Source of the DNA: Anaerolineae bacterium
GTDB lineage: Bacteria > Chloroflexota > Anaerolineae > Anaerolineales > Villigracilaceae
Direction of reading: 5' to 3'
Length of the DNA stretch: 63,796 nucleotides
Assembly (NCBI GenBank): GCA_003130845.1
Contig: QEXW01000041.1
Span: 1-63,796, forward strand
Shown: positions 1-63,796 of the stretch, piece by piece
Numbering within the stretch: position 1 is the first letter of the stretch
Layout of the letters: the number at the start of each line of letters is the position of its first letter
Made by a program: the position numbers and the translations under genes
The notes under the pieces: generated by a model
Told to the model about the DNA's origin: nothing
The model's input: the letters and a program-made list of their open reading frames with translations, nothing else
Database searches by the model: none

Positions 1-1
1 G

Positions 2-1984
2 CGCCGTCCCAACCCACCCCCCTCCTCCGCTTTCCCATCCGTTTCATCCGGTTCCTCATCCGCTTTCCCATCCGCTTCATCCGGTTCCTCATCCGCTGCC
101 CCATCCGCTGCCGCCCCATCCGCTCCTGCTATTCCCCCTCCGGCTCCGGGCGGCCCTGGCTCGCCCCCGCCCGGAGCCCCTGGCGCGGCCTCCCGCTTCG
201 ATGGTGAGACGCACTCCTGCAGTCAAATCTCCATGCGCTGGACCGACTCGGCAGATGAAACCTCCTACCGGCTGTACCAGATGGCCCCTGGCGAAGACCG
301 CATGAGCCTGCTCGCCACCCTGCCTGCCAACACCCTCTCCTACACCACCCTGGTCACGCGGGTCGGAACCTACCGCTACTTCCTGGCGCCCGCGCGGCCC
401 GGCGGCGAGATTGTCACCTCCATGCTGGCCGTAGAAATCGGCCCGGAATGCTCCCCCGCCGGAACAGGCGAGACGACCGCGCTCAACCTGCTCCTGCTCA
501 GCCTGACCACCGAACAGGCCTATGACGGCGTGTACTGCTACGTCTCGCTCAACGGCTCGCGCTACGAGCGTCTGCCCGCCGAACCGGGCTTGCTGCGCCC
601 CACCACCGGCGAACTGTACTATGAACTGCCTCTGCAACTCCCTAGCCGCGGCTTATATCGCATCACCGTTCCTTCCGATGGGCTGGTGCGGCTGGAGGGC
701 GAGTGCTGGGGGCGGCGCGGCGCACAAAGCCTGAGCATTGGGCGCTTCTCGGGCAGTCACGCCCGCAGTGAATGGGATGGCCGTGACCTGCTCGGCGAGG
801 TACGTGCTTTTGCGCCGCGTGAACTGGCTTCAGCCGATGGCCTGCCTCCCGCCGCGGGCGGCGCTTCCTTTGTGCGTTACCGTCTTCAGCTTGCCGGTTT
901 GCGCTTCGATTTGAGCAACATCGCCCCCGGTGCGCTGCGGTCGGTATATCTCAACATCCCGGCCGTTCTCAACTCCCTGGAGGGCAGCACGCCGGTCGTC
1001 CCCGCCCCCTTTAATTTGCAGATTCAGCGGCTGGCTGGCTGTCCTCCCTTCCTGGCCGTCCGTCCGCAGGCCGGAGAAGATGGTTTGTGCTACTCCGGCG
1101 GTGAACTCATCACTCCCCGACTGACCTGGGACTGGAATGGCAATGCGAACACTTCGGAAGCCGACCTGACCGGCTGGGTGATGGCCGTTCACGCCAGAAG
1201 TCTTTCGCAAAGCGGCGCGGCCTGGCAATACGTCACCAGTTCGGTGGTGGAAATCTCGCCGTCCTTCCCCTCCAGCCGCCGGGAAATGCCCACCCCGGCC
1301 CTGCCGCGTGATTTGATGTGCGGCGTGGAACTGCGCGTAACGCTGATGGCGCTGACGCTGGATGGCAATTCCCTGCCCAGCGCGCCGCTCATCGTGCGCC
1401 AGCCGCCTTGCTCTACGGTCGTCAAGGTCAACCTGCAATCCATCGAACTCCTGCCGCGTCTTTCTCCGCTCGGCCCCACCGACGACGTTATCTACGACGA
1501 TGGCGAACCAAACATCATCCGCGACATCGGCGATATTTGCATTCTCTGCAACGATATGCGCCTGGAAATCTTCGGTGGCTTTGGCGCCAACGGCGCGCTG
1601 ACCCGTTGGGCGCCGCCCAGCCACGGCGCGGGGACGACCCTCTTCGGCAACTGCCCCCAAAACACCGTTTGCTTGACCCAAGGCAGATACAGCCAGGATG
1701 ACCCCCGCAGCCGGCGGACTCTGGTGAGTTTTTTCTTCCCGGTCTATTCGGTTGTCGCGCCAATGGATGGCGCAAGCCTGACCCTCAACGTCTATATTCT
1801 GGATTACGACACCGAAAAATCTTCCAGAGATAACTTGTGCGTGGCCAGCGCCACCCTGCCGCCGCGTTCTCAGGCCGAATGGGAGCGCCTCAACCAGGAG
1901 GTGGAACTGGCCAGCAACTATGGCGAAGCAGGCTGCATCGTGACCCTGCGCGTGCAAGGCGCGCGCGACCTGCCCTCGCCCTGA
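2..1984 (+). CDS. Secreted or surface protein with FN3-like domain, 5' end outside the window
   Basis: The frame is open from base 2 without a stop, so the start lies upstream; the first in-window ATG (233) falls inside a folded domain and is unlikely to be the real start. The first ~70 residues are a Ser/Pro/Ala/Gly-rich linker encoded partly by 33-bp tandem repeats. It is followed by a fibronectin type III-like beta domain (codons near 215-450, with a conserved Trp and the YRLYQ strand) and then about 500 residues of beta-rich, Cys-containing sequence that I do not recognise. The linker and beta domains suggest an exported cell-surface protein. There is no LPXTG motif or C-terminal anchor; the protein ends in LPSP. 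A lipoprotein with an Ig-like domain follows after 309 bp. Function unknown. Confidence 0.75.
   Translation, partial: RRPNPPPSSAFPSVSSGSSSAFPSASSGSSSAAPSAAAPSAPAIPPPAPGGPGSPPPGAPGAASRFDGETHSCSQISMRWTDSADETSYRLYQMAPGEDRMSLLATLPANTLSYTTLVTRVGTYRYFLAPARPGGEIVTSMLAVEIGPECSPAGTGETTALNLLLLSLTTEQAYDGVYCYVSLNGSRYERLPAEPGLLRPTTGELYYELPLQLPSRGLYRITVPSDGLVRLEGECWGRRGAQSLSIGRFSGSHARSEWDGRDLLGEVRAFAPRELASADGLPPAAGGASFVRYRLQLAGLRFDLSNIAPGALRSVYLNIPAVLNSLEGSTPVVPAPFNLQIQRLAGCPPFLAVRPQAGEDGLCYSGGELITPRLTWDWNGNANTSEADLTGWVMAVHARSLSQSGAAWQYVTSSVVEISPSFPSSRREMPTPALPRDLMCGVELRVTLMALTLDGNSLPSAPLIVRQPPCSTVVKVNLQSIELLPRLSPLGPTDDVIYDDGEPNIIRDIGDICILCNDMRLEIFGGFGANGALTRWAPPSHGAGTTLFGNCPQNTVCLTQGRYSQDDPRSRRTLVSFFFPVYSVVAPMDGASLTLNVYILDYDTEKSSRDNLCVASATLPPRSQAEWERLNQEVELASNYGEAGCIVTLRVQGARDLPSP
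28..93 (+). repeat. Two 33-bp tandem repeats encoding a Ser/Pro linker
   Basis: Two units of 33 bp (28-60 and 61-93) differ at one base, and shorter decayed units continue to about 130. The unit is 11 codons, so copy-number change would keep the frame and only alter linker length. Confidence 0.8.
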
Positions 1985-2293
1985 AATCGGACAATCACCC
2001 CTGGATTTGCTTGACCATGTTGAATTTTCGCCTAATCCTTCGCCCTCACCTAAGGCTTTCCAAAGTTCTCATGCGCCGCCCGGCTCTGCCCAACAACAAT
2101 CATTGTGCCGCCAGGCTCTGCCTGGTAAAACCGGCCAACCGATGGCACGCTTTACTGACCAAAGAGCGGTGGCACGAGATGGGCCTGGCACGCCGACCAA
2201 AGGTCGGCGGCACAGATATTCGAAGGGGCTGGGGGTGAGGGCCAGCCAGGATGAGATTGTCAAACGACCCAAAAATTTAGAAAGGACTTTCCG
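1985..2293. repeat. Gene-free spacer with REP-like small hairpins
   Basis: I see no gene in these 309 bp. There are two perfect small hairpins: 2111-2125 (6-bp arms CCAGGC/GCCTGG, loop TCT) and 2191-2209 (8-bp arms CGCCGACC/GGTCGGCG, loop AAA). A decayed copy of the second lies at about 2144-2175, with the same ACCAAAG core and a shared flanking GGCAC. A related half site (GCCGCCCGGCTCTGCC) lies at 2075-2090. There is no T-run, so these are not standard terminators. They resemble dispersed REP-type intergenic repeats. Confidence 0.55.
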
Positions 2294-3325
2294 ATGAAAC
2301 GTTTATTCATTCTCTTTACGCTCTTATCCCTCCTGCTCAGCGCCTGCTCCGCTGCTGGGGGCAGTCTCTCCGCCAGCGGGGCGCAGGCCTGGCTCGACCA
2401 GCCCGTCAATGGCACGATTCTGCCGCTGGGCGCGTTTCCGCTCAAAGCCCATGCCCGTCATGTGGATGGCAGCGGCATCACCCGCATCGAATTCCTGGTC
2501 AACGGTGTGTCGGTCGGCGCGGTGGATACCGACGCCGCCGCTCCATTGGCCTATGCCGAACTGAACTGGAATGCCTCCGCCCCCGGCGAATACAACCTCT
2601 CGGCGCGCGCCTACGATAAAAGCGGCGGCTTTGCCGATAGCGCCCCGGCGCGAGTCTGCGTCTCGCAGGAGGCCAAAGAACCGGTGCTCTCGCCCAACGG
2701 CGGCTGTACCCTGCCCGAAGCCCCTGTGGCCCCCGCCGAAGCCACCGCGCCGATGGTGGATGAAGCCAAAGCCACCGAAAGCGCCGCGCTGACGGCCACC
2801 GCCCTGGCGCCCACCTTCACCCCCCTTCCGCCGGGCATCACCCCGCCACCCACCTTCACCCCTGCCCCGCCGACCACCACGCCCACGCGCATTCCACCCA
2901 CCTTTACCGCCGCGCCGCCGACCTTCACCCCCGTGCCGCCCACCTTTACCCCGGTGGCCGATACCACCCCGCCGGTTGTCTATATCATCTCCGTCACCCC
3001 CTCCACGCTTTACTACGGACAAGGCTGCAGCGCCCAGAGCGGCATCCTGACGGTGGAAGCCTTCGTGCAGGATGGGCAATCCAGCATTGGCGAAGTGTAT
3101 CTGATTTATGGCTTCACCGGCGCAGGCGCAGGCGGCATCTTCACCCAGATGACCCCCATCGGTGGCGGCTACTACCGCGCGGTGGTAGACATCGGCGCCC
3201 AGGCCTACAATTTCTACCAGGGCGGTAGCGGTTCGATAGGCATTGCCGTCAGTGGCAATGATACGGCCGGCAATTCCGGCGGCGCCGATGCCGCACCGGT
3301 GCCGCTGTACTTCTGCCCCGGTTAA
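2294..3325 (+). CDS. Lipoprotein with Ig-like domain and Pro/Thr-rich stalk
   Basis: 343 residues. The N-terminus is a lipoprotein signal peptide (MKRLF, hydrophobic core, lipobox LSAC with Cys18), preceded by an AGAAAGGA ribosome-binding site at about 2279-2286. Residues ~35-125 resemble a bacterial Ig-like domain of the 'LDQPVNGT...G...FPL' type. Residues ~165-225 are a stalk of repeated PPTFTP units. The last ~110 residues form another beta-type domain beginning DTTPPVVYI, as in Ig-like or cadherin-like repeats of secreted proteins. It is presumably anchored on the outer face of the membrane and held away from it by the stalk; its ligand is unknown. A strong terminator follows immediately. 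Confidence 0.8.
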   Translation: MKRLFILFTLLSLLLSACSAAGGSLSASGAQAWLDQPVNGTILPLGAFPLKAHARHVDGSGITRIEFLVNGVSVGAVDTDAAAPLAYAELNWNASAPGEYNLSARAYDKSGGFADSAPARVCVSQEAKEPVLSPNGGCTLPEAPVAPAEATAPMVDEAKATESAALTATALAPTFTPLPPGITPPPTFTPAPPTTTPTRIPPTFTAAPPTFTPVPPTFTPVADTTPPVVYIISVTPSTLYYGQGCSAQSGILTVEAFVQDGQSSIGEVYLIYGFTGAGAGGIFTQMTPIGGGYYRAVVDIGAQAYNFYQGGSGSIGIAVSGNDTAGNSGGADAAPVPLYFCPG

Positions 3326-3343
3326 GCGAACATTTATTGTAGG

Positions 3344-3390
3344 AAAGGTGACAGCCGCCTTTAGGGAGGCTCGTCACCTTTTTATTTTTG
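3344..3390 (+). terminator. Rho-independent terminator after the lipoprotein gene
   Basis: Arms AAAGGTGAC (3344-3352) and GTCACCTTT (3373-3381) enclose an internal GC-rich pairing and run directly into a T-rich tract up to 3389. Confidence 0.9.
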
Positions 3391-3466
3391 CAAACGAGAG
3401 CGGTAATTTCTGCCATTCCAATCGCTGCTGGTGGGCAAATTGTTAGCCAGCCGATAGGTAAATTGC

Positions 3467-3496
3467 CTGACAATTCTGTAATATCTGCAATATAAA
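3467..3496 (+). promoter_or_regulatory. Likely sigma-A type promoter for the acyltransferase gene
   Basis: CTGACA (3467-3472), an 18-bp spacer and TATAAA (3491-3496). Transcription would start near 3503, upstream of the AAAGGAG ribosome-binding site at 3527-3533. Confidence 0.5.
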
Positions 3497-3545
3497 CTTT
3501 TGACGCCTACAGGTGTTGTAAATTGTAAAGGAGATGTTCTCTATC

Positions 3546-4208
3546 ATGTTTTCTGCATTACTTTACAAGGTGGGTGAAATTCTCATCAAATCCTACGCCA
3601 AATGTATGCTCAAGATGGATATTCGTCACAAGGCTGAGTTACCCCTCGGCCCTGTACTCTATGCTGCCAATCACCCTAGCACCACCGACCCCATTTTCAT
3701 GCATCTGGTTTCTCCCTCTCCGCTCAGCGTGATGATTACTTCCAAGGTGTTCTCTATCCCGGTCTTGGGCGCTTATATGCGTCGAATGCAACAGATTGCC
3801 GTTGTGCCGGGGCAAGGTGAGCGCGTGTTGGAAGAAGCGCGTCAGATGCTTGCTCGCGGTCGTTCTGTGATGATTTTTCCGGAGGGACTGATTAGTCCAC
3901 CGGGCGATTTCCACGCCCCGCGTTCTGGCGTAGCGCGATTGGCGCTCAAGGCTGGCGTACCGGTTGTGCCGTTGGGAATTTCGCTGCGCGAGGAAAATTG
4001 TAAACGCGTGCCGACCGTTTTAGATGGTGAACCTGATGTAATTACTTGGTATTTGCGCGGACCGTATGCTGTCACCATCGGTAAACCCCTTTGGTTTCAG
4101 GGCGATGCCGATGACCGCTCCTTGGTGAAAACAATCGCCGAAACCGTGATGCAACAGATACGCGACCTAGCCCGCGAGAGCCGGCAGAGAGTATTTCTTT
4201 CCAATTGA
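3546..4208 (+). CDS. plsC: 1-acyl-sn-glycerol-3-phosphate acyltransferase (PlsC family)
   Basis: Transfers an acyl group to the sn-2 position of lysophosphatidic acid in membrane phospholipid synthesis. The NHX4D-type catalytic motif appears as NHPSTTD near residue 42, and the substrate-binding FPEG motif as IFPEGLISPPGD near residue 110. About 220 residues is normal for the family. An ATG at 3534 directly abuts the AAAGGAG sequence; the ATG at 3546 leaves a 12-nt spacing and is preferred. Other lysophospholipid acyltransferases share these motifs, so the exact acceptor is an inference. It lies alone after a terminator and before a promoter for comM. Confidence 0.85.
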   Translation: MFSALLYKVGEILIKSYAKCMLKMDIRHKAELPLGPVLYAANHPSTTDPIFMHLVSPSPLSVMITSKVFSIPVLGAYMRRMQQIAVVPGQGERVLEEARQMLARGRSVMIFPEGLISPPGDFHAPRSGVARLALKAGVPVVPLGISLREENCKRVPTVLDGEPDVITWYLRGPYAVTIGKPLWFQGDADDRSLVKTIAETVMQQIRDLARESRQRVFLSN

Positions 4209-4233
4209 CATTTCCCACAACATCTTCTAAACT
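4205..4233 (+). promoter_or_regulatory. Promoter for comM, predicted leaderless
   Basis: TTGACA (4205-4210), exactly 17 bp, then TAAACT (4228-4233), then only six bases before ATG 4240. Transcription would start at or next to the start codon. There is no ribosome-binding site. The -35 overlaps the upstream stop codon. Confidence 0.75.
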
Positions 4234-4239
4234 TCATCC

Positions 4240-5778
4240 ATGCTTTCCCGCATCTACTCATGCGCTGTCATAGGCCTGGATGGAGTGATTGTTGAAGTTG
4301 AAGTAGATTACAGCAATGGCCAACCCGGCATGACGATTGTTGGCTTGCCGGATGCCGCTGTCCAGGAGAGCCGTGAGCGTGTGCAGACCGCCATCAAAAA
4401 CGCCGGTTTGCATTTTCCCCGCCATCGCATTGTTGTCAATTTAGCCCCGGCCAGCGTCCGCAAAGAAGGGCCAGCTTATGACCTACCGATTGCCTTAGGG
4501 GTCATCCTGCTCAGCGGGCATTTGCCCCAAGAGAGCGTGCAAGAGACAATTGTGGTCGGCGAGCTCTCATTGGATGGGATTGTGCGCCATGCACGCGGCG
4601 TATTACCGATGGCAGCGGCGGCCCGTCAGCATGGGTTTAAGCGGATGTTTGTTCCAAAAGCGGATGCCGCCGAAGCAGCCCTGATTCCAGGCTTGGAAAT
4701 TTTCCCTGTCGAAACCCTGGCCGATTTGTACCGGCATTTATCTGGCCGTCACCCCATCGCGCCATATCAGCCCTCTGGCGAAGAGATTCCGCCCCTGTTT
4801 GTACCGACTGACTTCGCCGAAATTAAAGGACAGGAACACGTCAAACGTGCCTTGGAAGTGGCTGCCGCTGGCGGGCATAATGTCCTGATGGTGGGAAGCC
4901 CTGGGGCGGGCAAAACGCTCCTGGCGCGCGCCCTGCCCGGCATCTTGCCGGAAATGTCCATCGAAGAATCCCTCGAAGTGACAAAAATCTATTCGGTCGC
5001 CGACCAACTTCCCCCTGGCACGCCACTCATTCGCCATAGACCTTTCCGTGCGCCTCATCACACCATCAGTCACGCCGGCTTGGTTGGCGGGGGGAACATT
5101 CCCCACCCGGGTGAAATCTCTCTCGCTCATCGTGGTGTGCTTTTCCTCGATGAATTTCCCGAATTCAGCAGCCGTGCGATTGAAGTGATGCGCCAGCCGA
5201 TGGAAGACAAAATCGTTACCATCAGCCGCGCACAAGGCTCGCTGACCTTTTCGGCCAATTTTCAGTTGGTGGCGGCGATGAACCCCTGCCCTTGTGGCTA
5301 CTACGGCGATTCGCAAAAGGCCTGCACCTGCGCACCGGCCATCGTGACCCGCTATCAAAAACGCATTTCAGGCCCCATGCTTGACCGCATTGATATTCAC
5401 GTTGAAGTGCCGCGCGTGGATTACGACAAACTCTCTAGCGACCGGCTGGGTGAACCTTCGGCAGTGATTCGCCAGCGGGTGCAGGCCGCACGTGAAATTC
5501 AAACCCGTCGTTTTGCTGCGCTTCACAAGCATGTCTCGCCGCCTATTATGTGCAATGCGGATATGCGCGTGGCCGAGGTGCGGCAATTCTGCAAACTCGA
5601 TGAAGCCGGCGACCGCTTGATTCGCGCTGCAATGAGTCAGTTGAATCTTTCGGCGCGTGCCTATCACCGAACGCTGAAATTGGCGCGTACCATCGCCGAC
5701 CTGGCGGGTAGTGAGCATATTCAAGCCGCACACGTCGCCGAAGCCTTACAGTATCGGCCAAAGAATGTGATGGGGTGA
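4240..5778 (+). CDS. comM: YifB/ComM-family Mg-chelatase-like AAA+ ATPase
   Basis: 512 residues, the usual length. In naturally transformable bacteria ComM is a hexameric helicase that promotes branch migration during DNA integration; its role in other bacteria is less clear. The N-terminal ~170 residues match the ChlI-like/Lon-type fold of the family (start MLSRIYSCAVIGLDG, then NLAPAS). Walker A is GSPGAGKT near residue 218 and Walker B LFLDEF near 300. A Cys cluster (NPCPCGYYGD...CTC) near 347-363 and the C-terminal Mg-chelatase helical domain follow. No DNA-uptake genes are visible nearby. Confidence 0.92.
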   Translation: MLSRIYSCAVIGLDGVIVEVEVDYSNGQPGMTIVGLPDAAVQESRERVQTAIKNAGLHFPRHRIVVNLAPASVRKEGPAYDLPIALGVILLSGHLPQESVQETIVVGELSLDGIVRHARGVLPMAAAARQHGFKRMFVPKADAAEAALIPGLEIFPVETLADLYRHLSGRHPIAPYQPSGEEIPPLFVPTDFAEIKGQEHVKRALEVAAAGGHNVLMVGSPGAGKTLLARALPGILPEMSIEESLEVTKIYSVADQLPPGTPLIRHRPFRAPHHTISHAGLVGGGNIPHPGEISLAHRGVLFLDEFPEFSSRAIEVMRQPMEDKIVTISRAQGSLTFSANFQLVAAMNPCPCGYYGDSQKACTCAPAIVTRYQKRISGPMLDRIDIHVEVPRVDYDKLSSDRLGEPSAVIRQRVQAAREIQTRRFAALHKHVSPPIMCNADMRVAEVRQFCKLDEAGDRLIRAAMSQLNLSARAYHRTLKLARTIADLAGSEHIQAAHVAEALQYRPKNVMG

Positions 5779-5815
5779 AGCCTATCGTCTGTCAAAGCCG
5801 TTCCCTGGTCAATGG

Positions 5816-5821
5816 TATAAT
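5816..5821 (+). promoter_or_regulatory. -10 element TATAAT for the sortase gene
   Basis: TATAAT with nine bases to ATG 5831 and no ribosome-binding site; no good -35 is visible. Consistent with a leaderless or nearly leaderless transcript. Confidence 0.5.
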
Positions 5822-5830
5822 CATTTTGCC

Positions 5831-6727
5831 ATGCCCGAAAAACGACCGGAAGATTTATCGGTAGAAGAACTGCGTCGCCTGTTGCTCGAAAAACGCCGTG
5901 TTCGACGCCAAGACCGACTGGAGCGCTTTCGACGCACCGGACGCGTCATTGCTCTGGCTGCGGAAGCCGAAGCGACCTTTGACGGAGAAACCGACCCAGT
6001 GCTCGAAACACCGGCTGGGTTTACTGCGGTGCCGAACCGTCGCCGCGCTTGGACGGATAGGATTTTGTTGGCCGTAGAAGTGCTGGCTGCCATTGCTCTG
6101 ATAGGCGTCGTGTTGAATGCCTTTTCGATTTGGCGCACGCTTAACCAAGAAGTGGCGGCAGCCATGGAGCAACCTACCCCGGTGCCAACCCCACTCATTA
6201 CCGCCGTTGTGTTGCCTTCGGGGCATACCCCCCCCAACGCCGAAAATGGCGCACAGTTCAACGAAGCCGAAATCCCCGAACATCTGCGACCGATTGCGCA
6301 AAACGTTGCCAGTCTGCCTGTCCCAACCGCCAGCCCGGCACAAGCCATTCGTATTCAAATTCCTGCTATCAAAGTAGATGCACCCATTGTCCAGGGTGAT
6401 TCATGGGAACAACTCAAGAAAGGCGTCGGTCAGCACATTGGCACTCCCAACCCTGGCGAAAACGGGAATATCGTCCTTTCGGCACATAACGACATTTTTG
6501 GTGAAATCTTTCGCGAGCTAGATAAACTGCAACCTGGTGATGTCGTCATCCTTTACACCGCTCAGCGCCAGTACACCTATGTCGTTACCGGTACGCAAAT
6601 TGTCGAACCAACCCGCGTCGAAGTCATGGCACCAACCCCCAACGCTACCTTAACCCTCATTTCGTGCTACCCTTACATGATAGACACCGAGCGGATTGTC
6701 GTCTCCGCCGTGTTGCAAACCCCCTAG
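5831..6727 (+). CDS. Sortase, class D/E type
   Basis: 298 residues. Sortases are membrane-anchored cysteine transpeptidases that cleave a C-terminal sorting motif and attach proteins to the cell surface. A charged cytoplasmic N-terminus (~75 residues) precedes one membrane segment at ~77-100 and a Pro-rich linker. The sortase barrel starts at about 175 (IQIPAIKVDAPIVQG). The catalytic triad is visible: His in SAHND (~218), Cys in LISCYPY (~279) and Arg in DTERIV (~288). No pilin or LPXTG substrate is encoded in the window. A 48-residue membrane protein follows after nine bases. Confidence 0.85.
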   Translation: MPEKRPEDLSVEELRRLLLEKRRVRRQDRLERFRRTGRVIALAAEAEATFDGETDPVLETPAGFTAVPNRRRAWTDRILLAVEVLAAIALIGVVLNAFSIWRTLNQEVAAAMEQPTPVPTPLITAVVLPSGHTPPNAENGAQFNEAEIPEHLRPIAQNVASLPVPTASPAQAIRIQIPAIKVDAPIVQGDSWEQLKKGVGQHIGTPNPGENGNIVLSAHNDIFGEIFRELDKLQPGDVVILYTAQRQYTYVVTGTQIVEPTRVEVMAPTPNATLTLISCYPYMIDTERIVVSAVLQTP

Positions 6728-6736
6728 GAGTGAAAC

Positions 6737-6883
6737 ATGCCCAAGAAGAGCAAGACCCTATCCTCGGCTCCGTTCGAATTCAACCCCGATTACAGCCAGG
6801 TCAAAAAAGACTTGCAACGCATCGGCCTGCTGGCCGGAAGTTTCTTCGTCATCCTGGTTGCTTTGTCGTTTTTCTTACGATAG
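6737..6883 (+). CDS. Small single-pass membrane protein
   Basis: 48 codons with ATG at 6737, preceded by TAGGAG at 6725-6730 at good spacing and nine bases after the sortase stop. The sequence has a basic start (MPKKSK), a polar stretch with FNPDYSQVKKDL, then one hydrophobic helix (residues ~29-47) ending in Arg. The layout and ribosome-binding site support a real gene; I recall similar short proteins in related genomes but could not check. Function unknown. A terminator-like hairpin follows. Confidence 0.65.
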   Translation: MPKKSKTLSSAPFEFNPDYSQVKKDLQRIGLLAGSFFVILVALSFFLR

Positions 6884-6903
6884 ACGAAAGTCGGACGGGA
6901 ATG

Positions 6904-6957
6904 ATTCGTAATTCGTAATTCGTCTTGCCCGGATTGCGAATTACGAATTTCTTTTTT
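6904..6957 (+). terminator. Terminator-like hairpin built from ATTCGTAATTCG repeats
   Basis: Arms ATTCGTAATTCG (6911-6922) and CGAATTACGAAT (6937-6948) are perfect 12-bp complements, followed by TTCTTTTTTC. A second, overlapping copy of the left arm begins at 6904. It looks like a repeat serving as terminator for the sortase unit. An in-frame ATG at 6925 lies in its loop and is not a credible start for the next gene. Confidence 0.7.
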
Positions 6958-6960
6958 CTT

Positions 6961-8226
6961 ATGGCATCCGATGTTTTGGAACTTACACTAACCACTTTGG
7001 TGTACGGGGGCGAGGCCATGGGGCGCGATTCTGCCGGTCGCGCTATTTTTGTTCCGTTTGGGCTGCCCGGTGAAAGGGTGCGGGTGCGCATCATCGAAGA
7101 GCGTAAGCACTTTGCCCGCGCTACCTTGCTCGAGGTATTGCAGCCCTCACCCAACCGCATCCCACCCCGCTGCCAACACTTCTTTGACGCTCTTCGTCAG
7201 GCCGAGAAACCGGAAGCGGCTTGTGGCGGCTGTCATTACCAACATTTGGCGTATGCCGACCAACTTTCTGCCAAGACGGAAATTTTGCGTGACCAGCTCA
7301 CACGCATTGGCAAAATCCCCAATCCACCGGTCAAGCCAATCGTCCCCTCGCCTGTCGAATGGAATTATCGCAATCACGTTCAATTTCACCTGGATGAACA
7401 AGGCCGTCTAGGATTCATCTCATCGGATAGAGATGTTTCTAACGTTTTGCCTGTTTTAGAATGTCACCTGCCGCAAGAAGCGCTAAATGCCCTTTGGCCT
7501 CATCTACAGTTTGAGCCGGGTATGCCTTTGGAGCGCATTGGTCTGCGTGCGGGAGATGAAGTGATGCTCGTCCTGGAAGCAGATTCTCCCCACCCGCCGG
7601 AAGTTGAAATCGAAGCGGAAATTTCGGTTGTCCATCTGAACGCGGAGGGTGATGCCTTGGTGCTTGCAGGGGATGACCATATCTTGCTCGAGGTGTTGGG
7701 TCGCCCATTTCGCGTATCGGCTGGCTCATTCTTTCAAGTCAATACTCCAATGGCCGAGAAGATGGTGCAGCACGTCCTCGACCTGCTTCCTAAGCAGCCG
7801 ATACCCACGATTTTCGATGTCTATTGTGGTGTAGGCTTGTTTTCGGCTTTTTTGGCGCGGCGTTGCGAACGGTTGATTGGTATTGAACTTTCGCCTTCCG
7901 CCTGCGCCGATTTTGTGGTCAATCTCGATGAATTTGAGAATGTGGAGCTTTACCAAGCCTCTGCCGAAGCGGTGTTGCCGAGCTTGCAAGTTCAACCCAC
8001 CTTGGTTCTGCTTGACCCGCCTCGTGCGGGGCTAGAGAAAACCGCCCTCGATGCTTTGATGGCGCTTCGCCCTGATGCGATAGTTTACGTTTCCTGCGAC
8101 CCTTCTACCCTAGCCCGTGACCTGAAGCGCATGTTAGAATATGGCTACCACCTGCAGCAGGTCACGCCGTTTGATGTGTTCCCACAAACCTATCACATCG
8201 AGAGCATTAGCTTGCTCACACGCTGA
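6961..8226 (+). CDS. rlmD: 23S rRNA (uracil-5-)-methyltransferase, RlmD/RumA family
   Basis: 421 residues from ATG 6961. Uses SAM to make 5-methyluridine in 23S rRNA. Domains: a TRAM-like RNA-binding N-terminus (~1-60); Cys residues fitting the family's iron-sulphur cluster (RCQHFF, ACGGC, LECHL); then the methyltransferase with DVYCGVG (SAM site), LDPPRAGL and the catalytic Cys in YVSCDPSTLARDL. The start at 6925 would begin inside a terminator, so 6961 is preferred; no ribosome-binding site is visible. A related target such as tRNA U54 cannot be excluded from motifs alone. Confidence 0.88.
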   Translation: MASDVLELTLTTLVYGGEAMGRDSAGRAIFVPFGLPGERVRVRIIEERKHFARATLLEVLQPSPNRIPPRCQHFFDALRQAEKPEAACGGCHYQHLAYADQLSAKTEILRDQLTRIGKIPNPPVKPIVPSPVEWNYRNHVQFHLDEQGRLGFISSDRDVSNVLPVLECHLPQEALNALWPHLQFEPGMPLERIGLRAGDEVMLVLEADSPHPPEVEIEAEISVVHLNAEGDALVLAGDDHILLEVLGRPFRVSAGSFFQVNTPMAEKMVQHVLDLLPKQPIPTIFDVYCGVGLFSAFLARRCERLIGIELSPSACADFVVNLDEFENVELYQASAEAVLPSLQVQPTLVLLDPPRAGLEKTALDALMALRPDAIVYVSCDPSTLARDLKRMLEYGYHLQQVTPFDVFPQTYHIESISLLTR

Positions 8227-8290
8227 TGTTTTTTTGAAAATCAGGGGAAACTGTCGGGGGTGAAGTGGACTCTTATAGTCGAATTTGTGA

Positions 8291-8296
8291 TATTCT
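8291..8296 (+). promoter_or_regulatory. -10 element for the sulfotransferase/SulP/channel unit
   Basis: TATTCT places a start of transcription near 8303, upstream of the CAGGAG ribosome-binding site and ATG 8345. No convincing -35 is seen. Confidence 0.4.
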
Positions 8297-8344
8297 ATTT
8301 CTATGCTTGTTTTCCCTGAATGCGTTTGCAACTCAGGAGCCAGT

Positions 8345-9196
8345 ATGACAACCTACCAGGTCGCGCCGGTGGATTGGCGGCAAGTCTTTCTGCGCGTTCG
8401 CTTTGAGAACGCTGAAACGGTGGCCCCGCTCATCCTGTGCATTTCACCCTGTCGCAGTGGTTCAACGGTCTTGTTGCGCGTTTTTGGGGCGAGCGGAATT
8501 CCTTCGTTTTATCAGCCCTGGAAAAATGTTTTGCGGTGGGCCATGCAGGGGGTAGAGTGGTTTTGGGATTTCCCAACCGGCTCCACACCGGTTTTCGTCA
8601 AAGAAACGATTGGTCCATACACCCTAACCGAAACCAAATTCAACCCATTTGAACTTGTACAGGCCATTCATTATCCGTTGCATAAATTGCGCTTGATGTT
8701 GGTTGCGCGTGACCCGTTGCAGACTTGGGTTTCTTGGCAGACCTTGTGGGGAGAAAAAACCCGCTTTGAAATTTTCTATGCAGCGTTTGAGCAAGTAGAA
8801 ACGATTCGACGGCAAATCCAATCGGCAGGGCTGCCGTTGGTGCATTTCGTCTATGAGGCCGTACGAGATTATGGTGCTGAATCTGCTATTCGTGGCCTGT
8901 TTGCTCAGTTGGGACTTCCCTTTACCCGGCAGGCCATCACCGGCTGGTTTAGCCTGCCACCCTTTGGTGAAGACGGTTCCAATATCTTTTACCCGCAAGA
9001 GCCGCCTGTCTTTTCGGTGCCAAACATTCACGAAAAAGTCGAAACTGCGGATAGCCTGGAGTTTTTTGCTCGCAGCGAACCTTTTGCAGGGGTACCTGTT
9101 GACCAAGTTGACCAGATTCGGCACAGTGAATTGCAAACTTGGTATGAAACCTGGCGTCGAACCCATTATGCTGTACTCGACGCACAAGGTGGCTAG
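8345..9196 (+). CDS. Sulfotransferase-like protein
   Basis: 283 residues. ATG 8345 is chosen because CAGGAG lies at 8334-8339 with normal spacing; an in-frame ATG at 8303 lacks one. Near residue 36 the sequence LCISPCRSGSTVLLRVF fits the PAPS-binding 5'-phosphosulfate loop of sulfotransferases (usual form PRSGTT/S). The lengths between later blocks (LMLVARDPLQTWVSWQTLWG, resembling the R-DP region of the 3'-phosphate loop) also fit. Substrate unknown. It ends at the base before the start of the SulP permease, so the two are almost certainly co-transcribed; sulfate import next to sulfate transfer supports the assignment. Confidence 0.65.
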   Translation: MTTYQVAPVDWRQVFLRVRFENAETVAPLILCISPCRSGSTVLLRVFGASGIPSFYQPWKNVLRWAMQGVEWFWDFPTGSTPVFVKETIGPYTLTETKFNPFELVQAIHYPLHKLRLMLVARDPLQTWVSWQTLWGEKTRFEIFYAAFEQVETIRRQIQSAGLPLVHFVYEAVRDYGAESAIRGLFAQLGLPFTRQAITGWFSLPPFGEDGSNIFYPQEPPVFSVPNIHEKVETADSLEFFARSEPFAGVPVDQVDQIRHSELQTWYETWRRTHYAVLDAQGG

Positions 9197-11383
9197 ATGA
9201 AACACTCCCTTTCTGAACTTCAATCGCCTGTGCTGTTACGGTCCATCTTGTTGGGATTGGTCGTTGGGCTGATTGCCCTGGTCAACACCATCACCTATGG
9301 TGTTCTCATCTACAAATCCACCGGAGATGCACTCAGCGGGGTCTTACTGGCGTTGATTAATGGTTTGATTCTTTCTCTGTTGTTTGGTTTATTTGGCTCG
9401 GTGCCGGGCATGGTTGCTTTTCCGCAATCGGCCATGACGCCTGTTTTGGCCGGCTTGGTGGTTAACATGACGCTTGCGCTGGCAGGAGCCTCTCAATCGG
9501 CTGTTACGGCAACGGTTACAGCAGCGGTCTTGTTGGCTTCGTTGATGGTGGGAATGGCGTATGTGCTGCTTGGCTACCGTCAGTTAGGGAACCTGATTCG
9601 CTTTTTGCCGTATCCTGTTTCGGCGGGCTTTTTGGCCGGGCTAGGCTGGGTTTTGTTCAAGAGTGGTTTTGAGATAGGCTTGGGCAAATTCACACTCATG
9701 ACCTTTTTCGACCCGAATTCGCTCACCGGTTGGTTGCCAGCGCTTTTGTTTGGCGTGGTTTTGTTTGGCATCCAGCAGAAGAGTTCTTCGGCTTGGCTGC
9801 CTCCTTTGGTGATTTTGATAGCGGTTGTGGGCTTTTATCTCTGGCAACTGCCTCGTGCTTCCATTGAGGAGTTGCGGCAGGCGGGTTGGTTATTGGTGAT
9901 TGCTTCCCCATCTAAAGTTCAAGCGCTCTTTCACTATCCATTGGTGACCTCTTGGCGAGAAATTCAGTGGGGGGTGATTTTTCAGAACGCTGGCATTTTT
10001 TTAACGGTGTTGTTTACCGCCCTCGTCAGCCTGTTGCTTAACATCAACGGGATTGAAATGGGGATTCGCAAAGATATTGACCCCAGCCGAGAAATGCGTT
10101 TGGCTGGGCTGGCGAATCTTATCACCCTGGCGGCAGGTGGTGGCATTGTGGGGTATCCTTCGGCCGGCTTGACGTTGCTTGCCAACCGTAATGGACCACC
10201 CCACCGGGTGTTTGGTTTTGTGGTGAGTGGTTTGTTTGTGGTGGTGCTTCTGTGGGGGACACATTATCTCTCCTACCTGCCTAATTTCGTCATCGCTGGC
10301 TTGCTCATTTCGCTTGGCTTAAACTTTTTGCAAGAATGGTTGTTGGAGGGCGCGTTTAAATTTTCCCTCACCGACTTTTTGGTCGTTCTGGTCATGTTTT
10401 TTACGGTTGTTTTTACCGATTTGTTGCGCGCGGTGGGGCTGGGCTTGGTTTTGATGGTGGCTTTGTTTGTGCTTAACTACAGCCGGACAAATGTTATCCG
10501 CAGCATATTGACCGGAAAAACCTATCAAAGTAATGTAGACCGACCGCTAAAGCATGCCCGCTATTTGCAAGAACAAGGCAGTCAATTATTAATTTTGCGT
10601 TTGCAAGGCTATATCTTTTTTGGCACGGCGCATTCCATCTATGAATGGGTGAAGGAACATCTGCCTTCTCAATACGCCGAAGCGCGCTACTTGGTGATTG
10701 ATTTCAGCCAGACTTACGGAATTGACTCTTCGGCTGCCAATGTGTTTATGAAGCTATTCCACTTCACCCAAGCGCGCCAAGTAAAGCTGGTCTTTGCGGC
10801 GTTACGGGAAGCGATGCAGCAACAATTCGTGCGTGGTGGGTTTAACCTGCGCACTGGCAGTTTTTATACTTTTGAAAGCCTAGATCGTGCGGTGGAATGG
10901 TGCGAAGCTGCCATTTTGTCTGTTTCTAACCTGACGATGATTACCTCCCGCAGCCTGGTGCATAATTTAGGCGCTTTTTTTACTCCTGCTGAGTTAAGTG
11001 CACTGGAAAAATATATGCAAATGCTTAACGTTCCTGAAAATCATCGGCTGATTGCCCAAGGCGAATCCCCGCCCGGTTTATATTTTATTGAGAGCGGACA
11101 AGTCACCGTGTACCGTGAAATAGGGGATGGTCGCCTGATTCGTTTGCGCACGATGGGTGCCGGCGCGAGCGTTGGTGAAATGAGCCTGTATCATGGCGGT
11201 CTGGCTTCGGCAACCGTTTTGACCGATTTTCCCTGCAGAATTTATTTATTTTCGCGTGAGCAGATGGCTGAGATGGAGAGCAAAGACCCACTTCTGGCTA
11301 TCAAATTTCATCGTTACATCATTGAGTTGCTTGTGCAACGCTTGCAAAATACTACTGCCAGTGTGCAGGCATTGATGGAATAG
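9197..11383 (+). CDS. SulP-family anion (sulfate) permease with STAS and cNMP-binding-like domains
   Basis: 728 residues. SulP proteins move sulfate or other anions such as bicarbonate. Residues ~1-430 hold the hydrophobic transporter core. Residues ~458-568 form the cytoplasmic STAS domain (with VIDFSQTYGIDSSAANVF). Residues ~588-720 form a cyclic-nucleotide-binding-type beta roll (GLYFIESGQVTVYRE, then VGEMSLYHGG). In the phosphate-binding cassette the usual Arg before S/A-A-T is replaced (LASATV), so binding of cAMP in the normal way is doubtful. ATG follows the upstream TAG directly, and the channel gene starts nine bases downstream. Confidence 0.88.
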   Translation: MKHSLSELQSPVLLRSILLGLVVGLIALVNTITYGVLIYKSTGDALSGVLLALINGLILSLLFGLFGSVPGMVAFPQSAMTPVLAGLVVNMTLALAGASQSAVTATVTAAVLLASLMVGMAYVLLGYRQLGNLIRFLPYPVSAGFLAGLGWVLFKSGFEIGLGKFTLMTFFDPNSLTGWLPALLFGVVLFGIQQKSSSAWLPPLVILIAVVGFYLWQLPRASIEELRQAGWLLVIASPSKVQALFHYPLVTSWREIQWGVIFQNAGIFLTVLFTALVSLLLNINGIEMGIRKDIDPSREMRLAGLANLITLAAGGGIVGYPSAGLTLLANRNGPPHRVFGFVVSGLFVVVLLWGTHYLSYLPNFVIAGLLISLGLNFLQEWLLEGAFKFSLTDFLVVLVMFFTVVFTDLLRAVGLGLVLMVALFVLNYSRTNVIRSILTGKTYQSNVDRPLKHARYLQEQGSQLLILRLQGYIFFGTAHSIYEWVKEHLPSQYAEARYLVIDFSQTYGIDSSAANVFMKLFHFTQARQVKLVFAALREAMQQQFVRGGFNLRTGSFYTFESLDRAVEWCEAAILSVSNLTMITSRSLVHNLGAFFTPAELSALEKYMQMLNVPENHRLIAQGESPPGLYFIESGQVTVYREIGDGRLIRLRTMGAGASVGEMSLYHGGLASATVLTDFPCRIYLFSREQMAEMESKDPLLAIKFHRYIIELLVQRLQNTTASVQALME

Positions 11384-11392
11384 GGGAACTGT

Positions 11393-13699
11393 ATGAGTAA
11401 AAAATTTTTTCTTCCGCTTGGTGTTTTAGGTGTTTTGGTGCTGATTGGCTTGCTGGTTTGGGTGGGGCAGCGTTCGGTTTTCTCGCAAAAGCAGACCATC
11501 CCACTGTACATTGCCGTGATGCTCGAACGCCAAAAAGTTGCTGGGTCCGAGGAGCCTTTTCCCGATAGTGTGGATGCGATGCGCGGTGTGGAACTGTGTG
11601 CGGCAGAAATCAATCAGATATGGCGTGATACGATGGCCTACCCCTGGGAATTGAAAATAGATTTCTATTATGATGAAAACCAAGTAGAAACCGGTTTAGA
11701 GCAGGCCAACAAAGTCGTCGAAACCAACCGTGCTCTCGTTGTTTTAGGACATGCGCAATCGCAAATTTCAAAACCAGCCGGGCAAATTTACGCCCAAAAC
11801 GGTATTCCGGCCATTACCGGCTCTTCGATTAACGATGATGTGGTGGTGGGCAATGAATGGTATTTCCGTGTTTTGCCCAATAGCTCGGCGCAAGCACACC
11901 AAATGGCACACTACATTTACCGCGTGCTTGGAAAGACCAAGGCCACCCTCATCGAGGGGAAAAATGATGCCTTCGCGCAGATGTTTGCGAGTGGCTTTCG
12001 GGAATATTTTACGGCGCTCGGCGGTGAAATTACAGCGACCTATGCCTTTACCCGCCCCCAGAGCAATGCCTTAACTGCAGAAATGCAGGAAATCGCGGAA
12101 CAAATCCGCCTTGAATCGAGCAGCGTAGATGACCCCGGCGTGCTGGTCTTTGCTACACGGGCAAACGAAGGCGCCCTGTTCCTAATTGGTTTGCGTGAGC
12201 GTGGTGTAAACCGCCTGACGTTTGGGCCTAGCCCGTTTGCCAACATTCTTTTTCTTTCCACCATCCAAACTGCGCCGCGCTTGCGTGAACCCAGCTTTTA
12301 CTCGAATGGCGTGTACGTGCTGGCGCCGGTTGTTTTTGATACCGCTGGCGAGCAAGGACAAAAGTTTTTTTCCAACTTTGTTGCACGTTACGGCACAGAA
12401 CCTGGTATGAAAGCCGCGACCAATTGCGATGCGCTTCTGGTAGTGGCAAAGGCTGTTCAGGATGCTCAAATCTCCGGTGCGCCAACCACCCTGGCAGAAG
12501 ACCGCCGTAAGGTGCGCGATGCACTCGCCAATATCAATGCACCTGAGCGAGCTGTAGATGGTGTCACCGGACGACTTTTCTTCGACCAAAACCGAGAAGT
12601 GGTTAAACCGATTGATACCAGCATCTATCAGAACAATCAGCGCATTTCTGCCATCAGCCAGATTGTGGAAATTGACGCAGAAACTGCGCTTCGTCTGGAG
12701 AAGCAGATACAAGAACGCAGCCCGGTTCTAAAATATGATAACCGCTTCTTCCGCGTGACGGATGTCGCCTATGTTGGGATAGACATCAACGAAGTCAGTG
12801 AACTCGATACGCAAAGTGGAACTTATCTCTTGGATTTCTATCTCTGGTTTCGCGCGCGCGAGCCATTAAGCCCCGATGATTTTGTCTTTTTGCAGTTGGC
12901 TGAACCGTTTGAATTGGGTGAGCCGGTGGTGGAAACCCTGGAAAATGGTATTTCCTATCGTGCCTATCATCTCAAAGCCAAACTAAAGGGCAATTTTGTC
13001 TATAACAACTATCCTTTTGACCAGCAACGCTTGGGGATTCAGTTAAAGCACAAGTTCAAAAACGCGCAGGAACTTTTGCTGGTGCCAGATACGATTGGCA
13101 TGCGCGATATTTCTAGCGCCGGCTTTCTCAAGCGGTTGCTTGCCCAAAACGTGGTGCGCTCATTGGGGGATTGGACTTTGGTTAACCAAGTCGGCAGCGC
13201 AGTCATTATTCAAGACCAGATTATCAATGACTCCACGCTTGGCAATCCCACCTTGGTCGAAAGCGGAGATACCCAAATCGCTTATACGCTTATCCGGGTA
13301 GAATTCCAAATTAAACGCAATGGCTGGACGTACATTTGGAAAAATCTGTTTCCACTTGGCTTTTTGGTTGGGTTAGCGTATTTGGCTTTTCTTTCCAAAG
13401 CCAGCGAATATGAAAAGATGTATGATGTGGTGACAAGCGTGATTTTAACAGCGGCCTTTTTTCAGCTTGGCTTGAATGAATCGCTACCCAACATTGGCTA
13501 CCCCACGGCGATGGATTGGATGTTTTATATTTTATATGCGCTGTGTGTCGCGCAAATCATCACGATTTTGGTGATACGCAAGTATGTCAACAGCGAACGC
13601 GAGGCGCAAGCCAATCGCATTATATGGAGCGCTCGCTATGCTTACCCTGTGCTGGTTTTGGTCAGTGGCTATGCCATTTATCTCTTGTTTTGGCAGTGA
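11393..13699 (+). CDS. Periplasmic binding protein fused to pentameric ligand-gated ion channel (Cys-loop/pro-loop family)
   Basis: 768 residues, start preceded by GGGGAA. Residues ~5-25 are a signal or anchor helix. Residues ~36-430 resemble the type-1 periplasmic binding fold of branched-chain amino acid receptors (GVELCAAEIN, VVLGHAQSQ, GIPAITGSS, YFRVLPNS). Residues ~446-645 match the extracellular domain of pentameric channels: VGIDINEV...LDTQSGTYLLDFYLWFR, then the pro-loop YNNYPFDQQ near 539. Four hydrophobic segments follow: M1 ~650-672 with its Pro, M2 ~680-700, the conserved LPNIGYPTAMDW linker into M3 ~707-729, and M4 ~745-766. It is therefore a full-length channel with an additional sensor domain. 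Ligand and ion selectivity are unknown; the SulP partner suggests an anion- or sulfur-related role, which is inference. Confidence 0.82.
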   Translation: MSKKFFLPLGVLGVLVLIGLLVWVGQRSVFSQKQTIPLYIAVMLERQKVAGSEEPFPDSVDAMRGVELCAAEINQIWRDTMAYPWELKIDFYYDENQVETGLEQANKVVETNRALVVLGHAQSQISKPAGQIYAQNGIPAITGSSINDDVVVGNEWYFRVLPNSSAQAHQMAHYIYRVLGKTKATLIEGKNDAFAQMFASGFREYFTALGGEITATYAFTRPQSNALTAEMQEIAEQIRLESSSVDDPGVLVFATRANEGALFLIGLRERGVNRLTFGPSPFANILFLSTIQTAPRLREPSFYSNGVYVLAPVVFDTAGEQGQKFFSNFVARYGTEPGMKAATNCDALLVVAKAVQDAQISGAPTTLAEDRRKVRDALANINAPERAVDGVTGRLFFDQNREVVKPIDTSIYQNNQRISAISQIVEIDAETALRLEKQIQERSPVLKYDNRFFRVTDVAYVGIDINEVSELDTQSGTYLLDFYLWFRAREPLSPDDFVFLQLAEPFELGEPVVETLENGISYRAYHLKAKLKGNFVYNNYPFDQQRLGIQLKHKFKNAQELLLVPDTIGMRDISSAGFLKRLLAQNVVRSLGDWTLVNQVGSAVIIQDQIINDSTLGNPTLVESGDTQIAYTLIRVEFQIKRNGWTYIWKNLFPLGFLVGLAYLAFLSKASEYEKMYDVVTSVILTAAFFQLGLNESLPNIGYPTAMDWMFYILYALCVAQIITILVIRKYVNSEREAQANRIIWSARYAYPVLVLVSGYAIYLLFWQ

Positions 13700-13717
13700 G
13701 CGCCGGCTTTGTTGGCC

Positions 13718-14530
13718 CTAGCAGGTGAGTGAACGCAGAAAACGCAATACATGTTGATTGAATTCTGCCGCGTGCGATTGGTGTGGAACGTGACCGGCTT
13801 CCAGCGTGGCGGTTTGTGCCTGAGGCAGGGTGAGGGCCAATTGGGTGAAGGAGGCTGGCGCCAGGGTTAGGTCGCGTCGGCCCCAAATGACCAATGTCGG
13901 CGCCGTGATGTGATGCACTAGGGGCATTAAGTCTCGGATGGTAGAGGGGATGTTGAAAATGCCAGGGTGGGCGCGTTTGTAATCCAGCGCAGTTTGCCGA
14001 CGTACGCTCGGCGGCAATATGTAGCCATTCCGAATGGAGAGACTGGTAAGGTCAATCACCATGCGCACCAGCCATTCAGGCGTGCGCTGGATGAGCGTTG
14101 TATTGATGAGCGGACCTTTATAGCGTACACGCAAGAGGGGTGGCAATTGCTCAACGCGATAAAAAGGATTGACCAGCACCAGCGCACGCACCCGCTCTGG
14201 CCAACGCAGGGTATACGCCATCGCCAGGTAGCCGCCGAGGGAATGCCCGACCAAAATCAGGGGGGAGGCTAGCGCCAGGCCTTCGACCCAAGCGCAAAAG
14301 TGGTTGAAGACGTTTTCGATGTGATACTCTTCCAGTCGCGTGGGTTTATAACTTTCCCCATGACCCAGCAAATCGAGCGCGTAGCCTGCATAACCGGCCA
14401 AAGAGAGCGCCGGCAGGAGTTCGGTCCAGTCAAAAAGCGAAGCCGCCAGTCCATGAATGAGCAGGACTGGCGCACCTTCGCCTTGTTGGACGAAATGGGC
14501 ATAGTTTTCAGTGTGAACGGGATTGTTCAT
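13718..14530 (-). CDS. Alpha/beta hydrolase
   Basis: 270 residues using ATG at 14530 (MNNPVHTENYAHF), which is preferred over 14587. The alpha/beta hydrolase fold is clear: oxyanion-hole motif LIHGLAA near 27, nucleophile elbow GHSLGG near 98, Asp in VIWGRRDLTL and the C-terminal His in AGHVPH. Substrate unknown. It overlaps the end of the upstream hydrolase/acyl-CoA synthetase gene by 23 bases, so they are translated from one message; an esterase or thioesterase acting on the synthetase's acyl product is possible. It converges with the channel gene, with only 18 bp between them. Confidence 0.82.
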   Translation of the reverse strand: MNNPVHTENYAHFVQQGEGAPVLLIHGLAASLFDWTELLPALSLAGYAGYALDLLGHGESYKPTRLEEYHIENVFNHFCAWVEGLALASPLILVGHSLGGYLAMAYTLRWPERVRALVLVNPFYRVEQLPPLLRVRYKGPLINTTLIQRTPEWLVRMVIDLTSLSIRNGYILPPSVRRQTALDYKRAHPGIFNIPSTIRDLMPLVHHITAPTLVIWGRRDLTLAPASFTQLALTLPQAQTATLEAGHVPHQSHAAEFNQHVLRFLRSLTC

Positions 14531-16973
14531 AGCGTTTTGCCAGCTCACGCCGCAGCACTTTTCCGATGAATGTTCGAGGAAAATCATCTACGAATAGAAC
14601 CAGGCGCGGCACAATTCCGGGGGGTAAGCGGCGTTTGCAATAGGCAATTACTGCTTCAGCCGAGGGTCGCTCGCTGTTCGCAATCACAAAGGCAATCGGC
14701 TGCCCGGCAACCGCCACAACTGCGGCCTCCTTAACTTGCGGAATTTCATACAGCACCTCTTCCACATCGCGTGGGAAAGCCGGCTGACCTGGTTTTTCAG
14801 GATACCACATGTCGGCTTTGCGGGCAATGATGCGGAAATAGCCGTCTGCGTCCATGATGGCTACATCTCCCGTCAATAGCCAGCCATCTTCTAGCAGGAC
14901 TTGGTGCGAGGCTTCAGGATTGCGCCAGTAACCCAGCATGACTTGTGGGCCACGTATCGCCAGTTCTCCAATTTGCCCCGTCTCGACCGCTTTGCGTCCA
15001 CGTTGTAAATCTACAATGCGTGCCTCGGTGGAGGGCAAGGGAATGCCGATGCTGCCGACTTTACGTAAACCGTTGAGCGGGTTGGCATGTGTGATGGGCG
15101 AGGCCTCGGTCAGGCCGTAGCCTTCTACCAAGCGGCCTTTGGTCAATTTTTCAAAGGTTTCTTGCACTTCAACCGGCAAAGGCGCCGAGCCGCTAATGCA
15201 GGCGCGAATGGAGGCTAACCCATAGTTGCGCACTCCCCGGAAGTTATTAATTGCAACGTACATCGCCGGCACGCCAGGAAAGATGGTTGGCTTGTAGCGG
15301 CGGATGGTCTTCAGCACCTCGGCTGTGTTGAAGGTCGGTTTGAGAATGAGCGTTGCACCGATGGTGATGGGGACCGTCATCGCGGCGGTCATTCCGTAAG
15401 AATGCGAAAGCGGTAAGACACACAGAAAGCGCTCGCGGCCTTCCTCGGCGGTGGGCATCCACTGACGGGTTTGCAGTGCATTGGCAACCAGGTTGCGATG
15501 TGAGAGCATGACACCTTTGGCTTCGGACGTCGTACCACCAGTGTATTGAATCACGGCCAAGTCGTCGGGGGAGACCTCGATGGCGGGGGATTTGTTGCTT
15601 TGTCCATACAGCCAACGGTTCCAGCGTAACGCGGCGATAGGCGCAAGACCGCGATTGCGCCAGAGTGAAATCAGGTAACGGAAGCGGTCCAGATATTCCC
15701 CGCCTTCCGTGAAAACAACGTGTGGCACACCGGTTGCGGCGCGAATCTGCTCGGCCAACCCAGCCCAGCGCGTTAGTGTAACCAGGACAAATGGCTCAGC
15801 ATCATGCAATTGGCGGATGATTTCTTCGACCTGGTTATTGGGCGGCACAAAGACCACAACCCCACCTGCTTTGAGCGTGCCAAAAAAGCCAATGACCATT
15901 TGTGGCACCGTAGGCAGCAACAAGGCCACACGCCCGCCTTGCGCAAGACCCAGCGAGAGCAGGGCGTTGGCAAAGCGGTTGACTTCGTGGTTGAGGCGGC
16001 GGTAGGACAGACGTGCCCCTTCAAAAATCAAAGCAGTATGATGCGGGAAGCGCCGCACGGCCGACCGCAACAAATGATGAAGTGGAATTTTGGGGATGCC
16101 AATTGTATAAGGAACGCCCTGTTCGTAATGGACCAACCAGGGCCGTTCACGCCGCAAGGAATCGCGGTCTGCAGAATGCCCTGGCGGGCCAATTTCACGC
16201 CAGGTTGTGCGGTTTTCCCCTTCTAGCACGCGTTCTATGGCACGATTGACAGCATCGCGTCGCTCTAGCATCACCAAATGCCCCGAGGCGCCAATATCCA
16301 CTTCTTCGGCGCCGGGGATAGAGCGAGCAACGCGCTCAAACATCGGGGCGGCAAAGACATAATCGCGGTGGCCTCGAATGACCAGCGTGGGAACTTCTAA
16401 CCGCGGGTAGAAATCCCAACCATAAAAGCGCGATAAGTTGTTGTGGTAGAGTGGTTTTAGCACGTGTGGCGGGGCGGCCAGCCAAGAGCGGGTGAAGGGT
16501 GCTACCACCCGTAGCAGGTTTGTCGGTAAGCGCAACATCAGACGGTAGAAAGGATTGAGTTTAAATTCGCCTGCCGTAGCAATCAAAATGAGCCGCTCTA
16601 ACCGTTCTGGATGATGTAAGGCGAACTTGGTAGCGATTGCTCCCCCAAAAGAATGCCCGACCAGGGTAAACGGCTCTTCAACCCGCAGCGCGTTGAGCGC
16701 GGCTTTCAGGTCGGCTAACACTTCCGGCATGTCATACATGCCAGGCGGTTTATCAGATTGACCATGTCCGCGCAGGTCGAGCGCAATGACGCGATTATCG
16801 CGCGAGAATTTCTGTAACTGGTAGCGCCATTGAGTTGCCTGACCACCAAAGCCATGCAAAAAGACCAACGTGCGGCGTGGACGTTCGGGAGAAATATCAA
16901 TCGCCGAAAGCCGCACCAGCGGATTAGAAGAAACGCGTACCTCGCGCCGATAGAGTTCAATGTCTATTTCCAT
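14508..16973 (-). CDS. Alpha/beta hydrolase / acyl-CoA synthetase fusion
   Basis: 821 residues from ATG 16973; the longer frame to 17048 is rejected because a promoter abuts 16973. Residues ~1-245 are an alpha/beta hydrolase (VFLHGFGG, nucleophile GHSFGG, C-terminal GASGHLVM). Residues ~275-821 are an adenylate-forming enzyme: QYTGGTTSEAKG (P-loop, ~474), GYGLTEASP and TGDVAIMDADGYFRI, ending with the Lys region FIGKVLRRELAKR. Such enzymes activate fatty acids to acyl-AMP and then acyl-CoA. After the hinge, the usual Gly-rich loop is replaced by WYPEKPGQPAFPRDVEEV, so thioester chemistry may differ. The fusion suggests release and activation of an acyl chain in one protein; substrate unknown. 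Confidence 0.85.
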   Translation of the reverse strand: MEIDIELYRREVRVSSNPLVRLSAIDISPERPRRTLVFLHGFGGQATQWRYQLQKFSRDNRVIALDLRGHGQSDKPPGMYDMPEVLADLKAALNALRVEEPFTLVGHSFGGAIATKFALHHPERLERLILIATAGEFKLNPFYRLMLRLPTNLLRVVAPFTRSWLAAPPHVLKPLYHNNLSRFYGWDFYPRLEVPTLVIRGHRDYVFAAPMFERVARSIPGAEEVDIGASGHLVMLERRDAVNRAIERVLEGENRTTWREIGPPGHSADRDSLRRERPWLVHYEQGVPYTIGIPKIPLHHLLRSAVRRFPHHTALIFEGARLSYRRLNHEVNRFANALLSLGLAQGGRVALLLPTVPQMVIGFFGTLKAGGVVVFVPPNNQVEEIIRQLHDAEPFVLVTLTRWAGLAEQIRAATGVPHVVFTEGGEYLDRFRYLISLWRNRGLAPIAALRWNRWLYGQSNKSPAIEVSPDDLAVIQYTGGTTSEAKGVMLSHRNLVANALQTRQWMPTAEEGRERFLCVLPLSHSYGMTAAMTVPITIGATLILKPTFNTAEVLKTIRRYKPTIFPGVPAMYVAINNFRGVRNYGLASIRACISGSAPLPVEVQETFEKLTKGRLVEGYGLTEASPITHANPLNGLRKVGSIGIPLPSTEARIVDLQRGRKAVETGQIGELAIRGPQVMLGYWRNPEASHQVLLEDGWLLTGDVAIMDADGYFRIIARKADMWYPEKPGQPAFPRDVEEVLYEIPQVKEAAVVAVAGQPIAFVIANSERPSAEAVIAYCKRRLPPGIVPRLVLFVDDFPRTFIGKVLRRELAKRYEQSRSH

Positions 16974-16979
16974 GCAGCA

Positions 16980-17008
16980 AGCATACAACAGCCAAGGTGA
17001 GATGTCAA
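16980..17008 (-). promoter_or_regulatory. Promoter for the hydrolase/acyl-CoA synthetase gene, predicted leaderless
   Basis: On the minus strand: TTGACA (17008-17003), exactly 17 bp, TATGCT (16985-16980), then six bases to ATG 16973. A consensus -35 with ideal spacing and no room for a ribosome-binding site. Confidence 0.78.
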
Positions 17009-17069
17009 TTTTGTAATTTTTAGCGCAAGTTGGTTGTGAATTTGTCATGCACTAGGTATTTCAAGCGGA

Positions 17070-17075
17070 TATAAT
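17070..17075 (+). promoter_or_regulatory. -10 element TATAAT for the GGDEF gene
   Basis: TATAAT with nine bases to ATG 17085, no ribosome-binding site and no clear -35. Divergent from the promoter at 16980-17008. Confidence 0.5.
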
Positions 17076-17084
17076 CAAACCAAG

Positions 17085-19379
17085 ATGGGTCATTCAGCAG
17101 AATTTTCCTCCTCGAATTCTTCAGCAGGCAACAATCTGCGCTTTCAAATCAGCCCACATGAACAAGAACTGCGTCAGCGCCTGAAAGAGCTGGAGATTGT
17201 CAATGCCATTACGGTCTTGGCGGCATCTACGCTTGAGCTGGCCAGCTTGCTCACCCTAACCGGAGAAAAAATCTCCGAAGCCTTTAACCGCCGCTCGGTC
17301 TTAATTGCGCTTTACGATGCCGACCACGAGTTGATTCTAACGCCCTATTGGAATATTCGTGGTCAACTGGTAGATGCGCCGCCCATGCCGATGGGGATGG
17401 GGCTGACTTCGCACGTGCTTCGCCAGAGAAAAACCTTGTTGCTGGATGAAAACCTGCCCCAGCGTGCCGCCGAGCTAGGCGCCGATTTCAGCATGACGCG
17501 CGTGCATGGCATGCCGAAAAGCTGGGTGGGAGCGCCGATGATTGCTCACGAGCAGGTCGTCGGCATGATTAGTATGCAGGATTTTGAGCGCGAGCATGCC
17601 TTTAGCCCGAACGATGTGCGTCTTTTAGAGACCATCGCCGCGAGTGTCGCCGTTGCCATCCAGAACACACAACTTTATGAAACTGCCCGACGTGAACTTG
17701 TGGAACGCCAGCGTGCAGAAGCCCAGGCCAGAGAGCGCGCCGAACAAATGACTGCGCTGAATGCGATTGGGCGAGCGATTGTTGGACAGTTAGAATTGGA
17801 TAGCGTATTGACCACCCTTCGCATTCAATGTCAGCAGATTGAGCCGCTGATGGATGTCTTCAGTGTTGCGCTTTATGATTCACGCAGTGAAACCTTCAAG
17901 TTTCTGCAGTTTTACGACCAAGGCCTCTCGCGGCTTGATAAAGTCCGCAGTATTCACAAAAAAGAAGGTGGTCTGACGGCACACGTCATCAAGACCCGCC
18001 GGACACTGTACCTGCCTGATGTAGATGCCCCTGAAGCGTGCCGTGCCTATGCGGTGGTGCATACCGATAAGAAAAAACATGCCAGAACCTATTTGGGCAT
18101 TCCGCTCTTGGTAGGCGACAAAATCATTGGTGTGCTTTCTGGGCAAAGCTATCAGACCGATGCTTTCTCGCCGCAGCATATTGAAATGCTTGAAACGATT
18201 GCATTACAGGCCGCAATTGCACTACAAAATGCAGCTTTATTTGAGGAAACCAGCCAGCGCGCTCAAGAACTTTCGATTTTGTATGACATTGGACTGGCAC
18301 TGGCGCGCGAAGTTGACCCAGAACGTGTCATGCACACCTTGTTCATAAAGTGCCGTCAGGTATTGCCAATGGATGTTTTTTATATCGCGCTGTATGATCG
18401 CGAAACGCACCTGCTGAGCCATCCCCTCTTTTGGGATAAAGGCAAATTCAAACAGACTGCTTTACGCGATATTCGTATTACCCCTGGGTTGAGTGGTGAA
18501 GTCATCTTAGGCAAACGAACGCTATACCTGCCTGATTTGTTCCTCCCTGAAGTTCAGCAAAAATATCAGGTGATTCGCGTCGGTGGCAAACCCACGCGTT
18601 GTTATGTCGGTGTGCCAATGCTGGTGCATGGCGAAGCGATTGGCGTGATTTCGATGCAAACCCGAACACCGCATTCTTATGCGCCAGAGCATGTTCGTCT
18701 GTTGGAATTGATTGCGATTCAGGCTGCTATTGCACTTGAAAACGCGCGCTTATATCGCAAAGCACAACAGGAGTTGGAAATGCGGCGTCATGCACAATCT
18801 GCATTAGAAAAAGCCAACCGTGAACTCCATATCCAATTGAAGCAAGTAGAATCTTTACAAGAAAAATTGCGTGAACAGGTTTTACGTGACCCGCTGACAG
18901 GTTTGCACAACCGCCGCTATCTCGATGAACAACTACCGCTCATCCTGGCCGATTCGGTAGCACGGGGGAAACGCTTTTGCGTCATCATGCTGGATATTGA
19001 CCATTTTAAGCGCTTCAATGACACTTACACCCATTTGGCCGGTGATTTGTTGCTGCAAATGTTGGCCGACTTGTTACGCACCCATGTGCGCCCAACCGAC
19101 ATCACTTGCCGTTTTGGTGGAGAAGAGTTTATCTTGGTCTTACCCGAAGCCACCGTGGAGGTTGCTATGCGCCGTGCTGAAGAGTTGCGCGCAATGTTCG
19201 CACAAGCACGCGTTAACTTTCACAGGCGTTCGCTCGGTGCGACCATTTCCCTGGGTGTGGCTTGTTTTCCCCAACATGGCCAGACTGCTGAGGAATTGAT
19301 TATGCATGCAGACCAAGCTTTGTATCTTGCGAAAGAGGCTGGGCGCAATCGGGTAATCGTATGGCGCAATGCAGTTTGA
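17085..19379 (+). CDS. Diguanylate cyclase with three GAF domains
   Basis: 764 residues, no membrane segments. Three GAF-type sensor domains lie at about 30-200, 225-385 and 400-565, each ending in the ALENA/AIQNTQLYE-type helix. A coiled coil follows, then a GGDEF domain (~600-763) with RDPLTGLHNRRYLDE, DIDHFKRFNDTYTHLAGD and the active-site GGEEF near 676. An intact A-site predicts synthesis of cyclic di-GMP from two GTP. No RxxD inhibitory site precedes GGEEF in the usual position. The signal bound by the GAF domains is unknown. It is transcribed alone, divergently from the acyl-CoA synthetase fusion. Confidence 0.9.
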   Translation: MGHSAEFSSSNSSAGNNLRFQISPHEQELRQRLKELEIVNAITVLAASTLELASLLTLTGEKISEAFNRRSVLIALYDADHELILTPYWNIRGQLVDAPPMPMGMGLTSHVLRQRKTLLLDENLPQRAAELGADFSMTRVHGMPKSWVGAPMIAHEQVVGMISMQDFEREHAFSPNDVRLLETIAASVAVAIQNTQLYETARRELVERQRAEAQARERAEQMTALNAIGRAIVGQLELDSVLTTLRIQCQQIEPLMDVFSVALYDSRSETFKFLQFYDQGLSRLDKVRSIHKKEGGLTAHVIKTRRTLYLPDVDAPEACRAYAVVHTDKKKHARTYLGIPLLVGDKIIGVLSGQSYQTDAFSPQHIEMLETIALQAAIALQNAALFEETSQRAQELSILYDIGLALAREVDPERVMHTLFIKCRQVLPMDVFYIALYDRETHLLSHPLFWDKGKFKQTALRDIRITPGLSGEVILGKRTLYLPDLFLPEVQQKYQVIRVGGKPTRCYVGVPMLVHGEAIGVISMQTRTPHSYAPEHVRLLELIAIQAAIALENARLYRKAQQELEMRRHAQSALEKANRELHIQLKQVESLQEKLREQVLRDPLTGLHNRRYLDEQLPLILADSVARGKRFCVIMLDIDHFKRFNDTYTHLAGDLLLQMLADLLRTHVRPTDITCRFGGEEFILVLPEATVEVAMRRAEELRAMFAQARVNFHRRSLGATISLGVACFPQHGQTAEELIMHADQALYLAKEAGRNRVIVWRNAV

Positions 19380-19402
19380 AGGCTGGGAAGCAGGAAAAAT
19401 GA

Positions 19403-19430
19403 TTTTTGTCAATGTTCGATATGACAAAAA
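19403..19430. promoter_or_regulatory. Perfect 9-bp inverted repeat upstream of the nucleoside ABC operon
   Basis: TTTTTGTCA (19403-19411) and TGACAAAAA (19422-19430) with a 10-bp spacer, 68 bp before the first permease start. No T-run follows, so an operator is more likely than a terminator. An overlapping weak promoter (ATGACA, 16 bp, TATGAG) is possible. Confidence 0.4.
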
Positions 19431-19498
19431 ACATGCTACAGTATGAGATGTCAGGCAAATGTGTGCTTTTCCTACCTCGCTGCTATTAAGGATGCTGC

Positions 19499-20641
19499 AT
19501 GAAGAACCACCTCGCCAGGCTGCTGCGCGCCAAACAACTAGATAGTTTTTTACCGATTGTTGCTGTGTTAGCGGCCTTTCTGCTTGGCGCCGGCATGCTG
19601 CTTCTTATGGGGGCCAATCCAATCATTGCTTATCGCGCGATGTTCATCGGGGCTTTTGGCAATCAAAACGCCTTGGCCGAAACCATCGTCAAAGCGGTTC
19701 CCCTGCTGCTCATTGGGCTGGGAATTTGCATTTCGTTCCGCGCCAAAGTAATGAATATTGGGGCCGAAGGGCAAATGATAGTGGGTGGGCTGATTTCGGT
19801 CGCCTTTGGATTGGCCGTAGATGGACCCGGCTGGTTGGGGTTGCTCTTAGGGTTGTTGATTGGTTTTTTGGGTGGAGCCGTTTGGGGGGCGATTCCCGGC
19901 ATTCTCAAGGCCTATTTCAATGTCAACGAGATTTTGAGCACGGTGATGATGAACGCCATTGCCGTGCAATTGATGAATTATTTGCTCGGTGGCCCGTTAA
20001 TGGACCCGCAACAGGCGCAGTCTTTGGGCAAATTGCCTGAAACTGCTCGCTTGCCTGAAGCATATCATTTGATGCGGCTCTTGCCGCCCACCCGCTTACA
20101 TGCCGGTGTTTGGGTGGCCCTTGTGCTGGCCCTTGTGGTGTACGTGTTGCTGTTCCATACCACACTTGGCTATCGCATCCGCGCGGTGGGGTTTAACCCC
20201 TCCGCTTCACGTTATGGTGGCATTCGCGTGCAGCAGCAAGTAGTGATTGCGCTCTTCTTAAGCGGCGCATTTGCTGGTTTGGCGGGCGCCATTCAAATTT
20301 ATGGCCTGAATTATCGCATGATTACCGATGGCTCACCAACCGGTTTTACCGGTGGGGCAGGGTTCAACGGTATTGTGACGGCCCTCTTTGGGGGGTTGCA
20401 TCCCCTCGGCGCTATTCCGGCTTCCTTCTTTTTTGGAGCCTTATTGGTCGGCGCCAATGCCATGCAGCGGGTAACGCAAGTCCCCTCTTCGTTTGTGACG
20501 GTGTTGAACGGTATGGTGGTCGTGTTTGTGGTCAGTGCAGCTATTTGGAAGGACCTACGCGAGCGTCAGCGGCGGATGGCTGCCGTGACCCAAGACCCCA
20601 AGCCTAGCATCGAAGCATCACCAACCCCTTCCACAGGGTGA
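19499..20641 (+). CDS. BMP-type (nucleoside/simple sugar) ABC transporter permease
   Basis: 380 residues with about nine to ten hydrophobic segments. It matches the branched-chain/ribose-type permease family as found in nucleoside importers (YufP-like): RAKVMNIGAEGQMIVGG, then IPGILKAYFNVNEILSTVMMN and the C-terminal GFNGIVTALFGG. A cytoplasmic tail of ~30 residues is Pro/Ser-rich. It forms the membrane channel with the next gene, three bases downstream. Confidence 0.88.
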   Translation: MKNHLARLLRAKQLDSFLPIVAVLAAFLLGAGMLLLMGANPIIAYRAMFIGAFGNQNALAETIVKAVPLLLIGLGICISFRAKVMNIGAEGQMIVGGLISVAFGLAVDGPGWLGLLLGLLIGFLGGAVWGAIPGILKAYFNVNEILSTVMMNAIAVQLMNYLLGGPLMDPQQAQSLGKLPETARLPEAYHLMRLLPPTRLHAGVWVALVLALVVYVLLFHTTLGYRIRAVGFNPSASRYGGIRVQQQVVIALFLSGAFAGLAGAIQIYGLNYRMITDGSPTGFTGGAGFNGIVTALFGGLHPLGAIPASFFFGALLVGANAMQRVTQVPSSFVTVLNGMVVVFVVSAAIWKDLRERQRRMAAVTQDPKPSIEASPTPSTG

Positions 20642-20644
20642 CGG

Positions 20645-21580
20645 ATGGAAACCACGCCACTCTTTTCGCTTGCGGTCGTGACAGGGATTCTGACGGCGGG
20701 GATTCGCTTAGCGTCGCCGTATCTGTTTGCTGCCATTGGTGAAATGTTTTCACAACGCAGTGGTGTCTTGAATTTGGGCGTCGAAGGGCAGATGCTCATG
20801 GGGGCCTTTACCGCCTTTTACGTCACGCTGCGCACGGGCAATCCCTGGTTAGGATTATTGGCCGCCATGCTCGTTGGCGTCCTGATGGGGTTGGCGATGG
20901 CGGTTGTTAGCATCACCTGGCGCGCCGTGCAAGGCATTAGTGGAATTGGTTTTTACATCGTCGGGATGGGGTTAAGCGAACTGTTATTCAAGGCGTTGCT
21001 GGGTGAAGTCAAAGTCATCAATACCGGCTTTAATGCCATCCACATCCCGCTCTTGGCCAACCTGCCGGTGCTGGGTGAAATTTTCTTTCGCCAAAACATC
21101 ATGACCTACATGGCGTTTGCACTGGTTCCGCTGGCGTGGTTCGTTCTCTATAAAACCACGCTTGGTCTAAAGATTCGCGCCGTTGGTGAAAATCCACACG
21201 CCGCCGATACGCTCGGTGTAAATGTGGCGCAAATCCGCTATCTGACCGTGACAATGGGGGGCGTTCTTTCGGCGATTGGAGGCGCGGCGCTTTCTATTGC
21301 AAACTTGAATGTCTTTCAAGAAAATATGACCGCCGGCATGGGATTCATCGCCGTTGCCCTGGTGTATTTTGGCGGCTGGAAACCCTTTGGCGTTTTGTTT
21401 GGTGCCCTTTTGTTTAGCATGGTCATGGCCCTACAAATTTTCCTCCAGGTATACCGTTTTCCAATCCCTTCGGAATTCCTTATCATGATGCCTTACATTC
21501 TGACCATTGTGGTGCTGGTACTGACGGTTGGACGCGTGCGTAGCCCCTCCGCGCTGACCCGGCCGTTTGTGAGAGAGTGA
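20645..21580 (+). CDS. Second permease of the BMP-type ABC transporter
   Basis: 311 residues, YufQ-like. It carries the paired signature SGVLNLGVEGQMLMGAF near residue 41 and the conserved TLGLKIRAVGENPHAADTLGVNV loop that contacts the ATPase. Pairs with the permease just upstream (three-base gap). The binding-protein gene follows after a hairpin. Confidence 0.88.
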   Translation: METTPLFSLAVVTGILTAGIRLASPYLFAAIGEMFSQRSGVLNLGVEGQMLMGAFTAFYVTLRTGNPWLGLLAAMLVGVLMGLAMAVVSITWRAVQGISGIGFYIVGMGLSELLFKALLGEVKVINTGFNAIHIPLLANLPVLGEIFFRQNIMTYMAFALVPLAWFVLYKTTLGLKIRAVGENPHAADTLGVNVAQIRYLTVTMGGVLSAIGGAALSIANLNVFQENMTAGMGFIAVALVYFGGWKPFGVLFGALLFSMVMALQIFLQVYRFPIPSEFLIMMPYILTIVVLVLTVGRVRSPSALTRPFVRE

Positions 21581-21581
21581 A

Positions 21582-21635
21582 GCAGAGTGTATCTTGTAGG
21601 CGCTGGCCTCCAGGCACACTCTCTGCGTTTTGTTC
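21582..21635 (+). terminator. Terminator-like hairpin between permease and binding-protein genes
   Basis: AGAGTGT (21584-21590) pairs with ACACTCT (21616-21622), with an inner CTGG/CCAG pairing, followed by a T-rich stretch (GTTTTGTTC). It may be a partial terminator or a processing point setting the relative level of the two parts of the operon. Confidence 0.45.
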
Positions 21636-21657
21636 AAATTTGAAAAGGAGAAGGAAA

Positions 21658-22671
21658 ATGTCACGCTTCATCAAGTGGTTCAGTCTGCTGGCCTTATTGG
21701 CCCTGATGCTGGGTGCTTGCACCGGTGGACAGCAACAGGCCGCTGAGGGCGGCAAACCGTTTCGCGTCGCGGTGGTTATGCCCAGTTCTATCTCTGACCT
21801 GGCCTTTAGCCAGTCTATGTATGATGCCTTGGTGGGCATTCAGCAAGAAATGGGCGGCCCGGAGAAATTTGAGTTCGTCTATTCCGAAAACATGTTCAAA
21901 GTAGATGACGCGGCGGCTGCCATTCGAGATTATGCGGCCCAAGGCTACGACCTGGTCATTGCGCATGGTTCACAATATGGCACCTCGCTGCGTGAAATTG
22001 CTCCGAATTTCCCCAACACTGCCTTTGCGCACGGCACAACCAATCGCACGTTCGTAGAGGAAGGGGTCAAAAACGTCTATGCCTACGAAGCCGCTTCTAA
22101 TGAGGGTGGATATGTCAACGGTGTGATGGCCGCCAAACTCACCAAGAGCAAGATTGTTGGCATCGTCGGCCCGATTGATGTGGGCGATGCCAAACTCTAC
22201 ATCGAAGGCTTTGAGAAAGGTGTGCGCGAGACCGACCCGAGCATTCAGATTCTCAAAGTCTTTACCGGCTCGTTTGGTGATGTTGCCCTGGCGCGCGAGG
22301 CCGCCGATGCGCACATCGCTGCCGGCGCCGATGTGTTGATTGGCACCGGTCAGATGGTGGTCGGCGCTATTGCTGCCGTGAGTGAACAAGGTGGCAAGGT
22401 GTTATGGATAGGAACCCAATCCAATCAGACCAAACTGGCTCCGGAGGTGATTGTTGCTAACCAGGTGTATGATTGGAAAGTGGTTCTACGCGAGATTATC
22501 GCCAAAGTCAAAAACAAGCAATTCGGTGGTGAATCTTTGCTCATTACTCTAAAGAACGGCGGTTTGCGCATCGAATTTAACGAAAACTTCTCTCGTCTGG
22601 GTGAAGCCAAACCCGCCGCCGAAGCCGCCATTCAGGGCATTATCAACGGCACCATTAACGCTGTTCCGTAA
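21658..22671 (+). CDS. BMP-family (PnrA-like) substrate-binding lipoprotein
   Basis: 337 residues from ATG 21658, preceded by AAAAGGAGAAGG. Signal peptide with lipobox LGAC (Cys21). The mature part has the basic-membrane-protein fold: AVVMPSSISDLAFSQSMYDAL, then YDLVIAHGSQYG and the hinge motif GADVLIGTGQMVVGA. Related proteins bind purine nucleosides or simple sugars outside the membrane and deliver them to the two permeases upstream. The exact ligand is not readable from the sequence. Confidence 0.88.
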   Translation: MSRFIKWFSLLALLALMLGACTGGQQQAAEGGKPFRVAVVMPSSISDLAFSQSMYDALVGIQQEMGGPEKFEFVYSENMFKVDDAAAAIRDYAAQGYDLVIAHGSQYGTSLREIAPNFPNTAFAHGTTNRTFVEEGVKNVYAYEAASNEGGYVNGVMAAKLTKSKIVGIVGPIDVGDAKLYIEGFEKGVRETDPSIQILKVFTGSFGDVALAREAADAHIAAGADVLIGTGQMVVGAIAAVSEQGGKVLWIGTQSNQTKLAPEVIVANQVYDWKVVLREIIAKVKNKQFGGESLLITLKNGGLRIEFNENFSRLGEAKPAAEAAIQGIINGTINAVP

Positions 22672-22687
22672 AAGCAAGGCAATCATG

Positions 22688-22723
22688 CAAGTCTCCGGCT
22701 TGCGAGGGCAAGTCGGAGACTTG
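22688..22723. promoter_or_regulatory. Strong intercistronic hairpin after the binding-protein gene
   Basis: Arms CAAGTCTCCG (22688-22697) and CGGAGACTTG (22714-22723) are perfect complements, with a nested CTTGC/GCAAG stem and a 4-base loop. No T-run. Such hairpins often protect the 3' end of a highly expressed binding-protein message; here it lies 17 nt before the ATPase start. Confidence 0.65.
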
Positions 22724-22740
22724 TTCTACAAGGAGCGGGC

Positions 22741-24288
22741 ATGTCTGAGCCGCGAACGATGGGTCTTGGTCGTCAAAAAATTGTCCACCTCGAAATGCGA
22801 GGCATAACGAAAATCTTTCCGGGCGTGGTGGCCAACGACCGGGTGGATTTTGACGTCCACGAAGGCGAAGTTCATGCTTTGTTGGGGGAAAACGGAGCCG
22901 GCAAAAGTACCTTAATGAAGATTTTGTATGGCTTATACGAGCCGAATGAGGGAGAAATTCGCATCAATGGCCAACCGGTGCGGATTAAATCGCCCAAAGA
23001 GGCCATTGCCCTTGGCATTGGAATGATACATCAACACTTTATGTTGGTAGATACGCTCACGGTGGCTGAAAATATTGCGTTGGGCTTACCCTCTTCACGA
23101 GGGTTTGTCACTGACTTAGACCGTGTCTCCAAACGCACGCTTGAACTGGCGGAACGGTACGGCCTGCATGTAGACCCTGGAGCATATATTTGGCAATTGT
23201 CCGTCGGGCAACGCCAACGGGTGGAAATTCTCAAAGCGCTTTATCGCGGAGCCGATTTATTTATCCTGGATGAACCAACCGCCGTGTTGACCCCCCAAGA
23301 AGTGGATGAGTTCATGGGAACCATGCGCCAGATGACTCGTGAGCGGCATTCCATCATCTTCATCACCCATAAGCTGCACGAGGTCATTGCCACTTGTGAC
23401 CGCGTGACCGTGTTGCGTAACGGGCGCAGGATTGATTCGCGCCCGGTGGCTGGTTGCACCAAGTTGGATTTGGCCCGCCTGATGGTTGGCCATGACATCG
23501 TCCTGCCTAAAATTACCTCAGCGCCCCAACGTGGGGAAATGCGTTTAGAGTTACAGGATGTCCATGCCTTGAGTGAACGGGGTTCGCCCGCCTTGCGTGG
23601 GGTGAGCTTGCAGGTGCAAGCAGGCGAAATTGTCGGCATCGCCGGTGTTTCTGGCAATGGGCAGTCGGAACTGGCCGAGGTCATTACGGGGTTACGCAAA
23701 GTCACGCGAGGCAAAATCTTGGTCAATGGTCAGGATACCACCGGCAAATTGCCTGGCGAGCTGCTTCAAATCGGCATGGCCTACATCCCTGAAGAACGCA
23801 TGCGCGATGGCATTATTAGCGATTTCACCGTTTCTGAAAACATCATTTTGCGCAATCACAATCAGACTCCCTACGCTCGCCATGGCTTCTTGCTTCACCG
23901 CATCATTCGCGAAGTGGCCGACCGACTCATCCGAATGTTTGATATTCGCACCCCTTCGCCGACCACCCCAGCAGGCAACCTTTCTGGCGGAAACATACAA
24001 AAAGTTGTGCTAGTGCGGGAACTTTCGCGCGCCCCCAAAGTGCTGATTGCCGCTCAGCCAACGCGCGGTGTAGATATTGGCGCCATCGAGTTTATTCATA
24101 AAAACTTGCTGGAGCAACGCGCAGCCGGCGCAGCGATTTTGCTCATTTCGGAAGACCTGGATGAAATTCTCTCGCTTTCCGACCGCGTAGCAGTGATGTA
24201 TGAGGGCCAAATTATGGCGGTTTTGGAGAATAAAGACGCGGAACGAGGCCTGGTTGGCTTGCTCATGGCCGGTGTGCGGCCAGAATGA
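22741..24288 (+). CDS. ABC transporter ATPase with two nucleotide-binding domains (BMP/ribose type)
   Basis: 515 residues, start preceded by AAGGAG. The first ABC domain has Walker A GENGAGKST (~53), signature LSVGQRQR (~155) and Walker B LFILDEPT. The second has a weakened Walker A (GVSGNGQSE, where Lys is absent) and signature LSGGNIQK, as is usual for YufO/RbsA-type tandem ATPases, in which one site is degenerate. It energises nucleoside or sugar import through the two permeases. The order permease-permease-binding protein-ATPase differs from the common binding protein-ATPase-permease-permease. Confidence 0.9.
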   Translation: MSEPRTMGLGRQKIVHLEMRGITKIFPGVVANDRVDFDVHEGEVHALLGENGAGKSTLMKILYGLYEPNEGEIRINGQPVRIKSPKEAIALGIGMIHQHFMLVDTLTVAENIALGLPSSRGFVTDLDRVSKRTLELAERYGLHVDPGAYIWQLSVGQRQRVEILKALYRGADLFILDEPTAVLTPQEVDEFMGTMRQMTRERHSIIFITHKLHEVIATCDRVTVLRNGRRIDSRPVAGCTKLDLARLMVGHDIVLPKITSAPQRGEMRLELQDVHALSERGSPALRGVSLQVQAGEIVGIAGVSGNGQSELAEVITGLRKVTRGKILVNGQDTTGKLPGELLQIGMAYIPEERMRDGIISDFTVSENIILRNHNQTPYARHGFLLHRIIREVADRLIRMFDIRTPSPTTPAGNLSGGNIQKVVLVRELSRAPKVLIAAQPTRGVDIGAIEFIHKNLLEQRAAGAAILLISEDLDEILSLSDRVAVMYEGQIMAVLENKDAERGLVGLLMAGVRPE

Positions 24289-24342
24289 GAAAGCCGGTAC
24301 CTGTGGGGGTGTTAGCGGTCGGTTTTTCTCTTGCCTGCATGG

Positions 24343-24348
24343 TAGAAT
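24343..24348 (+). promoter_or_regulatory. -10 element TAGAAT for rlmN
   Basis: TAGAAT with nine bases to ATG 24358 and no ribosome-binding site. Consistent with leaderless transcription. Confidence 0.5.
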
Positions 24349-24357
24349 CACCCGACC

Positions 24358-25428
24358 ATGAAACGCCTAATTTATGACCTGGACTTGCTTAGTTTAACCG
24401 AAACGCTGAACACCTGGGGCCAGCCCGCCTACCGTGCTGTGCAAATTTGGCAGGGACTTTACCGTAACTTCTGGAACAGCCCCGAAGAGTTTACCAATTT
24501 GCCGAAAAGCCTGCGTGAACACCTCGCGGCAGAATTTGATTTTCAGCCGCTCACGCCCACGCTCAAACTCGATTCGCGCGATGGGCAGACCCGCAAAACG
24601 CTTTTTCGTCTACCTGATGGCCGCCAAATTGAGGCGGTTTTAATGCGTTATGACCACGAGACGCATCAAGGTCGTTCGCGCCGCACGCTGTGCATTTCGA
24701 CGCAGGCGGGATGTGCTATGGGCTGTGTCTTTTGCGCTACGGGGCAGATGGGATTTCAGCGTCACCTCACCAGTGGTGAAATTGTGGCCCAAGTCATGTA
24801 TTATGCGCGCCTGCTCGCTCAACAAGGGGAAACTGTGACCAACATCGTCCTGATGGGCATGGGCGAACCGTTTCACAATTATGAAAATACCATGAAGGCT
24901 ATTGACCAGCTCAATGACCCACAGGGTTACAGCTTTGGCGCACGGCGCTTCACCATTTCGACCTCGGGCCTGGTGCCGGCCATTCGCCGCTTTGCCGCCG
25001 AAAAACGTCAGGTAAACTTGGCAGTTTCGCTGCATGCCGTCAGCGACGAAGCCCGTTCCGCCATGATGCCGGTCAACAAAAAATATCCGTTGGCAGAGCT
25101 GCTGAGCGCTTGTCGGGAATATGTTCAGGCCACCGGTCGCCGCATCACGTTCGAATGGGCGCTGATTGAAGGTGTCAACGACACCCCGGAAGCGGCGCGT
25201 AGCCTGGCGAACCTGTTGCAAGGCTTGTTGTGTCATGTCAATGCCATTCCACTTAACCCGACCCATGGCTATACCGGACGCGCTTCTACCCGTGAGCGCG
25301 CCGCCATCTTCAAACAAATTCTCGAACAAAACGGCATTCCCTGCACGGTGCGCGTGCGGCGTGGCATTGATATTCAGGCGGGTTGTGGGCAATTGGCCTC
25401 GCGCACCGAACCTTTTCCTGTTCCATGA
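24358..25428 (+). CDS. rlmN: 23S rRNA (adenine(2503)-C2)-methyltransferase RlmN
   Basis: 356 residues. Radical-SAM enzyme that methylates C2 of A2503 in 23S rRNA (and A37 in some tRNAs). The radical-SAM cluster motif CAMGCVFC lies near 119-126 after STQAG. GEPFHNYENTMKAI and the SVSLHA-type strand follow. The second catalytic Cys is in QAGCGQLA near the C-terminus (~345). Length and all key residues are normal. Confidence 0.95.
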   Translation: MKRLIYDLDLLSLTETLNTWGQPAYRAVQIWQGLYRNFWNSPEEFTNLPKSLREHLAAEFDFQPLTPTLKLDSRDGQTRKTLFRLPDGRQIEAVLMRYDHETHQGRSRRTLCISTQAGCAMGCVFCATGQMGFQRHLTSGEIVAQVMYYARLLAQQGETVTNIVLMGMGEPFHNYENTMKAIDQLNDPQGYSFGARRFTISTSGLVPAIRRFAAEKRQVNLAVSLHAVSDEARSAMMPVNKKYPLAELLSACREYVQATGRRITFEWALIEGVNDTPEAARSLANLLQGLLCHVNAIPLNPTHGYTGRASTRERAAIFKQILEQNGIPCTVRVRRGIDIQAGCGQLASRTEPFPVP

Positions 25429-25523
25429 CGTCTTGTTTGTGATGCTGGCATCAACCCGCTCATCGTTTGAACTTGCCAGAATACCGGTCTTGATGTATAA
25501 GAACTCGCTGGCAAACTGTTCTA

Positions 25524-25581
25524 CGCCACAAATAGCACGTCCAAGAGATACCATCGGTGCGGTTTCGTGATATTTGTGGCG
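25524..25581. promoter_or_regulatory. 11-bp inverted repeat upstream of the TIGR03663-type gene
   Basis: CGCCACAAATA (25524-25534) and TATTTGTGGCG (25571-25581) are perfect complements separated by 36 bp, ending 28 bp before ATG 25610. A -10-like TATAAG lies at about 25495-25500. It could be two operator half-sites, a leader hairpin, or a small repeat element. Confidence 0.4.
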
Positions 25582-25609
25582 CTAACTTTCTTTAACTTAA
25601 GAGAGATGT

Positions 25610-28600
25610 ATGAACGAAGAAAACCGAACTTGGCTGGATAAAACCCCCATTCCCGCATGGCCCTGGTTGACGGTAGAACTGTTGGTCTTTGCCGTCATCA
25701 TTTTGCTCACCATCTTCACGCGCTTCTATGACCTGGAAACGCGCGTGATGAGCCATGATGAAAGTTTGCATACCTACTTCTCAAACGAATTGGCCGAAGG
25801 ACGAGGGTATGTTCACAACCCAATGATGCATGGCACCAGCATGTATCACTTCATTGCGCTCTCGTATTTCATCTTCGGAGCGAACGATTTTACCGCTCGT
25901 ATTCCCTCGGTCCTATTTAGCATTGCGATGGTTTGGCTGCTTTGGCCTTGGCGGCGTTATCTGGGGCGGGCCGGTGTCATTGCCGCGGGCGTACTGATGC
26001 TCGTTTCCCCCTACATGCTCTATTATGGCCGCTATGTGCGTGAGGATGTTTTTGCCGTTTTGTACGGACTGGTGATGCTCTACGCCGTTTTGCGCTACTT
26101 CGAGACCGGCGAAGCGCGCTATCTGTTCATCCTGGCGGGAGCGCAGGTGATGCACTTTACTGTTAAAGAGACCGCCTTTATTTACGATGCTCTGTTACTC
26201 ATCTTTTTGGCGGCTTATCTGATTGTCCGCATCACCCGGCAACCCTGGCACAATGCGCGCAAAGAATTTATCGCCTTTTTGGTCAGTTTGATGATAGGAG
26301 TTCTCTTTCTCGGTGGGGCGCTCTTGTGGCGGATGACCGAAGGGCCAGAAGCCCTAAACCCAGCCCATACTGCCTCGCCTGTGGTGCCTGGCCAAGGGGA
26401 TTCCCCCCTGGCTTTGCCGCAGGGGGGGACTTCACCCGTTCTCGTTTTGGGCGCGTTGGGCTTGGCCGGCCTGGGCGCAGCGCTTTTCTTTGTCATTCGT
26501 GGCTATGGCATGGAAAACATTCGCAAAGAGCGCGCCTTCGACTTGGCCATGGTGACCGGGACTCTTGTCCTCCCGATGCTGGCGGCGTTTCCAATGGAAT
26601 ACCTTTCTCCCCTCACCGAGCGTTTGTGGGGTATTTCCATCGCCATTCCGGTCAATGCAGCAGATTTGCAAAGCTTCACTGTGACAGGGCTAGCCTTAAT
26701 GTTCTTTATTTTGGCCGTGTTCGTGGGGCTGGCAGTTGGACTAGGGCTGTTTTGGAATCGTGAATTATGGTGGAAAATCGCGCTTCTGTTCTATGCGATT
26801 TTCACCGTTTTTTATACCACCATGTTCACCAATGGCGCGGGTTTTTTTACCGGCCTGATAGGCTCTCTGGCTTATTGGATTGAACAACATGGCGTAGAGC
26901 GCGGCAGTCAACCGTTGTATTATTATCTCTTGATTCAGGTGCCGGTGTATGAATTTTTGCCGGCGCTGGCGGTTTTGTTTGCCTTCTTGGTGGGTCCGCG
27001 CTGGCTGAAACAAGCGCAAGAGAAGACCGATTCGGTTTCAATTAACCTGCCCAACACCTATACCTTGCTGGGCTGGTGGTCCGTAGGAAACTTGGCCGCC
27101 TTCAGCATTGCCGGAGAGCGCATGCCGTGGCTGACGATTCACATTGCCTTGCCGTTCATCTTGTTTGGCGGCTGGGCGATTGGAGCGTTGATCGAACGTG
27201 TCCATTGGGCCGAATTGCGCCGTAATAACGCTTTCTTGGTGCTAGCGTTGGTGCTCGTCTTCGTTTCTAGCACGTTGGGGACTTTTACCTCGCTCCTGAG
27301 CAATCCGCTCCCATTTTCTGGCACAGACTTAAACCAGCTGCAATCTACCACCACCTTCTTGATGGGCGTGTTGGGCATGCTGGCAAGCGGGTATGGTTTG
27401 TACCGCCTGTTCGATACCTGGGAGCCAAAACAAGCGGCCTATTTGGGTTTGCTGGTCTTTTTCGGTTTTCTAGCCATCCTGACCGCGCGCACTTCCTTCC
27501 GTGCCACCTACGTCAATTACGACAGTGGTCGGGAATACTTGGTTTATGCGCATAGTTACACCGGTGTCAAGCACGTTTTGCGCGAAGTACAGGCCCTGTC
27601 GGTGCGCACAACCGGTACACCGTATGACATCGTCGTGGCCTATGATGACGATGTCTCTTGGCCGATGTCATGGTACATGATTCACTTCCCCAACTCCCGC
27701 TTTTATGGCAATGTACCGGATATGACGTTGCGCGATGTGCCGGTCATCATCGTAGGCGATAATAACTATGCCAAAATTGAACCGATTGTAGAAGAGGATT
27801 ATTACCGTTTTGATTATGTTCGCATGGTTTGGCCCAACCAGGATTACTTCAACCTGGTCAGCGAGCGCTTTTACCCAGATGAACCCTTCCCTGATGATTA
27901 CCCATGCACAGGGGTATTGAGCGTCTTTCGCCTGTTCCGCAATCGCGATTACTCGCGCGTGTGCGAAGCACTGGGCGACCCGGCCATGCGCGCTGCCATT
28001 TTTGACATCTGGCTCAACCGCGATTACACCCGTTATGCCCAGGTCACCGGACGCGATACGCTGGTTGATTCGAATTGGGACCCCTCCGACCGCATGCGCA
28101 TGTACATTCGGAAAGACGTGGCCGACCTGGTGTGGAATTACGGCATCAAATCTGCCGATTTGAAACCCGACCCCTACGTGGCCGGCATGACCACCCTGAC
28201 AGCCGACCTGATATTTGGTGAGATAGGCGCTGAGCCTGGGCAGTTCAATGCCCCACGCGGTCTTGCTTTTGCGCCTGATGGTACGCTCTATGTGGCCGAT
28301 TCACGCAACCATCGTATTCAACACTTCGATGCACAAGGCAATTTGCTGAATGTCTTTGGCACCTTTGGTGACATGATGAACGGCGAAGCCCCATTAGGCA
28401 CGTTCAATGAACCCTGGGGGGTGGCCGTTGGCCCCGATGGCAGTGTGTATGTGACCGATACATGGAATCACCGCGTGCAGAAGTTCACCCCCGAAGGCAA
28501 GCCGCTGACCGCCTGGGGCATCTTTGGTCTCGCCGATACGCCCGGTGCGCTCTACGGGCCGCGTGGGATTGCAGCAGATGCTCGCGGGCGTATCTACGTG

Positions 28601-29083
28601 GCCGATACCGGCAACAAGCGCATCGTCATTTACGATTCAACCGGTAATGTGTTAGGCGCGTTTGGCAGCGCCGGTCTTTTGGCCGGACAGTTTAACGAAC
28701 CGGTGGACATCGCCTTCGACTCAAGCGGTAACCTATACGTCACGGATACTTGGAACCGGCGCGTGCAAGTCTTTAGCCCACTAGAAAACGAATTAACGTA
28801 CGTCCCCACGTTGGAATGGTCGGTGCGTGGCTGGAAGAGCCAGAGCCTGGATAATAAACCCTATATTACGATTTCGCCGGAAGGAATGGTGTTTGTGACC
28901 GATCCGGAAGGCTACCGTGTGTTGCAATTTGACCGCACCGGACAATTTATTCGTGTATGGGGTTCGGCTGGTACAGGCCCACAAAACTTTGGCTTGCCAA
29001 GCGGCATAAAAGTTGACAGTCAAGGCAACGTTTGGGTGACGGATGCGGCGAATGGGCGGGTGATGCGTTTCCGCCTGCCATAA
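25610..29083 (+). CDS. TIGR03663-type (GT39-like) membrane protein fused to NHL beta-propeller
   Basis: 1157 residues. The first ~620 residues contain many membrane segments and the N-terminal signature of the TIGR03663/Agl23-like family, related to GT39 mannosyltransferases: the acidic pair in SHDESLHTYFSNELAEG near 45 and YYGRYVREDVF near 137. A soluble region (~625-860) follows. The last ~290 residues hold five or six NHL-type repeats (GQFNAPRGLAFAPDGTLYVADSRNHRI and related units), predicting a beta-propeller outside the membrane. Likely transfers a sugar to protein or lipid, with the propeller binding the target; this is inference. An in-frame start at 25610 follows AGAGAG. Confidence 0.8.
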   Translation: MNEENRTWLDKTPIPAWPWLTVELLVFAVIILLTIFTRFYDLETRVMSHDESLHTYFSNELAEGRGYVHNPMMHGTSMYHFIALSYFIFGANDFTARIPSVLFSIAMVWLLWPWRRYLGRAGVIAAGVLMLVSPYMLYYGRYVREDVFAVLYGLVMLYAVLRYFETGEARYLFILAGAQVMHFTVKETAFIYDALLLIFLAAYLIVRITRQPWHNARKEFIAFLVSLMIGVLFLGGALLWRMTEGPEALNPAHTASPVVPGQGDSPLALPQGGTSPVLVLGALGLAGLGAALFFVIRGYGMENIRKERAFDLAMVTGTLVLPMLAAFPMEYLSPLTERLWGISIAIPVNAADLQSFTVTGLALMFFILAVFVGLAVGLGLFWNRELWWKIALLFYAIFTVFYTTMFTNGAGFFTGLIGSLAYWIEQHGVERGSQPLYYYLLIQVPVYEFLPALAVLFAFLVGPRWLKQAQEKTDSVSINLPNTYTLLGWWSVGNLAAFSIAGERMPWLTIHIALPFILFGGWAIGALIERVHWAELRRNNAFLVLALVLVFVSSTLGTFTSLLSNPLPFSGTDLNQLQSTTTFLMGVLGMLASGYGLYRLFDTWEPKQAAYLGLLVFFGFLAILTARTSFRATYVNYDSGREYLVYAHSYTGVKHVLREVQALSVRTTGTPYDIVVAYDDDVSWPMSWYMIHFPNSRFYGNVPDMTLRDVPVIIVGDNNYAKIEPIVEEDYYRFDYVRMVWPNQDYFNLVSERFYPDEPFPDDYPCTGVLSVFRLFRNRDYSRVCEALGDPAMRAAIFDIWLNRDYTRYAQVTGRDTLVDSNWDPSDRMRMYIRKDVADLVWNYGIKSADLKPDPYVAGMTTLTADLIFGEIGAEPGQFNAPRGLAFAPDGTLYVADSRNHRIQHFDAQGNLLNVFGTFGDMMNGEAPLGTFNEPWGVAVGPDGSVYVTDTWNHRVQKFTPEGKPLTAWGIFGLADTPGALYGPRGIAADARGRIYVADTGNKRIVIYDSTGNVLGAFGSAGLLAGQFNEPVDIAFDSSGNLYVTDTWNRRVQVFSPLENELTYVPTLEWSVRGWKSQSLDNKPYITISPEGMVFVTDPEGYRVLQFDRTGQFIRVWGSAGTGPQNFGLPSGIKVDSQGNVWVTDAANGRVMRFRLP

Positions 29084-29096
29084 CAATCCCTGATGA

Positions 29097-29131
29097 ATCA
29101 AGTAGCGCGAGAGGCCCTCGCGCTACTTGAT
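29097..29131. terminator. Bidirectional terminator hairpin between convergent genes
   Basis: A perfect 15-bp stem: arm 29097-29111 against 29117-29131, five-base loop. It lies between the stop of the NHL fusion and the stop of the minus-strand kinase-like gene. There is no long T-run on either strand. Confidence 0.65.
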
Positions 29132-29154
29132 GACAAAAGGTGCACAACGCGTTC

Positions 29155-29817
29155 TTAAGAGATAGGCAAGGCGACCTGAATCACAGCCCCCTGCTCATCT
29201 CCTTCCGCCACGACTACGCGTCCATCGTGTAACTTAAGAATGGCCTGACCAATATAGGCTGACATGGTCAGCAGCATTTCGGCGGCTGCCGGGTTACGTT
29301 TGCCGTGACTTTCCATGCTGATAATGGCTTCTCCCTGGCGAGTTTCTACGCTCAGGTTCACCCGCGCCGGCGGCTGCGTATATTCCACCACATACAAAAT
29401 CCAGTTTAACAAGCCTTGTCGCAGCAAGGTTTCATCTGCCCGAATTTTTGTTTCGCTTTCGGGCAAGGTCATAATAATTTCCACATCTTTTACAGCCTTG
29501 TTTTGCTTCCAATACGCCACTGTTTGCGCCAAAATGTGATTCAAATTCGTTTCGGCTGCCGAAAAAGCTTTTTCGCCACGACTCAGACGCGCCATATCCA
29601 CCAAGTTCGACATAGCCGTCATGGCTTGGGCGCTGTTTTCGTAAACTACCGTCAAATCATCCTTTTGCATATCCGTCAGCGGCCCTGACATGCCCTTCAG
29701 CAACATCTTGGTAAAGCCAAGAATGCGGTTAAAGGGCGATTTCAAATCATGGGCTTCTTTTGAAATGAACTCGACGAGGTCCAGGTCGTTAGGCAAGTTG
29801 AAAGCGGTCTTGGGCAT
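29155..29817 (-). CDS. HisKA-domain protein with degenerate ATPase domain
   Basis: 220 residues from ATG 29817, chosen because AAAGGA precedes it by six bases. The dimerisation/phosphoacceptor region is recognisable (EFISKEAHDLKSPFNRILGFTKMLL, with the H-box His). The C-terminal part has the length of an HATPase domain, but the N-box Asn (NWILYVVEYT instead of NLLxNAxKYT) and the DxGxG G1-box are missing. Autophosphorylation is therefore unlikely; it may accept phosphate, dimerise with another kinase or act as a scaffold. It follows a cytochrome b5-like gene after ten bases on the same strand. Confidence 0.7.
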   Translation of the reverse strand: MPKTAFNLPNDLDLVEFISKEAHDLKSPFNRILGFTKMLLKGMSGPLTDMQKDDLTVVYENSAQAMTAMSNLVDMARLSRGEKAFSAAETNLNHILAQTVAYWKQNKAVKDVEIIMTLPESETKIRADETLLRQGLLNWILYVVEYTQPPARVNLSVETRQGEAIISMESHGKRNPAAAEMLLTMSAYIGQAILKLHDGRVVVAEGDEQGAVIQVALPIS

Positions 29818-29827
29818 AAAAAATCCT

Positions 29828-30088
29828 TTAAGACGAAAATCGTTGCAATTGTCCAATGATGACTACACATGGATTACGCAACACGCTTTCCGTGTGCGGC
29901 GCGTCTGCGAGTTCACCGGTCAAGTCCTGGCCTGGAAAATGCAGATTTTCATGCAACTCCCGGCGCCAGCGTGGGCAATCCGTCACATCATACACGATGC
30001 CCTCATGAGCAATCCACTTCCGGCTGCCGCGTTCGCCGTCGTTGCGGCGCAATTCCTGCAGTGTGATTAATCGGTTCGGAACGGTCAT
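29828..30088 (-). CDS. Cytochrome b5-like heme/steroid-binding domain protein
   Basis: 86 residues. It resembles the small single-domain cytochrome b5-like proteins of bacteria: ITLQELRRNDG, then KWIAHEGIVYDVTDCPRW, and FPGQDLTGELADAPH. Two His residues (in ENLHFPGQ and in APHTE) are in positions that could bind heme. Predicted cytoplasmic. TATAAT lies seven bases upstream of the ATG. A redox or ligand-sensing link to the adjacent degenerate kinase-like gene is possible but unproven. Confidence 0.75.
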   Translation of the reverse strand: MTVPNRLITLQELRRNDGERGSRKWIAHEGIVYDVTDCPRWRRELHENLHFPGQDLTGELADAPHTESVLRNPCVVIIGQLQRFSS

Positions 30089-30095
30089 TACGCGA

Positions 30096-30101
30096 ATTAT
30101 A
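30096..30101 (-). promoter_or_regulatory. -10 element TATAAT for the cytochrome b5-like gene
   Basis: On the minus strand TATAAT is followed by seven bases and ATG 30088; no ribosome-binding site, so probably leaderless. Confidence 0.5.
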
Positions 30102-30174
30102 CCGTTTTACGCCCGCACAATCCTTACCAATATAAGAGCGATTTTTCTCACCCTAAATTCGAGTCAGTCTTCAT

Positions 30175-30203
30175 TTGTCAACTTCACCCTGAACACGTAT
30201 AAT
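30175..30203 (+). promoter_or_regulatory. Promoter upstream of ftcD
   Basis: TTGTCA (30175-30180), 17 bp, TATAAT (30198-30203). Predicted start of transcription near 30210 gives a leader of about 30 nt before ATG 30240. Confidence 0.65.
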
Positions 30204-30239
30204 CCTCTGCATCACATCCCTCTTCCCATTCTCATTCCC

Positions 30240-31784
30240 ATGCCTCAACTCATCGAATGCATCCCCAATTTTTCTGAAGCACGCCGCCCCGAAGTGGTAG
30301 ATGAAATCGTGGCGGCTGTGCAGTCCGTCTCCGCGGTGACCCTCCTGGACCGCTCTTCGGACCTCGACCATAACCGCACTGTCTTGACGTTTGTCGGCCC
30401 GCCCGAGGCTGTGGAGGAAGCTGCCTTTCGTGCGATTGCCAAAGCGGTTGAACGGATAGACCTGAACCAGCACACAGGTGAGCATCCCCGCATTGGCGCG
30501 GCGGATGTTGTGCCGTTTGTACCCCTTTCAGGTGTCACCATGGAGGATTGTGTGGCGCTGGCCAATCGTTTAGCACAACGGGTGGCCGACCAACTTGGCA
30601 TCCCGGTCTATCTCTATGAGGCTGCTGCCCGCCGTCCTGAGCGCGTCAACCTTGAAAACATCCGCCGCGGCCAGTATGAAGGCCTAAAAGTTGAAATTGA
30701 AACCAACCCGGACCGCATGCCCGATTACGGCCCCACCAAACTTGGCCCGGCCGGCGCCACCGTGATTGGTGCGCGCGCGCCCTTGGTGGCCTTCAACGTC
30801 TATCTCACCACCGAAGATGTGGCGATTGCCAAAGCGATTGCCCGTGCGGTGCGTCACTCCTCCGGTGGATTCCGCTTTGTCAAGGCGGCGGGTTTCCTGG
30901 TGGAGGGTCGGGCGCAAGTCTCGATGAATCTCACCGACTATCGCCAAACCCCCCTTGCGCGCGTGGTCGAAACCATCCGGCGCGAAGCGGCGCGTTATGG
31001 CGTTGGCATCCATCATAGCGAACTGGTCGGTCTGATTCCGCAAGAAGCCTTGATAGATGCTGCCATCTGGTACACCCAATTGGATGGCTTCCGACCTGAC
31101 CAGGTGTTGGAAACCCGCTTGTTTCAAGCACAAGCAGGACAGCAAGGTGAAAAGCAACCTGCCGCTCCTTCTGCTTTCCTCGATGAACTCGCCGCTGCTA
31201 CTCCCGCTCCTGGGGGCGGCTGTGCGGCGGCCTATGCCGGTGCGATGGGGGCGGCGCTGATTGCGATGATGGCTGGGCTGACGTTAGGCAAAAAGAAATA
31301 TGCCGAAGTTCAAGCCCAAGCCGAAGTCATTCACGCTGAGGCCGAACAGTTGCGCACCGCACTGACGCAGGCGGTACAAGCAGATTCGGCCGCCTTTGAA
31401 GCCGTTATGGCGGCCTTTAAACTCCCCAAAGATTCTGAAGCACAGATTAATCTACGCCAAGCCGAAATCCAAAAAGCCACACTCCAAGCGGCACGCGTAC
31501 CGCTGAATGTAGCGGGCATGGCCGCGCGGCTCATTGAGCTGGCTGCACAAATCGTAGAAATTGGTAACCTGAACGCCATCAGCGACGGCGCCAGCGGAGC
31601 CGCCCTGGCACGTGCTGCCCTCACCGCTGCTGGCTACAATGTGCGCATTAACGTCAGCAGCTTGCCCGACCGCACTGCCGGCGAGCCTTTGCTGCGCGAA
31701 TTGCGTGAATATGAAACCCGCGCTCAGGCTGCTGAAGCGCGCCTGCGCCAAATTTTGGATGTGCGCGGAGGAATCACGGCTTAA
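30240..31784 (+). CDS. ftcD: Bifunctional glutamate formimidoyltransferase / formimidotetrahydrofolate cyclodeaminase
   Basis: 514 residues from ATG 30240; the frame is open further upstream, but the family start (MPQLIECIPNFSEA) and the promoter fix this one. Residues ~1-305 transfer the formimino group of N-formimidoylglutamate, from histidine breakdown, to tetrahydrofolate (HTGEHPRIGAADVVPFVPL). Residues ~312-514 are the cyclodeaminase (FLDELAAATPAPGGGCAAAYAGAMGAAL), giving 5,10-methenyl-THF and ammonia. The fused form is the same order as in animals. No other histidine-degradation genes are in the window. Its stop codon overlaps the start of the next gene. Confidence 0.92.
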   Translation: MPQLIECIPNFSEARRPEVVDEIVAAVQSVSAVTLLDRSSDLDHNRTVLTFVGPPEAVEEAAFRAIAKAVERIDLNQHTGEHPRIGAADVVPFVPLSGVTMEDCVALANRLAQRVADQLGIPVYLYEAAARRPERVNLENIRRGQYEGLKVEIETNPDRMPDYGPTKLGPAGATVIGARAPLVAFNVYLTTEDVAIAKAIARAVRHSSGGFRFVKAAGFLVEGRAQVSMNLTDYRQTPLARVVETIRREAARYGVGIHHSELVGLIPQEALIDAAIWYTQLDGFRPDQVLETRLFQAQAGQQGEKQPAAPSAFLDELAAATPAPGGGCAAAYAGAMGAALIAMMAGLTLGKKKYAEVQAQAEVIHAEAEQLRTALTQAVQADSAAFEAVMAAFKLPKDSEAQINLRQAEIQKATLQAARVPLNVAGMAARLIELAAQIVEIGNLNAISDGASGAALARAALTAAGYNVRINVSSLPDRTAGEPLLRELREYETRAQAAEARLRQILDVRGGITA

Positions 31785-32815
31785 TGCGCTCGCTGCTGAT
31801 GTTGATGACTGTGACCGTCCTAACGGCTTGTGCTGCTCTGCCGGCGCCATCTCCCACGTCCGTTCTTCCTACTTCGACTACGGCGCCTCTCCCATCCTCT
31901 ACTCCGTCCGCAACTCTCGCTCGCTTGCCAACCGCCTCGGTGGCGCTCACGCCCTCGCTTACCCCGTCTGTGCTAATAACTCCGACGGCGCTTGTGCTTG
32001 AACCTTGCCATGATAGCCCTGTCTGCTATCTGACCGGGCATTTTCTGTTTCAGCGCCCCATTCCATCGCAAGCAAGGACTTCCGTGGAACGCTCATATCC
32101 CTACGGAAGCACGCAAGATGGCAAACGCGAAATACATCACGGCGTCGAATTTTACAACCCGCAAGGCACACCTGTCCTGGCTGCTGCCGAAGGCGTGGTG
32201 GTATTTGCCGGCGATGATGCCTTGCCACTCCCACCCGGAGAAGGCCGAAGCCAGCTCGGTCCACTGGCCTGGGTACCGGCTTTTTATGGCAATGTGGTGG
32301 TGCTGAAACACAACCTGGCAGGGGAGACTTTCTACACACTCTATGGGCATTTGCACAGCATTCGTGTCAGTGTCGGTCAGCACGTAACCGTTGGCGAGCC
32401 GATTGGCGAAGTTGGCGCGAGCGGCACGGCCATTGGCAGTCACTTGCATTTTGAAATCCGGCGCGGCGCGAACAGTTATTTCGACACCCGTAACCCGGAA
32501 TTGTGGCTGGTGCCATTGGAAGGCACCGGCGTGCTCGCCGGACGGATTATAGATACACGGGGCAATCTGGTGAAAGGGTTGGTCAACGTACAGCGCCTGG
32601 AAAATGGCGTTCTCAACCCGCTGCCGGTTGGGGCCGCAACGACCTATGCCCCCGGCGGAGTTAATGGAGATGACCTTTGGCAGGAAACTTTTCTGCTAGG
32701 CGAACTGCCGGCTGGGGAATACCGCCTGTCACTAGTTCATTATGGAATCGTGTATGAGACTGTGATAAACATCATCGCAGGAAAACTCACCTTTGTTAAT
32801 TTTTTCGTCAAATAA
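31784..32815 (+). CDS. M23/LytM-family peptidase lipoprotein
   Basis: 343 residues; ATG overlaps the ftcD stop by one base. A signal peptide with lipobox LTAC (Cys16) precedes a Pro/Ser/Thr-rich stalk (~20-75). The M23 domain lies at ~100-245: IHHGVEFYNPQGTPVLAAAEGVV, YGNVVVLKH, TLYGHLHSI and GSHLHFEIR. In M23 enzymes the first zinc ligand pair is HxxxD; here the acidic position reads Glu (HHGVE), which may still bind metal. A C-terminal beta domain (~250-343) follows. Probably cleaves peptidoglycan cross-links outside the membrane or regulates such enzymes. Confidence 0.83.
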   Translation: MRSLLMLMTVTVLTACAALPAPSPTSVLPTSTTAPLPSSTPSATLARLPTASVALTPSLTPSVLITPTALVLEPCHDSPVCYLTGHFLFQRPIPSQARTSVERSYPYGSTQDGKREIHHGVEFYNPQGTPVLAAAEGVVVFAGDDALPLPPGEGRSQLGPLAWVPAFYGNVVVLKHNLAGETFYTLYGHLHSIRVSVGQHVTVGEPIGEVGASGTAIGSHLHFEIRRGANSYFDTRNPELWLVPLEGTGVLAGRIIDTRGNLVKGLVNVQRLENGVLNPLPVGAATTYAPGGVNGDDLWQETFLLGELPAGEYRLSLVHYGIVYETVINIIAGKLTFVNFFVK

Positions 32816-32827
32816 AAGGAGAACCGA

Positions 32828-33382
32828 ATGGGCCTGAAACCTGATCACTGGATTCGTAAAATGGCGCGTGAACATGGCATGATTGAACCGTTTGTAGATA
32901 GCCAAGTGCGCAAGGGCGTTATCTCATATGGTGTTTCTTCGTATGGTTACGATTTGCGCGTAGCAGATGAATTCAAAATCTTTACCAACGTCTTCGGCGC
33001 GGTGGTAGACCCCAAGAGTTTTGACCCCAAAAGCATGGTAGATTTCATCGGCGATGTGTGCGTCATTCCGCCCAACTCGTTTGCGCTGGCGCGCTCGGTC
33101 GAGTATTTCCGCATCCCGCGCGGGGTGCTTACCGTTTGTCTGGGCAAATCCACCTATGCACGTTGCGGAATCATCGTCAACGTTACGCCTTTTGAACCGC
33201 AATGGGAGGGATACGTCACCCTGGAAATCTCGAATACCACGCCCTTGCCGGCCAAGATTTACGCCAATGAGGGCTTGGCGCAGGTGCTGTTCTTCGAGGC
33301 AGACGAGGAGTGTGAAGTGAGTTATGCCGATAAGAAAGGCAAATACCAAAACCAGAAATCCATCGTTTTGCCAAAGTTGTAA
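32828..33382 (+). CDS. dcd: dCTP deaminase
   Basis: 184 residues with AAAAGGAG at good spacing. Deaminates dCTP to dUTP for thymidylate synthesis. Family motifs: SSYGYDLRV near the start, [29 protein letters not shown] and the catalytic Glu in VTLEISN. Whether it is mono- or bifunctional (dCTP deaminase/dUTPase) cannot be decided here. Confidence 0.94.
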
Positions 33383-33391
33383 GGAATTTCA

Positions 33392-34846
33392 ATGACCCTC
33401 AAACGCTGGCTGGTTCCGTTCTTCTTGCTTTTGCTCTTGATGGCCTCTGGCCTTCCCTTCTCAATTGCTTCGTGGCAACAAGCGCAGAAGCGTCCGAACC
33501 TGCTTTTCATTTACACCGATGACCTGGATTGGCCCCTCATGGCCTACATGCCCCTCACCAATCGCTTAATTGCCGAGCAAGGTGCGGTGTTTACGCGGTT
33601 CTTCGTTACCTCTTCGATGTGTTGCCCCTCCCGTGCTTCTACCCTGCGCGGTCAATACCCTCACAATACGGGCATTCTTGAAAATTCCCCCGGTTTCAAG
33701 AAGTTCTATCGTGAACAAAGCGAAAAAGAGACCCTGGCGGTTTGGCTGGAACGTGCTGGCTATCATAATTCTCTACTCGGCAAATATCTCAACTTGTATC
33801 CGCTGGGCGCCTCGCCAGAATATGTTCCGCTTGGCTGGCATGATTGGCATGCTTTTATAGACGAGGGCAAGCCCTATTATTTTGCCTATGCCTTGAATGA
33901 AAACGGCACGGTGGTGCGCAAATACAAAAAGCCCGAAGATTACAGCACCGATGTTTTGAACCGGCAAGCACAGGAATTTATCCGTCAAGCGGCGCAACTG
34001 GGAAAACCGTTCTTCCTCTTTCTTTCCGTCTACGCTCCGCACGGCCCTAGTGTGCCTGCGCCTCGCCATCTGGAGCGCTACACCGATATAAAGTATCCCC
34101 AAAAACCATCTTTTCATGAAGCGGATATTTCAGATAAACCGGCGGTGATTCAGGACTTGCGGCGAACAGGCGGCTTGTTCGAGGCTGAAGAGGCCGATGC
34201 GCTCTTCGTCTTGCGCGTCCAATCCATGCAGGCAGTGGATGAAATGGTCGCCGACCTGGTGAACGTATTGCAGCAAACCGGTCAGCTCGAGAACACCTAC
34301 ATTTTCTTTACGTCCGACAATGGGTTTCACATGGGTGAACACATGCTGCCCTCCGGTAAAATGCTTCCCTACGAGGAAGACATTCTCGTTCCTCTATACG
34401 TGCGTGGACCGGGGATTCCGCCCGGAACCGTGATTTCGGAACTGAGCGTGAATGTGGACCTGGCTCCTACGTTTTTAGAATTGGCCGGAGCAAAAGCGCC
34501 TTATTTCTTAGATGGCCGTTCCCTGGTTCCTTTACTTTTTGTGCCTGCGCAACCGGTTCAAAATTGGCGCACCGCGGTTCTCATTGAATCTGGTGAGTTC
34601 GCAAAACAAACCGACGTATTGGCTTGGCGCGGTGTTCGCACTGCTACATTCAAGTATGTAGAATACGAAAACGGAGAACGAGAGTTTTATGACCTGGTGA
34701 ATGACCCTTATGAAATGCAAAATCTTGCCTCTCGCTTGCCTGAGAAGACCTTGCTGGTGCTTCATACATGGCTGGCACAACTTCAAACCTGTCGTGCTGC
34801 GCAGTGCCGTCAGATAGAAATGAACATACCGGTCATAAGCGATTAA
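33392..34846 (+). CDS. Secreted type I sulfatase
   Basis: 484 residues; AAGGA upstream. A signal peptide or anchor (residues ~5-27) precedes the sulfatase fold: metal-binding DD in IYTDDLDW (~47), and the formylglycine motif C-x-P-S-R as CCPSRAS near 77, followed by TLRGQYPHNTGI. The distal metal site is FFTSDNGFHMGEH (~310). It hydrolyses sulfate esters outside the membrane, resembling N-acetylglucosamine-6-sulfatases; true substrate unknown. Activity needs Cys oxidation to formylglycine by an enzyme not in this window. Confidence 0.88.
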   Translation: MTLKRWLVPFFLLLLLMASGLPFSIASWQQAQKRPNLLFIYTDDLDWPLMAYMPLTNRLIAEQGAVFTRFFVTSSMCCPSRASTLRGQYPHNTGILENSPGFKKFYREQSEKETLAVWLERAGYHNSLLGKYLNLYPLGASPEYVPLGWHDWHAFIDEGKPYYFAYALNENGTVVRKYKKPEDYSTDVLNRQAQEFIRQAAQLGKPFFLFLSVYAPHGPSVPAPRHLERYTDIKYPQKPSFHEADISDKPAVIQDLRRTGGLFEAEEADALFVLRVQSMQAVDEMVADLVNVLQQTGQLENTYIFFTSDNGFHMGEHMLPSGKMLPYEEDILVPLYVRGPGIPPGTVISELSVNVDLAPTFLELAGAKAPYFLDGRSLVPLLFVPAQPVQNWRTAVLIESGEFAKQTDVLAWRGVRTATFKYVEYENGEREFYDLVNDPYEMQNLASRLPEKTLLVLHTWLAQLQTCRAAQCRQIEMNIPVISD

Positions 34847-34950
34847 GGCGTTTCAGCCTTTTTCCTATCCCTACTATATTCCTAGATAGCCAGCATTAAA
34901 AAAAACAAACACCTGGAATAAGCATGATATGATAATACCTGGAGGTGCAC

Positions 34951-35274
34951 ATGGCCGAAGTCTCTTACGTGAATGAGCAAAATTTCCAGAGCGAGGTGCT
35001 GGCTTCTTCTGTGCCGGTATTGGTAGATTTCACAGCCGCCTGGTGTGGGCCGTGCAAAATGATTGCGCCGGTGATTGAGCAATTACACACAGAATGGCAA
35101 GGCCGTGTCAAGGTCGTCAAATGCGATGCCGACCAAAACCCACAAGTTTTGATGCGCTACGGAATTTTGGGTATTCCGACCCTTATCTTGTACAAAAACG
35201 GACAGGTTGCTGAACGCGTGACCGGTTATCTGCCAAAAGAGAAACTGGTGAGCAAATTTTTGCCGCATATTTAG
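34951..35274 (+). CDS. trxA: Thioredoxin
   Basis: 107 residues. ATG 34951 follows GGAGGT; an in-frame GTG at 34945 overlaps that site and is less likely. Active site WCGPCK (~31-36) and the cis-Pro in GILGIPTLILY (~75) are intact, so it is a normal cytoplasmic dithiol reductant. A -10-like TATGATAAT lies at 34928-34936. Confidence 0.95.
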   Translation: MAEVSYVNEQNFQSEVLASSVPVLVDFTAAWCGPCKMIAPVIEQLHTEWQGRVKVVKCDADQNPQVLMRYGILGIPTLILYKNGQVAERVTGYLPKEKLVSKFLPHI

Positions 35275-35485
35275 AAAATGCCAGATAGGAACAAATGGAG
35301 TGCTAGAAAAGTTCTAGCCACCGTACAGTCTTAAAATTTGGACGACAAACGCGGAGGAACGCGGACAAAAAGCGCGTTTTCTCAAAAAAATCCCAGACAA
35401 ATTCCGTGTTTTCCGCGTGAATCTGTGTCCAAAAAACAAAGTGCCGGGTGGCCAGGAAAATTGCTTTCGGTAAAAGAAAAGTCCT
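35275..35485. other. Gene-free spacer
   Basis: No gene or terminator of clear form. It contains GCGGA-rich short repeats around 35347-35430 that resemble dispersed intergenic repeats (CGCGGA and its complement TCCGCG). Confidence 0.4.
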
Positions 35486-36241
35486 ATGACGAAAAGTAGT
35501 CTCTGCCGGCTTATCAACGCGCTGTCTGTGGCAGTGACCCTTACGATGAATATTCTTGCAAACGCGCTGCCGTTCAATGGGCAGAATACGGGCGAAATTT
35601 CAGACCGCTTCCTGGTCTATTTTGTTCCGGCGGGTTACGTCTTCTCCATTTGGGGCATCATCTACCTGGGTTGGATTGCCTTCACGGTGTACCAGTTTTT
35701 GCCCGTTGCCCGTGAGAATCCACGCTTGGAAAGACTAGGCTATTGGTTTGCCCTAAGCGGTCTTTTCAACTCAGCCTGGCTTTTGTGCTGGCATTACAAC
35801 CTGTTTGGGCTGAGCGTGTTGGTGATGCTGGCGCTGCTTGGCACGTTGATTGTCAGTTATCTGCGCTTGGAGGTTGGTCGCACCACGGCTGCTCTGCTGG
35901 AGCGCTGGTGTGTGGATATACCGTTTAGCATCTACCTGGGCTGGATTACGGTCGCTACGGTTGCTAACGTGACCGATTGGTTGTATTTCATCGCTTGGGA
36001 TGGCTGGGGCCTTCCGGCCTCGGTATGGGCGGTCATTTTGCTCGCAACCGCCTGTGTCCTTGGCTTGCTGATGGCGCTCACGCGGCGTGATGCGGCATAC
36101 TTAGCGGTGTTGGTTTGGTCTTTTGCGGGCATCGGCGTGAAACAATTGGCTTTTCCGCTGGTTGCCAACAGTGCTTGGGTGACTGCTAGCGTGGCATTGG
36201 GTTTGACTGTGTATAGTTTATGGACGCAGCACAAGGCATAA
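35486..36241 (+). CDS. TspO/MBR-like tryptophan-rich membrane protein
   Basis: 251 residues with about seven membrane segments and many Trp residues. FSIWGIIYLGWIAFTVYQ (~54) and PFSIYLGWITVATVANVTDWL (~148) match the tryptophan-rich sensory protein/TspO superfamily, which binds tetrapyrroles or isoprenoid-like ligands. Classical TspO has ~160 residues and five helices, so this belongs to the longer branch of unknown ligand. Transcribed alone between trxA and dnaX. Confidence 0.7.
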   Translation: MTKSSLCRLINALSVAVTLTMNILANALPFNGQNTGEISDRFLVYFVPAGYVFSIWGIIYLGWIAFTVYQFLPVARENPRLERLGYWFALSGLFNSAWLLCWHYNLFGLSVLVMLALLGTLIVSYLRLEVGRTTAALLERWCVDIPFSIYLGWITVATVANVTDWLYFIAWDGWGLPASVWAVILLATACVLGLLMALTRRDAAYLAVLVWSFAGIGVKQLAFPLVANSAWVTASVALGLTVYSLWTQHKA

Positions 36242-36293
36242 ATAGCGCTGTACTCATATTATTCGTTCACTACACTTTTCTGCGATTCATTCT

Positions 36294-37838
36294 ATGACTC
36301 AGGCTCTTTATCGTAAATGGCGTCCCCTTGGCTGGGATGAGGTGGTCTCGCAGGAACATGTCATCCAGACGTTGAAAAACGCTGTTGCTGCGGACCGGGT
36401 GGCGCATGCCTACCTGTTTAGCGGTCCGCGCGGCACGGGTAAGACCACCGCGGCGCGTCTGCTTGCCAAAGCCGTCAACTGTTTGGCAGAAGAGAAAACC
36501 CAGCGTCCTTGCAATCGGTGTGCGCATTGTATTGCGGTGAATGAAAACCGCTTTATGGACTTGATTGAAATAGATGCCGCCTCCAATACATCGGTTGAAG
36601 ATGTGCGTGACCTGCGCGATAAAATCAACTTTGCGCCTAGCCAGGGGCGGTATAAAGTGTACATCATTGATGAAGTACACATGTTATCCATCGCTGCCTT
36701 TAATGCGCTCTTGAAAACGTTGGAAGAGCCGCCTCCACATGCCATTTTCATCTTGGCGACCACAGAAATTCATAAAATCCCGGCCACGGTTCTCTCGCGT
36801 TGCCAGAGACACGAGTTTCGGCGCTTCCCGATAGGCGAAATTACCCGTCGTCTCAGTGAAATCTGTCGGGCGGAGGGCATTCAGGCCGAGTCGGAAGCCC
36901 TGAGCCTGATTGCCCGTCAGTCGGCGGGTGGTATGCGCGATGCCATTTCGCTGTTGGATCAACTGGCTTCCACAGGCAGTGCTATCACCCTGGAACTGGC
37001 CCAAACCGTGTTAGGCACCGCAGCCAACCAAGCCGTGATGTCGCTGGTGCAAGCCCTGATTGAACGGAATGCCGCTGCTGGTATGGATGAAATTCATCGC
37101 GCATTAGATGGCGGCGCCGATGCGCGTGCCTTGGCCCGTCAAATCGTCGAGTATTTGCGCGGGTTGTTGTTGATTCAACTGGGCAACGCCGACCAAGTGG
37201 AAGCCACCGCCGATCAACGCGTCCAGATGATGAATCATGCCCGCGCTTTGCCTACTTCCGAAGTCCTGCGCGCTATGCGTGCCTTCAACGTGGCGGCGAC
37301 TGACCCGCGCGGCGGTTGGTCACCCTCTTTAGGGTTAGAACTGGCCTTTGCTGAACTGTTGGAATTCCCTAAACCCGATGCTGAGATGCCCAAGCCATCG
37401 ACTCGGCCGCCCTCAACTGCCCAGCCATCTCCTGCGCGCCACGAGGGAGCGACTTCGGTTACAGCCAATCAGCCCCAATCTCCCTCTTCATCCCCGCTGG
37501 TCAGCCTAGAAGCTATTCTCAAAGCCTGGAAACAGGTTGCCGCGCGCATTAAAGCCCAAGATGTCAACCTGGCGGCTCTTCTGAATAGTGGCAAACCGCT
37601 CGAAGTACGCGAGGGTGTTTTGCTGGTCGCTTTTGCCAGCGACATTTTGCAAGGCAAATTCAACCGGCCTGAAAATTTGGAACTCACGCGTAATGTTTTG
37701 CGCGAAATTTTGGGGGTAAATTTACCCGTGCAGGGCGTGGTAACTTCCGGTAAAAATGCTTTGCCTGCGCATGTCAAACCCGATGGTCTCGTTGCTGCTG
37801 CCAGTCAACTCGGTGGCGAAATTGTGGACGTGCAATGA
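36294..37838 (+). CDS. dnaX: DNA polymerase III subunit gamma/tau
   Basis: 514 residues. Clamp-loader ATPase: QALYRKWRPLGWDEVVSQEHV, Walker A GPRGTGKTTAARLL (~45), a Cys4 zinc site (NCLAEEKTQRPCNRCAHC), Walker B YIIDEVHML and sensor 1 in ATTEIHKIPATVLSRC. A Pro/Ser/Thr-rich linker (~360-405) and a C-terminal domain follow. Its TGA overlaps the ATG of the sensor kinase (ATGA), whereas in most bacteria ybaB follows directly. Confidence 0.95.
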   Translation: MTQALYRKWRPLGWDEVVSQEHVIQTLKNAVAADRVAHAYLFSGPRGTGKTTAARLLAKAVNCLAEEKTQRPCNRCAHCIAVNENRFMDLIEIDAASNTSVEDVRDLRDKINFAPSQGRYKVYIIDEVHMLSIAAFNALLKTLEEPPPHAIFILATTEIHKIPATVLSRCQRHEFRRFPIGEITRRLSEICRAEGIQAESEALSLIARQSAGGMRDAISLLDQLASTGSAITLELAQTVLGTAANQAVMSLVQALIERNAAAGMDEIHRALDGGADARALARQIVEYLRGLLLIQLGNADQVEATADQRVQMMNHARALPTSEVLRAMRAFNVAATDPRGGWSPSLGLELAFAELLEFPKPDAEMPKPSTRPPSTAQPSPARHEGATSVTANQPQSPSSSPLVSLEAILKAWKQVAARIKAQDVNLAALLNSGKPLEVREGVLLVAFASDILQGKFNRPENLELTRNVLREILGVNLPVQGVVTSGKNALPAHVKPDGLVAAASQLGGEIVDVQ

Positions 37839-40800
37839 ATGCTGTAAATTTTTCTTTTCCTGTCCTACTCTTGTTCTTTTCGTCAATTGTTTCTGTCGTT
37901 TTATCTGTCTACATTTTTACTCGCCGCCGCGTGCCTGGTTCGACGGCCTTGGGTTTGCTAGCCTTCTTGATTGCTGAATGGTCGTTGACCTACGGCTTGG
38001 AAATTGCTGTGTTCGATTTACCTGCTAAAGTCTTTTGGGGGCAGTTGGAATACATCGGCATTGCCTTCATTCCATTCTCGTGGTTATTGTTTGCCGTGTT
38101 TTATACCCGCCAAGGCGATGCTCATCGCGGGCTGATGCACATTCACTTTTTGGCCATTTTTCCCCTCATCACGGTTCTTCTAGCGCTAACGAATGGCTCG
38201 CATGGCTTGATTTGGCGCGAAACCTTTCTGAAATCGGTAAACGGAATGACCTTGCTTGGCGTGCGCTACGGATTCTGGTTTTGGGTGCATTTTGCGGTCT
38301 CTTATCTGTTTTTGCTGAGCGGGACAGTGGTTGTATTGCACAGCTTACGGCGGATGAAAGGCCTGTATCGCGCTCAGATTGTGGCCTTATTTTTTGCGGT
38401 TTTGTTACCTTGGCTGGGCAATCTGATGTACTTCCTTACGCCAATTGTGATTGACCCGACTCCGTTTGCCTTCAACATCACGATTATCTTGCTCGCCTGG
38501 GCGATTTTTGGCTATCGCTTGACCGAGATTGCTCCCATTGCGCGAGATTTGATTGTTGATGGAATGAACGAAGGGGTGCTGGTCTTTGATTTGCAATGGC
38601 GGATAATAGATGTCAACCTGGCCGCCGCACGTTTTATTGGCCTAAAGCCAGCGCAAATCCTCGGCCGCCGCGCCAGCGAAGCGTTGCAGCCCTGGAGTTC
38701 TCTACTAGAGCGCTTTCGAGATGTTCAGCAAGTACAAGAAGTGATTCAAGTGGGCAGCGGAGAAGCGGTGCGTAATCTGGAAATCCGACTCAATCCGCTT
38801 TATGATGAACGTCAGAACCTGGTTGGCCGACTGTTTCTCTTTCATGAGATACAATCTACGGTTGCAGTTTCGCCCTCCTTGCTGAACGAGCCGCTCACCC
38901 GGCCACTGCCTCATCCTGTCGCTCCGACTGAACTACCGCCTGCTTCAGCGCGTGGTTGGCGAGGCTACTTGGTATCATTTTTTAGTCCGCCCTATCTTAA
39001 ATTTTTAGAAAATCAATACGAAGATACCATCTGGGCACAAACTATTGAGCGTATTTTTGTTATCACCATGCGCGTCCTGGCTGTGTTACTCGCGCCTTTT
39101 TGGTTGTTTACTATCCCGTACTTCTTACAGCGCAATCTGCCTCTTCTGGTCATTACATGTTGTGTTTTGCTCGTTCTGTGGTTCATTGCCCTGGCTCGTC
39201 AGATGGATTATCGCCTGCGTGTGGCGATTTTTTTGGTGCTTTTGTATGCCATTGCGCTTTCGGTGGGGGTGAGTTATGGGTTTTCTCCCGAAAGTTTTAG
39301 CGCATTGCTTTTTTTCGTCACAATGGGGAGTATGTTTCTCAATGGGCCAGGCCGTTTGGGCGTCTTTGTCCTCGGCTTTCTGACCATTGCTGCCTTGGGC
39401 AGCGCTATCATTTTTGGGGGATACACTCCTTTTGCTGTCGACCCGCTGCGTCTGCGTCCGAGCTCGTTCGAGACGCTTATTGCCAGCCTGATGGCGTTTG
39501 GTGTGCTTTCGGGGGGGATGACGGCAATCATACATGTGGTATTTGTCAACCTGCAGAATTCCATTCGGAAAGAAACCCAAACCCGTGCTTTGCTCAAGCA
39601 AGAGCGCGACCTCTTAGAACAACGTGTGCGCGAACGCACGGCCGAGTTGCGCGAAACCCGTGACCTGGCTATCCAGAGCCGAGATGAACTATGTACGTAC
39701 TACCAGGCTATCGAACAAAGCGGTAACAGCATCGTCATTACCGATGCCCAGGGCAGGATTGAATATGTTAACCCCTTCTTTGAAAAAATTACCGGGTATT
39801 CCATCCACGAAGCCTTGGGGAAGAATTCAAGCTTTTTGAAATCAGGTCAGCAATCGCAAGAATTCTATCGCCGCTTGTGGAAGACCATTACGAGCGGTGA
39901 AATTTGGCAGGGTGAATTTCTCAATCGTCGCAAAGATGGCACCTTGTATTGGGAATTTGCCACCATTGCCCCCGTCAAAGATGAAGAGGGGAAAATCCGG
40001 CACTTTGTGGCTATCAAAGAGGATATTACGGCCCAAAAGGAACTGCGCGAAACACTCGCTCGCCAAAATGACTACCTTGCCACGCTGCAAAATATCACCC
40101 TGGAATTGCTCGACCGCCGCGACCGACAAGAATTGCTCGATAATATTCTACAACGCGCTCGCGATACGCTCCGGGCCTCTCTGGGCGCCATCGCCTTGTG
40201 GGAGGATGGGCAATTGGTTTTTCGTGCGGTGGCCGAAGACCGAAAGGAACTATACGGCAAATCTGTCTCTCGTGAGACCATGCCCCTGGTTGGGCAAGCC
40301 TTTGAAAAGCGCCGCGTGGTGGTGGTGGATGATTACCTCAAAAAATATGGGGAATATCAAATTCACCCTGGCCAGATTCTACACGCCGCGGCAGATTTCC
40401 CCATCATCTCTGGCAAACAGGTGATGGGCGTGATTGCCTTGGGGCGCAGCGAACCAAATCAGCCCTTTACTGCTTCGCAAGTTGAGTTTGGACAATCGCT
40501 CGCGCAAATTGCTGCCCTCGTTTTAGATAATGCCAACTTGTACGATTCAGCCCTGCGAGAATTGGAAGAACGGAAACGGATTCAGGCCAGTTTGGAGGTG
40601 AGTGAACAAGAGCAGCGCGCCCTGACTTCCATCTTGCAAATCGGCATGCGAGAAGACACGTTAGAAAACATCTTGCTGGCTGCGCTCGATGCTTTACTCG
40701 ATATTCAATGGTTGGGCATTGAGGCCAAGGGTGGTATTTTCCTCAAAGACCCCCAAAGCGAACATCTCCTGTTAAGGGTGGAACGTAATCTCTCCTCAGA

Positions 40801-42205
40801 GATTCGTTTGCTCTGTCAGCGGGTGGAATTTGGGAAGTGCCATTGTGGACGGGCTGCTCTCTTGCGGCAGTTGCAATTCAGCAGCCATGTGGATGAGTTA
40901 CATGAAATCACCTACGTGGATATCCCCGATCACGGGCATTACAACGTCCCGATTCTGAGCGAGTCCTCTGTTTTAGGCGTTGTTGTTCTCTATTTGCCCC
41001 CAGGATATGCCTATAGTGAGCGCGATGTGCGCTTTTTGCAGGCCTTTTCTAGCACGTTGAGCAATATCATTCGCCGCAAGCGCACGGAAGAATTGTTGCG
41101 CGATAGCGAAACGCGTTTCCGCCAGATTGTTGAAAACGCCAGTGACATTATTTACCGCATGGATTCAAATGGTCGGATGACGTATGTCAACCCGGTGGGG
41201 CTGCGGCTGATGGGGTATACCGATGAAGCGGAAGTGTTGGGTAAACATTTTACGGAGTTTGTCGCTCCCCCCTGGCGCAGCCGGGTCAAAGCGTTTTACA
41301 AGCGCCAAGGGTTGCAGCGTGAAAAGAATTCGTATTATGAATTCCAAGCTATTACCAACGATGGTCGGCTCATTTGGTTGGGACAAAATGTTCAAATCAT
41401 TCACCAACCGGATGGACAGATTGGTTTTCAGGCTGTGGCGCGTGATATTACTGAGCTGAAGCAAACGCAACAGGCACTCGAAGAAGCGCGTGACCAAGCA
41501 TTAGAGGCCAGCCGCTTTAAGAGTCAGCTGGTCTCACGCGTCAGCCACGAGTTGCGTACACCCCTGGGAGGCGTTCTGGGATATGCCGAATTGCTCCACC
41601 AAGGCGCATTTGGCGAGTTGACTGCAGAACAGCAGGATGCTGCCAGCAATATTGTGGCCAGTGCCAATTATCTCAATTTGATGATTAACGAATTGCTCGA
41701 CCAGGCTCAAATTGAAGCCCGCGCGGTCAAAATTCACCCGGCTCCTTTTGAACCGGCCATCTTACTCAAGAGCGTGCAAGCCAACATGACTGTGCTGGCG
41801 CTTAACAAAGGCTTGCAATTTATCTCCGAACTTGACCCGGCTTTGCCTTCTCTGATTATCGGCGATGAACGTCGCTTGCAGCAAGTGCTGATTAACCTGG
41901 CCGGTAACGCCATCAAATTCACGCAACAAGGACAAGTAAGAGTTTCACTGCTGCGCTGGAGCGATTCAGAATGGGCCATGCAAGTTGCTGATACAGGCGC
42001 CGGCATTCCCAAAGAAGCCCAGAACTACATCTTTGAGCCTTTCCGCCAGGTGGATAATGCCATTACGCGCAATAATCGCGGCACCGGTTTGGGTTTATCA
42101 ATCACCAAACAACTGGTAGAATTGATGAATGGGCGCATTCACCTTGATAGCGAAGTTGGACGCGGAAGCACCTTCACTGTCATTCTCCCTTTGCAAGTTC
42201 CCTGA
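37835..42205 (+). CDS. Large multi-sensor histidine kinase
   Basis: 1456 residues, translationally coupled to dnaX by ATGA. Order: a 7-helix N-terminal membrane sensor of the HisKA_7TM type (1-~225); PAS (~235-340); a second membrane block of six or so helices (~398-572); a coiled coil; PAS (~621-735); GAF (~744-905); GAF (~920-1080); PAS (~1088-1208); HisKA with SRVSHELRTPLGGVLGYAELL (~1228-1295); HATPase with an N-box (NLAGNAIKFT), VADTGAGIP and GTGLGLSI. All kinase motifs are intact. Two stand-alone receivers follow and are the likely phosphate acceptors. Signal unknown; two separate membrane blocks in one kinase is unusual. Confidence 0.9.
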   Translation: MNAVNFSFPVLLLFFSSIVSVVLSVYIFTRRRVPGSTALGLLAFLIAEWSLTYGLEIAVFDLPAKVFWGQLEYIGIAFIPFSWLLFAVFYTRQGDAHRGLMHIHFLAIFPLITVLLALTNGSHGLIWRETFLKSVNGMTLLGVRYGFWFWVHFAVSYLFLLSGTVVVLHSLRRMKGLYRAQIVALFFAVLLPWLGNLMYFLTPIVIDPTPFAFNITIILLAWAIFGYRLTEIAPIARDLIVDGMNEGVLVFDLQWRIIDVNLAAARFIGLKPAQILGRRASEALQPWSSLLERFRDVQQVQEVIQVGSGEAVRNLEIRLNPLYDERQNLVGRLFLFHEIQSTVAVSPSLLNEPLTRPLPHPVAPTELPPASARGWRGYLVSFFSPPYLKFLENQYEDTIWAQTIERIFVITMRVLAVLLAPFWLFTIPYFLQRNLPLLVITCCVLLVLWFIALARQMDYRLRVAIFLVLLYAIALSVGVSYGFSPESFSALLFFVTMGSMFLNGPGRLGVFVLGFLTIAALGSAIIFGGYTPFAVDPLRLRPSSFETLIASLMAFGVLSGGMTAIIHVVFVNLQNSIRKETQTRALLKQERDLLEQRVRERTAELRETRDLAIQSRDELCTYYQAIEQSGNSIVITDAQGRIEYVNPFFEKITGYSIHEALGKNSSFLKSGQQSQEFYRRLWKTITSGEIWQGEFLNRRKDGTLYWEFATIAPVKDEEGKIRHFVAIKEDITAQKELRETLARQNDYLATLQNITLELLDRRDRQELLDNILQRARDTLRASLGAIALWEDGQLVFRAVAEDRKELYGKSVSRETMPLVGQAFEKRRVVVVDDYLKKYGEYQIHPGQILHAAADFPIISGKQVMGVIALGRSEPNQPFTASQVEFGQSLAQIAALVLDNANLYDSALRELEERKRIQASLEVSEQEQRALTSILQIGMREDTLENILLAALDALLDIQWLGIEAKGGIFLKDPQSEHLLLRVERNLSSEIRLLCQRVEFGKCHCGRAALLRQLQFSSHVDELHEITYVDIPDHGHYNVPILSESSVLGVVVLYLPPGYAYSERDVRFLQAFSSTLSNIIRRKRTEELLRDSETRFRQIVENASDIIYRMDSNGRMTYVNPVGLRLMGYTDEAEVLGKHFTEFVAPPWRSRVKAFYKRQGLQREKNSYYEFQAITNDGRLIWLGQNVQIIHQPDGQIGFQAVARDITELKQTQQALEEARDQALEASRFKSQLVSRVSHELRTPLGGVLGYAELLHQGAFGELTAEQQDAASNIVASANYLNLMINELLDQAQIEARAVKIHPAPFEPAILLKSVQANMTVLALNKGLQFISELDPALPSLIIGDERRLQQVLINLAGNAIKFTQQGQVRVSLLRWSDSEWAMQVADTGAGIPKEAQNYIFEPFRQVDNAITRNNRGTGLGLSITKQLVELMNGRIHLDSEVGRGSTFTVILPLQVP

Positions 42206-42295
42206 ACTGGATTCCAAAATTTCAGATTTCGGGCCAATTGCGTCACTTGAACGAAGAGATTTAGGATAATTATTCTTTCAGATTGATGTGCTTTC

Positions 42296-42655
42296 ATTAA
42301 TCAAACACCGTATATTCTAATCATTGAAGATGACCCCGTTCTGGGAAAAGTGGCGGTCGAATCCGCCAAGCAAATTGGCATGTTGGCTTTGCTTGATAGT
42401 GACGGTGATAAATATCGCGCCTATTTCGCCGAACATGGCATTCCCCAAGCCATCCTGCTCGATTTACACCTCCCCTTTGTTTCGGGCAGTGAATTGCTCA
42501 AAGAACTTCGCGCCGATGCGCGTTTTGCCAACGTTCCGGTTCTTGTCATGACGGCCGACATCCTTCGCGCGCGTGTCTTGCAAGAACAGGGTGAGCGTGT
42601 TCTGCTCAAACCGGTGAGCATGATGCGTTTGCAGGAAATTCTTTCTCACCTTTAG
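42296..42655 (+). CDS. Single-domain response regulator, apparently without a standard start codon
   Basis: About 119 residues if started at ATT 42296. A complete receiver needs the LIIEDD strand encoded at 42317-42334; this is in frame but upstream of the first GTG (42350), and the frame has a stop at 42284 with no ATG, GTG or TTG in between. ATT at 42296 is the only near-cognate start. The rest is normal: phospho-acceptor Asp in ILLDLHLP and Lys in VLLKP. Either a rare ATT start or an upstream indel or error. Likely partner of the adjacent kinase. Confidence 0.7.
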   Translation: MNQTPYILIIEDDPVLGKVAVESAKQIGMLALLDSDGDKYRAYFAEHGIPQAILLDLHLPFVSGSELLKELRADARFANVPVLVMTADILRARVLQEQGERVLLKPVSMMRLQEILSHL

Positions 42656-42664
42656 GAGAACCCC

Positions 42665-43027
42665 GTGAGCAACAAACCGCTGGCTTTTATTGTTGAAGAT
42701 GATCACCATCTTAATCATTTGTTTGGATTGGCGCTCAAAGATGATTTCGATGTGATTCAATTTTATGATGGCAGCGAAGCTCTGCTCGAATTGCAGCAAC
42801 AGACACCGCTCTTGGTGGTTTTAGATATGAACTTGCCCGGCACACCTGGTGCGAAGATTCTCGAATCTATCCGCGCCGAGTTGCGCTTGGCTCAAACCCG
42901 TGTCATCTTGGCAACAGCCGATGCGCTGCAGGCCGATGCGCTCAACGAACAGGCGGATATTGTCTTGCTCAAACCGGTCAGTCCGGTGCAACTTAAAGAC
43001 TTGGCAAGGCGGATTTTACCTGCTTAA
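42665..43027 (+). CDS. Single-domain response regulator
   Basis: 120 residues, GTG start at 42665 after AGGAG. Acidic pair in FIVEDDHH, phospho-acceptor Asp in VVLDMNLPG, Thr in ATAD and Lys in VLLKPVSP are all present. No output domain. Nine bases after the first receiver; probably receives phosphate from the kinase upstream or acts in a relay with the first receiver. Confidence 0.85.
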   Translation: MSNKPLAFIVEDDHHLNHLFGLALKDDFDVIQFYDGSEALLELQQQTPLLVVLDMNLPGTPGAKILESIRAELRLAQTRVILATADALQADALNEQADIVLLKPVSPVQLKDLARRILPA

Positions 43028-43077
43028 GCAGCCTCCCCTTTACAAATTCTGAACCTATCTTTTTGGAGAGTGTATTC

Positions 43078-43407
43078 ATGGCAAAAGGATTCAACAAAAT
43101 ACCTGCTATTGGCGGACAGGCTGGCATGTTACAACAACTACAAAAGCTGCAACGCCAAATGGAAGAAGCGCAGGAAAAACTAAAGACCGAAACCGTAAGC
43201 GCGACCGCTGGTGGTGGTGCCATCAAAATTACCATGACCGGCGACCAGCGTTGTACTGGCGTTGAAATTGACCCAGATTTTTTGAAAGATACCGATGCCG
43301 AAATGCTCCAAGATATGCTGCTCACCGCCGTCAATCTGGCGCTTGACAAATCGCGCGAGCTGCAAGAGAAAACGATGGGTCCGTTGGCAGGCGCTTTACC
43401 CTTTTAA
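43078..43407 (+). CDS. ybaB: YbaB/EbfC-family nucleoid-associated protein
   Basis: 109 residues from ATG 43078, preceded by TTGGAGAG. Small dimeric DNA-binding protein commonly encoded between dnaX and recR. The helical part with LQKLQRQMEEAQEKL and the core ATAGGGAIKITMTGDQRCTGVEIDPDFL are typical. Its position just before recR supports the call. Confidence 0.92.
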   Translation: MAKGFNKIPAIGGQAGMLQQLQKLQRQMEEAQEKLKTETVSATAGGGAIKITMTGDQRCTGVEIDPDFLKDTDAEMLQDMLLTAVNLALDKSRELQEKTMGPLAGALPF

Positions 43408-43433
43408 GATACCCTGTTTGTCTCTTATATTGC

Positions 43434-44039
43434 ATGCTTCTTCCTGAACCACTCCAAAACCTTGTGCTTGCCTTTGAGCGTTTGCCAGGCATTGGGCCAA
43501 AATCGGCTTCGCGGCTGGCTTTCTTTTTGTTGCGCGCGCCAGAAGAAATTGCGCTGCAACTGGCCGAGGCCCTGGTTGCCCTCAAGCAAAACACGGCCTT
43601 CTGCCCGCAGTGTTTCAACATCATGCAAACGGGACGTGAGAGATGTGAAATTTGTGAGAGCCTGGCCCGCGATGAAACCGTGCTTTGTGTGGTAGAAGAA
43701 CCACTGGATGTGCTGGCGCTTGAGCGGGTAGGCGCATACAAAGGTAAATACCACGTTTTGCACGGCGTTCTTTCTCCCATTGAGGGCATTGGCCCCGAAG
43801 ATTTGAAAATCAAACCCCTCTTAGAACGCGTTGCTCAGGGCATCGTGAAAGAAGTCATCTTGGCTACCAATCCCAGCATGGAAGGCGACGCCACGGCACT
43901 TTACCTTCGTCAACAATTGCTGCCTTTTCGTGTGCAGGTCACCCGCCTAGCGCGTGGCTTGCCTGTTGGTGGCGATTTGGAATATGCCGACCAGAACACG
44001 CTCTTGCGCGCGCTCTCTGGCAGGCAAGAGATGAGTTAG
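43434..44039 (+). CDS. recR: Recombination protein RecR
   Basis: 201 residues. Helix-hairpin-helix at the N-terminus (LPGIGPKSASRLAF), Cys4 zinc finger (CPQCFNIM...CEIC) and a Toprim domain (VVEEPLDVLALE, ATNPSMEGDATALYL). Works with RecF/RecO in loading RecA at gaps. A terminator follows. Confidence 0.95.
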   Translation: MLLPEPLQNLVLAFERLPGIGPKSASRLAFFLLRAPEEIALQLAEALVALKQNTAFCPQCFNIMQTGRERCEICESLARDETVLCVVEEPLDVLALERVGAYKGKYHVLHGVLSPIEGIGPEDLKIKPLLERVAQGIVKEVILATNPSMEGDATALYLRQQLLPFRVQVTRLARGLPVGGDLEYADQNTLLRALSGRQEMS

Positions 44040-44093
44040 CATAGATTGGTGTGTTCTTCGCTTTAGGTCACACTCCCTGTTGGCTAATCATTC

Positions 44094-44130
44094 ACAGCGA
44101 CCGTTCAAAAGCACGGTCGCTGTCTGTTTT
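44094..44130 (+). terminator. Rho-independent terminator after recR
   Basis: ACAGCGACCGT (44094-44104) pairs with ACGGTCGCTGT (44113-44123), an 11-bp stem with an 8-base loop, followed by CTGTTTT. Ends the dnaX-recR unit. Confidence 0.88.
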
Positions 44131-44161
44131 CACCATACGTTGGTCATGCCGATGGTGATGC

Positions 44162-45166
44162 CTACTCTGAAACCAACCCGTCGAACGTCAGTTTTTTCCA
44201 CACAAAGCGCGTAAACTGTTTCCAAAATTCTTCGGGGTTGGTAGAAAATGTGGCCAGGGGCGCTAACTGATTAGAAGGCGTGAACTCTTCGGCCGTCAAA
44301 TTCAGGTTGGGCAGGGGGGTGGGGATGGTTTCGTTATCAAAAAGCGCCGGAGAGATAAAAGGAATTTCAAACGTCAGGGTCTGATGTTGATTGCCTATTT
44401 TGACGTGAGACATCGTCAAAATAAGATAGGAATCTCTTTCTTCATCGAGAACCGATGAACATGTTTCGTTAATCTGTTGCGTCAAAGGAAAATAGATAAA
44501 GCCGGCCAGATGACCTTGGGAAAGCAAAATGGGCGTATCCAAGAAATGGTCGTGACGGATGTGTCGGATGGGCAGCCCGGATGTGCCTTTGAGGGCAAAT
44601 AAATCGGTGGAAAACGCAATTTGTTCTTGGCTGTTGGCCGCCGCCTCGCTTTGTACAGTCACCAAAAATAGATATTCATTGCGGCGGTCCAGCCGTTTTA
44701 GGCCCCTGGCGGTGTAAGCATTCAGGTTGTGGCCTTCGATGTCACCCAGCATCGCGTGAGCAAGTGCTGCGGCGCGTATCAATTGCGGGCTGATGAAGGT
44801 GACAAAGATGCGCGCTTTGCTGCCATCCGAAAAAGAAATTTCTTGCGAGGCGCTGGTCCAGCGTTTCACCTCGTACGTAAAGAACTGCGACGCTTGACTT
44901 CTGGCATGGTTCATGCCAACTGTATCGTTACGTCCGAGCGCCCCAATAAACAGCCCCCCGTAGATTGTATCGGCCAACAAAGTCGCTTGTTTGTTGGTCC
45001 CTTCGTTGTTGGAGTAAAAATCCCCTGGCGCAGGCAGGCATGTGGGCAGGAGGCTGGGCAGGGGGCTGGGCGAGGGAACCGGGCTAGGGGTCAGTAAAGC
45101 CGGCCCACAACTAGCGATACAGATTGGGAAGATAACGAGTAGAAAGACCCATGCTTGTTTCATCAT
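44162..45166 (-). CDS. Lipoprotein of unknown function
   Basis: 334 residues (ATG at 45166, or 45163, which sits four bases after AGGA). Lipoprotein signal with lipobox IASC (Cys20), a short Pro/Ser stalk, then ~280 residues with no motif I recognise. The gene is A+T-richer than its neighbours. Presumably extracytoplasmic. Confidence 0.7.
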   Translation of the reverse strand: MMKQAWVFLLVIFPICIASCGPALLTPSPVPSPSPLPSLLPTCLPAPGDFYSNNEGTNKQATLLADTIYGGLFIGALGRNDTVGMNHARSQASQFFTYEVKRWTSASQEISFSDGSKARIFVTFISPQLIRAAALAHAMLGDIEGHNLNAYTARGLKRLDRRNEYLFLVTVQSEAAANSQEQIAFSTDLFALKGTSGLPIRHIRHDHFLDTPILLSQGHLAGFIYFPLTQQINETCSSVLDEERDSYLILTMSHVKIGNQHQTLTFEIPFISPALFDNETIPTPLPNLNLTAEEFTPSNQLAPLATFSTNPEEFWKQFTRFVWKKLTFDGLVSE

Positions 45167-45365
45167 TCCTCACTTCCTGGTTAGCTTGAAATTAGGATTT
45201 ATGAAGTGGATTGTACAAAATCTTCTCACCCAAGGCGGTATGGCCTAACCAACTATGTGAAATCAGCCTCCCTATGGCTAGTCTACGATACATCTATATC
45301 GCTATCCTAGTGATAAAAGACATGATTTTAGTATCGTTTTTGGGGTGACCAGATGACAGCGCATT

Positions 45366-46985
45366 CTAAGGCTCTGGCATTGGCTCAAACATGCCCAAAT
45401 TCTTCCATTGGCTGAGCGCCCAGGTGCCGGTTTCGGGTGTGCTGCGGTTTTCCAGGTCGGTAAATTCGGGGTTTTGCAGTGCAGTGTGGATGGCCGTATC
45501 ATAAGCTGCTAGGGTTTCGTTTGGGGCAGGAGCCACGCCTTGCACGGCAAAAGCCGATAGAGCCAGAGCGTGTAAGTGGATGTATGGAAGCGGTGTGCCG
45601 CGTGTTGCTAGGATTTGGCGCAGAATGTTGTGGGTTCGATGGGGGTGCAGCGGGTGGCGGGCGCGGCGCCAGTTTTTCGCTGTTTTCCAGTGAATTTGGA
45701 GCGGTTCTTGCTCACCCCGTAAGGCCAGGCCGCTTAAGTCAAGGCCTGCCTGACCAGCAGCATGCAAAACGGCGGAAATGAAGCCAGGTTCCGGCTCGGT
45801 GAGTAGACCAAAGAAGGGAACGCCGGCGGGAAGGTGCTTGGTCAAATGGGTGAACAAGGCTTGAAGTGCCTCAGCGTGCCAATTCCAATCATACCGGCGA
45901 CGGCCTAATACTCTTTTGAAAGGCCCCACTGCTTCGTATCCCCACAACCAGCCAGCCCACAGCGCGGAGAGAGTCCAAAAGGCCTGATTGGGGCGCGGCA
46001 ACACTCCCATTACTGCACGGAAGGGAATTTCATGCAACTCTGCTGCTAAATTGCGCAGCGGCCCCTCGTAAATGCACAGCCCGCCACTTTCAGGCGGCTC
46101 TTCAGGCCATAGAGTATGTGCAATGGGCGGGTGTTCGGTGTGCAGGGCTTTGACCGCCGCTTCTAGCGCCATCCAAACGTTGTTTTCCCGAAACACGCTC
46201 GGAAGGATTAACTGCCGTGGACGGGGTCGTTCTATAGGGTGTGGCCACAGCGAATTGACGGCATCGAACGCCCAAAGCAACAAAGCCAGGATACAGCGCC
46301 GACGTTCTTTGCTGGTTTGAATGGCATCCAGCCGATTAATCAGCGTGCCGAGTGCATAGACAGCGCGCGGCGGATAAAAAGCCAGGGCTTCTTGCGCAAT
46401 CGGGCGATGGGGGTCTTCTGGTGGAGCAATGCGTCCCAGGGCGCGCGAACGATGTAGGGCATCGGCCCGTGACCACTGGGCAGCAAGTTGCTCATCTTCA
46501 GCCGTCGCCGGTTGTTCACCACCCGCGCCGCAAGTGCAGTTGTAAATTTTTCCGGTGAGCCTCCCGCTGCGGCTATCCCATAAAAAAGATTCCGCCGGCA
46601 GCTCCCGTTTACATTGCAGGCATTGAGTCAGATACAGGGCTTGCAGATGGGTTTCCAGCCGGTCATCTTCTTTGCGCGCCGCAGATAACTCGGCCAGAGC
46701 GGCTTGCAAATCGGCCAAGGTTGGCGGATGGGCAGCCAGATCGAGTAGAAAGCGGTTAATCGGATTGCTTGCCGTGACCAATACCCGTGCGCCGGCGCGT
46801 GCCATTTCCACACTAAAGCGGGGGCAGGCGCCAAAGGGGTCTAGCACCCAGGCACCGGCACGGATGTGCTCGGCGAGAAAGGCGCGGGCAATTCCTTCCG
46901 GGGTAGGCGGCAAGTAGCGCGCCAAAGGACCGAAAGAGTCGCTTTTTCCCCCAGAAAAATAAGGCATAGACCGAGCAAAGTCCAT
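45366..46985 (-). CDS. DNA-methylase-like protein with degenerate catalytic motif
   Basis: 539 residues. The N-terminus resembles DUF1156/adenine-specific DNA methylases: PYFSGGKSDSFG..RYLPPTPEG, then WVLDPFGACPRFSVEMARAGARVLVTASNP, fitting the SAM-binding motif I (usual DPFAGGGT). A Cys4 zinc-ribbon-like element (CLQC...CTCG) lies at ~120-155. Where such enzymes have [DNS]PP[YF] ahead of a WLS-type helix, this protein reads LPRPNQAFWTLSALWAGWLWG, so the catalytic motif is changed. Probably a SAM-binding or structural paralogue, not an active DNA methyltransferase. TATACT lies six bases upstream of the ATG. Confidence 0.55.
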   Translation of the reverse strand: MDFARSMPYFSGGKSDSFGPLARYLPPTPEGIARAFLAEHIRAGAWVLDPFGACPRFSVEMARAGARVLVTASNPINRFLLDLAAHPPTLADLQAALAELSAARKEDDRLETHLQALYLTQCLQCKRELPAESFLWDSRSGRLTGKIYNCTCGAGGEQPATAEDEQLAAQWSRADALHRSRALGRIAPPEDPHRPIAQEALAFYPPRAVYALGTLINRLDAIQTSKERRRCILALLLWAFDAVNSLWPHPIERPRPRQLILPSVFRENNVWMALEAAVKALHTEHPPIAHTLWPEEPPESGGLCIYEGPLRNLAAELHEIPFRAVMGVLPRPNQAFWTLSALWAGWLWGYEAVGPFKRVLGRRRYDWNWHAEALQALFTHLTKHLPAGVPFFGLLTEPEPGFISAVLHAAGQAGLDLSGLALRGEQEPLQIHWKTAKNWRRARHPLHPHRTHNILRQILATRGTPLPYIHLHALALSAFAVQGVAPAPNETLAAYDTAIHTALQNPEFTDLENRSTPETGTWALSQWKNLGMFEPMPEP

Positions 46986-46991
46986 GCCTTT

Positions 46992-46997
46992 AGTATA
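46992..46997 (-). promoter_or_regulatory. -10 element TATACT for the methylase-like gene
   Basis: On the minus strand TATACT is followed by six bases and ATG 46985; predicted leaderless. Confidence 0.45.
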
Positions 46998-47042
46998 GCA
47001 AAAACCGGCTGAAGTGGTCTTCTTGCAGGTCTTTTCGTTCTC

Positions 47043-48626
47043 TCAAGCCAATATTATCCGTACCTCGTAGGGATGGACTTGCATCGGACGGTTTAGAGCG
47101 CTCTCTTGCACCCCATGTGTGGAAAGCAAGACTTGCCCAGCAGATGAGCCAACCGGTGATGATACCCCGACCGTTTTGACCTGCTCGGTGAAGTTAAGCA
47201 AGACCACCATTCGTTGCTCGTTTAGGGTGCGTTCATAGGCCAAGATGCCTGGTTTGGGGGGCAGCAAAAAGCGCAATGTGCCGCGCTGAAGGGCAGGATA
47301 CGCTTTGCGCAACGCAAGCAACTGTTGCACAAAGCGGAACAAAGAATGTGGGTCGTTTTGCTGTACAGCCACATTGCGCTGGGTGTAATTGGGATGCACC
47401 GGCAGCCAGGGTTTGGCGTTGGAGAAGCCGGCGTAGGGTGAGTCGTCCCATTGCATGGGTGAACGGCAGCCATCCCGCCCTTTGTAAAATGGCCAATAGT
47501 ATTTGCCGGGTGGGTCCTGAATTTCATGCCGTTTGAGCGTAATATCTCGCATGCCAATTTCTTCGCCGTAATACAAAAAGGGCGTGCCTCGCAAGGTGAG
47601 CAACATGCCAAGTGCTACTTTAACCCGCGCATCATCCTCGCCCTTCGCATAGCGGGTGGCCGAGCGGGGCTGGTCGTGATTGCTCAAGACGTAATTGGGC
47701 CAGCCGCTCTCACCAAGCGCCTGCTCCCACTTCAGGATTCCTTCGGCAAAATCGGCTGCCGAGAATTTGCGGAACAAAAAATCAAAATTGAAGGCGGCGT
47801 GTAGTTTATCAGGGCCGCAATATGAGGCGGCTTTTTCGGGTGTGGCGATGAACGTTTCACCGACGGCATAGCGTTGCGGGTATTGGTCGAGGAGCGCGCG
47901 GATTTCGGTCAGCAGCGGGTGCATTTCGGGTTGGTCAATATCGTAGAGGTGCCATTGCCGGTCGAAGGCGCGTAAGGCCAAGCCCGCTTTGCGAGGGTTG
48001 TTCGGAAAATCGGGATGTTTGAAATAGACGTTGAAGACATCCAAGCGGAAGCCATCCACGCCGCGCTCGGCCCAAAACCGAAAGACATCCAGCATCTCAC
48101 GACGCACCTGGGGGTTGCGCCAGTTCACATCGGGCTGCTCTTTTAGAAACATGTGGAAGTAATAGGCGCCGGTTGTCTGGTCCCATTCCCAGCCGCTGCC
48201 GCCGAAGACCGATTGCCAATTGTTGGGTTTTTCACGCCACAAATACCAATCCCGCTTGGGGTTGTCGCGGCTCGAGCGCGATTCGAGGAACCAAGGGTGT
48301 TGATTGGAGGTATGGTTTAACACCAGGTCTACCACAACGCGGATTCCGCGCCGATGGGCTTCAGCCACCAACTGGTCAAAATCCGCCAACGTGCCGAAGA
48401 GCGGGTCTACGTTTTTGTAATCACTCACATCGTAGCCAAAATCGGCTTGGGGCGAGGGGTAAAACGGGGAAAGCCAGATAGCATCAATGCCCAGTTGGGC
48501 AAGATAATCGAGCTTACCGGTAATGCCGGGCAGGTCGCCAATGCCATCGCCATTCGAATCGGCAAAGGAACGCGGGTAAATCTGGTAAATGACGCCATCG
48601 CGCCACCAGAGAAAGTCATTATTCAT
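47043..48626 (-). CDS. GH13 alpha-glucosidase / oligo-1,6-glucosidase type enzyme
   Basis: 527 residues from ATG 48626 (AAGGAG eight bases upstream; a TTG one codon earlier is less likely). GH13 motifs: VVVDLVLNHTS, nucleophile Asp in GVDGFRLDVFNVYFK (~200), acid/base Glu in AVGETF (~256) and the third Asp in LSNHDQPR (~325). The start DFLWWRDGVIYQIYPRSFADSNGDGIGDL is typical of the oligo-1,6-glucosidase/alpha-glucosidase branch. Cytoplasmic, hydrolysing short alpha-glucosides; preferred linkage uncertain. Confidence 0.92.
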   Translation of the reverse strand: MNNDFLWWRDGVIYQIYPRSFADSNGDGIGDLPGITGKLDYLAQLGIDAIWLSPFYPSPQADFGYDVSDYKNVDPLFGTLADFDQLVAEAHRRGIRVVVDLVLNHTSNQHPWFLESRSSRDNPKRDWYLWREKPNNWQSVFGGSGWEWDQTTGAYYFHMFLKEQPDVNWRNPQVRREMLDVFRFWAERGVDGFRLDVFNVYFKHPDFPNNPRKAGLALRAFDRQWHLYDIDQPEMHPLLTEIRALLDQYPQRYAVGETFIATPEKAASYCGPDKLHAAFNFDFLFRKFSAADFAEGILKWEQALGESGWPNYVLSNHDQPRSATRYAKGEDDARVKVALGMLLTLRGTPFLYYGEEIGMRDITLKRHEIQDPPGKYYWPFYKGRDGCRSPMQWDDSPYAGFSNAKPWLPVHPNYTQRNVAVQQNDPHSLFRFVQQLLALRKAYPALQRGTLRFLLPPKPGILAYERTLNEQRMVVLLNFTEQVKTVGVSSPVGSSAGQVLLSTHGVQESALNRPMQVHPYEVRIILA

Positions 48627-48681
48627 CAACAGGCTCCTTATGCGAATTTGCGTGTACTTACAGAATTTTAATTCACTTCGA

Positions 48682-48710
48682 CCGACAAAACGCCAATTTC
48701 ATGCTATCAT
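48682..48710 (+). promoter_or_regulatory. Promoter for the receiver-GAF gene, predicted near-leaderless
   Basis: CCGACA (48682-48687), 17 bp, TATCAT (48705-48710), then eight bases to ATG 48719; no ribosome-binding site. Confidence 0.5.
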
Positions 48711-48718
48711 AAACGGGT

Positions 48719-49876
48719 ATGTCACCCTCAAATAGCGAAAAAATCCTCATCGTAGAAAGTGACCCGGATGTCAGCGACCTGATTGGACGGCAGGCGCTGC
48801 AACCTTTGGGCTATCGGGTCGAAGTTGCTGCGGATGGACCCAGTGCCATCCGACAAGCCATTCAGTTTCAGCCAGACGTCATTCTGGCGAATTTAAACTT
48901 ACCGGGGCTGGGCGCCAAAGATTTACTCGTTGCGCTCTCTTCGCAGGGGCTTTCTGTGCCGGTCATCGTTTTGGCCGAAAAAGGCCAGGAGCCGCACGTC
49001 ATTCAGACCTTTCGGCTGGGGGCGTTCGATTACTTGATGCTGCCGGTCCGCGAGGCAGAGGTGGTCTCGGCGGTGGAGCGTTCGCTCTCGCAAACGCGCG
49101 AGGCGCGCGAACGCGCCAAGTTAGATGCCCAACTCAAACAAGCCAATGCCGAGTTGCAGCGCCGGGTGCGTGAATTGACCACCATTTTCTCGGTGGGGCG
49201 CGCGGTGATTTCGATTACCGACCAACGCGCCTTGTTTGAGAAAATTGTGGAAGCCGCAGCGCAGATTGCCGAGGCTGATGTGGCTTGGCTGACGATTAAA
49301 GACGAAAAATCGAAAGCCTTTTTGCTCTCGGCGCATCGCGGCCTGCCAGACGCCTGGGCCAAGAAACTCGGTCAACCGTTGGATGATGGCATTGGCGCGT
49401 TGGTTGCCATGTCTGCCGAAACGTTGGAAATTCACGGCGCGCCGTTGGCCAAGTTTAAGGTGGCTTCGTTGGGCAAGGCCGCCATGGTGGTTCCCATCAA
49501 GGTCAAAAACGAGGCGATTGGCTTGATGACGGTGATACGTAAGGCCGAGCGACCGTTTTCTGCCGGCGAGCAGACCATTCTCGAGGCGATTGCCGATTAT
49601 GCCTCGATTTCTCTTATCAACGCCAGTTTGTTCCGCGCGCTCTCGCAAACGGCTGAGCTGGCCAAAGCCGGTGAACAGCGCAAAACCGATGAACTTGCCC
49701 AAATGCGCAAGGAACTCCATTCGACAATTCAAGTGATTGGCTATCCCTTAGAACTGTTGGTTTCAGGCAAAATGGGCAACCTGACCGAGCAACAGAAGCA
49801 AGCGGTTGAAACGGTTCATGCTGGGGTTCGGCATTTGGCCCTGATTTTGAATCAACAAAAAACGCAACCGCGCTGA
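48719..49876 (+). CDS. Pseudo-receiver / GAF protein with kinase-like dimerisation tail
   Basis: 385 residues. Residues ~8-125 have the receiver fold (ILIVESDPDV), but the phospho-acceptor position reads Asn (VILANLNLPG) and the conserved Lys is replaced (YLMLPVRE), so normal phosphorylation is not expected. A coiled coil and a GAF domain (~160-310) follow. The C-terminus (~330-385) resembles a HisKA helix pair but has Lys where the His should be (RKELHSTIQVIGYPLELL), and there is no ATPase domain. Likely a signal-binding scaffold acting with the kinase encoded 132 bp downstream, which has a similarly altered receiver. Confidence 0.75.
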   Translation: MSPSNSEKILIVESDPDVSDLIGRQALQPLGYRVEVAADGPSAIRQAIQFQPDVILANLNLPGLGAKDLLVALSSQGLSVPVIVLAEKGQEPHVIQTFRLGAFDYLMLPVREAEVVSAVERSLSQTREARERAKLDAQLKQANAELQRRVRELTTIFSVGRAVISITDQRALFEKIVEAAAQIAEADVAWLTIKDEKSKAFLLSAHRGLPDAWAKKLGQPLDDGIGALVAMSAETLEIHGAPLAKFKVASLGKAAMVVPIKVKNEAIGLMTVIRKAERPFSAGEQTILEAIADYASISLINASLFRALSQTAELAKAGEQRKTDELAQMRKELHSTIQVIGYPLELLVSGKMGNLTEQQKQAVETVHAGVRHLALILNQQKTQPR

Positions 49877-49995
49877 ACGGCTGATGGCCTGGACTCGATG
49901 AAAGCGTTCGATTTGAGTTTACTTGTGCCAAACCATGTGACTTGGATATGCGCCAATTCAGCACCCTGGGCATGGGGGTATCGCTTTTTTTAAGG

Positions 49996-50001
49996 TAGAA
50001 T
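49996..50001 (+). promoter_or_regulatory. -10 element TAGAAT for the following sensor kinase
   Basis: TAGAAT with seven bases to ATG 50009; no ribosome-binding site and no good -35. Confidence 0.45.
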
Positions 50002-50008
50002 TATCAAT

Positions 50009-51943
50009 ATGCCACAGATGGATTTAATTTTGCTCGCAATGGAAGAAACCCCTACCCTGGGATTGCTGGAGCGCGCTTTACGCGCTGGTGGCTATGCCGT
50101 GGCTGTGGCTAAAGACCCGGCAACGCTGGAAAAAGTGTTGTTGGAAACCATCCCCAATTTACTTGTCATCACGGAAACGCTCGGCGGAAAAAAAGGCATA
50201 GACCTGGCCGCGAACGTCTTAGAGCGCTTCCCGACCATGCCAATCATTTTCTTTGCGAATGCCGATAACCCGGCTCTGGTCAAGCAGGCGCTCAAACTCG
50301 GCTTGAGTGATTATCTGCATCCTCCGCTCAAGATAGACGACATCGTTCATGCCATTCAACGCAGCCAAAAGCGCGCTCAACAACTGGGTGACTGGGTGCG
50401 CCGCGAAATCCGCCGCACCACCGCTTCGCTGGAACAGCGCGTAGATGAAATGGGCACGCTCGTCAAGCTCGGACGCGCCATCACCTCGACGCTTGACTTG
50501 GACAGCGTTTTGACCAGTGTGGTCACCGCAGCGGTTGAGTTGACCAATGCCGAAGAAGGCCATTTGCTCTTGCTCGATGAAGAGACCAACGAACTCTACA
50601 TGCGGGCTGGGCGCAACTTTGAAGAGAACTTTGCCCGCACCTTTCGCTTGCCGGTCAAAGATACTCTGGCCGGGCAAGTCATTCACACCGGTCAGCCCAT
50701 CGCGTTCAACCACGATTCCCCCAACAAAATCAAGACCGCCTATCTGGTCTATTCGCTCATTTACGTCCCTCTGCGGTCGCATGACCGGGTGATTGGCGTT
50801 TTAGGTGTAGATAATCGGCAGTCCAAACGCCCCTTTAGCCAGCACCATGAATTGCTGATGACCGTTTTGGCTGAGTATGCGGCCATTGCCATTGAGAACG
50901 CTCAGCTGTACCAAGCCACCGAAAATGAGCGCAGCAAATTAGCCGTCACCATCAATAACATCCAGGATGGTGTCATCCTGCTGGATAAAGAAAATCGCAT
51001 TATTCTGATTAACCCGGCCGTGCGCCGCATTTTTGGCTTAGGGTTGGGAGATTTCACCGGCAAGCCAGTGTTGGAGGTCATTAGCAACAACGATTTCACC
51101 ACCTTGCTCAATTCCATTCGCCAGCAAAGCCCGCTCAAAGCCAACGAAGTGACCTTTGAGGATGGACGAGTGTTTAATTATCAGTACACGCCCATTCCAG
51201 AAATCGGGTCGGTCATTACGTTGGAAGACATCTCCCATTTGAAGATGCTCGACCGACTGAAGAGTGATTTCATTCACACCATTTCGCATGATTTACGCTC
51301 GCCCTTGACCGCCATCATGGGCTATGTGGAATTGCTGGACCGCGTAGGCCCGCTCAACGACCAGCAAAAGCAATTTGTGCGGCATGTGCAGGCCAGCGCA
51401 CAAAACATCACCGCCCTGGTGAATGACCTGCTCGATTTAGGACGTATTGAAGCCGGTTTTGATACCCGCAAGGACGATGTTTCCCTCGAACAAATTCTGC
51501 AATTTACAGTAGATAACTTAGGCCGACAGATTGCTGATAAGAAGCTGGATTTCCAAGTTCATCTTGACCCTCAACTGCCCATGTTGCGCGGCAACCCGAT
51601 TCGCTTGCGGCAGATGGTGGACAACCTGCTGGTGAACGCCGTCAAATACACACCGGAGGGCGGCAAAGTGACCGTCTCCTTGCGGCGCGAAGACTCGCAG
51701 GTCATTTTCGAGGTAGCCGATACCGGGGTGGGCATTCCACCGGCCGACCAGCCACACATTTTTGAGAAGTTCTATCGCGCCAGCAACGCGCCCAAAGGCA
51801 CCCCCGGCACCGGGCTGGGGTTGGCCATTGTGCGTTCGATTGTGGAAAATCACCAGGGGCGCATTTGGGTCGAATCGAAAGTGGGACAAGGGACCAAGTT
51901 CGTTGTCGTCTTGCCGGCGGCGGAACAGGCCGCAGCTTCGTAA
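50009..51943 (+). CDS. Sensor kinase: pseudo-receiver, GAF, PAS, HisKA, HATPase
   Basis: 644 residues, no membrane segment. The N-terminal ~120 residues have receiver-like spacing but lack the acidic pair (LILLAMEETP), the phospho-Asp (LLVITETLGG) and the Lys (YLHPPLK). GAF at ~150-300, PAS at ~310-415 (INNIQDGVILLDKENRIILINPAVRRIFG). The kinase part is intact: HTISHDLRSPLTAIMGYVELL (~425), N-box NLLVNAVKYTPEGG, VADTGVGIP and GTGLGLAIV. It should autophosphorylate; its target is unknown since no receiver with an intact Asp lies next to it. Partner of the preceding protein is a reasonable inference. Confidence 0.85.
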   Translation: MPQMDLILLAMEETPTLGLLERALRAGGYAVAVAKDPATLEKVLLETIPNLLVITETLGGKKGIDLAANVLERFPTMPIIFFANADNPALVKQALKLGLSDYLHPPLKIDDIVHAIQRSQKRAQQLGDWVRREIRRTTASLEQRVDEMGTLVKLGRAITSTLDLDSVLTSVVTAAVELTNAEEGHLLLLDEETNELYMRAGRNFEENFARTFRLPVKDTLAGQVIHTGQPIAFNHDSPNKIKTAYLVYSLIYVPLRSHDRVIGVLGVDNRQSKRPFSQHHELLMTVLAEYAAIAIENAQLYQATENERSKLAVTINNIQDGVILLDKENRIILINPAVRRIFGLGLGDFTGKPVLEVISNNDFTTLLNSIRQQSPLKANEVTFEDGRVFNYQYTPIPEIGSVITLEDISHLKMLDRLKSDFIHTISHDLRSPLTAIMGYVELLDRVGPLNDQQKQFVRHVQASAQNITALVNDLLDLGRIEAGFDTRKDDVSLEQILQFTVDNLGRQIADKKLDFQVHLDPQLPMLRGNPIRLRQMVDNLLVNAVKYTPEGGKVTVSLRREDSQVIFEVADTGVGIPPADQPHIFEKFYRASNAPKGTPGTGLGLAIVRSIVENHQGRIWVESKVGQGTKFVVVLPAAEQAAAS

Positions 51944-51995
51944 TCGAGAGAAAAACCATTGCGGGTTGCTATCCGCTCATTTGGGGCGGGCAGCC

Positions 51996-52415
51996 CTATT
52001 CTTCACCGGCGACCCCACCGGCTTGCCGGACTTCAATCACTTCGCCGTGATAGTTGACGATGGCTTTGAAGCCGACCATTCCCAGCCAGAGCCGCATTTC
52101 CTCAGGGATGCCGACCTCGAACAACAAGGCGAATTGCTGGTCAATGTTTTTTAACTGGTTTTGAATGATGGCTTGGCTGAAGGGGTCTTCGGCGCCGACC
52201 ATTTTGGCGGCCTCGCGGCTGAGCAGCTCTTCGTTGCCCTGAATCACTTTTTTTATCTCGGCCAAGATGGCGCGGTCAATCTGTTCGGAGGGGATGTGCC
52301 TGCGAAAGCCGGCATCGTTAATCACATAGGCCGGTTCACTGCCAATCCAGCCCGTTTCGAGCGGGCGGTCGTCTTCGTCAAAAACCAAACCAGGGAAAAG
52401 CGCTTGGCGGGGCAT
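51996..52415 (-). CDS. Conserved-looking small protein of unknown function
   Basis: 139 residues, mostly charged, no signal peptide. The first third (FDEDDRPLETGWIGSEPAYVINDAGFRRHIPSEQID) and the middle helices show no family I recognise. It starts at the stop codon of the LURP-one-like gene (one-base overlap), so the two are translationally coupled and probably act together. Confidence 0.65.
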   Translation of the reverse strand: MPRQALFPGLVFDEDDRPLETGWIGSEPAYVINDAGFRRHIPSEQIDRAILAEIKKVIQGNEELLSREAAKMVGAEDPFSQAIIQNQLKNIDQQFALLFEVGIPEEMRLWLGMVGFKAIVNYHGEVIEVRQAGGVAGEE

Positions 52416-52993
52416 TAGCTTTGGCGTCCTTCAATGATGGCAACGAGCGTGGCAGCCGCCAACCCTAAACGGGGATCGAGGTTGGGGGAGCCAGGCAGGC
52501 GGAAATCAATGTCCATTTCGTAACGCAGCAGATTAAAGCGTTGTTTTAAGTCGGCAGCGCGTGCTGTTCCGATGGTCAAATCATAGTTCTGGGGCAGGAA
52601 GATGCCTAGCACCAAGCGGCGCACCAAGGCCAAGACCATGTCGTCCTCAAACAGCAAGCCAATTTGCCGGTCGTTTGCATCGAGCACTTGCCATTCATCA
52701 CGCAGCATGGATTGTAGTCCTTTGCGGCGCAAGGCCCCGACTTTTTCGTTGCTGGTTGTATCCACCACATCGTAGGCGGCGGAAAAATCCAAGATTTGCC
52801 GGGCTTTGATGGAGAGCACTTCTTGCTTTTTTTGTTCATCGGCATACAGGCGAATATCTTCGCGCAGTTTGAACATGCGTTGTTCGCAAAACAAAACCAG
52901 TTGACCTTGCGGGTTGTAAAAGCGCAGCTTACCCGTCAGGGCAAATACTTGGCGTTTGAGGAGATAGCGGTCATAGGAAAAAGCGCTGTGCAT
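52415..52993 (-). CDS. LURP-one/scramblase-like protein
   Basis: 192 residues with a GGAAAGG ribosome-binding site. Sequence blocks YLLKRQVFALTGKLRFYNPQGQLVLFCEQ, ILDFSAAYDVVDTTSNEKVGALRRKGLQSMLRDEW and the QIGLLFEDD strand fit the LURP-one-related/Tubby-like beta-barrel fold (related to phospholipid scramblases). There may be a hydrophobic C-terminal helix (RLGLAAATLVAII). Function in bacteria is unknown. Coupled to the small gene downstream. Confidence 0.6.
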   Translation of the reverse strand: MHSAFSYDRYLLKRQVFALTGKLRFYNPQGQLVLFCEQRMFKLREDIRLYADEQKKQEVLSIKARQILDFSAAYDVVDTTSNEKVGALRRKGLQSMLRDEWQVLDANDRQIGLLFEDDMVLALVRRLVLGIFLPQNYDLTIGTARAADLKQRFNLLRYEMDIDFRLPGSPNLDPRLGLAAATLVAIIEGRQS

Positions 52994-52997
52994 GGTT

Positions 52998-54113
52998 TCA
53001 CCTTTCCTTCCAATCAGGGATAGGGTCGTCTTCTAGGCGGTAACGTACTGGGCCAGAGAAGGGGGAAAAAACGGCTGTTTCGTAGATTAATACGCGCGTG
53101 CCGCTGCCCGGTTGGTAGATGTGCCGTTTGCCGGGGGGGACGTTGGGGGTGGTCCATCGGTAAATCCATTTGGCTTGTTCATTCGGTAAGTTGATGCACC
53201 CTGCGCTGCGCGGTGCGCCGAAGTCGTTATGCCAGTAAGTGCCGTGAAACGAAACCCCTTGGTCATTGATGTACGAAGCCCAAGGGACGCCGGGCAGGTC
53301 GTAGGCCGAACCCCCGCTCCCGCCCACCATGTGGCCGGCGGGTCGTTTGAAGAACGTTTTGAATTCCCCAGAAGGGGTGCTGGCGTAGTGCAGGTTGCCT
53401 TTGCCGCGCCCGCTGGAAATGGTGGCGGTAAAAACCACGCGTTCGCCCTCCAAGGCGGCCATTTTTTGTTCCGGCAGGCTCACCACAATCCATTTCTCTT
53501 CTTCCGGCACATCCGGCGAGAGTGGCGTCAACTCTTCGGGGGGGACAATGCGCAAATGCTCGGCGCGGAGGAAGAACACCAGGTTCAGCAAGTCATCATA
53601 GATACGATACCAGGGTTGGCCTTTTTCATCCTCAAACACCGCCCGCACCCAATAGGTGGTGCCGTAATATAAGCGGTAGCCGCGCCGCGAGTTTTTGGTC
53701 GGCTTCCAGTGCGAATCGCTAAACGGAACGGTCAATTCGGCCAGCAGTCCCTCTTTGGGGATGCTCGCTAAAGGGGGGTTTAAGCGGTTTTCGACGGGTT
53801 GGATACCTCCTGAATACACATAGCCGCCTTGCCGCAATTGATACCACACCCGGTTGTAGGCGCTTTTTTCTGGGCTGCGCACCGTTTGTTCAATTTCCAG
53901 AACTTGGTCGAATTTGTAGGTGGCAACAATGGCTGCGCTTTTTTGGGGCGCTTCATGGGCGGTGACTTTGTTCCAGCACACCCGCCCAAGCCGTGCAGCC
54001 GGTTCTGTGGCCACGACTTGCGCCAGGGGCAGGGCAGAGAGCAAGGCCCCCCCCAGCAAACCGGCGCTGAATTTAAGAAAATCGCGGCGTGAGAAGCGGT
54101 GTGGCTGGCTCAT
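52998..54113 (-). CDS. L,D-transpeptidase with Tat-type signal
   Basis: 371 residues. The signal has the twin-arginine form (SRRDFLKF) and a hydrophobic core. SH3-like repeats may occupy ~40-230. The YkuD catalytic domain (~235-345) has HGTYWHNDFGAPRSAGCINL, with the catalytic Cys in the SxGC motif. Such enzymes form 3-3 peptidoglycan cross-links or attach proteins. It starts six bases after the stop of a second L,D-transpeptidase gene on the same strand. Confidence 0.85.
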   Translation of the reverse strand: MSQPHRFSRRDFLKFSAGLLGGALLSALPLAQVVATEPAARLGRVCWNKVTAHEAPQKSAAIVATYKFDQVLEIEQTVRSPEKSAYNRVWYQLRQGGYVYSGGIQPVENRLNPPLASIPKEGLLAELTVPFSDSHWKPTKNSRRGYRLYYGTTYWVRAVFEDEKGQPWYRIYDDLLNLVFFLRAEHLRIVPPEELTPLSPDVPEEEKWIVVSLPEQKMAALEGERVVFTATISSGRGKGNLHYASTPSGEFKTFFKRPAGHMVGGSGGSAYDLPGVPWASYINDQGVSFHGTYWHNDFGAPRSAGCINLPNEQAKWIYRWTTPNVPPGKRHIYQPGSGTRVLIYETAVFSPFSGPVRYRLEDDPIPDWKER

Positions 54114-54119
54114 TCCATC

Positions 54120-55355
54120 TCAGTAATGCACGTTGACCAAGGTACCTACGGACGCAAAATTGTATAGCCATTCCGCATCGGCAATGCGCAGGTTGACGCA
54201 GCCGTGACTCATGGGTGTCCCGAAATTGTTATGCCAATAGGTGCCGTGAATGGCGTACCCTTGGTAGAAGAACATGGTGTACGGCACGTTTTTTAGGTAA
54301 TACCCAGGGCCAGACATGTCTTTGTAGCGGTATTTGATGTAAATGCGATATTGCCCGGTGACGGTGGGGTATCGCCAGGTGCCTGTGGATACCACGAAGG
54401 CGTTAACCAGGGTGTTTCCCTCGTAAGCATACAGCATTTGGCGAGAAAGGTCCACATCAATCCAGCGTTCATCGCTTGTTTCGGGGCTATACAGCTGGGG
54501 CGCCGCGAGGGTGGGGATGACACGCGTCGGCACGGCGGTATCGGTGGGCAGCGGGGTGGGGGTGATTTCCTCGGTGGGGGTGACCGAAGCGGTGGCGCTG
54601 GGGGTGGGCGTTAGGCTGACCGTTGGCGTGGGGCTTAGGCTGGGCGAGGGCGAAGGGCTAGGGGTGCTGGTAAAGGTCGGGCTAGCCGTTTCTGTAGCGC
54701 TGGGCGTGGCGCTTGGCAGGGGGGAAGCCGTTCGGGTCGCTTTGCTGATTTCCGCCGGCGCCCAGGCCGCATGTCCCGGCGCACTGCGCAAGAAGGCCGC
54801 CACCGGGGTGACGCTCCACCAGATGACCCATGCCAAGGCAAGGCACAGCAAAAACGCCAACAATGGCAAGACGGGCCAATCACGTCGTTTGGGGGGGCGC
54901 GACGCCCGACCGGAAGGCTTGCCAGCGGAACGTGTTGCAGGGTTTGGGGCAGGCTGCGCTTCGATTGGGGACGGAACCGGCCGGGTGGGCTGGGTTCTCT
55001 CCCCAACAGAAGCGGCCTGAGCCGCTGCGACCGTCCGCTCCGGCGGCGCATGGGCGGTGTTTTGCGCTGGCAGAGCGGGTGGAGAGGGGCTTTGCGCTAA
55101 ACGCTTCTGGGCCCAGACCAAGCCTTTTTGGGCGCGCTCACTGTGCGGGTTGATTTGTAAGGCGCGCTGCAGGTAGGTGAGGCTGGCTTGCGGGGATGAA
55201 ACAGCCGCCAGCATTAACCAGACTTCTTCTAACTCCGGCGCCAGGCGTGCAGCCTGCCCTGCCAGCTGGCGTGCGGCAAGGCTGTTTTTGGCTTGCAGGG
55301 CTTGCTGGGCTTGTTGTAAAAGTTGATAGGCGGCAGCCTGGTGAGGGGGAATCAT
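54120..55355 (-). CDS. L,D-transpeptidase with TPR-like cytoplasmic part and Pro/Thr stalk
   Basis: 411 residues from ATG 55355 (GTG 55361 is possible). Residues ~1-90 are TPR-like helices (AYQLLQQAQQALQAKNSLAARQLAGQAARLAPEL). A basic linker leads to one membrane helix (~158-180), a long Ser/Thr/Pro stalk (~205-275) and the YkuD domain with HGTYWHNNFGTPMSHGCVNLRIADAEWLY, catalytic Cys included. The TPR would lie inside the cell and the enzyme outside, linking an internal partner to wall cross-linking (inference). Confidence 0.82.
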   Translation of the reverse strand: MIPPHQAAAYQLLQQAQQALQAKNSLAARQLAGQAARLAPELEEVWLMLAAVSSPQASLTYLQRALQINPHSERAQKGLVWAQKRLAQSPSPPALPAQNTAHAPPERTVAAAQAASVGERTQPTRPVPSPIEAQPAPNPATRSAGKPSGRASRPPKRRDWPVLPLLAFLLCLALAWVIWWSVTPVAAFLRSAPGHAAWAPAEISKATRTASPLPSATPSATETASPTFTSTPSPSPSPSLSPTPTVSLTPTPSATASVTPTEEITPTPLPTDTAVPTRVIPTLAAPQLYSPETSDERWIDVDLSRQMLYAYEGNTLVNAFVVSTGTWRYPTVTGQYRIYIKYRYKDMSGPGYYLKNVPYTMFFYQGYAIHGTYWHNNFGTPMSHGCVNLRIADAEWLYNFASVGTLVNVHY

Positions 55356-55493
55356 ATGCACCTGTAAAGAGGGACTGTCTTTTTTTCAAGATGTTGGGCG
55401 CGCTACGTTTTGTCGTCTTTCCCTACTTACCGTGATTGCTGGTCAGGGCATACGCTGCACAGTATCTCACGGCGCTTGCATTGATTTTAAAAC

Positions 55494-55523
55494 ATTATAC
55501 GGCATTTTTTCTTGCAACTGCAA
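55494..55523 (-). promoter_or_regulatory. Promoter upstream of the L,D-transpeptidase genes
   Basis: On the minus strand TTGCAG (55523-55518), 18 bp, TATAAT (55499-55494); the leader to ATG 55355 would be about 130 nt. The rest of the 55356-55722 gap shows no credible gene; a 168-codon plus-strand frame there overlaps the lipoprotein gene antisense and has no family features. Confidence 0.55.
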
Positions 55524-55722
55524 TTCAGAATACGTGCCGTGGATGGTGCGCTGCCCTTGGGCCAGCCTGTTTTATCGGGTTGTTTGGGCGAGAGGATACA
55601 AAACCGGCCGCTTGGCGCTCTGGATTGCTCAAGGCGACCGGTGGCTTCAACCGTGCTCCCTTTCATGGGCAAAAGGGCATCTGTGGCGTAGAAGCGCGCT
55701 CGGCTGGGCGCGTTTCGGCGGG

Positions 55723-56400
55723 CTATGGCTCAAGGGCAATGTAACGCTTCGTTTCCTCGCCGAGTCGCATTCCATTGTCGCGAGGCCAGATGACGAGCAG
55801 CGCGCCGCTGGCATTCTTGCCAATTTGGATGACCACCCAGCCTTCCACTTCTTGGCCGCGCGTGAGAGCATCGAAGCTAGAGATGGAGGGGGAGGGTTCT
55901 TTTGCATCTGCCAATTTGACGCGCTCGTAGGGAATTAGGGCGCTGTCCATGCCGCTGAAGAATGTACCGTCCACTCGGTTAGAGCCTTCTCCCGTCCATT
56001 TCACCCGCACTTTGACCAGCGCATATTCCATTGCCGGGTCGCGATGCGCCCGGTTGAAGGGCGAGGCCTTCTTGAGCAAGACCAGGGCCTGCTCGCCGCG
56101 CACAAATTCCACCACGCGGATTTCCCAGCCCGCTGTGATGACGGTTTCGGAGAAGGGCGCCGGGTTCTGAGGGCTTGTCCCGGCCGGTGGCGGCGTGGCG
56201 GTGGGCGCTGGGGTTGGCGTGGGTGGAATGGCCGTCTCTGTGGGTGGGACAGCGGTTGGCGTGGGCGGCGCATTGGTCGGCTTTGCTGTGGCAGCTGGTG
56301 GGGACGCGGTCGGCGCCGAGGCCGTTCGGCCACAGGCCAGCATCAGGGCTAGCAGCAGCGAAAGCAGCAAGGTTGGTTTGGAAATGATGTGCTTGTTCAT
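55723..56400 (-). CDS. Lipoprotein with Pro/Thr-rich stalk and DUF4352-like domain
   Basis: 225 residues; GGAGG six bases upstream of ATG. Lipobox LACG around Cys23, then a stalk of PPTPTA-type repeats (~28-80). The C-terminal ~145 residues form a beta sandwich like DUF4352/telokin-like extracellular domains (WEIRVVEFVRG..., YALVKVRVKWTG, EGWVVIQIGKNASG). Role unknown; surface-exposed. Confidence 0.75.
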   Translation of the reverse strand: MNKHIISKPTLLLSLLLALMLACGRTASAPTASPPAATAKPTNAPPTPTAVPPTETAIPPTPTPAPTATPPPAGTSPQNPAPFSETVITAGWEIRVVEFVRGEQALVLLKKASPFNRAHRDPAMEYALVKVRVKWTGEGSNRVDGTFFSGMDSALIPYERVKLADAKEPSPSISSFDALTRGQEVEGWVVIQIGKNASGALLVIWPRDNGMRLGEETKRYIALEP

Positions 56401-56413
56401 CGCTTACCTCCAA

Positions 56414-56441
56414 AGCATAGGGTTTTTCGGATTGAATGTAA
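56414..56441 (-). promoter_or_regulatory. Promoter for the DUF4352-like lipoprotein gene
   Basis: On the minus strand TTACAT (56441-56436), 16 bp, TATGCT (56419-56414), followed by GGAGG and ATG 56400. Confidence 0.5.
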
Positions 56442-56945
56442 CTGCCTATCCTGTAGACTCTGCTGTTTCGGAGCAGAGAAAACCGTCTATGAAGAGAGTC
56501 ACGAATGCGCGAATACAACAAGCGCACAGGTAAAAGAAAGCGCTTTGGCAGGCCAGAGACATTCGTGAATTCGTGTTGGCATTCGTGGACGGTCTCCGCT
56601 TTCATGATGGTAGGCAGTTACGATAATCTTGAGTCATAGATAATTCCCTGTGCGGTCTTGCGAAGGTACTCAATTTATGGAACGCTTTTTTCCCTCAGGC
56701 CTCTCTCAAGTAGCCAGGGGCAAGCACGGTCAACCACAAACCGTTGGTTGACTCTGCTCCGAATGCCGCTCTTTATATAATATGACAAAAAAAGTCTGTT
56801 TTGCAATCCCATGTTTGGGTGGCAGGGCCGACCTGCCGCCCTGCCTAACCAGTGGAAAAGCAGCATTCTTTTAGGAACACGAGGGCATGTTCTCATAAAT
56901 TGTCGTATACTTAAAATCGTTTATCTGTAAAGGGAAGCTCATTTC
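56442..56945. other. Gene-free boundary of the accessory island
   Basis: No credible gene in ~500 bp. There are ATTCGTG direct repeats at about 56570-56590, a possible -10 TATACT at 56906-56911 and an AAAGGGAAG ribosome-binding site before hsdR (ATG 56946). This is where ordinary chromosomal genes give way to defence-type genes. Confidence 0.5.
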
Positions 56946-59846
56946 ATGCTTCGTCAAATCTCTGAAGAACACACTCGCAAGCAACTGATTGACCCGCAAC
57001 TGGAACGCGCGGGCTGGGTTTTGCGCGACCACAGCAAGGTCAAAATCGAAGTTTCCGTTGGCGCAGAGCGTCCCGAAGGTTCAACAACCTTCGGGACGAT
57101 TGCAGATTACTGCCTGTACCGCGAAAATGGGGAAGTGTTAGCGGTGGTGGAAGCCAAGAAGACGGCGGTGGACGTCAAACTCGCCGAAGCGCAACTGGAG
57201 CATTACGTCCGCGAAATCGAAAAACATCAGTCTTTCCGCCCGTTTGGGTTTCTCGCCAACGGGCGCGAAATTCATTTTGTGGACGTGGGCTATGCTCCGC
57301 GCCGCGAAGTGGCGGGCTTTTTCACCCGCGATGACCTGGAAAACCTGCTTTACCTGCGCCAGAACGCCCAGCCGCTCGGCTCGGTGAACATCAACTCTGC
57401 CATTGTAGACCGCTCCTATCAGCATGAAGCCATTCGGCGGGTGTGCGAAGCATTTGATATACAAAACGTCCCGAAGGATGACGTGGATATGTTGAGTCGC
57501 TCAAAAGAAGCCTTCGGGACGGTTGAACCTTCCGGACGCTTGGGAAATAAACGCCGCGCGCTCATCGTCATGGCGACGGGGACGGGCAAGACCCGCACCA
57601 CGATGGCGCTGATTGACGTGTTCCTGCGCGCCAATCAGGCGCGGCGCGTCTTGTTCGTGGCAGACCGCGATGAGTTGGTGCGTCAGGCGCTCGCCGATGG
57701 ATTCCAGAAATTCTTGCCGCACGAACCCTGCGCCCGCCTGCACAGTTGGGATACGCAGTTCACCCAGCGGCTGTATGCCGTCACCCTGCAAACGCTCAGC
57801 AACATCTTTGAAAAATTCTCGCCCGCCTTCTTCGACCTGATTATCTTTGACGAAGTCCATCGCTCCATCTTCAACCGCTGGAGCGAAGTGATGCGCTACT
57901 TTGACGGGCGCATGATTGGGCTGACCGCCACCCCCGCCAACTCGATTGACCGCGACACCTTCGAAGCCTTTCACTGCTACGACGACAAGCCGACCTATCT
58001 CTACACCTACGACCAGGCAGTGAAAGACGGCTACCTGGTGGATTTCAGCCTGCGGGCGGCGCGCACCCGTTTTCAGCAGGAAGGAATCAAGTGGGAAGGT
58101 CTCTCCGAAGAAGACCGCAACCTGCTTATCCAAAACGGCTACGACCCCGATTCCATCAACTTTGAAGGCACGGAACTGGAAGAAAAGGTCACGGTGCGCG
58201 ATACGCTCCGCAAGCAGTGGGTAGAAGTGATGGAAGCCTGCTACAAAGACCCTTCGGGTATGCCGTGCAAGACCATCGTCTTTGCCATGACCAAAAAGCA
58301 CGCCGTGCGGCTGCGAGACGCCTTCTACGACCTGTACCCGCAGTATCCAGGCATGGCGGCGGTCATCGTCAGCGAAGCCAACTACCGCGACATCCCCGTC
58401 GAGACATTCAAAAAGGAAAGTCTGCCGCGCATCGCCATTTCGGTGGATATGCTCGATACGGGCGTGGACATTCCCGAGGTGATGAATCTTGTCTTTATGA
58501 AGCCCGTGCAGTCGCCCATCAAGTTGCAGCAGATGATTGGGCGCGGCACGCGCACGCAGGCGGCTTGTAAATTCCTGGATTGGCTGCCCGAAGGCGGGAA
58601 AAAGGAATTTCTGATTCTCGATTTTTGGGAGAACAACTTCGACCGCGCCGCCAAAGAAACCGCCGATGCAACCATGCCCGTGCTGGTGAGGCTCTTTCAC
58701 ACCCGTCTGAACCTGCTCGAAACTTATCAACAGAATGGACAAGATGAACAGGATAAAGAAACCCCAGCAAAACATCCTATCAATCCTGTTCATCCTGTTT
58801 CGACCGAAGCCCAGGCGTTGATTGCCGACCTGCGGGCGATGGTGGGGCGCATCCCGCGCGAGTCGCTGCTGGTGCGCCATGCCCTGCCCGACATCGAAGA
58901 CGTGTGGGAAGACGGCTTTTGGAACTACCTGCTGCCTTCCAGCCTGGAAAAACTGCGCCTGAAGGTCGCCCCGCATTTGCGCTTTGCGCCCGAAGTGGAC
59001 GTGCCCGCCGAGACCTTCGCCGTCAAACTGGAACGGCTGAAACTGCTCAAACGCAAGGGGCAAAAAACCGAAGATTTGAGTCTCTCGATTGCCGAAGACG
59101 TTGCCAGCCTGCCCGAAAACCTGCTCACCCAAAAGCAGTTGAGTCTCAAACGCGCCTGCACCGTCCCCATGCTCGAAGCCGCTTCTTTCGACGAACTGGA
59201 TACTCTGCGCCGCGAACTGGCGGAGATGATGAAGAAGCGCCAAAAAGAGACGGGCATTCTCGAACTGGACTTCCTGCACGATGAAATTGCTCTGCGCGGC
59301 TACATCCTGCTGACCAAAAGCGGCGAGCAGATGTACGTCAGCGAGTACCGCGAAAAGGTGGAAAAGCGCATCCTGCAACTGGTGGAGAACCATCCCGCTA
59401 TGCAGGCGATTGTCGGGGCGGAGCGCCGCTCTGCCTCCACCGAAATTGACGACGCCCTGCTGCTCGACCTGGAGCGGACTCTCACCCGCGAATTGGCGCA
59501 CAGCGACCTGGAATTGACGCCTGAGATGCTGAAAAAGGTCTATGCCCACAGCGCCGATAACTTCCTTGCCCTGGTGCGCCAGGTGCTGGAGATTGACTCC
59601 CTGCCCGATTACCGCGAACTGGTGGCGCGCCAATTCGAGCGCTACATCGCCGACCATCGCTACAACGCCGACCAGATTCGCTTCCTGCGCGCCGTGCAGA
59701 GCGTCTTCCTGCAAAAGCGCCGTCTCACCCCCGCCGACCTGTACGAGCCGCCGCTGGATCGATTCGGCGTGGACGCGGTGGATAGGTGGTTTACGGAGGA
59801 GGAAGTGGAAGAGGTGGTGGCGTTTGCCAACAAATTGGCGGTATAA
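56946..59846 (+). CDS. hsdR: Type I restriction enzyme subunit R (HsdR, EcoEI-like)
   Basis: 966 residues. HsdR supplies ATP-driven DNA translocation and cleavage in type I restriction. Nuclease domain: IADYCLY...VVEAKK (~52-75). Helicase: Walker A ATGTGKT (~210), DEAD-like FDEVH (~302), GLTATPAN, and motif VI-type QMIGRGTR. The C-terminal EcoEI-type domain ends VDRWFTEEEVEEVVAFANK. Three palindromic repeats are inserted in frame: residues ~42-51, ~174-199 (just before Walker A) and ~595-619. No hsdM or hsdS is present in the window; they may lie beyond the right edge. All helicase motifs seen are intact. Confidence 0.9.
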   Translation: MLRQISEEHTRKQLIDPQLERAGWVLRDHSKVKIEVSVGAERPEGSTTFGTIADYCLYRENGEVLAVVEAKKTAVDVKLAEAQLEHYVREIEKHQSFRPFGFLANGREIHFVDVGYAPRREVAGFFTRDDLENLLYLRQNAQPLGSVNINSAIVDRSYQHEAIRRVCEAFDIQNVPKDDVDMLSRSKEAFGTVEPSGRLGNKRRALIVMATGTGKTRTTMALIDVFLRANQARRVLFVADRDELVRQALADGFQKFLPHEPCARLHSWDTQFTQRLYAVTLQTLSNIFEKFSPAFFDLIIFDEVHRSIFNRWSEVMRYFDGRMIGLTATPANSIDRDTFEAFHCYDDKPTYLYTYDQAVKDGYLVDFSLRAARTRFQQEGIKWEGLSEEDRNLLIQNGYDPDSINFEGTELEEKVTVRDTLRKQWVEVMEACYKDPSGMPCKTIVFAMTKKHAVRLRDAFYDLYPQYPGMAAVIVSEANYRDIPVETFKKESLPRIAISVDMLDTGVDIPEVMNLVFMKPVQSPIKLQQMIGRGTRTQAACKFLDWLPEGGKKEFLILDFWENNFDRAAKETADATMPVLVRLFHTRLNLLETYQQNGQDEQDKETPAKHPINPVHPVSTEAQALIADLRAMVGRIPRESLLVRHALPDIEDVWEDGFWNYLLPSSLEKLRLKVAPHLRFAPEVDVPAETFAVKLERLKLLKRKGQKTEDLSLSIAEDVASLPENLLTQKQLSLKRACTVPMLEAASFDELDTLRRELAEMMKKRQKETGILELDFLHDEIALRGYILLTKSGEQMYVSEYREKVEKRILQLVENHPAMQAIVGAERRSASTEIDDALLLDLERTLTRELAHSDLELTPEMLKKVYAHSADNFLALVRQVLEIDSLPDYRELVARQFERYIADHRYNADQIRFLRAVQSVFLQKRRLTPADLYEPPLDRFGVDAVDRWFTEEEVEEVVAFANKLAV
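57069..57098. repeat. REP palindrome inserted in frame in hsdR (copy 1)
   Basis: Perfect 13-bp arms CGTCCCGAAGGTT (57069-57081) and AACCTTCGGGACG (57086-57098) with a CAAC loop. It is exactly 30 bp and occupies ten whole codons (RPEGSTTFGT) between strands of the nuclease domain. Confidence 0.85.
57467..57521. repeat. REP palindrome inserted in frame in hsdR (copy 2)
   Basis: Arms CGTCCCGAAGG (57467-57477) and CCTTCGGGACG (57511-57521) with a 33-base loop; a further half site (TTCCGGACG) continues to about 57538. It encodes ~25 extra residues between the helix before motif I and the strand leading to Walker A. The AAGAAGCCTTCGGGACG right half is also found at 63075-63091. Confidence 0.82.
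58739..58798. repeat. Second type of palindromic repeat inserted in frame in hsdR
   Basis: ACAAGATGAACAGGAT (58739-58754) and ATCCTGTTCATCCTGT (58783-58798) pair at 15 of 16 positions. The AACAGGAT units form a different repeat family from the TCCCGAAGG copies. Encodes a polar linker (~595-619, with NGQDEQDKETPAKHPINPVHP). Confidence 0.75.
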
Positions 59847-59847
59847 T
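59842..59847 (+). promoter_or_regulatory. -10 element TATAAT over the hsdR stop codon, for vapBC
   Basis: TATAAT includes the TAA stop of hsdR. Predicted start of transcription near 59854, before GATAAGGAGAAG and the vapB ATG at 59886. Confidence 0.45.
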
Positions 59848-59885
59848 TATCTTACGATTACATATTCGATAAGGAGAAGTAAGAT

Positions 59886-60095
59886 ATGGATACAGCGACA
59901 ATCTCCCCAAAATACCAGGTGGTGATTCCCCGCGCAATTCGCGAGAAGTGGAACGTCAAGCCAGGGCAGAAGGTTCGGTTCATCATTTACGGCAACCGCC
60001 TTGAGATTGTCCCTGTGCGGAATATCAAAGAGGCGCGCGGCTTTCTCAAAGGCATGAGCAGCGACATCGAGCGCGAAGAGGAAGACCGCGTATGA
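59886..60095 (+). CDS. vapB: AbrB/MazE-type antitoxin (VapB-like)
   Basis: 69 residues, with AAGGAG upstream. The SpoVT/AbrB swapped-hairpin DNA-binding domain is clear: TISPKYQVVIPRAIREKWNVKPGQKVRFIIYGNRLEIVPV. The acidic C-terminus (SDIEREEEDRV) would bind the toxin. Its stop overlaps the toxin start (ATGA). Likely represses its own promoter. Confidence 0.88.
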   Translation: MDTATISPKYQVVIPRAIREKWNVKPGQKVRFIIYGNRLEIVPVRNIKEARGFLKGMSSDIEREEEDRV

Positions 60096-60469
60096 ACGTC
60101 GTCGATTCGTCGGGCTGGCTGGAGTATTTCATAAACGGCAGTAATGCCGGGTTCTTTGCGCCCGTGATCGAAAATACGGACGAAGTGCTCGTACCGACCA
60201 TTAGCCTTTTCGAAGTGTTCAAGCGCGTTTTGATGGTGAAGGATAGGAATGACGCCCTCGAAGCGGTGGCGATTATGAAAGATGGACACGTGGTTGATTT
60301 GGATGACAGCCTGGCGCTCGTCGCGGCAGAATTGTCATACGAGTTGAAACTTCCATTGGCGGACAGCATCATCCTAGCCACCGCCCGCGCTCACAACGCG
60401 ACTTTGTGGACGCAGGATGAGCATTTCAAGGGGATGGATGGCGTGAAGTATATCGAGAAGAAAAGATGA
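60092..60469 (+). CDS. vapC: PIN-domain toxin (VapC-like)
   Basis: 125 residues. PIN ribonuclease acidic residues are visible: Asp5 in VVDSSGW, Glu in ISLFEVFKR (~42), Asp in LPLADSIILATARAHNATL (~92) and Asp in WTQDEHF (~111). Expected to cleave RNA when freed from the antitoxin. Its TGA overlaps the ATG of a 48-codon hsdR remnant (ATGA). Confidence 0.9.
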   Translation: MNVVDSSGWLEYFINGSNAGFFAPVIENTDEVLVPTISLFEVFKRVLMVKDRNDALEAVAIMKDGHVVDLDDSLALVAAELSYELKLPLADSIILATARAHNATLWTQDEHFKGMDGVKYIEKKR

Positions 60470-60612
60470 GGCAACCTTTTGACTTGTGCATTCCACTTCT
60501 AGAGCGTTTCAGCGTGGACGCAGTGGACAGGTGGTTTACGGAGGATGAAGTGGAAGATGTAGTGGCGTTTGTGAATGGAATGGCGTTTTCTAATGATCAG
60601 AAAGGTCAATGA
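60466..60612 (+). pseudogene. Remnant of a second hsdR 3' end, kept as a 48-codon ORF
   Basis: From ATG 60466 (overlapping the vapC stop) to TGA 60612. From codon 12 onward it matches the C-terminus of the HsdR encoded upstream: 22 of 29 residues identical over LERFSVDAVDRWFTEDEVEDVVAF..., then eight extra residues. The DNA match spans about 59754-59843 and 60499-60588. It overlaps the STAND gene start by ATGA. Probably a leftover of recombination that placed vapBC behind hsdR; whether the peptide is made is unknown. Confidence 0.75.
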
Positions 60613-61937
60613 TGAGTGTCATTTTAAGTTTCGGACTCGATATTCTGATTTTTTTGCTAAGCAAACTTCCTGATGCATTTATGGGCTGGGGAGTTGGCAA
60701 AGTTCTTGACAATTTGATTTCTACAAAGTTCTCGCGGAGCAAGAAGCAAAATGTAATGCTTTACTCTTTAGAATGTGGTGATGCAGGCATTAACCTTGAA
60801 CAACAGAGACTGTTGGTTTCTACTGCATTCGGAAATTATTTCACAGGTTTACTTGAAAAAGAAAATCTATATCTTGATTTAGAATCACAAATTGACTGCC
60901 CACCCGTCAAGGGACAAGAGGGGCTAAAGCCTTTACAAAGATTATATTGGCTCTTGAGCTATCCAAAAAGTCCAAGGATTTTTGTTTTTGCAGGTGATGG
61001 CGGAATGGGAAAGAGCACATTGTCTGCGAAAATCGTGCGCTGCCTATTTCAAGAGGGGGCGATAGATACGATTTTAGGTGATAGCGCAAAAACGCAACAC
61101 ATAGATCCAATTAGTGGCGAAGTTGTCAAATTCCAACCAGGCTATTATGACGTCAATTCGTTTTATAAAAGGTTGTGTCACCAACTTGGATTACCACCGT
61201 TGTCCAAAAAACAAGCAATTATTGCTATAAAAGATCGCTTGGTAGGGCAAAAGGCAATTATTGTTGTTGACAATCTGGAAGCAATTGAAAAAGGAAATGA
61301 ACTCCTTGACTCTTTACGCATCCTGACATCTAGGGATATTCGGGCTATTGTTACTACGCGTGAAACGAAAAAACTTCGCCCACTTTTAACCGATCTGGTC
61401 ATTGTTCAATTGAAACCAATCACATCTCCAAAAGATGCTAAACAGTTTGTAGAGTGGCATATTGAGCAGTATAAGGTACAAAACCCGACTTTGGCATCAC
61501 TTAAAACTCAATTAAGCCAGAATAACTTAAAGTGGCTAATTGAAAAAACGGGCGGCATCCCATTGCTCTTGCAATTAATTTCCACAGATGTGGCTAGAAC
61601 TTCTTGGGAGCACGCAAAAGGATTACCTAATATATTTGGGAAAGAATTGCTAGAATTCCTATATCGGGCGAGGTGGGACGATTTGGGAAATCAGGGCGTT
61701 TCGGGCGATTCTGCCAAAAGAGTTTTGAAATGGATAACAGCAGAGCAGTATCGCGGGAAAGGCATTACCACAAAGAGAATCAAAAATTGGGCGGAGGATA
61801 ATTCTTTATCTGATACGCTTGACTCTGCCCTCTTGTTATTGCATGAGCGATTTATGGTTGTAAATAGAGATGTGAAGAAAGGAGATTATTCCATTTTCCC
61901 TAGTTTGGCTGAGTTCATTGAAAGACAGAGTGTTTAG
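60609..61937 (+). CDS. STAND/NB-ARC-type NTPase, probably the 5' part of a disrupted gene
   Basis: 442 residues; ATG 60609 or 60612. An N-terminal helix (~7-30) may be membrane-associated. NTPase motifs: Walker A GDGGMGKST (~134), Walker B AIIVVDNLEA (~218), sensor-type RAIVTTRE (~241) and GGIPLLLQLI (~317), followed by winged-helix-like sequence to ~440. This is the NLR-like architecture of STAND signalling ATPases, several of which are anti-phage sensors. The gene is clearly A+T-richer than hsdR, a sign of separate origin. It stops just before sequence that continues in another frame and then the TPR gene. Confidence 0.78.
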   Translation: MMSVILSFGLDILIFLLSKLPDAFMGWGVGKVLDNLISTKFSRSKKQNVMLYSLECGDAGINLEQQRLLVSTAFGNYFTGLLEKENLYLDLESQIDCPPVKGQEGLKPLQRLYWLLSYPKSPRIFVFAGDGGMGKSTLSAKIVRCLFQEGAIDTILGDSAKTQHIDPISGEVVKFQPGYYDVNSFYKRLCHQLGLPPLSKKQAIIAIKDRLVGQKAIIVVDNLEAIEKGNELLDSLRILTSRDIRAIVTTRETKKLRPLLTDLVIVQLKPITSPKDAKQFVEWHIEQYKVQNPTLASLKTQLSQNNLKWLIEKTGGIPLLLQLISTDVARTSWEHAKGLPNIFGKELLEFLYRARWDDLGNQGVSGDSAKRVLKWITAEQYRGKGITTKRIKNWAEDNSLSDTLDSALLLLHERFMVVNRDVKKGDYSIFPSLAEFIERQSV

Positions 61938-62026
61938 ACTGCTATGCCAACCGTAAATTGGAATACGCTCGAATAATTTTCTATCAGGCTTTCTCAACCT
62001 GGTTTGCAATTGGGAACCATTCCTGA
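61938..62026 (+). pseudogene. Out-of-frame linker between the STAND and TPR parts
   Basis: In frame 2 (codons from 61940) the DNA reads CYANRKLEYARIIFYQAFS and so on to a stop at 62024, good helical-repeat-like protein sequence with no start codon. The STAND frame has stops at 61935 and 61974. A -1 change near 61930 and a +1 change near 62015-62024 would join STAND, linker and TPR into one protein of about 800 residues. Confidence 0.6.
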
Positions 62027-63014
62027 TGATGAGTGGAAGCTTATTGAGAAGGCTTTGATTTCATTTACCGAAAATAACGATTGGCAATCAATTGTCAGAC
62101 TTCGAGATTTATTCAACGATCTTTTTGCTAGAGATACACTCGGAGGATATGATTTATTACAACAACTTGATCTAAGCGCCATTCAAGCCGCTCGGCAACT
62201 TGGCGACAAGGCAGAATTGGCTCATCTTTTAGGAGCGCGTGGGCATAACCTTCATCGGCAGGGATATCACAGAGATGCCATAAAAGCCTTTGACGAGTCT
62301 GCTAAACTGTATTGGGAAATAGGAAAAGATTTTCCTGCAATGAAAAGTTACTACATGACATCGCTTTGCTATCGAGCCTTAGGTGATAGAAATCAGGCAA
62401 AGAAGATTTTGAACGATGTCATTCAGAAAATAGATCCTAGCGATGGCTGGTTTGGACAACCTACACAAGTGCTTGCTTGGCTTGCTAGAGATGAAGGCAG
62501 ATTAGGAGAAGCAGAAGAATTACTTTGGAAATCCTTGGAACTGCACAAGCTTTTAAGCGACCCTGATATGCTTATTGCAGGGACACTGGCAGATTTAGGC
62601 GAAATCATAAGCATTCAGGGGCGAGTTGGCGAGGCAAAAAAACTCTTTGAAGAAAGCCTGGCGATTATTCGCAAACACGAAGGTCAATATGACAGGCAAG
62701 AGGCAAGAACTTTGTTGAAGTATTCCGAGACCTTAATGCATGAGAAGGATTTTTCTGGTGCAATAAAGCTCCTAAATCAAGCAGATGCAAAAGCCAGCAG
62801 GTACGGTCATTACTATGATTTGCTGTGGCAGATAGAATTAGCCAAGGCTTTCATTTACTTACGGCAAAGGGATTTAATTAATTGCTTCTACAAACTTAGA
62901 TCAGTTTTTCGAATTCGAAAATATCTTGATTTACCCGCATCGTATTTTATGGTATTTGTGCTCAGGCGTTATTTTCATAGACTGGTCAACAAAATTACAA
63001 AATCAACGGATTGA
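62004..63014 (+). CDS. TPR-repeat protein, probably the 3' part of the STAND gene
   Basis: Up to 336 residues. There is no ATG or ribosome-binding site at the beginning; the longest version needs TTG 62004. The body is a tetratricopeptide array: DKAELAHLLGARGHNLHRQGYHRDAIKAFDESAKLYWEIG and further ~40-residue units with A-GD and G-EA spacing to residue ~290. TPRs are the usual C-terminal sensor of STAND NTPases. Same A+T-rich composition as the STAND gene. Confidence 0.7.
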   Translation: MQLGTIPDDEWKLIEKALISFTENNDWQSIVRLRDLFNDLFARDTLGGYDLLQQLDLSAIQAARQLGDKAELAHLLGARGHNLHRQGYHRDAIKAFDESAKLYWEIGKDFPAMKSYYMTSLCYRALGDRNQAKKILNDVIQKIDPSDGWFGQPTQVLAWLARDEGRLGEAEELLWKSLELHKLLSDPDMLIAGTLADLGEIISIQGRVGEAKKLFEESLAIIRKHEGQYDRQEARTLLKYSETLMHEKDFSGAIKLLNQADAKASRYGHYYDLLWQIELAKAFIYLRQRDLINCFYKLRSVFRIRKYLDLPASYFMVFVLRRYFHRLVNKITKSTD

Positions 63015-63024
63015 TACCCCCCAT

Positions 63025-63107
63025 GTCCCGAAGAGCATCCCGAAGGCTCGATTGCGAGAAACGGCAACCTTCACAAGAAGCCTTCGGGACGTTTACCGAG
63101 GGACGTT
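63025..63107. repeat. REP palindrome cluster upstream of the RAYT gene
   Basis: CATCCCGAAGGCT (63036-63048) pairs with AGCCTTCGGGACG (63079-63091) at 12 of 13 positions; extra half sites GTCCCGAAG (63025-63033) and GGGACGTTTT (63100-63109) flank it. Same core as the two TCCCGAAGG inserts in hsdR. Confidence 0.8.
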
Positions 63108-63120
63108 TTAGCAGGTGACC

Positions 63121-63699
63121 ATGCCATATCGCGGTGACGTCTTCACGCAGGGACAGTACTATCACATCTACAACCGCGGGGCGGGAAAGGCGAAGATTTT
63201 CTTCAATGAGGGGAACTATCTTTATCTCCTGCGGCTGATGAGGGAGCACGCCCTAAAATACGGCGCGGCGGTGATTGCCTATTGCTTGATGCCCAATCAC
63301 TATCATCTATTGCTCAGACAAGAGACCGAAGAACCCTTGTCAAAGTTTATGCAGGCGCTGTTTAATGCGTATGTGCAGGCGTTGAACATCCAGCAGGGAC
63401 GCACAGGCACGTTGTTCGAGGGGCGATTCAAGCACAAGCGCGTGGATACATGGGAATATCTGATTATCCTTTGCAGGTATATTCATCGAAACCCTGTCAA
63501 GGCGGGGTTGGTGAAGAAACCCGAAGATTGGGCATATTCAAATTACCGCGAGTGGATTGGATTGCGAAACGGCGCTTTGGTGGATAGAATCTTTGTGCAA
63601 GACCATTTTTCAAGCGCGGATGAGTATGTCAAATTTGTGAATGATGTTGAGGATGAAGAGAAGAGTTATGGGAAGATTAGTAAGTATTTATTTGATTGA
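63121..63699 (+). CDS. REP-associated tyrosine transposase (RAYT, Y1 family)
   Basis: 192 residues from ATG 63121 (AGGTGACC upstream; GTG 63115 also possible). Y1/HUH single-strand transposase: HIYNRGAGKAKIFF near the start, the HUH metal motif in YCLMPNHYHLLL (~63), the catalytic Tyr in LFNAYVQALN and the conserved GTLFEGRFKHKRVD and YIHRNPVKAGLV blocks. RAYTs are single-copy domesticated transposases thought to move REP elements. Here REPs lie on both sides and inside hsdR. Confidence 0.92.
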   Translation: MPYRGDVFTQGQYYHIYNRGAGKAKIFFNEGNYLYLLRLMREHALKYGAAVIAYCLMPNHYHLLLRQETEEPLSKFMQALFNAYVQALNIQQGRTGTLFEGRFKHKRVDTWEYLIILCRYIHRNPVKAGLVKKPEDWAYSNYREWIGLRNGALVDRIFVQDHFSSADEYVKFVNDVEDEEKSYGKISKYLFD

Positions 63700-63709
63700 C
63701 GTCAAAGAC

Positions 63710-63796
63710 CGTCCCAAAGGTTTTACGAAACCGACAAGATTCAGCAAGTCGAACCTTTGGGACGCTGCCGTGATAAAACGTCCCGAAGGGTTAAGA
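63710..63796. repeat. REP palindromes downstream of the RAYT gene, continuing past the window
   Basis: CGTCCCAAAGGTT (63710-63722) pairs perfectly with AACCTTTGGGACG (63752-63764), loop 29 bases. A further unit (CGTCCCGAAGG) starts at 63779 and is cut by the window end. Confidence 0.82.

Follow-up and report, generated by a model that had tools for sequence, protein, structure and literature searches.

A periplasmic binding protein joined to a pentameric ligand-gated ion channel beside a SulP transporter gene in an Anaerolineae genome

This locus raises the question of whether a single gene of an Anaerolineae bacterium joins a periplasmic binding protein to a complete pentameric ligand-gated ion channel (pLGIC), and what such a protein may do next to a transporter gene. 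Within the window (the whole stretch of DNA analysed, 63,796 nucleotides of contig QEXW01000041.1), positions 11393-13699 of the forward strand form a single intact gene, which starts with ATG, has no internal stop and encodes 768 amino acids. We confirmed that its product contains a type-1 periplasmic binding protein (PBP-I) domain, a pLGIC extracellular domain and the membrane helices M1-M4 in one chain, which presumably assembles as a pentamer.

The protein opens with a signal peptide or signal anchor (11393-11488, residues 1-32, hydropathy 2.69), followed by the PBP-I clamshell (11495-12682, residues ~35-430). The Pfam core of the clamshell, residues 92-402, matches Peripla_BP_6 at 6.6e-26, above the curated cut-off, which bears out the type-1 binding-protein domain named in a preliminary description of this DNA; ANF_receptor overlaps the same stretch (7.3e-10), and the closest solved binding protein by sequence is PDB 4mlc (1.6e-11). 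The pLGIC extracellular beta-sandwich (12725-13318, residues ~445-642) includes the Pro-loop YNNYPFDQQ (13001-13027, residues 537-545), and it is followed by M1 (13322-13390), the pore helix M2 (13400-13483), the M2-M3 linker LPNIGYPTAMDW (13484-13519, residues 698-709, assigned by sequence and homology), M3 (13508-13591, from model and hydropathy) and M4 (13601-13693), which closes the protein and is placed by the model. Both the Pro-loop and the linker were found as that description had given them. These gating parts are conserved: P541 and D543 of the Pro-loop occur in 8/8 aligned pLGIC-type members and the M1 proline (P654) in 6/6, and the M2-M3 linker is retained as well.

The channel half is recognised through family profiles and models, its single-sequence scores lying below the curated Pfam and NCBIfam cut-offs for pLGICs. 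Neur_chan_memb covers residues 657-733 at 23.9 bits, under the 28.1-bit cut-off, so that Pfam by itself upholds the binding-protein half of the earlier claim and falls short on the channel half; NCBIfam gives 31.2 versus 280.2 bits for LIC and 36.8 versus 500 bits for LGIC_1. Two orthologues, L003 and L004, straddle the Neur_chan_memb cut-off with 19.1 and 28.7 bits, respectively. Profile A2, built from six PBP-type sequences (the window protein, L003, L004, L006, L007 and L008), matches the chimeric alpha1 GABA-A receptor 6cdu (E 3.8e-21, profile positions 24-325) and the GLIC-GABA-A chimera 5osa (E 1.7e-23), and its matches to solved pLGICs span the extracellular and membrane parts together. 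The extracellular part alone (profile A4) retrieves GLIC chains at 3.3e-7 to ~1e-6.

A single-chain AlphaFold2 model of residues 443-768, computed from three alignment rows, has strands and then four helices in a GLIC-like arrangement, at low confidence (mean pLDDT 60.2, pTM 0.49). Foldseek ranks GLIC first for this model (E 6.0e-15, TM 0.65, rmsd 8.2), and VIA-align 2 superposes it on GLIC 6zgd with Z 18.0 and rmsd 3.7 over 266 residues, tied with GluCl and GABA-A chains; the full-length 768-residue model is poor (pLDDT 50.5). By hydropathy only residues 1-32, M1 and M3 pass in the window protein, M4 falling below the threshold there and passing in L003 and L004, and M2 passes in none of the three, so the four helices are assigned from models and homology, hydropathy alone being insufficient. 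The protein thus carries the traits of the pLGIC superfamily, namely a homologous beta-sandwich, the proline and aspartate of the Pro-loop, and four helices with the M1 proline and the linker, and the extracellular domain and four membrane segments proposed from the letters alone hold on profile homology and models. With E values up to 1 allowed, the window protein matches three Pfam families, none of which is a glutamate-receptor channel or a PBP-II domain, in agreement with the earlier view of a receptor comparable to, and separate from, glutamate receptors.

An assembly or frame artefact was rejected, the gene being one open reading frame with full-length orthologues under purifying selection. 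L003 (79% identity) and L004 (56-57%), in records from Anaerolineales and Anaerolineae, are continuous across both domain junctions and dN/dS is below 0.1, so misassembly does not account for the fusion. Relative to L003, dN and dS are 0.122 and 1.97 in the PBP part, 0.119 and 1.52 in the extracellular part, and 0.103 and 3.65 in the membrane part, so that all three ratios are below 0.1 and rough, since dS is near saturation; relative to L004, dS is saturated. The codon comparison indicates that these three parts are under purifying selection, and of the four parts compared the signal segment alone drifts (dN 0.73, dS 0.93, 33 codons).

The design itself is already known, so the window gene is not of an unknown kind. 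Fusions of PBP-I with pLGIC were first reported in 2004-2005 in alphaproteobacteria, with Magnetospirillum magnetotacticum and Bradyrhizobium japonicum as carriers, in the part consulted of Tasneem et al. (PMC549065), and the window protein has the architecture described there: PBP-I N-terminal to the ligand-binding domain and four transmembrane segments of one protein. What is new here, and informative, is the genomic context of the gene.

The channel gene is the last of a cluster of three on the forward strand. The first gene (8303-9196, 297 aa) encodes a P-loop protein that we call sulfotransferase-like by eye from its PCRSGST motif; it has no Pfam, NCBIfam or PDB match, and a 5-row profile likewise found none in the PDB. 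The second (9197-11383, 728 aa) encodes a SulP-STAS-cNMP_binding transporter (Sulfate_transp 2.3e-17, STAS 2.5e-14, cNMP_binding 5.5e-16). The first two genes are separated by 0 bases, and 9 bases lie between the SulP and channel genes. L003 and L004 have the same gene order, with 55% and 57% identity of the first and second proteins in L004, and the three genes are linked across three species of one genus. The flanks, judged by eye in the orthologues, are shared by the window and L003, with a gene for an RNA methyltransferase upstream and one for an alpha/beta hydrolase downstream; L004 has integrase- and phage-like reading frames upstream, and small heat-shock-like and Lon-like genes downstream.

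Within this genus, any pLGIC match is found in 5/11 genomes and the PBP-type channel in three (G000, G758 and G761), the profile counts here, in the 18-genome genus described below and in the phylum favouring the PBP type, since A2 was built solely from such members. G758 and G761 appear to be L003 and L004 and are not additional to these counts; among the eight genomes in which the PBP-type channel was not found, two are only 62-63% complete. A SulP of at least 58% identity occurs in the same three genomes and one of 32-36% in two further genomes, and the first cluster gene occurs in these three and in G756, where it sits at a contig end, so that the neighbours on that side are not visible. 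Among 396 genomes of the class, SulP is detected at E 1e-30 in 46, with a best non-self identity of 38%, and the first cluster gene in three, own included. Three other copies of the latter (L042, L043 and L044) have no adjoining SulP or channel gene within 3.0-3.8 kb, and the one in L042 (G281:C185) adjoins, by eye, thioesterase-like genes of a biosynthetic cluster.

Elsewhere in the window, no Rfam family reaches its gathering score. Promoter-like sites number 2 against 5.4 expected and terminator-like sites 12 against 7.8 (sd 3.6), and the scan was therefore not used. Positions 60609-63014 encode an AAA/NACHT-like ATPase and, after it, a TPR protein; the pair begins where the listed profile has its most AT-rich 2 kb (GC 0.434) and may be an island of defence genes or of acquired DNA.

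What might the channel pass, and what might it sense? Counting back without gaps from the linker proline at 23', M2 has E at -2', K at -1', D (D678) at 2', S at 6', L at 9', F at 13', L at 16' and E at 20'. Acids occupy -2' in two of the three orthologous proteins (L004 has G), 2' in all three (always D) and 20' in all three. Five other aligned members carry R at 0', where the window protein, L003 and L004 have M with K at -1'. This trio may therefore contain one extra residue, which would shift the aspartate to 3'; the HMMER pairwise alignment to a GABA-A subunit opens a gap near the same site. In either register acids would stand at the inner mouth, which fits cation passage. In the clamshell, the position aligned to the Thr of amino-acid binders is I146 (I in L003, V in L004) and that aligned to the Asp of 4gnr is S280 (S in both); elsewhere, both T and D are kept in L006, L015 and L017, T is combined with S in L008 and L010, and neither occurs in L007, L009 and L011. 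In amino-acid binders these two positions presumably contact the amino acid, and the substitutions hint, weakly, at a solute that is probably something other than a classical alpha-amino acid.

We suppose, with even confidence for and against, that the window protein is a subunit of a solute-gated cation channel whose influx or depolarisation acts on the SulP transporter. Five subunits would form a pLGIC pore bearing five PBP-I clamshells on its outer face. Binding of a small solute would close the clamshell, the linker at residues ~430-445 would relay this closure to the beta-strand with which the extracellular domain begins, and the Pro-loop would push on the M2-M3 linker so that M2 opens to cations. 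The influx or depolarisation would then act on the SulP-STAS-cNMP transporter encoded directly upstream, and transport would track the presence of the solute. We infer the pentamer, the cation selectivity, the clamshell gating and the coupling to SulP; sensing of the solute by the clamshell with consequent gating of the pore is plausible. Against this reading count the confinement of the cluster to one genus, in which 8/11 genomes gave no PBP-type channel, the one-residue ambiguity of M2, the G at -2' in L004 and the copies of the first cluster gene that adjoin neither SulP nor a channel. The 12 Guanylate_cyc matches in the genome, two of them in one frame, make cyclic-nucleotide signalling to the cNMP domain of SulP possible, and this domain may also bind something other than a cyclic nucleotide.

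The best surviving alternative is that the PBP domain merely modulates the speed or assembly of a channel whose trigger (Ca2+, pH or an interface ligand) acts on the beta-sandwich. Such an added N-terminal domain may be only modulatory, as that of DeCLIC appears to be in the parts consulted of PMC9897478 and PMC12664993, a precedent that counts against solute gating, and members of the family have a conserved extracellular core. However, relative to L003 the PBP domain and the extracellular part are equally well conserved (dN 0.122 versus 0.119), and the region aligned to loop B, KHKFK by eye, has one aromatic residue, F555. The family profile also lacks a stretch of ~20 residues present in GLIC behind strand 2; this shortness is not fusion-specific, because a paralogue without PBP in the same genome (L002) looks short there too by eye. 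We consider this alternative unlikely.

Decidedly improbable, in our judgement, is an orphan solute-gated channel for which adjacency to SulP reflects shared regulation only, without coupling. It would agree with the other PBP-pLGIC genes (L006, L007, L008, L015, L017 and G743), which have no adjoining SulP gene by eye, few of their neighbours having been scanned with Pfam; against it, the three cluster genes are kept together in L004 though the flanks, by eye, differ. Very improbable is a third explanation, by which the clamshell would hand its solute to SulP, much as ABC substrate-binding proteins serve their transporters, and the channel part would conduct no ions and act as an anchor. The tight clustering with SulP speaks for it, but Leu 9', the M1 proline and the Pro-loop are retained, and a mere anchor should not need them; SulP proteins are not known to work with a binding protein. 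Free ABC substrate-binding proteins are soluble and encoded together with an ABC permease and ATPase; the window protein differs from them in its channel fusion and in its sulfotransferase-like and SulP partners. Finally, a chemotaxis receptor, in which channel opening by the solute would direct swimming through the flow of ions, was proposed for bacterial pLGICs with such domains in the part consulted of Tasneem et al. (PMC549065), but the role fits this organism poorly and is hardly credible here, since MCPsignal (E up to 0.001) and Flagellin_N gave no match in its genome (estimated completeness 100), whereas the same searches gave matches in 7/14 and 4/14 control genomes, respectively.

The wider family shows other architectures. 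The full protein matches at E 1e-20 in four of the 396 class genomes, own included, a set which, like the 400 genomes of the phylum, is a draw from a larger group; the other three are L006, L007 and L008. L006 (861 aa) has weak N-terminal TPR matches below the cut-off, and a DUF4337 protein (L068:6524-7159) is encoded 5 bases downstream of its gene. L007 and L008 are longer (1219 and 1304 aa as listed reading frames) and carry SBP_bac_1 after M4 (1.8e-31 and 3.3e-34), giving PBP-I, pLGIC and PBP-II in one chain by Pfam (L007:1309-4908; L008:133-3780). A third copy, assigned by its 58-59% identity over its length, lies in G743:C117 (L067:4574-8188); in the genus of this long form, 4/18 genomes have a channel match and 3/18 the threefold chain. 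A small protein encoded after the L007 gene (L065:9447-10055) looks membrane-bound by eye and has no Pfam match. The C terminus of a pLGIC lies on the extracellular side, and so both clamshells would face outward. These three proteins combine a Cys-loop-type pore with the two kinds of clamshell that glutamate receptors have.

In the phylum, a channel match occurs in 11/400 genomes, including L015 and L017 with PBP-I. L002 (922-1929, contig 55 of the own genome) encodes a 335-aa pLGIC-like protein without PBP, which matches A2 at 7.6e-19 and no Pfam family at E up to 1. In L016 (3-1280 on the reverse and 508-2469 on the forward strand), an IS110-type transposase gene severs the 5' (PBP) part of a pLGIC gene, and this insertion is why L016 was excluded from the family alignment. 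L018, L024 and L028 (G459:C16:49357-50171) show a pLGIC match over three frames, a decayed gene or an assembly error. No relative was confirmed in viral contigs.

A different pore is found on plasmids of Azospirillum, where the tblastn match runs from the PBP into the extracellular domain and ends at residue 582 (566 in one). A pLGIC-type extracellular domain is present in 9 plasmid records and is homologous to that of the window protein (profile comparison probability 99.7, E 7.3e-27). Downstream of it, MS_channel_2nd is found in four genes (L009:5701-8784, L010:5791-9162, L011:5716-8799 and L061:3723-6791), accompanied by cNMP_binding in L010; no homology of the MscS-type membrane helices to M1-M4 of pLGICs was found (hhalign probability 0.3). 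The position of the Pro-loop aspartate is G in three aligned MscS-type members. In L061 the next genes after it are those of type I secretion, and a VCBS protein is encoded on the opposite side. The two annotated relatives of this type (L010 and L061) bear the plain name ABC transporter substrate-binding protein, so receptors of this kind are easy to overlook. On a Streptomyces plasmid, a 378-aa hypothetical protein (L060:2246-3382) weakly matches the extracellular domain (29%, 3e-4) and has no Pfam match. The pore of MscS is seven-fold, which makes the MscS version a puzzle: a five-fold gating domain serving a seven-fold pore.

Tentatively, and as a possibility more than an expectation, we suggest that PBP-I with the pLGIC-type extracellular domain may be a movable sensing cassette set on unrelated pores (pLGIC, pLGIC with PBP-II, and MscS with or without cNMP), and that in the genus of the window it may form a sensing-transport unit with SulP-STAS-cNMP, signalling for transport instead of taxis. 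Jaiteh et al. (PMC4795631) deliberately removed the terminal domains and, in the part consulted, called for a study of architecture; the corresponding parts of PMC12664993 describe N-terminal domains of this sort as little known, and those of PMC9897478 (2022) name DeCLIC as then the sole member with an added N-terminal domain of known structure. Among the 60 of 184 matching PDB chains listed, the binding-protein and channel matches fall in separate chains. The open-access literature returned nothing on MscS with a periplasmic binding protein, on the two Pfam names together or on pLGICs with Chloroflexi, and among the matches listed for pLGIC with SulP none concerned such a cluster by title; we thus met no printed account there of the SulP cluster or the MscS version, nor, in searches directed at these other subjects, of the PBP-II version.

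Compared with known systems, the window protein is closest in plan to the fusions of Magnetospirillum and Bradyrhizobium, which have the same order of PBP-I, pLGIC extracellular domain and four membrane helices as given in the part consulted of PMC549065; compared by description only, it differs in its phylum, in its SulP-STAS-cNMP cluster and in a host with no MCP or flagellin match. GLIC, the proton-gated channel of Gloeobacter (PDB 3eam, 6zgd), shares the Pro-loop beta-sandwich and four-helix pore and came first in both fold comparisons, but it has no PBP domain and has ~20 extra residues after strand 2. DeCLIC, also prokaryotic, likewise carries a large N-terminal domain on the outside of a pLGIC, but this domain is built of two jelly-roll lobes and not of a PBP clamshell (PMC9897478, PMC12664993, in the parts consulted). 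Ionotropic glutamate receptors are likewise ligand-gated channels whose amino-terminal domain is LIVBP-like, but their pore is another one, potassium-channel-like and interrupting a PBP-II ligand domain, and the window protein is without PBP-II. The binding proteins of the branched-chain amino-acid type (4mlc, 4gnr and 3ipc) belong with its clamshell to the PBP-I family (E down to 1.6e-11), whereas the window protein is fused to a channel and has I146 and S280 at the Thr and Asp positions.
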